Positions 1 to 24,102 of a DNA stretch of 24,102 bases are shown one piece after another (position 1 is the stretch's first letter; each line of letters begins with the position of its first letter). Location of the stretch: positions 1-24,102 of the IMG/VR virus record IMGVR_UViG_3300029267_001898; one strand, given 5' to 3'. Origin of the DNA: a virus. Below the pieces are notes generated by a model. The model was not told the DNA's origin. It did not search any database and saw nothing but the letters and a program-made list of their open reading frames with translations. A program made the position numbers and the translations under genes.

Positions 1-2
1 CA

Positions 3-299
3 ACGAAATTTCCAAACGAGTTTACTGAGTCGTCGAAGTATTTCATTAATATCGATGACGAACAAAACATTATTTCATTTAAAATTCAGAATGGCCCCAT
101 CAAAGAGAATGGAGTTAATGGCTGTCAAGTGGTCGACATGATCGCAGTAGCAAGGCACATGATTTATGGGCTAAATGAAAAGTTTCCTTGTCGGGAAAAT
201 GCAATAACATTGACCAGGCTCGATGAGGCAATTCTTTGGCAAGCGCAAAGAACGGCAAACAGGGAAGCTAGGGGCGTTGAAGGAACAAGTAACAAGTAG
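3..299 (+). CDS. Acb2/Tad1 hairpin-domain protein, 3' part (cut by left edge)
   Basis: The reading frame is open from the left edge and ends at TAG 297-299, so only the last 98 residues are visible. They contain FKIQNGPIKENGVNGCQ, then a helical stretch with VDMIAVARHMIYGLNEKFPCREN, then ITLTRLDEAILWQAQRTANREARGVEGT. The order 'NGPIKE.GVNG', a long helix, 'FPCREN', a second helix and a terminal 'R..REARGVEGT' is the pattern of the Acb2/Tad1 hairpin domain found in many phages. Acb2 proteins act in the host cytoplasm as oligomeric sponges that bind cyclic oligonucleotide signals and so block CBASS; related proteins also bind Thoeris signals. That function is known for the family and inferred here. 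The N-terminus lies outside the window, so a fusion to another domain cannot be excluded. The gene is followed after 9 bases by the next small gene and probably shares its transcript. Family call fairly sure, sponge activity less so. Confidence 0.72.
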   Translation, partial: TKFPNEFTESSKYFINIDDEQNIISFKIQNGPIKENGVNGCQVVDMIAVARHMIYGLNEKFPCRENAITLTRLDEAILWQAQRTANREARGVEGTSNK

Positions 300-308
300 G
301 GGGGAGTT

Positions 309-512
309 GTGAAGATTGAAGATTTAGAAGGGAGAGAAAGGCAGCAAGTAGATGCAATTGCCGAGATTAAGGAAATATTGAGAGCTGGAAATTTTTCAAA
401 TATTGAGTGCATGGGAATACTTGAAGCCGTTAAATACTTAGTTAACCAAAATGTCAGCAAGGAAGCGAAAAGGCTGGAAAAAGAGGCGAGGGAAAGAAAT
501 GAAAGAGCATGA
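309..512 (+). CDS. Small hypothetical protein, 67 aa
   Basis: I do not recognise this protein. It starts at GTG 309, with a strong purine-rich Shine-Dalgarno (GGGGGGAG, 299-306) in the gap after the preceding gene. The 67 residues are almost wholly charged and helix-prone: an N-terminal E/R/K-rich segment, a short middle with NIECMGILEAVKYLVNQ, and a C-terminal lysine/arginine/glutamate-rich helix. There is no signal peptide or membrane segment, so a soluble cytoplasmic protein is expected. The stop lies 14 bases inside the next gene, so the two are probably translationally coupled. A small DNA-binding or regulatory role would fit the size and neighbourhood but nothing in the sequence shows it. 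Confidence 0.6.
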   Translation: MKIEDLEGRERQQVDAIAEIKEILRAGNFSNIECMGILEAVKYLVNQNVSKEAKRLEKEARERNERA

Positions 513-717
513 AGAAAACATGAGTAAAGAAGATTATGAACAACAGGAAAGATATAGAAAGCAAGAAGAGCGATCAATAACTATCCGTGAAATTGAGGGG
601 ACAATTTACAATCTGATTCAGCTGCACAGAAAAGCCGGGCATGATACTAGCGCTTTGTATGTTGCTGTTAACAACCAAAGAAAGCAACTTCTATATGATA
701 TGCAAGAAGGGATTTAA
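499..717 (+). CDS. Small hypothetical protein, 72 aa
   Basis: Unrecognised. The frame is open from 451, but the first 16 codons would be a run of basic residues lying over the preceding gene and lack a ribosome site. ATG 499 has GAGGGA (488-493) at good spacing, so it is preferred; ATG 520 is an alternative that would begin MSKEDYEQQ. The protein is hydrophilic: a glutamate/arginine/glutamine-rich helix for about 35 residues, then REIEGTIYNLIQLHRKAGHD and a second helical part ending in LLYDMQEGI. No signal peptide or transmembrane helix is present. It overlaps the preceding gene by 14 bases and is separated from the following one by 2 bases, so it belongs to the same accessory operon. Function unknown. 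Confidence 0.55.
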   Translation: MKEHEENMSKEDYEQQERYRKQEERSITIREIEGTIYNLIQLHRKAGHDTSALYVAVNNQRKQLLYDMQEGI

Positions 718-719
718 CT

Positions 720-1316
720 ATGTGGAAATGTAAATGGGTTTATAAGGCACTAAAGAAGGGCGGATTCACCAACTGGGGGCATAGGTTGTATGATAAATTG
801 CATCCAACTATTCCAGAAAACTCCATAGCCGCCCTAAGGGAAGGACTTAAACATCAAGATCATAAAAACTTTAAATACTTTGAGTTTGACGTAGTAGAGT
901 CAAGAGATGGGTTTTTATATGTGTTCCATGATGCAACAAAGAGGAAAACCATCAAAAGGCTTTGCCCTACCGCAGACAAAAGGCTTCAGAAAAAGTCTAT
1001 TTACGAGCTAACTGCCGGGCAAATTGAAACATTGGAGCTGATGCACACTACTGAAAAGGTTCCAAGCGTAGCAGAGCTTTATAGTGAGTTTGCGCGACAC
1101 AAAATCACGGTTCCAATCAGGGTGGAAGTTAAAAAGCTAATGACTACCAAGGCAATAAAAGACCTTGTTGAAATGACGGCAGCGTTTAGGTCAAGTACTA
1201 GGCTTGATGTTAATTTTATGATGTTCAAGAAGAAGTTTAATAAAATGAGCAAAGAAAACCGTGAGTATTTCATGGGCAAGTTGTTGAGGAATGATTTCAA
1301 ACTTATTTGGATTTAG
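720..1316 (+). CDS. Glycerophosphodiester phosphodiesterase-like protein (GDPD family)
   Basis: The 198-residue protein carries the GDPD catalytic pattern in order: H21-R22, P32-E33-N34, the metal-binding pair E55-F-D57, D63-G64, H70-D71, then PSVAELY (115-121) and V135-E136-V-K138. In this family these residues bind a divalent metal and carry out acid-base cleavage of glycerophosphodiesters to glycerol-3-phosphate and an alcohol. The match is to the fold and active site; the substrate is inferred. At 198 residues it is shorter than the usual roughly 250, with the C-terminal barrel strands compressed or replaced by a lysine-rich tail. There is no signal peptide, so it should act in the cytoplasm. 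It sits 2 bases after the preceding small gene, in the accessory block upstream of the terminase. It could act on host lipid breakdown products or on another phosphodiester; the sequence does not decide. Confidence 0.72.
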   Translation: MWKCKWVYKALKKGGFTNWGHRLYDKLHPTIPENSIAALREGLKHQDHKNFKYFEFDVVESRDGFLYVFHDATKRKTIKRLCPTADKRLQKKSIYELTAGQIETLELMHTTEKVPSVAELYSEFARHKITVPIRVEVKKLMTTKAIKDLVEMTAAFRSSTRLDVNFMMFKKKFNKMSKENREYFMGKLLRNDFKLIWI

Positions 1317-1324
1317 GGGGAAGA

Positions 1325-1486
1325 ATGTTTGCAGTTTTAATATTCTTGGCGTTGTACTTGTATGGATGCTCAATCACTGGCGACGGAAAGATTGGAGCTA
1401 ATGAGACTGTCGGAGCAGTGATAGCCGGCGTTGGTTTAATTGCCGGGTCATTTATTGATCATAAGTTCTTCTGGACGCTATTTTGA
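1325..1486 (+). CDS. Small membrane/lipoprotein-like protein, 53 aa
   Basis: A short frame from ATG 1325 to TGA 1484-1486, preceded by a GGGGGAAGA ribosome site. It begins MFAVLIFLALYLYGCS, a hydrophobic stretch ending in L-Y-G-C, which resembles a bacterial lipobox with Cys15 as the lipidated residue; however the usual lysine or arginine near the start is missing. After a short polar part (ITGDGKIGANET) comes a second hydrophobic segment, VGAVIAGVGLIAGSFI, and a polar end. It is therefore either a small lipoprotein with an additional membrane-associated segment or a two-helix membrane protein. The stop overlaps the TTG start of the next gene. Possible roles include outer spanin or superinfection exclusion, but the proline-rich composition typical of outer spanins is absent and no role is assigned. 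Confidence 0.5.
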   Translation: MFAVLIFLALYLYGCSITGDGKIGANETVGAVIAGVGLIAGSFIDHKFFWTLF

Positions 1487-1752
1487 GTGCATGGTTCGAG
1501 CTTCAAAAGCGCCTAGATGATTATCAATTTAAGTTTAGTTTGTCTTATCAGATAGTAGGCAATAGCCACGGCAAGTGGACATTCTTTGCGATGTATAAAG
1601 CAAGCCCAATTATCAAGATAACTGACTGTGACAACATGTTTTTCGCGATCTACTTTGGTGTTCAAGCTCTCAAGAATAAATATGGTGGTAATTTTGATAT
1701 TAACATCGACGCTGAAAGTGTCGAAGAGACTGGAGACAATTTGTGCTTATGA
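1483..1752 (+). CDS. Hypothetical protein, 89 aa
   Basis: Unrecognised. The only plausible start is TTG 1483, overlapping the preceding stop (TTGA), because the nearby GTG 1487 and ATG 1491 are out of frame; no clear ribosome site is visible, so translation is probably coupled to the preceding gene. The 89 residues look like a compact alpha/beta protein: WFELQKRLDDYQFKFSLSYQIVG, then GKWTFFAMYKASPIIKITDCDN, then a helix MFFAIYFGVQALKNKYGG and an acidic end. No signal peptide is evident. Its last 10 bases overlap the start of the CsrA-like gene, and its 3' coding end supplies that gene's Shine-Dalgarno, so the two should be expressed together. Confidence 0.6.
   Translation: MSAWFELQKRLDDYQFKFSLSYQIVGNSHGKWTFFAMYKASPIIKITDCDNMFFAIYFGVQALKNKYGGNFDINIDAESVEETGDNLCL
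1732..1735 (+). promoter_or_regulatory. Shine-Dalgarno setting the CsrA-like start
   Basis: GGAG lies seven bases before GTG 1743 and inside the end of the preceding coding region. It supports GTG 1743 rather than the in-frame ATG 1749, and the resulting N-terminus MLMIKRK aligns with the CsrA start M-L-x-L-x-R-K. GGA is also the core of CsrA binding sites, so self-binding here is conceivable, but no flanking hairpin was demonstrated. Confidence 0.6.
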
Positions 1753-1955
1753 TTAAAAGGAAGTTCGGTCAGAGCTTCACACTTATCGAAAACGGTGAAA
1801 TTATCGCCAAAATTACCCTAAAAAGATGTGAAAATAGGAACGATGTGCACGTTTGCATCTCCGCTGATGCTAAAATAAAAGTATTGCGATCAGAATTGGT
1901 CGGAAAGCAGGAAGAGGAGTTTAACTTTAATAAAAAGTTTTTAATGGATGATTGA
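1743..1955 (+). CDS. CsrA-like RNA-binding translational regulator
   Basis: The 70-residue product begins MLMIKRKFGQSFTLIENGE and continues with AKITLKRC, VHVCISADAKIKVLRSEL and a polar tail. This follows the CsrA layout of five short beta strands and a C-terminal helix: M-L-x-I-x-R-K-x-G-x-S at the start, 'v.v.I.A' in the middle and 'V.R.EL' before the helix. The RNA-contacting Arg6 and the arginine of the 'VxRxEL' motif (Arg44 in E. coli CsrA) are both kept. CsrA dimers bind GGA-containing mRNA leaders and usually block translation; that role is known for the family and inferred here. Start GTG 1743 is chosen because it gives the family N-terminus and has GGAG seven bases upstream. It overlaps the preceding gene by 10 bases and the terminase by 8. 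The strands are more divergent than in cellular CsrA, so target choice may differ. Confidence 0.72.
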   Translation: MLMIKRKFGQSFTLIENGEIIAKITLKRCENRNDVHVCISADAKIKVLRSELVGKQEEEFNFNKKFLMDD

Positions 1956-3402
1956 AAACCTCAAGGAACGATACAAAATAATTGAATCCGGCAAGAGGAA
2001 CTATAAAGTTCGGGCGCAAATAGTTGAGATGGTCAATCGTGACTTCATCTTTTTCTTTAATTATTTTGTCTACACGTATGATCCCCGGACGAAAAGTAAA
2101 ACGCTCCCATTCCTTCTTTATGGGTTTCAAAGAGATTTCTGTTACAAGCTAAATGAGTGCTACGAGCTTAAAAAGCCTCTGTTAGTCGAAAAAAGCCGAG
2201 ACATGGGCTTTTCTTGGGTATTTTTAGGCTGGATTGTCTGGAAAATGATCACCGAAAAGGGTTTTTCTGCCGGTGTTGGCTCAAGGAAGTTTGGCCTGGT
2301 AGATGAAATTGGGAACATGAAAAGCCTCTTGCAGCGGATTAGGTTCATATTATGGAACCTTCCGGGGTTCCTAACACATGGTTACAATGAGAAAAAACAC
2401 TCAAAAATAGGATTGATTAAAATCCCCGAGATGGAGTCGTATGTCGCCGGCGAAGGTGGAGATGACATCGGGAGGGGTGATCGTACCAGTATCTATTTTA
2501 TCGATGAATTTGCCCATATTCCGCGCTCTGTGAAGGTGCAGGAGGCGGTATCTCAAACAAGTAACTGTCTCGTGTACGGGTCAACCCCAAATGGGCGGGG
2601 AAATGAGTTCGCTCGATTGAGATGGGAAACAGACATTGATATTTTCACTATGCACTGGAGAGATCATCCGGGCAAAACTCAAGAGTGGTACGACAAGATG
2701 GCGGCAACTCTCCCGGCAGAGACAATGGCGCAGGAAGTTGACATTTCCTACAACAAGTCAATCAAGGGAAGGGTTTACAAGTGGTTTAGCCGGGAAAAAC
2801 ATGCCGTAGATGTCGAATACAACCCAAATCATCCAGTTCTTATTTCAATTGACTGGGGGATTGGGGATCCAACGAGTGTTATTTTTCTTCAGGATTACCA
2901 TGGGCAATTAAGGATTTTTGACCACTGGGAAGAAGCTGACAGGAGCATCCCTCAGATATTTACTGAAATTGCAAGGATTCTTGGTGGATACAAGGCACAT
3001 CATGGGAGATTTTTAACCTTGAGAGATGTTTCTGGATGGTATGGTGACCCGGACGCAAAAAACCGAGAAAGAATCTCTGGAGATAGTATTTCCAGTTATA
3101 TTTACGACAAATATCATATTACGCTGCGCATGAAGGTGCCAAACGTTATAAAGAATAGAATTTTATCTGTCAATATGCTAGGCTCTAGTGATAGAATATT
3201 GGTGAACAAACGGTTAAACTTTTTCTGTGACTGCGTAGAAAACTATAAGTACCCGGAAAAGGATCATGGAGAGAATGAAAAGCCGCTGCACGACTGGACT
3301 TCCCACGCTAACACTGCGCTTGAATATTACTGTGTCTACGAACACGGGCTTGATCAATTTAGTAACAAAGAAACTGGAATTTATTTAACTCCTTTTAGAT
3401 AG
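1948..3402 (+). CDS. terL: Terminase large subunit (TerL)
   Basis: The 484-residue protein has the two-domain layout of a phage packaging motor. In the ATPase part a Walker A-like loop EKSRDMGFSW spans residues 81-90, GRGDR lies at 175-179, Walker B YFIDEF at 183-188 with catalytic Glu187, and the coupling motif GSTPNG at 211-216. The nuclease part starts near 297 with VLISIDWGIGDP, where Asp302 is the expected first metal ligand of the RNase H-like fold. TerL docks on the portal, pumps DNA into the prohead and cuts the concatemer. The length is normal for the family. ATG 1948 overlaps the CsrA-like gene by 8 bases, and the portal gene follows after 9 bases. A small terminase is not recognised nearby. 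Confidence 0.93.
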   Translation: MIENLKERYKIIESGKRNYKVRAQIVEMVNRDFIFFFNYFVYTYDPRTKSKTLPFLLYGFQRDFCYKLNECYELKKPLLVEKSRDMGFSWVFLGWIVWKMITEKGFSAGVGSRKFGLVDEIGNMKSLLQRIRFILWNLPGFLTHGYNEKKHSKIGLIKIPEMESYVAGEGGDDIGRGDRTSIYFIDEFAHIPRSVKVQEAVSQTSNCLVYGSTPNGRGNEFARLRWETDIDIFTMHWRDHPGKTQEWYDKMAATLPAETMAQEVDISYNKSIKGRVYKWFSREKHAVDVEYNPNHPVLISIDWGIGDPTSVIFLQDYHGQLRIFDHWEEADRSIPQIFTEIARILGGYKAHHGRFLTLRDVSGWYGDPDAKNRERISGDSISSYIYDKYHITLRMKVPNVIKNRILSVNMLGSSDRILVNKRLNFFCDCVENYKYPEKDHGENEKPLHDWTSHANTALEYYCVYEHGLDQFSNKETGIYLTPFR

Positions 3403-3411
3403 GGTTTCGAA

Positions 3412-5142
3412 ATGGCATATAATCTTACAGATGATTCAGTTCTAAATAACATTGTCCAAATGGTTGAATCTGCTGAAAATGACCAGAGAATTGATCGTCA
3501 CACTAGAGCGTATCAGATTATAAATGAGAACCAGAAGCGTTTAGTTGAAGAGCAATTGCGTAAAAAGTACCCCGAGTCATGGAATGAAATGACCGTCATG
3601 AATTTGACGATAGGTAAAAAGATGATCCGTAAGTTGTCTCGTGCTTATTCTGCCGGGGTTCGACGGGAAGTTGTTGATGTAAAAACCGGAGAAGTAAACA
3701 AGCGGTTAACTGAATTTCTTAACTATGTTTATGCTGATCCATCGGAAGATGGAAACACCTTTGATGATGTCATGATAAAGGCGAGTGAGCTATATACAAA
3801 TCATCAATACGTTGAGTTGTTTAATTATTTGTCAGATGACAATAGAATTAGGTTTAAGGCACTTCCGCAACAGCTCTTTACCGCCATTCCAAATACCTCA
3901 AAGACCAAGGCAGAGGTAATTGTTTTCAAGCTTGACCATGCTGATTTTACCACTGCTCACAAGTTCATCGATTGGGATAATACGCCAGAAGAAGCAATGG
4001 GTGGCGAAGTTGTTGGTCTGTATAACGTCTGGAGTAAAGATTATAACTTCGTTTTTACTCGGATAAAGAAAGAAATCACCGAGGGAGAGGGTAAGGGTCA
4101 GGTAATTTTTACCAATGTTGTAACAAAGAACCCCAAAAATGAAGGGAACAAGAACCCTTTTGCCGTAATGCCCTTTACTCAGATCAAAAAGGCTACAGAT
4201 GGTCATTTCTACCCCCACGGAAATGAAATTGCAGAGGTCAGTCGAGACTTAAACGTTATATTTTCCGATATTATTCACATTGCGGCACAGCAAGGGTTTG
4301 GCCAGGCCGTTATTTATTATGACGGGGAAACTCCTCCAGCGATCACAAAAACAGGCCCTACGCATGTAATTAATATCAACAACAAGAACGGTAATAGTAA
4401 GTTTGAGTTCGCAAATCCAAACCCGGATCTTCCTGGCCACCTAGAAATTGCCCTTGCCATTACTAGGATACTTTTAACCACAAATGATCTAACCACTGAC
4501 AAAGTTAGTGGAGAGTTAAATGCAACGAATTTTGCTAGTGCCATTGATAGGCTTATCGCCGATTCTGAAACTGTTACAAACATTGAAGATCAGCAAAAAG
4601 ATTACGCAAGAATTGAGAAAGATAACTTCAAGAAAGTTATTTCCATTGCTAAGTATCTAAAGGATTCAAATCAATGGCCTGATGATTATCCAAAATTAAA
4701 TACGCCTGATTTTGGTGAAAACAAATATAAGTTAAAGATTATTTTTAACGCAATTAAGCCGTTAACCACCGAGAAAGAGAAAGCGACAACAATTGTCTAT
4801 CTTGATGAAAATGGCTTTATTTTGCCCCATGAAAAGCACATGAGGTTTAACGATGGCATGTCAGAGAAAGAAGCACTTAAAAGGGAAGCCGAAATTAGGG
4901 CAGCTAAAAAAATCGATGAAGAAGAAGAAATCGGTAAAAAAGCCGATGAAATAAACAGGGAGATTCAGGCTGGCAACGCAAAAGGGCAGGAAAATAGACC
5001 TGTTAGCTCTATTGAAGGACGACAAGGAAAAGATCGAGTCGCTGGAAATATTAAACGAAGCGGACAAAAAGCGGATAGGAAACTTGATAATAGAGCAAAT
5101 AAGGAAAAGGACACAGGCGGGAGTCGGAGTCGAGAACGGTAG
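3412..5142 (+). CDS. Portal protein
   Basis: The 576-residue protein directly follows TerL and precedes scaffold and capsid genes, the usual place of the portal. It begins with an acidic/helical segment (MAYNLTDDSVLNNIVQMVE), then KKMIRKLSRAYSAGVRREV, a beta-rich wing with LPQQLFTAIPN and VYNVWSK-like strands, and after it a long helical stem/clip part including ISRDLNVIFSDIIHIAAQQG-type helices and a lysine/glutamate-rich C-terminus. Twelve copies would form the ring through which DNA enters and to which the neck attaches. The last 45 or so residues (from about 5012) are very basic and low in complexity, and their DNA is also read in another frame by the next gene, so that tail may be shaped by the overlap. 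The order-based call is strong; motif support alone is moderate. Confidence 0.85.
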   Translation: MAYNLTDDSVLNNIVQMVESAENDQRIDRHTRAYQIINENQKRLVEEQLRKKYPESWNEMTVMNLTIGKKMIRKLSRAYSAGVRREVVDVKTGEVNKRLTEFLNYVYADPSEDGNTFDDVMIKASELYTNHQYVELFNYLSDDNRIRFKALPQQLFTAIPNTSKTKAEVIVFKLDHADFTTAHKFIDWDNTPEEAMGGEVVGLYNVWSKDYNFVFTRIKKEITEGEGKGQVIFTNVVTKNPKNEGNKNPFAVMPFTQIKKATDGHFYPHGNEIAEVSRDLNVIFSDIIHIAAQQGFGQAVIYYDGETPPAITKTGPTHVININNKNGNSKFEFANPNPDLPGHLEIALAITRILLTTNDLTTDKVSGELNATNFASAIDRLIADSETVTNIEDQQKDYARIEKDNFKKVISIAKYLKDSNQWPDDYPKLNTPDFGENKYKLKIIFNAIKPLTTEKEKATTIVYLDENGFILPHEKHMRFNDGMSEKEALKREAEIRAAKKIDEEEEIGKKADEINREIQAGNAKGQENRPVSSIEGRQGKDRVAGNIKRSGQKADRKLDNRANKEKDTGGSRSRER

Positions 5143-5506
5143 AGAATATGATCTCAATACGAGGCCATATACTCCTCAATATGCTCGGCAAAAAGGTTCC
5201 CCTAATGTTGACCTTACCCTAACGGGAGATATGTTGGAAAACATGTATGTACGCTCGACAACAAGAGACAGTGTGAGTGTATCAGTAAGAGAGAGAGACT
5301 ATGGCAAGCTGCGTGGCGCACAAGAGGGAGTTGATGTGTTGCCGCGAGACGAGAAAGGAAGACCAGTTAAGGGCGCTCCAAAGCGAAAGGTTAAGAGACC
5401 TTTTTTTGGTTTATCCAATAGAGACAAAGAGGAAATTGTAAATAGTGCGAAATTTAAAGGAATCTTTGATCGAGCACTAAAACGGCATATTAACAAGAAA
5501 AAATAG
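5012..5506 (+). CDS. Gp10-like head-tail/virion morphogenesis protein, overlapping the portal
   Basis: The product has a charged helical N-terminus followed by KRTQAGVGVENGREYD, then YTPQYARQKGSPNVDLTLTGDMLENM, a short beta region and a basic C-terminus ending HINKKK. The pattern 'R...G......Y...Y...K....vdLTLTG.ML..M' is that of the small head-tail adaptor/virion morphogenesis proteins of the HK97 gp10 kind, though its place right after the portal is unusual. The frame has no ATG before its conserved part. The listed start is TTG 5012; TTG 5084, which has an AGGA just upstream, is an alternative. The frame stays open back to 4955. From 5012 to 5142 the same DNA also encodes the portal end, so translation is either coupled or begins at a weak internal start. 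The scaffold gene follows after 10 bases. Confidence 0.72.
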   Translation: MKDDKEKIESLEILNEADKKRIGNLIIEQIRKRTQAGVGVENGREYDLNTRPYTPQYARQKGSPNVDLTLTGDMLENMYVRSTTRDSVSVSVRERDYGKLRGAQEGVDVLPRDEKGRPVKGAPKRKVKRPFFGLSNRDKEEIVNSAKFKGIFDRALKRHINKKK

Positions 5507-5516
5507 GAGCAAAAAC

Positions 5517-6221
5517 ATGCAAGTTCAAAGTGCGAATGTAAATGAACAAGCAACAGTTACGAATGTGAACACATTTGGAACAACACCAACGACGACGGAT
5601 GGGGTATCTACCGATGATACAACGGATTTTGCTGGTTATTCTCAGCAGGTGGAAAGCGTTTCCACTGATGACCAAGGCCAAAACGATTCTGTTTCTCTGG
5701 AGGAGTTTGCAAAGCTTAAGGCGAGTAATGACAGACTTTTGGAGGAAAGCAAGAAGTGGAAATCACGGACGCGAAAAGCAGAAGAAGAAAAGCTGATGGC
5801 AGAGAACAACAAAGACGAAATTATTCGCCGTCAAAAACAACAGCTTGATGAAATTGACCAGAGACTTATGGCGAAGGCCATCTCTGAAAGTGTTTCAAAG
5901 GAGGCGATGAAACGGAACTGTAAGCATTGGGATCATTTACTTTCTGTTGGTAATACCGACATGTTAGAATATGACCCAGAAACTGAAGCAGTTACCGGAG
6001 TAAGGGAATTTTTTGATTATCACGAGAACAATGAGGATTATGACATTTATTTCAGAAAAACAGAGCCAGTGAAAACCATCACGGACACACAAACCACTTC
6101 GGCTCAGTCAATTGACTATAAAGCGAATCCAATTGGTTACTTGCGAGAAGTTAAGAAAAACTCTCCAGAGAAATTTAACGACGAAGTAAGAAAACTACAA
6201 AGTGAAGGTTTAATTAGTTAA
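5517..6221 (+). CDS. Scaffold-like protein
   Basis: A 234-residue acidic protein between portal/neck genes and the major capsid gene, the normal place of a scaffold. The first 60 residues are rich in Thr, Asn, Gln, Asp and Ser and look disordered. Residues about 60-120 form a coiled coil (LEEFAKLKASNDRLLEESK then KAEEEKLMAE and RRQKQQLDEIDQRL). A middle part has HWDHLLSVGNTDML and FDYHENNEDYDIYF, and the protein ends with a basic helical segment NPIGYLREVKKNSPEKFNDE, which fits a coat-binding end. Scaffolds guide prohead assembly inside the shell and then leave. A separate head protease was not found. ATG 5517 is preceded by AGGAG (5505-5509). No similarity beyond this general layout was recognised. 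Confidence 0.75.
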   Translation: MQVQSANVNEQATVTNVNTFGTTPTTTDGVSTDDTTDFAGYSQQVESVSTDDQGQNDSVSLEEFAKLKASNDRLLEESKKWKSRTRKAEEEKLMAENNKDEIIRRQKQQLDEIDQRLMAKAISESVSKEAMKRNCKHWDHLLSVGNTDMLEYDPETEAVTGVREFFDYHENNEDYDIYFRKTEPVKTITDTQTTSAQSIDYKANPIGYLREVKKNSPEKFNDEVRKLQSEGLIS

Positions 6222-6237
6222 TTAAGGAGAAAAAATT

Positions 6238-7065
6238 ATGCTAACTAAAGCAGAATATTCGCCGATTATTAAGGAAGTATGGGCCGAGGAGTTCTACGAA
6301 GAGCTACGGCCACAACTTGGCGTCGCTTCTCTAATTCAAGACGAATACGAAGGTGAGATTAAAGCTTGGGGTGACACTGTTCACGTTTCCCAACTTCAAA
6401 CTCCAGGCCGTGCGCAAATTCGTAGAAATGATAACGAAGCGTACAACACTCAGCAACCAATTTTTGTTAACAAGGATCTAATTGTTGACCGCTCAGCGTT
6501 TTACGGCGTTGACGTTACCAACTGGGCAGAGTACCAAGGTAACCCAAAGGCTCAAGAGAAAATCAGAAAGCTACTTGGGCACGAGATTGCTCGTGCCGTA
6601 GACGAAGAAATTATTGATGCTATCAACCCAGCAGCTTCAAAAAGTGGACAATCTGCCATGAGCAAAGCCCTTATTGCTGAAGCTAGCCGAGTTCTAGACG
6701 TTAATAATGTTCCTGATGATGGAAGCCGTATTGCAATCATCGATCCCTACTATAAGGAAGACTTGATTCAGATTAACGAGTTTATTTCTCGTGATTTCAA
6801 TCCTACTTCAAGTGTTTTCTTGAGTGGTTCGATCAAAGATCCTGTTTATGGATTCAAAGTTTATGTATCTAACTTGCTTCCTCAAAACACTGCGTACTTC
6901 TGGCATCCTTCTTTCATGCAAATTGCAATGCAAAGAGGCGCAGAATACAAAGAAATGGATCTTGAAGCTTCCACTAACGTGCCAAGTAAGCGAGTTCGCG
7001 CAGAGAACCTTTTCGGTCTTGAGCAATTCGATAACAAGCGCGTTTACAAGATTTATAACACTTAA
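6238..7065 (+). CDS. Major capsid protein
   Basis: A 275-residue protein with a strong AAGGAG ribosome site directly before it. It begins MLTKAEYSPIIKEVWAEEFY and contains KAWGDTVHVSQL, NTQQPIFVNKDLIVDRSAFYGVDV, HEIARAVDEEIIDAI, IIDPYYKEDLIQ, PVYGFKVYVSNLLP and ends RVYKIYNT. 'GDTV.V', a long spine helix with 'E.A.A.D..I..AI', and 'G.f.VYVSN.LP' are features of HK97-fold coats of the P22-like/N4-gp56-like branch. It would form the icosahedral shell. There is no N-terminal delta domain and no obvious protease site, which agrees with a separate scaffold. Codon use is cleaner than in neighbouring genes (frequent GCT, CTT, CGT), as expected for the most highly made product. Two decoration-type genes follow. 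Confidence 0.88.
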   Translation: MLTKAEYSPIIKEVWAEEFYEELRPQLGVASLIQDEYEGEIKAWGDTVHVSQLQTPGRAQIRRNDNEAYNTQQPIFVNKDLIVDRSAFYGVDVTNWAEYQGNPKAQEKIRKLLGHEIARAVDEEIIDAINPAASKSGQSAMSKALIAEASRVLDVNNVPDDGSRIAIIDPYYKEDLIQINEFISRDFNPTSSVFLSGSIKDPVYGFKVYVSNLLPQNTAYFWHPSFMQIAMQRGAEYKEMDLEASTNVPSKRVRAENLFGLEQFDNKRVYKIYNT

Positions 7066-7076
7066 TCGGGGTTTAA

Positions 7077-7319
7077 ATGGGGCTTGAGTTTACAAATCTC
7101 CACTACTTTAAAACCAACAAAAAGAGCAAGGTTGACCCTGATGAACAAGTTCGTCAGTTTATTACAATGCTCAAGGGAAGAGTTAAGGAGAATTGGCAAG
7201 TTCTTGCCCCAAATCCCAGTGAGAGAGTTATTTATTTTGAGCTTGAAGGTCAAAGATCCATGCCCGAACATGTAAGAGGGTCTGGATTCGAGGCAAGAAA
7301 CGAAATGTTAAAAAAATAA
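7077..7319 (+). CDS. Small head-locus protein, 80 aa
   Basis: An 80-residue protein from ATG 7077, 11 bases after the capsid stop. It has a mixed polar composition: MGLEFTNLHYFKTNKKSKVD, a helical QVRQFITMLKGRVKENWQ, and a beta segment ERVIYFELEGQ followed by a basic helical end. There is no membrane segment or signal peptide. I do not recognise a family. Position between capsid and decoration-like genes suggests a minor head component or an assembly factor. It is separated by 18 bases from the next gene and surely shares the capsid transcript. Confidence 0.7.
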   Translation: MGLEFTNLHYFKTNKKSKVDPDEQVRQFITMLKGRVKENWQVLAPNPSERVIYFELEGQRSMPEHVRGSGFEARNEMLKK

Positions 7320-7337
7320 AAACTAGGGGTTTTTAAA

Positions 7338-7772
7338 ATGGCAAAAGTAGATGTTAAAGGAATTAAAGGGCGGAAACAGATTGTTCACGCGCTTTTTGAT
7401 TTTTCAAAAGACGGTGGAGCTTTCGGCGCTGGAAACGAAATCGATCTTTTTAAATTTGCTGCCGGAACCATCATCCATGATATGTGGCTAGAAGTTGAAA
7501 CAGCTGTTGAATCAGCTGGTTTGGCCACCATGGAAGTTGGCGTTACTGGTGGTGACACCGACGCTTTTATGCTCTCTGAAGCAAAAGCCAACCTTGTTGC
7601 TGGCTTTCTTTCTGAAGATGCTGGAAAAGGCGTCTCTCTTCTTGACCAAACCGCCAAAAGCGGCAAGAAGTACAAGGCAAGCGCAGAAGTAATTGCTTCC
7701 CTTTTGATCGGTGTTGCCGATCTTACGGCCGGGAAAGTTCACTTCTACGCGGAGTGCTCTGACGGTTATTAA
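7338..7772 (+). CDS. Head decoration-like structural protein
   Basis: A 144-residue protein beginning MAKVDVKGIKGRKQIVHALFD. It is beta-rich, with FAAGTIIHDMWLEVETAVES followed by ATMEVGVTGGDTDAFM and, near the end, ADLTAGKVHFYAECSD. The scheme 'lpaG.ii.d..leV.TA..S...at..VG..gdtdaf' recurs in small jelly-roll proteins coded next to phage major capsid genes, which cement or decorate the shell. No signal peptide is seen. The gene has an AGGGG site before ATG 7338, and its end is followed by the terminator at 7792-7817, which places it as the last gene of the capsid segment. Exact family not identified; a tail or fibre role is less likely given the place. Confidence 0.68.
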   Translation: MAKVDVKGIKGRKQIVHALFDFSKDGGAFGAGNEIDLFKFAAGTIIHDMWLEVETAVESAGLATMEVGVTGGDTDAFMLSEAKANLVAGFLSEDAGKGVSLLDQTAKSGKKYKASAEVIASLLIGVADLTAGKVHFYAECSDGY

Positions 7773-7791
7773 TCGTTCGTTGTGTTGATTT

Positions 7792-7817
7792 GGGAGGGGC
7801 TTGCGCCTCTCCCTTTT
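7792..7817 (+). terminator. Rho-independent terminator after the capsid segment
   Basis: Stem GGGAGGGGC (7792-7800) pairs with GCCTCTCCC (7805-7813) around the loop TTGC, with one G-U pair, followed by TTTT (7814-7817). It lies 20 bases after the decoration gene stop and 20 bases before the next start. With no obvious promoter in the short remaining gap, it probably stops only part of the transcripts and lowers expression of the following genes. Confidence 0.85.
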
Positions 7818-7837
7818 AACTTTTAATTGGAGCGATT

Positions 7838-8269
7838 ATGTCAGGTGGAAGAAACATTGATAGCCAACAGGCGCAATCATTTGAATTAATCCATGATAGC
7901 ACCGATCAATCACAAAAGCTTTGGGCAAGGCTTGTTAAAATATTTGGAAGCGTTGATTCTGCTCCAGTTGGGCTAAGTAAAGACTTTAGGGTAACTACTT
8001 TTGAAGTCGGGGATACTGAGGTAAAAATACCGCCAAGTCCGTTAGCTGACAGAAACTTTATGATGGTTACAAATAAATCTGAAACAGACACTGTTTACGT
8101 AGCAAAAACAGGGGTTCAGGCAGGAAACGCATTGGGAACAACTTCCGGCATGGATATTCCACCGGGAGAAACGTCAAACATTGCCATAAAGTCCAATGTG
8201 GAGGTAGAGCTTTACGCGATTGCAGAGACAGGAAAAACGGTTATCTTAAAAGTTGTAGAGGTTGCTTAG
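7838..8269 (+). CDS. Small beta-rich virion-like protein, 143 aa (related to two downstream neighbours)
   Basis: The protein begins MSGGRNIDSQQAQSFELIHD and has beta strands with FRVTTFEVGDTEVKIPPSP, then FMMVTNKSETDTVYVAKTGV, GMDIPPGETSNIAIKS and VELYAIAETGKTVILKVVEVA. The C-terminal half has the form 'v.N.S...vYva..gv..g...g..i.pG......l......lYAIAe.G...v.vvE', which recurs in the protein from 8637 and less clearly in that from 8270. Such small beta-sandwich modules are common among phage structural proteins, so a decoration or fibre-attachment role is likely, but not proven. ATG 7838 has GGAG upstream, just beyond the terminator. Its TAG stop directly adjoins the next ATG, suggesting coupled translation. 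Confidence 0.68.
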   Translation: MSGGRNIDSQQAQSFELIHDSTDQSQKLWARLVKIFGSVDSAPVGLSKDFRVTTFEVGDTEVKIPPSPLADRNFMMVTNKSETDTVYVAKTGVQAGNALGTTSGMDIPPGETSNIAIKSNVEVELYAIAETGKTVILKVVEVA

Positions 8270-8590
8270 ATGAGCTTTGGAAATCAAACAAATAGGCCAG
8301 TAGCTCAAATAAAAAGTTCTAGCGATAGCAAAATTACAAATAAAGCACTTGCAACAGCTGGAACGGAATACAGTCATACATTTCAGAATGACGTTAAAAA
8401 AGTAATAATAAAGGCGCGAAATTTTGCCGTGCTGCAATACAGCTTTGTTGAGACAGAGAGCGGGACAAAGTACAGCACAATTCCGGCGCTAAATGAAAAG
8501 GTTTTCGAGCCGGTTAAATTCGATTCAAAAATCATATATTTACAGGCTTCAATAGATAATACTGTAATTGAAATAGAGGAGATGTTTTAA
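8270..8590 (+). CDS. Small beta-rich protein, 106 aa
   Basis: The ATG follows immediately after the stop of the preceding gene. The 106 residues begin with a Ser/Lys-rich polar segment (NRPVAQIKSSSDSKITNKAL), then beta strands: EYSHTFQNDVKKVIIKARNF, AVLQYSFVETESGTKYSTIP, ALNEKVFEPVKF and a last YLQASIDNTVIEIEEMF. The end 'iYlqAs.dnt.iEIEEmF' resembles the 'lYAIAe.g..v.vvE' end of its neighbours, so it may be a shorter member of the same set. No signal peptide or membrane segment. It probably is a minor structural protein; the name cannot be made more exact. Confidence 0.62.
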   Translation: MSFGNQTNRPVAQIKSSSDSKITNKALATAGTEYSHTFQNDVKKVIIKARNFAVLQYSFVETESGTKYSTIPALNEKVFEPVKFDSKIIYLQASIDNTVIEIEEMF

Positions 8591-8592
8591 TC

Positions 8593-8640
8593 ATGGTATT
8601 ATCAGTTAACGCAAAAAATACTCAAGGAGGAGACTTATGA
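8593..8640 (+). CDS. Possible 15-codon leader peptide ORF
   Basis: ATG 8593 opens a frame of 15 codons (MVLSVNAKNTQGGDL) that ends in a TGA overlapping the ATG of the next gene (ATGA at 8637-8640). It fills almost the whole gap between two genes, and its last codons contain the GGAGG Shine-Dalgarno of the downstream gene, so translating ribosomes would cross that site. It may be a coupling leader, or chance; no good ribosome site of its own was seen. Confidence 0.3.
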   Translation: MVLSVNAKNTQGGDL

Positions 8641-9239
8641 CCATGGGACTTCACGACATTCAAGCAGCTGTTCATTCAATTAAGGTATCGGATGGCACAA
8701 ATGACCTTTTAATTGATGGCAGTGGACATATTTCCATTAATGACGGTGGAAATAGTATTACTGTTGACAATGCCGACCTTTCAACTATTGCCGGAGCCGT
8801 TGACGGCACCGAAATGCAGGTTGATATTGTTAGCGCTCCAACGTTAACCGTTCAAGCGACAGCTCTCGACATTAGAGCATTAACTGCCTCTGACGTTGTA
8901 ACCATTGTAGACGGTGGTGGTTCAATTACCGTTGACGGTACTGTTAGCACAGTATCAGGTGGTTATTCTCAATGGAAAGTATCTGCTGCAACGGTTTCCA
9001 ATGCTGCTGAAAGTGAGCTGGCATCTACTCCGTTAGTCGGCAGGCTTGCCGTTCTGATTCAAAACCTTTCAAACAACAACATTTACATCAAAGAAGCTAC
9101 TGGAGTAAGTGTTGCTAACGGTGCATTGCTACCAAAGAAAGGTTATTACGAAGCAGAACTTGATGACGGTGCCGACATCTTCGCTATAGCAGATTCTGGA
9201 ACGACTAATGATGTTCGTATTGTGGAATACGCAGCATAA
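8637..9239 (+). CDS. Repeat-containing beta-rich virion protein, 200 aa
   Basis: Start ATG 8637 has a strong AGGAGG site; ATG 8643 (MGLHD) is a possible alternative. The first 110 residues are a beta-repeat region with SIKVSDGTNDLLIDGSGHIS, then GGNSITVDN and later GGGSITVDGTVST, a recurring 'dGG.SITVD' unit typical of phage fibrous or decoration proteins. The second half (residues about 120-200) is a compact beta domain with AVLIQNLSNNNIYIKEATGV, a glycine turn, and DGADIFAIADSGTTNDVRIVEYAA, clearly like the C-terminal half of the protein coded at 7838-8269. No cysteine, signal peptide or membrane helix. It is likely a virion surface or fibre-base protein; the exact particle position is unknown. 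Confidence 0.68.
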   Translation: MTMGLHDIQAAVHSIKVSDGTNDLLIDGSGHISINDGGNSITVDNADLSTIAGAVDGTEMQVDIVSAPTLTVQATALDIRALTASDVVTIVDGGGSITVDGTVSTVSGGYSQWKVSAATVSNAAESELASTPLVGRLAVLIQNLSNNNIYIKEATGVSVANGALLPKKGYYEAELDDGADIFAIADSGTTNDVRIVEYAA

Positions 9240-9259
9240 GGTAAAGGAGTTTTGCGGCC

Positions 9260-9484
9260 ATGATTAAGGAAATTGCAAAATTTGATAAAGATGATTTGGT
9301 TAAGCTCAAGCAATTTAACACCGTGGTTGCAAATGGCAGTTTTGACTTAAAAGGGAACGCGGTAATTCATGCCGCTTCCCTTTTTCAGTGGTTTGTTGGT
9401 CTGGAGAAAAAGATTGATGGCGCAATCAAGCGTCAGGTGTTGGATTCAATCCCTAAGTCGGGGAAGCTTGGAGATAAAAAATGA
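9260..9484 (+). CDS. Small conserved-looking phage protein, 74 aa
   Basis: A 74-residue protein from ATG 9260 with AAAGGAG ten or so bases upstream. It has a charged N-terminus (MIKEIAKFDKDDLVKLKQFN), then NGSFDLKGNAVIHAASLFQWF, and a helical GLEKKIDGAIKRQVLDSIPK. The pattern 'g.f.LkG.AV..aa.l..W...le.kI' occurs in small proteins of phage structural loci that have no assigned function. No membrane segment. The stop overlaps the next start (ATGA at 9481-9484), so it is coupled to the secreted virion-like protein downstream. Confidence 0.65.
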   Translation: MIKEIAKFDKDDLVKLKQFNTVVANGSFDLKGNAVIHAASLFQWFVGLEKKIDGAIKRQVLDSIPKSGKLGDKK

Positions 9485-10854
9485 TAAAAATGCTTAAATT
9501 ATTGTTGTTCGCAATAGTTTTTGCGGTTGTGCTATTTCCGTCATTCGCCTCTATATCTGGATTTGGCGATCTTTCTCCTGATAATACCATTACTGGAGGA
9601 ACAGATTACAGTTTAATAGGTAATATAGGTGATAGACTAAAAGTTCATGCAACAAATAGTAATGATGATCCAATACATATAGAGTTTCAGGAATATCATC
9701 ATGATGTTTATGGAGACTTTACAACGGTTACACCTCTTCCTGTTTTTGAGTATCATTTCAGGTTCGATACAAGTGACGGCATATATTGGGATTCATCGAT
9801 TACTGGGGCAGCAACCGATTCACAGGACACGGATAAGCAAGCAAGAAAGCTTACGACCACAACAGCAATTAACGACAAGGTAATAAAATCAACACGAAGA
9901 TATATTTCGTTTTTTAGGGGAAAATCGCAAAAGTCAAAAATTGTTTTTATTGGTCACACTCCAACGTCGGGGCTTGTACAAGAATACGGGTTATTTGATG
10001 ATAAAAATGGTTTCATGCTCAGAATTGACGGTACAACTCCAAAGTTCGTTATTAGATCATCAAGCACTGGATCAGTTACAGAGGTATTAAATGTTTCACA
10101 ATCTCTATGGAACATAGACAAGCTAGATGGAACAGGATCTTCAGGATACAATATAGACTTTAGCAAAGTTCAAACTATGATTATTGAATTTGGAGAATGT
10201 GGGGCAAGGTTTGGCTTTCTTTATAATGGCCATCCACTGTATGCACATTCTTATTGTTCAATAAATCAACTTGATTATCCATTTGTTCAGACCGGTACAC
10301 TACCAATAAGGTTCACCCTAGAAAACACAACTGCTCAGGCATCATCAAGAAGCATTTATTTAATTTCGGCAGATGTTTCGTCAAAGGGCGGAACAATGCC
10401 ACTTGGGATACTAAGAACATTAGACACTGGAGCAAATGAAGTAACGGTTAGTAAAACTCAGCAACCAATAATGATGATAAGACTTGATCCAAACACAAAC
10501 AGGGCGGCAATTAGGCCAATTGATTTTAACCTTGTTGCAACGTCTGGAAATAGTGAGGTTTACTGGGAAATATATTTAAATCCAACAATAACTGGAACTC
10601 CAACATGGGTAGATACACCTGCATCTTTAACAGAGTATGTTTCAAACGCATCTACATTGACTGTTAGCGGAGGATACAAGCTTGATGGCGGATATGTACA
10701 GGTTGGCAAAGACACGCAATATAATAGTTTTCTTAGTAACGTTTTTATGGGTAGGGCAATAGATGGAACATCAGATATTCTTGTTCTTGTTGCCAGAACG
10801 TTAAATTCAACTTCAAAGCTTTTAATGGCCGGAAGATGGAGAGAGTTTCCATGA
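9481..10854 (+). CDS. Virion-like protein with Sec signal peptide
   Basis: The 457-residue product begins MIKMLKLLLFAIVFAVVLF followed by PSFAS, a textbook signal peptide with likely cleavage after SFA near residue 24. The mature part is beta-rich and contains FMLRIDGTTPKFVIRSS, SLWNIDKLDGTGSSGYNIDF, KVQTMIIEFG, LPIRFTLENTT and IYLISADVSSKGG. The 'WN.DkLdGtG.SG..iD..KvQ....df.....vrFGf..ng..vy.H....N.......lPiRf.l.nt' scheme is that of a structural protein found in many phage virion loci, normally cytoplasmic before assembly. A signal peptide on this fold is odd: it should send the protein to the periplasm or surface. It overlaps the preceding gene by 4 bases. Whether it is a true virion part added late, a surface decoy or receptor blocker is open. 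The frame is clean and full length. Confidence 0.75.
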   Translation: MIKMLKLLLFAIVFAVVLFPSFASISGFGDLSPDNTITGGTDYSLIGNIGDRLKVHATNSNDDPIHIEFQEYHHDVYGDFTTVTPLPVFEYHFRFDTSDGIYWDSSITGAATDSQDTDKQARKLTTTTAINDKVIKSTRRYISFFRGKSQKSKIVFIGHTPTSGLVQEYGLFDDKNGFMLRIDGTTPKFVIRSSSTGSVTEVLNVSQSLWNIDKLDGTGSSGYNIDFSKVQTMIIEFGECGARFGFLYNGHPLYAHSYCSINQLDYPFVQTGTLPIRFTLENTTAQASSRSIYLISADVSSKGGTMPLGILRTLDTGANEVTVSKTQQPIMMIRLDPNTNRAAIRPIDFNLVATSGNSEVYWEIYLNPTITGTPTWVDTPASLTEYVSNASTLTVSGGYKLDGGYVQVGKDTQYNSFLSNVFMGRAIDGTSDILVLVARTLNSTSKLLMAGRWREFP

Positions 10855-11336
10855 GATATTTATTATTACTCTTATTGCTATTTTCTTTTTGGTCGCATTG
10901 CTACGCTGATGCAAAATATGGATCAGTCAAACCTTCGCTGGATACAGCAGCAGAGGGTAGTTCATTATTTACCGCACCGGCAAATAGCGTTTCTGATCAT
11001 CATTTTACGTTTACAAAAAATAACATGTTTAATGAAATATTTTTCTATGCTTGGAGTCCAAACAAGGGCGACCATATAGAGAGATTCGAGGTTCAATACC
11101 AGGCCGCCCCGGGTCTATGGTATCGCTATAAGAAATTTGCAAAAAATTTCAATGTTTACCCGAACACACTTCAAAGATTTGAGGCGATCCCCGGCAGGCC
11201 AGTTGCGGGAATGAGAATTTTAATTAAATACCACAATACCGGATCAAATGCCGTAGATTTCTCCTTGAATATTGGGAAATATCACGACTATGAAACTGTT
11301 AACCCGATGGTTGGACAGCAAGGAGATGATTGGTGA
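10851..11336 (+). CDS. Secreted beta-sandwich protein, 161 aa
   Basis: Start ATG 10851 overlaps the preceding stop (ATGA) and has GGAGAG upstream; the earlier in-frame ATG 10836 would add five residues before the signal peptide and is less likely. The product begins MRYLLLLLLLFSFWSHCYA, a signal peptide probably cut after CYA. The mature 140 residues form a likely beta sandwich: DHHFTFTKNNMFNEIFFYAW, HIERFEVQYQAAPGLWYRYK, AIPGRPVAGMRILIKYHNTG and DFSLNIGKYHDYETV. This resembles galactose-binding/discoidin-like layouts, but no family was recognised. Pairing with the preceding signal-peptide protein suggests both work in the periplasm or on the surface, perhaps as a complex. It overlaps the next gene by 1 base (TGATG). 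Confidence 0.66.
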   Translation: MRYLLLLLLLFSFWSHCYADAKYGSVKPSLDTAAEGSSLFTAPANSVSDHHFTFTKNNMFNEIFFYAWSPNKGDHIERFEVQYQAAPGLWYRYKKFAKNFNVYPNTLQRFEAIPGRPVAGMRILIKYHNTGSNAVDFSLNIGKYHDYETVNPMVGQQGDDW

Positions 11337-11830
11337 TGCACATAAATATAATTAAGTGTGTCCCGCGCGGAAAATTTGTCCCATTCTCATGGATTGTTAG
11401 AGCGAGTCAAGGAACTAAGTGGAGCCACTACGCGTTTGAATACGAAATTGACGGAAAAAAAATGGTTTCAGATGCGGTTATAGGTGGAATTAGAGAGATG
11501 GAAAGATCCGAATGGCTAAGGAAATATGAAGTAATTGACGTTGTTCCTATTTCTTTACCATGCAACCCGGAAGATATTAGGGAGTGGGTAAGTGCAAAGC
11601 TTGGAACCAAATATAGTTTGCTTCAAAATATTGGTATCGGATTAATTACTATTGGCATATTAAGCAGAAACCCATTTGGAAGAAATCTTGAAAGTCTGGT
11701 GTGTCATGAATGGTGCCTAGTTACTGTAGCAAGGTTTGCAAAAATAGAAATTGGCGATTCAGATAATTACGATTTTAACAGAGCTGACGAAGTGTTCGAG
11801 TCAAGGAATGAACAATATGAAAAAAGATAG
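11336..11830 (+). CDS. Permuted NlpC/P60 (YiiX-like) papain-fold enzyme
   Basis: ATG 11336 shares one base with the preceding TGA (TGATG), so this start is preferred over the upstream TTG 11330. The 164-residue protein has GTKWSHYAFEY with His31 near the N-terminus, GTKYSLLQNIGIG (90-102) and VCHEWC with Cys123 followed by His124-Glu125. Histidine first, then 'lG..Y.' and later 'C.E' is the circularly permuted order of YiiX-like NlpC/P60 enzymes, in which Cys and His are catalytic. Members cleave amide bonds in peptidoglycan peptides or in lipids; the substrate here is inferred. There is no signal peptide, although IGIGLITIGIL is hydrophobic. The following holin-like gene overlaps, which supports a lysis function, but a structural or host-modifying role is not excluded. 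Confidence 0.66.
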   Translation: MHINIIKCVPRGKFVPFSWIVRASQGTKWSHYAFEYEIDGKKMVSDAVIGGIREMERSEWLRKYEVIDVVPISLPCNPEDIREWVSAKLGTKYSLLQNIGIGLITIGILSRNPFGRNLESLVCHEWCLVTVARFAKIEIGDSDNYDFNRADEVFESRNEQYEKR

Positions 11831-11993
11831 CGATTATGTTTGTCCGTATGCCTCTAAGTGGGAGGACATGTCGGAAGATATGAAAGAAATGAAATCAGAT
11901 ATAAAATCGTTGTTAAAGTTTAAATGGCAAATAATGGGAGGAACATCTGTTATTGTCATTGCCATAAGCACGGTAATTGCAATAATTAAATGA
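11817..11993 (+). CDS. Holin/XhlA-like small membrane protein
   Basis: ATG 11817 is chosen because AGGA (11804-11807) is well spaced and the longer frame upstream lies over the preceding gene. The 58 residues start MKKDSDYVCPYASKWEDMS, followed by a short coiled-coil-like stretch EDMKEMKSDIKSLLKFKW and a C-terminal transmembrane helix IMGGTSVIVIAISTVIAIIK. The order 'mk.dik.L.kfkw.i.gg', then one membrane helix, is that of haemolysin XhlA-like and related small phage holin-locus proteins. It would sit in the cytoplasmic membrane with the N-terminus inside and could help to release or activate the enzyme coded just upstream, with which it overlaps by 14 bases. It may also be a membrane anchor with another job; the family match is by pattern only. 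Confidence 0.62.
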   Translation: MKKDSDYVCPYASKWEDMSEDMKEMKSDIKSLLKFKWQIMGGTSVIVIAISTVIAIIK

Positions 11994-12000
11994 GGTTAAT

Positions 12001-12861
12001 ATGCACCTATTAGTCAATAAATTCAATAAAATTATCTATGATGACAACGGCAGCTTTTCCGACAAATCGGCAGAGTTAACATCTTGGACTAGCGGGACAA
12101 TGAGCGCCGGTTTGGTGCTGGCAGAAGATTATATTTACATAGGTTGTCCACATTCATTTGCCAGTCGTTTTGTTTTATTTGACACGGTAAACGATGTTGC
12201 CGGGAAACTTTCGGTCGAATATTACTACGGTGGAACCAATTGGCGAAGTGTTAAAAACCTAGAAGATCAAACCAGCGTTGCCGGAGTGCCTTTTGCTAAA
12301 AATGGCTTCATTTCATGGGATTTGCCAACTGATTGGATAAAAACGCAAATTGATGGCCTTCCAGAATTGCCGTATGACGTTTCTAGCGCCGATGGGCAGG
12401 GTTACTATTGGGTCAGAATCAAAACGGATACAACGTTAAATGTAGCGACTGTAATTAAATGGCTTGGGCTTATTTGGACTAATGAAGACTTTTTAACTGA
12501 TCGATGGGCAGAAGTTGTCACTGATCGATACCTTCCCAGTGGTAAAACTGACTGGTATGAAGTCATTGAAATGAGCACAAGAGACGTAGTTGACGACTTG
12601 GGCATAATGAACGTTATCGATTACGAACTTCAGGCAAAAGATATTGATGAGATGGCAAAGCTAACCGCCCTCAAGACGCTGGTAAATATATTGATCCCAA
12701 TGTCAGGAAGCGAAAACCTTAGAATAATGAAGCAGGAATTTAAAGATCAGTATAATAAGCTATTAAAGAAAAGGCTAAAAGGGATTGATACTAACCAGAA
12801 CGAGAAGATAGACAAGAATGAAGAAAAGCCAATGACTAACGCCAGAATAAGAAGGTATTAA
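12001..12861 (+). CDS. Connector/neck-like structural protein with EF-hand-like loop
   Basis: A 286-residue protein beginning MHLLVNKFNKIIYDDNGSFS. Residues about 40-165 form a beta-rich domain (YIYIGCPHSFASRFVLFDTV, KLSVEYYYGGTNWRSVKNL, FISWDLPTDW, YYWVRIKTD), followed by LGLIWTNEDFLTDRW and a helical C-terminal half. 'veY.y...W..v..l.D.T....F...G.i.w..P..W' is a scheme seen in phage neck/connector and tail proteins. Near residue 265 lies DTNQNEKIDKNE, matching the 12-residue EF-hand loop (ligands at 1, 3, 5, 7, 9 and 12 with Ile at 8), so calcium binding is possible. It is preceded by GAGG and begins the connector/tail segment, 7 bases after the holin-like gene. Role inferred from place and composition. 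Confidence 0.64.
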   Translation: MHLLVNKFNKIIYDDNGSFSDKSAELTSWTSGTMSAGLVLAEDYIYIGCPHSFASRFVLFDTVNDVAGKLSVEYYYGGTNWRSVKNLEDQTSVAGVPFAKNGFISWDLPTDWIKTQIDGLPELPYDVSSADGQGYYWVRIKTDTTLNVATVIKWLGLIWTNEDFLTDRWAEVVTDRYLPSGKTDWYEVIEMSTRDVVDDLGIMNVIDYELQAKDIDEMAKLTALKTLVNILIPMSGSENLRIMKQEFKDQYNKLLKKRLKGIDTNQNEKIDKNEEKPMTNARIRRY

Positions 12862-12862
12862 T

Positions 12863-13588
12863 ATGTCTAAAAAGAAAAAAAAGGTTTCAAAAGTCTTGGC
12901 TGTTTCTAAGATAAAGGCACAAAAAGAAGAACTAGAGCAATTGCTGATGATAAGGAAAAAAGTGATAATTCAGCAAATGCTTGATATTAAAAAGCCGGAA
13001 AAATCAAGAACAAAAGACCCGGCAAAATGGAAGCTGCAAGAAAGCATCATAAACAAAATTATTGGTAAAAATAAATATTATGACAGAGAAAAACATGCCG
13101 CAAGTCGAGATGCTGGCGAATTAATGCACGAAAAAGAATCAAAGCTAAAGAAGATCATTAAAGACCTTGATAAGAAAATTAAAATAGAGGTTAAGCATAA
13201 CGGTAAAGATTTTAGTATATTTAGAAAAAAAGGTGGATCTGTTGGCGCAATGAAAACCACGAAGTTTTCAAAGCTTAAAGCTGGTTATCACGAAGCAAGA
13301 AGTTACGGCCCAGAAGATATTCAAAGAGATAAAAGAACAGCAAAACTAAAAAAACTAAGATTAAACGTGAAACGTGCAGGTATGAGCACGACCAAGATTG
13401 ACAAAAGAATTTCGTCAAATATGAGTAAATCTCTTGGGAAAAAAGCATTTAGGGCAGGAACCAGCAGGAAAGCATTGATTGCTGGTGGCCTGGCGCTTGC
13501 TGGTGCGGCAGCGTACAAGGCTTACAAAAGTGGAGCCAAGGGAAGATGGGTAACCATTAACGGAAGAGTTATTTTTATTAAAGGATAA
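12863..13588 (+). CDS. Lysine-rich protein ending in WVTINGR motif
   Basis: The 241-residue protein is extremely basic. Residues 1-115 are a lysine/glutamate-rich helical part (VSKIKAQKEELEQLLMIRKK and onward), the middle has KTTKFSKLKAGYHEARSYG, and the end has an alanine/glycine hydrophobic helix LIAGGLALAGAAAYKAYKSG followed by GRWVTINGRVIFIKG. The terminal 'W.TI.GR.IFI' segment recurs at the ends of various phage head-associated proteins and proteins carried with virions; its role is not known to me. The charge would suit contact with packaged DNA, and the hydrophobic helix could be membrane-active, so an internal or ejected virion protein is possible. It lies between the connector-like gene and the tail terminator gene with gaps of 1 and 2 bases. 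No enzyme motif was seen. Confidence 0.62.
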   Translation: MSKKKKKVSKVLAVSKIKAQKEELEQLLMIRKKVIIQQMLDIKKPEKSRTKDPAKWKLQESIINKIIGKNKYYDREKHAASRDAGELMHEKESKLKKIIKDLDKKIKIEVKHNGKDFSIFRKKGGSVGAMKTTKFSKLKAGYHEARSYGPEDIQRDKRTAKLKKLRLNVKRAGMSTTKIDKRISSNMSKSLGKKAFRAGTSRKALIAGGLALAGAAAYKAYKSGAKGRWVTINGRVIFIKG

Positions 13589-13590
13589 CC

Positions 13591-14043
13591 ATGGGCTTAC
13601 AAGATATAAGACAGGCAGCAATAACAAGGCTTGAAACTCTCCTGGCCGGAAGCGGTTACAAGGAGCTTCACCATGTTTTTGATGTCGAAAAAAATACAGA
13701 TCGAGTTTTGGCAAAGGGCTATGGCGTTAGGTGGGGCGAAGGTGTCACCGGTCGAGGGCCAACAAGAAAAGTGCCAATTGATGCTCGGTTGACGGTTATT
13801 TTTACCAATTCAGTAGAGTCAAGGTATGACGATGACATCGCTCCAAACATCGACGCACTTTATGGCGATATTGATACGGTAATAGCTTCATTTTTTAACG
13901 ATACCTTTTTGGGTATCCCTGACAAGATTAGAGGTATCAGATCGGTGAATCTTGCTCCTCCCGAATTGATGAAATCTAATACTGTTGTTAAGATTGAGGT
14001 TAGTTTTGTTGTAGATTTAACAATTAATATTTCTTATTCTTAG
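13591..14043 (+). CDS. Tail terminator/completion-like protein
   Basis: A 150-residue protein starting MGLQDIRQAAITRLETLLAG and containing a long helix, then a beta sheet: GYGVRWGEGVTG, KVPIDARLTVIFTNS, and the end VVKIEVSFVVDLTINISYS. 'r..a...l...l' helix followed by 'R...v.i.......f......' strands is the general layout of tail terminator/completion proteins (lambda gpU and HK97 gp10/gpU kind), which cap the tail tube and join it to the head. It directly precedes the tail tube gene, the usual place for this function. The call depends mainly on place and length and should be read as probable. Confidence 0.7.
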   Translation: MGLQDIRQAAITRLETLLAGSGYKELHHVFDVEKNTDRVLAKGYGVRWGEGVTGRGPTRKVPIDARLTVIFTNSVESRYDDDIAPNIDALYGDIDTVIASFFNDTFLGIPDKIRGIRSVNLAPPELMKSNTVVKIEVSFVVDLTINISYS

Positions 14044-14054
14044 GAGATTTAAAA

Positions 14055-15584
14055 ATGGGAAACACGAGAAATACTGTTGCTTACTTTAAAAAGCAAGTAT
14101 CGCAGAAAACTCCCGTTGTTCCGACTTCTAATGTAGATGGCTATGTTTCCATCGAAAAACCAGATGTAACCACTGGGCAAAGGGAGCTTTTAGAAAGTGA
14201 ACTTCTCTCTGGTACTATTGGGGTTAAAAAGCCTCAACTGGGAATGGAAACTGCTAGCGCATCAGTTACAACAGAAGTCAGAAGTCACGGAGATGCTTCA
14301 AGCCCAACAGAACCAGATTTTGGTGCATTGATGGAAAGCGCGATTGGAACTCCTAACATTTCCACCGCGGAAACTGTTAGCGCCACTCCAGCACCATCTA
14401 CTTCAGAGTTTGGCTTCTCCACAGAGGGCAACATTAAGCGATTCGACATGCTTCTAATTAGCAATTCCACTGACGGAAGAGTGGTTAGATTTGCAGAGTC
14501 GATGAAGCTTGATGTAGTCACCGGGGTAAATGATGCGATTGACTTTAATGAAGGTGGCGCAGAACTAAATGCAACGCTTGCGGCCGGAACTTACTTGCAT
14601 GGTGGAAGTGATGTTTCAGGTTCAATTGGCGAAGAAATTAAGTCAAAGATGGAAGCGGTAGGCGCTGATACCTACACCGTTTCGGCGGAAGAGCAGGTTG
14701 ATGGGTCATACAAGTACACCGTTGCGGGTACGGCGAATTTTGCCTTATTGCTGGCAACCGGTGCAAACGAAGCCATTGCCTTTTTAGAGCTTAATTTAGG
14801 CTTTGGTGCGGCTGATCTTACCGGTGCATCTTCTTATGAAGCTGGAAGCGCAATTCATGGAAACAGAGTGGTTTGTAACGTTGCTATGTCAAATGCTCCA
14901 ACAGCTGGAGATGTAGTCAACGCCACCGTTAACTATAAGCCGTTAAACGAAGGTCATGCTCACTTTACAGCTGGATTTTATCAGGGGAACAGTGATGTTG
15001 ATGGCTATTTTGAGCAGCTGGTTGGCTGTTTAGTTTCATCCATGAGCGTTACCATTGAAACAGGTGCAATTGCAAAATTTTCCTTTGAAATGCAAGCTCT
15101 TGAAGCACTAAGAACCGCCACAACCAAAGCTTCACATCTTCCTGATTATGAAGAAGTGCAGGGGCTGACCGGATTCAATGTTGAAACATACCTTGGGTCA
15201 AGCTTGGTTGATGCCAACAACCTTGAAATTAGCGTAGAAGATGAAGTTTCTGAAAAGAAATCCTTTAAAGAGGAAAGCGGGAAGATTGGTTCAATCGTTA
15301 GAAAACGAACCATTACCGGAACCGTTAACCCGTACGCCGATGGAACTGTTGACCTTTACAACGCATTGAATAATCTGACTGATTACAAGATGATGGTTGT
15401 AATTGGCCAAAAGGATTCTGGCGGCTTCATTTTGGGTCGTACGGTGGCATTTTTCATGCCTCAAATCATGATTACTCAGACGAAAACAGGTGACATCGAT
15501 GATAACATGATTGAAGAGCTGAATTTTAGCGCTCACACAGGTGCTAGCGGAAACAAACTTGAGTTTGTTGCTTCTTTCGGATAA
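14055..15584 (+). CDS. Major tail tube protein with inserted domain
   Basis: A 509-residue protein with GGAG before its ATG. The N-terminal part (1-150) has YFKKQVSQKTPVVP, LLSGTIGVKKPQLGMETASA and EPDFGALMESAIG; the C-terminal part has SMSVTIETGAIAKFSFEMQA, ISVEDEVSEKKSF, RTITGTVNPYADG and FFMPQIMITQTKTGDIDDNM. These are features of long tail tube proteins, which stack as hexamer rings: N-terminal strands, an extended loop, and a 'G.i...v.G......' sheet. Between about 155 and 250 lies an extra domain (DAIDFNEGGAELNATLAAGT through YTVAGTANFALLLATGANE) like the add-on domains seen in several phage virion proteins, probably displayed on the tail outside. The gene is followed by a terminator and then by the chaperone genes, as expected. 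Confidence 0.82.
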   Translation: MGNTRNTVAYFKKQVSQKTPVVPTSNVDGYVSIEKPDVTTGQRELLESELLSGTIGVKKPQLGMETASASVTTEVRSHGDASSPTEPDFGALMESAIGTPNISTAETVSATPAPSTSEFGFSTEGNIKRFDMLLISNSTDGRVVRFAESMKLDVVTGVNDAIDFNEGGAELNATLAAGTYLHGGSDVSGSIGEEIKSKMEAVGADTYTVSAEEQVDGSYKYTVAGTANFALLLATGANEAIAFLELNLGFGAADLTGASSYEAGSAIHGNRVVCNVAMSNAPTAGDVVNATVNYKPLNEGHAHFTAGFYQGNSDVDGYFEQLVGCLVSSMSVTIETGAIAKFSFEMQALEALRTATTKASHLPDYEEVQGLTGFNVETYLGSSLVDANNLEISVEDEVSEKKSFKEESGKIGSIVRKRTITGTVNPYADGTVDLYNALNNLTDYKMMVVIGQKDSGGFILGRTVAFFMPQIMITQTKTGDIDDNMIEELNFSAHTGASGNKLEFVASFG

Positions 15585-15611
15585 TATTTACTCGAAAAGC
15601 ACAGTGCAAAA

Positions 15612-15637
15612 GGGGGGCTTTTAGCCCCTCTTTTTTT
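15612..15637 (+). terminator. Rho-independent terminator after the tail tube gene
   Basis: Stem GGGGGGCT (15612-15619) pairs with AGCCCCTC (15623-15630), with one G-U pair, around loop TTT, followed by seven T's (15631-15637). It lies 27 bases after the tail tube stop and 13 bases before the chaperone gene start. As no promoter fits into the remaining gap, it probably reduces, rather than ends, transcription into the tail chaperone and tape measure genes. Confidence 0.87.
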
Positions 15638-15650
15638 ACAAGGAGTAAGG

Positions 15651-16019
15651 ATGGAACCACTAAAGTATTATTACGAATTTAACGGAAACAGAGATTTACC
15701 AGAAGAAGAGCAGGGATATGCCATGATTGTTCCTCTCAGCGCAAAAGACCAGAGCGCTATCACAAATCATTTAGTTGAAGCCTCTGTTTTGGCAGGAAAA
15801 AAGAATGTTAAGCTGGACATGGCGCAAAAAAGCTTAGACATTAACGCAAAAAGATGCCCAAAAGTATTCAAAGTCAAATCCCCAATGGGTGAAGGTGTAA
15901 ATGAAGAAATGAGCATCAAAGAAGTTTATGAGCACCCATTGCTAGGAAAGCTCTACGAAGAACTATCTAACGCTGTTGGTGATATTGATATGCTAGCAGA
16001 GGGCGTAAAAAAAAATTAG
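15651..16019 (+). CDS. Tail assembly chaperone, short form (gpG-like)
   Basis: The 122-residue protein lies between tail tube and tape measure genes, the fixed place of tail assembly chaperones. It starts MEPLKYYYEFNGNRDLPEEE, has EQGYAMIVPLSAKDQSAITN, a helical middle and ends LAEGVKKN. AAGGAG lies just upstream. Its last codons read GTA AAA AAA AAT TAG, a nine-A run that allows a -1 shift into the frame continuing to 16396. As in lambda G/GT, the short product should be made in excess and coat the tape measure protein together with the rarer fused product until the tube polymerises. It should be absent from finished tails. The call is based on place and on the frameshift site more than on sequence similarity. 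Confidence 0.8.
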   Translation: MEPLKYYYEFNGNRDLPEEEQGYAMIVPLSAKDQSAITNHLVEASVLAGKKNVKLDMAQKSLDINAKRCPKVFKVKSPMGEGVNEEMSIKEVYEHPLLGKLYEELSNAVGDIDMLAEGVKKN

Positions 16020-16053
16020 CCCTGCTTTCATGGTTCGGTTTTGACCAAAGGGC
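16007..16053 (+). promoter_or_regulatory. Programmed -1 ribosomal frameshift site and hairpin
   Basis: The run of nine A's (16007-16015) contains the slippery heptamer A AAA AAA (16007-16013) in the correct phase for the upstream frame. After a 5-base spacer GCCCT (16019-16023) can pair with AGGGC (16049-16053), and inside it TGGTT (16031-16035) with GACCA (16043-16047, one G-U). The hairpin overlaps the zero-frame stop TAG (16017-16019). Slippery run, spacer and hairpin are the three usual parts of a -1 frameshift signal. Confidence 0.85.
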
Positions 16054-16396
16054 AAAGCAATTTGATTGCAACGATTGCCCACAAGCCAAAAGGGAGATGA
16101 GAAATTGCGAAAATCATTTCCCTTTTTCAAGCTTTAAGTTCCAGTTTTTAAATCAAGAAATAATCAAGCAATGCCCAGTGTCATACTTTAATGGCATTGA
16201 AAATCAGATATATAGATCATATTCCCACATGAAAACCATGAGAGAATTGGGAATAGTTTCACCACATAACGATATTACTTTGCTTGAGCTTGACGCATAC
16301 TCTATAATTGAAGAAGAACTCGCCAAATATAAAAATCAAACCATCGAAAAGCATACCAAAGAGATAGAAAAACATGGAAGAAACTCTCGAAATTAG
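16013..16396 (+). CDS. Frameshift extension of tail assembly chaperone (gpT-like part)
   Basis: After a -1 slip at 16007-16013 reading continues KLALLSWFGFDQRAKQFDCN, then DCPQAKREMRNC, and on to TAG 16394-16396, adding 127 residues to the first 121 and giving a 248-residue fusion. The frame is open from the slip site to its end. It holds a C-x2-C plus later C motif (FDCNDCPQAKREMRNC) just after the junction, often found in such second chaperone parts. The T part binds the tail tube protein in lambda and brings it to the tape measure. ATG 16097 exists in this frame, but it lies behind the cysteine motif and its GGGAG is too close, so separate translation is less likely. The end overlaps the tape measure start by 23 bases. 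Confidence 0.82.
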   Translation, partial: KLALLSWFGFDQRAKQFDCNDCPQAKREMRNCENHFPFSSFKFQFLNQEIIKQCPVSYFNGIENQIYRSYSHMKTMRELGIVSPHNDITLLELDAYSIIEEELAKYKNQTIEKHTKEIEKHGRNSRN

Positions 16397-19300
16397 ATAC
16401 TTGGTAAAAGCGGTCGATCAAGCAACAAGCACATTGCAAAAGATTGATCAAAACCTTGGTTCGGTAAAAAAGAGCATTGAAGATAGCGAGAAGGCCAGCA
16501 GAAGGTTTGAGAAACAAAATGAAAGCCTTGGTCAAAGCTTTACCAGACTAACAACTAATGTTGAAAATATTACAGCAACAATTAAGCGGTTTTATGACTT
16601 TTTTATCAATCTTGATTTTAAGAAAATAATCAGGGCATTAACAATTATAGGGCTTCTTCTTAAGCTGAGAGGATTTGATACCGCTGGAAATCTTGCTTTA
16701 AAAATGGCCGGAAAGGTTGATGTTTTAGCAACCAGTATTGGGGCGATTAATGGAAAGCTCGAAGAAATGCAAGAAAAATATGGATCTGTTACAGGTGCCC
16801 TTCTTCATGCCACCGGGATTGATGCCGCTGCAAAAGCAATTGGCGGGTTTGCAGTAGAAACTGCCAAATTTATAGCGATTTGGGGAACCCTTGGAACCTT
16901 ACTAATATCATCAAGGGTATTTCTTAAAAGTGTTGATCTTGCCATTCTTGGCGTTTTTAATGCCACAACCTACATGACTGACGGTGTTATAAGGTTGACA
17001 AGTGGTTGGCACCGACTCCATGTTGGCTTGATAGATGTCCAAACGTTTATCAATAATCGTCTTTTGAATACATTGATAAGAACTGAAAGAGTTCAGGGCT
17101 TTTTAAATTCCAGAATTACAGGATTTGTGAAAACGACTAAAAACGCAACGGTTGTTACGGGAGCAGTTGGGAAAACAATAGGAAAGGCTGCTCTGTCATC
17201 AGAATTGTTTGAAAAAGGAATATTTGGGGTAGCAACAAGGTTGACAGCAATGGGAACCGGCCTGGTAAGTATCGGGCGACTGCTTGCAAGTACTGATTCT
17301 ATGATTTTAAAGATTGCCGGTGTTAGTATGGTGGCATTGTCTGCTGCTATATTTGGTCTTGGAACAGTTTTGCGCTCATTTGTTGTTACCCTTGGTGAAG
17401 CGATTCAATCGCTCGGAACCAAAATGGTTGGAGCTGTTCAAGAGTCAGTTAAAATAATGAACAAGTTAAAAGATTCAACCTTTACCTTTACCTTTATTGT
17501 TCAAAGACTAAATGAAGAGACAAGAGGGGCAACAGGTGCAGTAGAGGAGTGGAATAAGGAACTCCAGTTGTTATCAGAGACTACAGGATATGCAACGTCA
17601 GAACTTCAGATGTCTACATCGGAACTTCTCCGAGTTGGTCACTCTCTAGGATTAACCAAAGACCAAATGAAATCGCTGTTGCCAATTATAGCTGATTTGG
17701 CAGCTGCGAACCACAAGGACTTGTTTCAGTCTACCCTTGCCGTGGTTGAGGCACTTGGTGGCCAAACTGTTATGCTTCAAAATATGGGTGTTAGTTTGAC
17801 CCAACATGCTATCGCTGAAACACATGCGGCCGAGCAGTTGGATAAAAGAATTACAAAACTATCTGATTCAGAGAAAATACAGCTTAGATATAATGCACTT
17901 CTTGAAAAAACCGTTGTCACGCAAGGAATTGCCGCGGCGACATTGGCAACATCTGAAGGGGCAACAAGGCAAATGACTTCTGCCATAGAGAACATGAATA
18001 AATCGTTCGGTGAAGGTGCAGAAGTAATTGAAAGCTTTTTTAACAGAAATATGGCCGTAGCTGTTTCATTGATCTCTGATTTATCAAGCGGGGTTTTAGA
18101 GCTTGGTGGGTTTTTAACAGCTTCACTTGGACGAGTTCTTCAGGTGGTTGGAGCATTTATTAAATGGTCATTTGCCATTGTCCTTGTTGGGACATCTATA
18201 AAAGCGCTTAATATATTATTAGCAAATCAATCAATTGCAAACTTTGTCATCAGACTATCACAGGCAGAATTAATAACAAAAAGCTTGGCGGCGAGTATGC
18301 CGAGGCTTTCGGCGGCCATATCTGCCAGCTTGTTAAAAATAGGAACTGCTGGATTAACAGTTAATTCAGTATTTGGATTAATGAAGGTTAGTTTAATTGC
18401 TGTTACAAAAGCAGCGTGGGCAATGCTTGCCCCATTTGTGTTAATTGCCGCAAAAATTGCCGTAGTTGTCGGAGTGTTTTACTTAATATATCAAGCATTA
18501 AAAAGGCTTGACGATCAAACCAAGATATTCACGAATACTTGGCGAGCAATAATGCGATGGCTTGAAGAATCAAGTGAAATAATAACCGTTGTGAAGTCTG
18601 CCATTTCCGATGCTGCCCTTGCAATTCAAACCGGATTAATATCTACGATTTTTGGGTTGTCTAAGTTGTTAGTAAAAATAAATCTGTACTGGCTTGATTT
18701 CAAACTCAATTTATTACAGGCAAAAAACGCGGTTATTGAATTTGGAACTGATTTAGCTGCATATCTACAGCGAGCACCAGCTGCTATTTTAAGACTGTTA
18801 GGGGTTCAAAGCGCCTATGCGAGCGAGCTTGAAAAGACGGCAAAAATCAACAAGCAGGTATCAAGCCAAGAGGATGAAAAAATAGCTGCCGTCAAAAGGA
18901 CAATCGAAGAGCGCAAAAAGCTTGTTTCAAGCTTAGATGCCGCAAAAGAAGCGGAGATTGCAGCATTAACGGAATCAAACGAAAGAACCATTGCAAGTGA
19001 AGGGAAGAAAAGAGAGGAACACAAGAAAACATTTAGCCTGATTGCTGCCTTGAACGAAGCAAGAAAAGCCATTGCAAAAGAAGAAGAAGAGCTAGGGAAA
19101 ATTGAAGCTGAGTTAAAAAACGTTGAAGAGCTTCAAGTATATGAGAAGTTTTTAAGTGACAAAGAATTACTGAAGCTAGTTTACCAGGCCAGAGAACTTG
19201 AATCTGAAAACAAGCACAGTGAAGCCCTTGAAAAAATGATGGAGTTCAGAAGGAAGCTTGAAGAAAAGCATTTAAAGCAAAAAGAAGGGTCGATGAAGTC

Positions 19301-19871
19301 TTTCTTTAGTCTTGAAAGAAATGCTGCACTAGCCGAACAGAAGTGGGAGAAAGCCACTTTCAAAGAACGACTTGGAACAATGAGGGATACTTTCAATAAT
19401 ATAGTTTCACTTTCTAATGCCAAAAATAGCTCTTTAAGGGCGATTGGAAAAGCAGCGGCAGTTACCACAGCGACAATTGATGGCGTTTTAGCGGTTCAAA
19501 AAACGCTTTCTTCTGTTCCATATCCATTTTCTATTCCATTGGCTGCGGCAGTAGGTGCAGCGGCAGCTGCCAACGTTGCTAGAATATCAGGCCTGGCCAC
19601 ATTTAGAGAGGGCGGGATTGTTGATGGCCCCAAAGCTGGAGATCAAACCATAGTAAGAGCGAATGGCGATGAAATGTTTCTAACCAAAGCGCAACAGACA
19701 AGATTATTTAACATGATCAACAAGGGTGGAACTGGCAACAATGAAGATATTTCAAACGCTTTGAGCGATTTGGCAGATGCTATCAGACAGCGACCGGTTA
19801 TTTTAGAAGCAAACGGAAGAGAGCTAGCAAAGGTTGTCAGGGATCAAAGAGATGCGGGGGTTAGAATATGA
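16374..19871 (+). CDS. Tail tape measure protein
   Basis: At 1165 residues the longest product in the window. It begins MEETLEIRYLVKAVDQATST and a coiled coil, then has several hydrophobic stretches, among them IIRALTIIGLLLKL, FIAIWGTLGTLLI and, near residue 685-710, FVLIAAKIAVVVGVFYLIY. Residues about 815-970 are a lysine/glutamate coiled coil. The C-terminus has FREGGIVDGPKAGD and NGDEMFLTKAQQTRLF, the 'GG.v.g...gd...v..n.gE.flt.aq...L' ending shared by many tape measure proteins. It sets tail length and is ejected ahead of the DNA; its membrane-like segments may help DNA pass the host membrane. At about 0.15 nm per residue a tail near 175 nm would be expected. No peptidase or lysozyme motif was recognised. 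It overlaps the next gene by 4 bases (ATGA). Confidence 0.9.
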   Translation: MEETLEIRYLVKAVDQATSTLQKIDQNLGSVKKSIEDSEKASRRFEKQNESLGQSFTRLTTNVENITATIKRFYDFFINLDFKKIIRALTIIGLLLKLRGFDTAGNLALKMAGKVDVLATSIGAINGKLEEMQEKYGSVTGALLHATGIDAAAKAIGGFAVETAKFIAIWGTLGTLLISSRVFLKSVDLAILGVFNATTYMTDGVIRLTSGWHRLHVGLIDVQTFINNRLLNTLIRTERVQGFLNSRITGFVKTTKNATVVTGAVGKTIGKAALSSELFEKGIFGVATRLTAMGTGLVSIGRLLASTDSMILKIAGVSMVALSAAIFGLGTVLRSFVVTLGEAIQSLGTKMVGAVQESVKIMNKLKDSTFTFTFIVQRLNEETRGATGAVEEWNKELQLLSETTGYATSELQMSTSELLRVGHSLGLTKDQMKSLLPIIADLAAANHKDLFQSTLAVVEALGGQTVMLQNMGVSLTQHAIAETHAAEQLDKRITKLSDSEKIQLRYNALLEKTVVTQGIAAATLATSEGATRQMTSAIENMNKSFGEGAEVIESFFNRNMAVAVSLISDLSSGVLELGGFLTASLGRVLQVVGAFIKWSFAIVLVGTSIKALNILLANQSIANFVIRLSQAELITKSLAASMPRLSAAISASLLKIGTAGLTVNSVFGLMKVSLIAVTKAAWAMLAPFVLIAAKIAVVVGVFYLIYQALKRLDDQTKIFTNTWRAIMRWLEESSEIITVVKSAISDAALAIQTGLISTIFGLSKLLVKINLYWLDFKLNLLQAKNAVIEFGTDLAAYLQRAPAAILRLLGVQSAYASELEKTAKINKQVSSQEDEKIAAVKRTIEERKKLVSSLDAAKEAEIAALTESNERTIASEGKKREEHKKTFSLIAALNEARKAIAKEEEELGKIEAELKNVEELQVYEKFLSDKELLKLVYQARELESENKHSEALEKMMEFRRKLEEKHLKQKEGSMKSFFSLERNAALAEQKWEKATFKERLGTMRDTFNNIVSLSNAKNSSLRAIGKAAAVTTATIDGVLAVQKTLSSVPYPFSIPLAAAVGAAAAANVARISGLATFREGGIVDGPKAGDQTIVRANGDEMFLTKAQQTRLFNMINKGGTGNNEDISNALSDLADAIRQRPVILEANGRELAKVVRDQRDAGVRI

Positions 19872-20638
19872 GCAAGTGGAGTTATTTCAATTTGGCGGCT
19901 CAAGACAGCACTGTTATAACAGCATCAAGTGAAGATCCTTTTTTCCCGGCAAGCAACATCAAAAAAACCTTCCAAAACAAAGTTTACCGATCTGTTTCGG
20001 GAACACCGTCAGCAAGCGTTATTTTTGACCTAAAGACGACTGAAACAGTAAACGCACTACTTGTTAGAGCAAACGGATTTACTGGGGTAGGGTTTAACGG
20101 ATCGCTTACTTTTGAAGCAAATGCAACCAGCGACTTTTCATCTCCAGCATTTTCCACAACGGTTGACTTTGATCCTCAATTCAATTTGGGGTTTAAATAT
20201 CTTTCCGTTGATCAAAATTATAGATTTTGGAGAGTAAGCGGGACTGGAACAGATTATTTTGAGCTATCGAATATTTTCATTGGTCGATATATTGAAATGG
20301 ATAACGATATGGAGCTGGGATGGTCATTTCAGGAAGCCGACCAGTCAAAAGTTGTGGAAAATCGATATGGCCAACAATTTACAGATGAATTAAATTCTGT
20401 AAAAAGATTGAATGGATCGCACAGGCTTCTGGAAAAGGATGAAGTGGAGCTGTTATCTGTCATGTGGGATTATTGCGGAAAAAGCAAGCCAGTTTGGGTT
20501 GTTATGGATAGTCAGGAAGCAATTAGCCTACACGGTGGAAGATATGCCGGGCTTTTTAACTTCACAGATAGACCAAGAATAAGAAATAATCACTATGCGT
20601 TATATGATACCAACACGACCTTGAAAGAGGCGATATGA
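19868..20638 (+). CDS. Distal tail-like protein, 256 aa
   Basis: Follows the tape measure gene with an ATGA overlap. The 256-residue product begins MSKWSYFNLAAQDSTVITAS with PFFPASNIKKTFQNKVYRS, then SASVIFDLKTTETVNALLVR and, later, NYRFWRVSGTGTDYFELSNI; such 'p..N........w......' and 'FDL.....v..l....' strands form a jelly-roll of discoidin type, common in distal tail and baseplate proteins. The second half has WSFQEADQSKVVENRYGQQF and a helical/beta end with VWVVMDSQEA. It would build the ring at the tail tip between tube and hub. No lysozyme or protease motif is visible. Call from position and fold pattern. Confidence 0.68.
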   Translation: MSKWSYFNLAAQDSTVITASSEDPFFPASNIKKTFQNKVYRSVSGTPSASVIFDLKTTETVNALLVRANGFTGVGFNGSLTFEANATSDFSSPAFSTTVDFDPQFNLGFKYLSVDQNYRFWRVSGTGTDYFELSNIFIGRYIEMDNDMELGWSFQEADQSKVVENRYGQQFTDELNSVKRLNGSHRLLEKDEVELLSVMWDYCGKSKPVWVVMDSQEAISLHGGRYAGLFNFTDRPRIRNNHYALYDTNTTLKEAI

Positions 20639-23175
20639 GTTTCAATGATTATATTCAAGAGCCATCATCTGAGAAAATATCTCTGTGCTGGTTGCATCCA
20701 AGGCAAAGGATACTAGAGGGGTGGAACGGTGGAAGTGCTCCAACATATAGCTTTAGCGCTAATTATTATGTTCGTGGTGTTATTGTTGGCCAGGCCCAAC
20801 TTGTAGAAGCGTCAAGCTCTTCTTTGTCATCGGGAGAATTTTTCTTTGATGCGACAACAAAGATTTTATATGTCAGGCTGTTTGATGATACAAGCCCGGC
20901 TGACAGCTTCACAGTCGTTGAATATCGCCTTTTTTACTCAAATGCACCTAAGATATTGCCATTCGACCTTCAAAGCGGCAGAGAGGTAGAATACGAAGCC
21001 CTGATGAAGTCTGAAAGCAAGTTCTCTGCCGATCTTGACAGTGATGACCTAACTGGCATTTCATTGACTGGAAGCGGCAACGTGACTCTTGAGAATAATG
21101 ATGGAAATTTTGATGATATTTTTGAAAAATTATTCTGGGAGGGAACTGAAGCACAGATTTTTTCATATGGAGGCGGTGAAGCAAAGAGAATTTTCAAGGG
21201 ATTTATTGAAACAAAGAAATTTTCTCCAATTTCGGTTATCTTTAGAGTGGTTGACTTTGTTGACAAGCTGCGTGATGAAGTTCCATTGCCATATTTCTCA
21301 AGCATAGATGGTGACCTGTCGGCTTCCGTGCTTGGCCGGCCAAAAAGAAGGATTTATGGAAGGGCAGATGGCGTTAAAACCGTACATCTTGACCCATTGC
21401 TTGATGGTTTCAGCATGCAGGGAACATTTTCAGGAACTGCTGGAACAGCTACAATTAATGCTTCAGGGGCAAATATTTTAAATGAGCTTTCACCAGATGA
21501 CACTGTTTTTTACATAGATGGGAATGATGAAAAATTCTCATATTCTGTTCAAACAGTTGATATAAGTGGAAATTTTTTCACAATAACAGAAAATATTGAC
21601 AAAACATTTTCAGCGCAATCGCTAAAAAACTCTCCGTCAATTCCTTATAGAGGAAAAAATAGAATCTATCATGTTTCATCTCATGAATTAAGAGAGCCTA
21701 CGACGACCGTGGTAGATCCAATTCAGTTGAACAGAATAGAGGTAGCAAGTGTCGCCGATATGGAGTCTGGTGATTTTGTATTTTTTGGAAGCACAAGGAG
21801 GCAAATAAAGCGTATTTCTGGCAATATTTTAGTGCTAGAAACAAACCTTGATACTTCACCGGTCATTGGCTCAACAGTTTTTAAGTCATCAATTCAAAAA
21901 TGCTACATCGACAAGGAAGAGGCAATTTTAAACAGGGATTTCACCGTTCAAAATACAGGTGGAGAGTGTAAAATTGTTCTTGATGGCCTGGCTGAATTTA
22001 ATATCGTTAGGCCAAATGTTTTAACTGGTGCAAACCTTACGTTTACCAATGGATCAAAACTTGTTTCTGGGTCAGGAACAAGATTTAAAGAAGAAATAAA
22101 GCCTAGAGATTGGCTTCTACCTGTTGGTGAGAGCAATTATTATGAAGTTTTACAGGTAACAGATGATACCAATTTGGTGTTAAGACAAGATTATTCAGAT
22201 GTTACCGTAACAGCTCCAACAATAAGAAAAAGGCCAAATTACGCCAATGATGAAACGATTATTAGCGTAGATTGCCTTGGTAAAACAAAGAACAACTTAA
22301 AAACTGGAGAATGGATTAAGTATGGCCCTGAAATAGTAAGGGACTTGTTAGAGGAGTCTGGGTTAACAGTAAATACAGCAAGCTTTGACAGCGCAATAAC
22401 TGAAGTTCCTTATTTAATGTCTGTCTTGGTGCCAGCTGACTTCGGTTCAGATAGGCCAATAGTTAGAGATGTAATTGACCGGGTAAATGTTAGTATATTT
22501 GGAAGTCTTTATAATAATTTTGATTACGAAATAACATATTCCGTAATGACTCCAAATAAAGAGAATATCACAGAAACAATTTCAGATGCAGATGTTATTG
22601 ATTTTGACTTGTCATCATCAGGTAAAAACATAACAAAAACCATAACGTTTAATTATCGCCATTTTGACCATGATAGATTTACCGGGGAAATAGGAAGTGC
22701 ATCAAGCAGCATAGAAAATGAATATGTTTCAAATATTTCCAGCATAAACCGCGAAGAAATAGCTGATTTTTATGTCTATAATGATCTTGATGCTGAAATT
22801 CTAGGCTCTAGGCTGTCACTATTAAGAGAAACATCAAATTCTGTAATGAGGGTTTCAACCAAATTGGCGCTTATAAGAAAAAGCCTAAATACTCCATTGT
22901 TATTTAGCTTTGACCGGTTATTTAACAGGTATGGAACAGCTAATGATAAAAACAGGATTGGTTATATATCAAAAATAGCAAAAAATCACGAAGGGGTTGA
23001 TGTTGAAATAACTGACGTTAGCGGAATGATGAACAAAGTCGCTATAATAACAGAAGATACAGCATCAGATTTTCCATTGTCATCAGAAATAGAAAGATCG
23101 CTTAATGGATATATTACAGAAGATAATGGTATAATTACAAACAACGAAGAATATAGGACAAACTTAATAGGATAA
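20635..23175 (+). CDS. Large baseplate/tail tip protein, 846 aa
   Basis: The ATG overlaps the preceding stop (ATGA). The N-terminal third contains YVRGVIVGQAQLVEASSSSL, TKILYVRLFDDTSPADSF, GSGNVTLENNDGNFDDIFEK and AKRIFKGFIETKKFSPI, with the 'l.N.dG.fD.......w.g......' scheme of phage tail tip/baseplate hub proteins. Three or four beta-rich domains follow, including GSKLVSGSGTRFKEEIKPRD-type strands (two similar 'G.F...........d.v.i.......' units near residues 260-320 and 460-520), and a C-terminal part with SSIENEYVSNISSINREEIA, YNDLDAEILGSRL, and RIGYISKIAKNHEGVDVEIT. This suits the tail-tip hub to which fibres attach. I saw no enzyme motif. The fibre gene follows after 3 bases. Confidence 0.7.
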   Translation: MSFNDYIQEPSSEKISLCWLHPRQRILEGWNGGSAPTYSFSANYYVRGVIVGQAQLVEASSSSLSSGEFFFDATTKILYVRLFDDTSPADSFTVVEYRLFYSNAPKILPFDLQSGREVEYEALMKSESKFSADLDSDDLTGISLTGSGNVTLENNDGNFDDIFEKLFWEGTEAQIFSYGGGEAKRIFKGFIETKKFSPISVIFRVVDFVDKLRDEVPLPYFSSIDGDLSASVLGRPKRRIYGRADGVKTVHLDPLLDGFSMQGTFSGTAGTATINASGANILNELSPDDTVFYIDGNDEKFSYSVQTVDISGNFFTITENIDKTFSAQSLKNSPSIPYRGKNRIYHVSSHELREPTTTVVDPIQLNRIEVASVADMESGDFVFFGSTRRQIKRISGNILVLETNLDTSPVIGSTVFKSSIQKCYIDKEEAILNRDFTVQNTGGECKIVLDGLAEFNIVRPNVLTGANLTFTNGSKLVSGSGTRFKEEIKPRDWLLPVGESNYYEVLQVTDDTNLVLRQDYSDVTVTAPTIRKRPNYANDETIISVDCLGKTKNNLKTGEWIKYGPEIVRDLLEESGLTVNTASFDSAITEVPYLMSVLVPADFGSDRPIVRDVIDRVNVSIFGSLYNNFDYEITYSVMTPNKENITETISDADVIDFDLSSSGKNITKTITFNYRHFDHDRFTGEIGSASSSIENEYVSNISSINREEIADFYVYNDLDAEILGSRLSLLRETSNSVMRVSTKLALIRKSLNTPLLFSFDRLFNRYGTANDKNRIGYISKIAKNHEGVDVEITDVSGMMNKVAIITEDTASDFPLSSEIERSLNGYITEDNGIITNNEEYRTNLIG

Positions 23176-23178
23176 ACC

Positions 23179-24102
23179 ATGGCTTACGACTCAATAAACT
23201 CTACCAATGTTGCAGCTGGAAAACCAGTAACAACTGGATTAATGAACAAGGTTAGAACTAATTTTGATGATCATGAATCAAGAATAAACTCTGTTGAAAC
23301 TGGTGGCGGGGCAAAGACCGTTATTTTTAGCGAGGTTGTAAACCTTGAAACTGCAAGGGTTGGCGAAATAGTTTGGTCATTTTTGTCAGAAACAGAATTT
23401 CAAAAAAGATACGGAGCAGAGTGGAAGTTGATCAAGGGTCAATCTTTATCAGGAACAGACCTTGAATCATTTCTTGGCCCTACTGCACCAGATGCCAGAG
23501 GTGACTTTTTAAGGCTCAAGGACAACGGAAGGGGCAGAGATCCTCAAGGTGATTCAAGTATAGGAACTTCAAGAAGTGATATTTTAAAAAGTCACATGCA
23601 TTATGAGGAAACAACAACGTCTAACAGTACCGGATCATCAAGCGCTAGGTATGCAGATAATTCAGACAACTTTATTAATGCTGGAGCTGACGAGCCAATT
23701 ACATATGATGGTGATGGTGTACCAAAGACGGTAAAAAGAGGAAACAGAGTTCTTTATGGATCAAGTGAGACAGCGCCAAAGCATGTTCTTGTTAACGCAT
23801 TTACAAAGGAAAATGACACAATCATTGACTATACAAGAATATTTAGAGCACCAGCTGGAATAAATATTGTCTCAGCAACAATTTCAAGTTTAATTGCAGG
23901 TACTAGCGGAAACTTGGAGGTTGATATACTGAAAGGGTCAACGCTTGGAACGATGGCAACAATGCTGAACAGTAATATTTCGCTAGGGTTTGCTGCCGGT
24001 AATTACGCAACAAGCTCTGAAGGTGATTTTGCTGTTAACACACTGGCCCAAAATGATTTTTTAAGGGTTGATATTAAATCGACACAAGTAAATCAGAGTG
24101 AA
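23179..24102 (+). CDS. Tail fibre with collar-like domain, 5' part (cut by right edge)
   Basis: ATG 23179 opens 3 bases after the preceding stop, and the frame is open to the right edge, 308 codons. It begins MAYDSINSTNVAAGKPVTTG with a short helical segment (LMNKVRTNFDDHESRINSVE) typical of a trimer-forming fibre base. From about residue 65 comes VGEIVWSFLSETEFQKRYGA, KLIKGQSLSG, APDARGDFLRLKDNGRG and SDILKSHMHYEE: 'GeI..s......f....G..W....Gq.l.g...........PD.RG.FlR..D.G.g.......g....D....H.H' is the phage tail collar domain. Then a region with SLIAGTSGNLEVDILKGS, which looks like a beta sandwich. It would bind host receptors at the tail tip. The C-terminus, which should hold the receptor-binding part, is not in the window. 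Confidence 0.8.
   Translation, partial: MAYDSINSTNVAAGKPVTTGLMNKVRTNFDDHESRINSVETGGGAKTVIFSEVVNLETARVGEIVWSFLSETEFQKRYGAEWKLIKGQSLSGTDLESFLGPTAPDARGDFLRLKDNGRGRDPQGDSSIGTSRSDILKSHMHYEETTTSNSTGSSSARYADNSDNFINAGADEPITYDGDGVPKTVKRGNRVLYGSSETAPKHVLVNAFTKENDTIIDYTRIFRAPAGINIVSATISSLIAGTSGNLEVDILKGSTLGTMATMLNSNISLGFAAGNYATSSEGDFAVNTLAQNDFLRVDIKSTQVNQSE

Follow-up and report, generated by a model that had tools for sequence, protein, structure and literature searches.

The open reading frame at positions 3 to 299 (ORF 3-299) of the window, which is the whole of the 24,102-base record IMGVR_UViG_3300029267_001898, very probably encodes the C-terminal four fifths of Tad1 (Thoeris anti-defense 1). Its homology and predicted fold are those of Tad1, and a role as a sponge for immune signals would follow from the family. 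Support for this reading comes from sequence and profile matches, from the fold of the model, and from residue conservation, which makes ORF 3-299 a well-supported new member of the family, otherwise ordinary; Tad1 is already known, widespread, and solved with ligands, and the gene found here is truncated. The gene and its neighbors are as follows.

3 to 299, + strand: 3′ part of tad1; 98 aa, with the 5′ end beyond the record
309 to 512, + strand: small ORF with no named function; 67 aa, GTG start, 9 bases past tad1, no family above cut-off
451 to 717, + strand: small charged ORF with no named function; 88 aa if the start is at 451, overlapping the ORF at 309 to 512, no family above cut-off
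720 to 1316, + strand: GDPD-type phosphodiesterase; 198 aa, Pfam PF03009 at 34.3 bits (cut-off 23.6)
1743 to 1955, + strand: CsrA-like small protein, borderline; 70 aa, PF02599 at 26.7 bits (cut-off 27)
1948 to 3402, + strand: terminase large subunit (TerL); phrog_2 at E 1e-22 and TerL homologues in isolate phages, marking the packaging locus

Inspection of the frame revealed no stop between the contig edge and a TAG at positions 297 to 299. Its translation, TKFPNEFTESSKYFINIDDEQNIISFKIQNGPIKENGVNGCQVVDMIAVARHMIYGLNEKFPCRENAITLTRLDEAILWQAQRTANREARGVEGTSNK, contains the motifs NGPIKENGVNG (residues 30-40), FPCREN (61-66), and RTANREARGVEGT (83-95), and the hairpin pattern described in the original prediction is present where it was placed. 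The start does lie outside the window, as had been proposed: the record begins within the open frame, and no ATG was found upstream of the conserved region in this frame, where the in-frame starts are internal only (GTG 129). What remains comprises strands β3 and β4, the ligand loop, the helical hairpin, and the VEGT tail at the C-terminus. Close full-length relatives are mostly 113-137 aa long; therefore, about 15-40 N-terminal residues are probably missing from ORF 3-299. The best short-form match (L019) has 116 aa and starts with MALETLK. A search of IMG/VR with the window protein alone as query found no near relative, and thus the missing N-terminus was not recovered; a search with the terminase found no sister phage, returning one distant match.

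The significant Protein Data Bank matches of ORF 3-299 were to Tad1 only. A phmmer search gave CmTad1 (8kbb) at E 8.8e-15, CbTad1 (7uav and related entries) at E 6.8e-6, and phage gp184 (8y6v) at E 9.3e-6; with profile A5, built from 72 related sequences, the same three proteins were retrieved at 9.4e-31, 9e-19, and 2.3e-12, respectively. Compared with the known members, namely CmTad1 (8kbb-8kbd), CbTad1 (7uav, 7uaw, 8smd, 8kbe, 8kbf), SBSphiJ7 Tad1, and phiKZ Tad1 (gp184), ORF 3-299 is homologous along residues 24-98 with 30-47% identity. Among isolate phages, 43 records matched by tblastn (E < 1e-5), including the annotated Tad1 of SPG24; SPG24 and the Bacillus phage SBSphiJ7 show 46-47% identity, the latter 47% over 77 shared residues. 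The tad1 gene of SBSphiJ7 defeats Thoeris experimentally (reviewed in PMC12043709). A search of IMG/VR with nothing more than two short degenerate peptides recruited 356 stretches encoding relatives, the closest of which (L017) is 67% identical to ORF 3-299. Neither PADLOC nor NCBIfam contained a matching model. ORF 3-299 also matched PHROG 2428 (E 1.7e-21), aligning to positions 37-131 of the 131 in that profile; matches on this scale lie well beyond what chance would give. This PHROG family is unnamed and of unknown function in PHROGs v4 and, given its relation to Tad1, should be called Tad1. ORF 3-299 thus adds an environmental phage and a function-unknown PHROG to the carriers of signal sponges, and a longer list of carriers makes it easier to foresee which phages can evade Thoeris and CBASS.

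The one Pfam family listed for ORF 3-299, PF24729 (Acb2_Tad1_hairpin), scored 14.1 bits, below the curated cut-off of 27. The profile search proposed with the original prediction therefore failed at the Pfam threshold, whereas the other evidence for Tad1 is strong, and by itself the Pfam result would have wrongly dismissed the hairpin reading. In the alignment of relatives A6, all 45 of 45 sequences matched PF24729 at E 0.1 or better, with a best value of 3.7e-8. The Pfam model under-calls Tad1, with a true member falling far under its cut-off.

Structure predictions, all of them monomers, were in agreement with the sequence data. The AlphaFold2 model of ORF 3-299, computed from A5, had a pLDDT of 87 and displayed two strands (residues 15-18 and 23-26) followed by two long helices (43-60 and 64-90), the first Tad1 strands lying outside the record. 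A Foldseek search with this model returned Tad1 chains for all of the first 17 matches, and the next match appeared at E 1.3. With VIA-align 2, the model superimposed on CbTad1 in complex with cADPR at Z 10.6 (72 residues, 1.6 Å) and in complex with gcADPR at Z 10.7 (94 residues, 5.0 Å), compared with Z 6.6 for the best unrelated row. The predicted strand-strand-helix-helix arrangement, the C-terminal VEGT tail, and the conserved Asn and Arg residues are shared with known Tad1 proteins. The full-length model of L017 (pLDDT 94) superimposed on Tad1 over residues 66-137 (Z 7.7, 1.6 Å over 72 residues), while its N-terminal 65 residues aligned poorly with Tad1 structures; the subfamily of L017 and ORF 3-299 may therefore carry a remodeled N-terminal region.

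Among 15 diverse homologues, Gln-29, Gly-31, Gly-37, Asn-39, Gly-40, Arg-83, Arg-87, and Gly-94 were invariant. In 72-74 IMG/VR relatives the invariant residues were Glu-75, Trp-79, Arg-83, Arg-87, Glu-93, and Gly-94, where the invariance of Glu-75 and Trp-79 is biased because both lie inside the motif used for the IMG/VR search. ORF 3-299 preserves the family-invariant residues Gln-29, Gly-31, Gly-37, Asn-39, Gly-40, Asn-66, Arg-83, Arg-87, Glu-93, and Gly-94. To relate these to the ligand pocket, we used CbTad1 Phe-82, Asn-92, Arg-109, and Arg-113, which we take to be ligand-contacting positions. In the phmmer alignment (7uaw numbering, 0-124), Asn-92, Arg-109, and Arg-113 correspond to the identical residues Asn-66, Arg-83, and Arg-87 in ORF 3-299. 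Unlike CbTad1, ORF 3-299 has Leu-57 in place of Phe-82 in the sequence alignment, and Leu is the commonest residue in this column among relatives (42 Leu, 29 Phe). This mapping relies on a sequence alignment, not on a structural one, and serves as a lead.

The tad1 ORFs of L064, L068, L070, L077, L080, L081, L083, L084, and L096 carry the loop MLTKPASEGGDLNRCQ instead of IQNGPIKENGVNGCQ and keep the CREN and R...R...VEG parts. These relatives may bind a different ligand.

Tad1 is a hexamer of three dimers, in which pockets between protomers hold gcADPR and cyclic dinucleotides and the trimer interfaces hold cyclic trinucleotides, so that Thoeris and CBASS effectors are kept off and the signals are not degraded (PMC12043709, PMC13282480, PMC12657218). 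The signals sequestered are gcADPR, cyclic dinucleotides (CDNs), and cyclic trinucleotides (CTNs) (PMC12043709, PMC12657218). By analogy with the family, the full-length protein of ORF 3-299 would assemble during infection as such a hexamer of three dimers, for which six gcADPR/CDN sites and two CTN sites would be expected. Its inter-subunit pockets would hold the gcADPR that Thoeris TIR proteins produce, and the protein would likewise hold the cyclic di- and trinucleotides of CBASS, cutting none of these signals. ThsA and the CBASS effectors would then stay off, and the phage would escape abortive infection. This proposed mechanism for the window protein is drawn from homology; nothing that was tested sets the protein mechanistically apart from its family, and no new mechanism is implied.

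The original prediction had named an Acb2/Tad1 sponge, and it is the Tad1 part that stands. Acb2 is likewise a hexameric sponge with a helical hairpin, and it shares the Pfam family PF24729 with Tad1, which groups the hairpins of both; it has no β sheet (PMC12043709). That ORF 3-299 encodes an Acb2 sponge, consisting of the hairpin only, with three head-to-head cyclic dinucleotide pockets, is extremely improbable: the best Acb2 sequence match in the A5 profile search (homologue 43) reached a non-significant E 0.87, against 9e-31 for Tad1, and the model shows a pair of strands near its N-terminus (residues 15-18 and 23-26) that are typical of Tad1. T4 Vs.4, an Acb2, does appear in the structural list, but its Z of 5.6 is on par with those of unrelated helical bundles. 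A virion structural protein that has the Tad1 fold and no anti-defense role is also very unlikely. The gene does share its strand with the late genes and precedes the terminase by 1.65 kb, and Lactococcus phage 1706 and Bacillus phage P59 have homologues that carry a structural annotation; however, these annotations are untested names, and many homologues sit in early or recombination regions. Moreover, the Tad1 of phiKZ is delivered by injection from the phage and still works as a sponge (PMC13282480), and therefore presence in the particle would be compatible with sponge function.

A Tad1 fold with a lost or changed ligand range, restricted for example to cyclic trinucleotides or to one cADPR isomer, appears unlikely. 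It would be in keeping with the Phe-82 to Leu change at a putative pocket position, with the differing N-terminal region of close relatives, and with the rewritten loop MLTKPASEGGDLNRCQ in some of them. ORF 3-299 itself, however, retains the loop IQNGPIKENGVNGCQ together with Asn-66, Arg-83, Arg-87, and Gly-94. Among the Tad1 homologues tested so far, furthermore, binding of CTNs and gcADPR is conserved and it is the CDN range that varies (review, PMC12043709). The preferred reading remains a Tad1 sponge, which differs from the solved structures in that the loop preceding CRENA is shorter by one residue and in that its close relatives start with MALETLK and superimpose poorly in the N-terminal region.

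Many Tad1 relatives from environmental phages (L017-L043) start with MALETLK, and their N-terminal region is often KFNESGAMDYKWFEKEIRP. Conceivably, these and ORF 3-299 represent a large and apparently uncharacterized subfamily with a remodeled N-terminus and a different ligand range, perhaps expressed late and particle-borne like phiKZ Tad1, an idea that we regard as unlikely.

Other relatives depart from the usual domain layout. Brochothrix phage ADU4 encodes a 79-aa, hairpin-only relative (L003:3004-3243) that is 51% identical to the window protein; in-frame stops lie upstream, so it is without the N-terminal β sheet and is possibly a minimal Tad1 of Acb2-like size. Burkholderia phage FLC9 gp131 (L014:1242-2258, 338 aa) has, by eye, an N-terminal half resembling a cyclophilin-type peptidyl-prolyl isomerase and a C-terminal Tad1 domain.

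The phosphodiesterase-like and CsrA-like neighbors that had been proposed both exist, the latter just under its Pfam cut-off. ORF 720-1316 displays catalytic-type motifs by eye (GHR, EFDV, DG, VFHD, VEVK) and matches 1zcc weakly; no homologue was found by tblastn (E 1e-5) in 50,697 isolate phage records. Here the GDPD-type enzyme is encoded as a stand-alone protein, within the late region of a phage. Further small ORFs separate it from ORF 1743-1955, which also matched phrog_9500 at E 0.027. Phage-encoded CsrA has reportedly been described already, in a study of phage JC1.

The small host-takeover block into which these genes had been drawn did not find support. The 27 records whose tad1 genes are closest, many of them fragments, yielded neither PF03009 nor PF02599, and a conserved unit of tad1, GDPD, and CsrA is accordingly unsupported (0/27). 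As these records are often fragmentary, the absence is a weak negative that lends no support to a conserved block. Apart from tad1, the only ORFs of the window with recognizable relatives near related tad1 genes were those for TerL and the portal. Joint action of a cyclic-nucleotide sponge with the phosphodiesterase is likewise unsupported, and we know of no GDPD enzyme that acts on immune cyclic nucleotides. The proposed site just before the terminase is correct as to position, with tad1 at the distance given above, but the nearness is not clearly above chance: tad1 and TerL were no more than 3.5 kb apart in 9 of 16 records with related tad1 genes, and since many contigs are short, random placement alone would give 6.4. 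These figures lend no support to a preference of tad1 for the terminase neighborhood.

Elsewhere in the window, ORF 6238-7065 likely encodes the major capsid protein, with ~23% identity to Mycobacterium phage capsids, and the terminase of the record resembles those of proteobacterial phages. The combination of a capsid like that of Mycobacterium phages with a terminase like that of proteobacterial phages suggests that the record is a mosaic.
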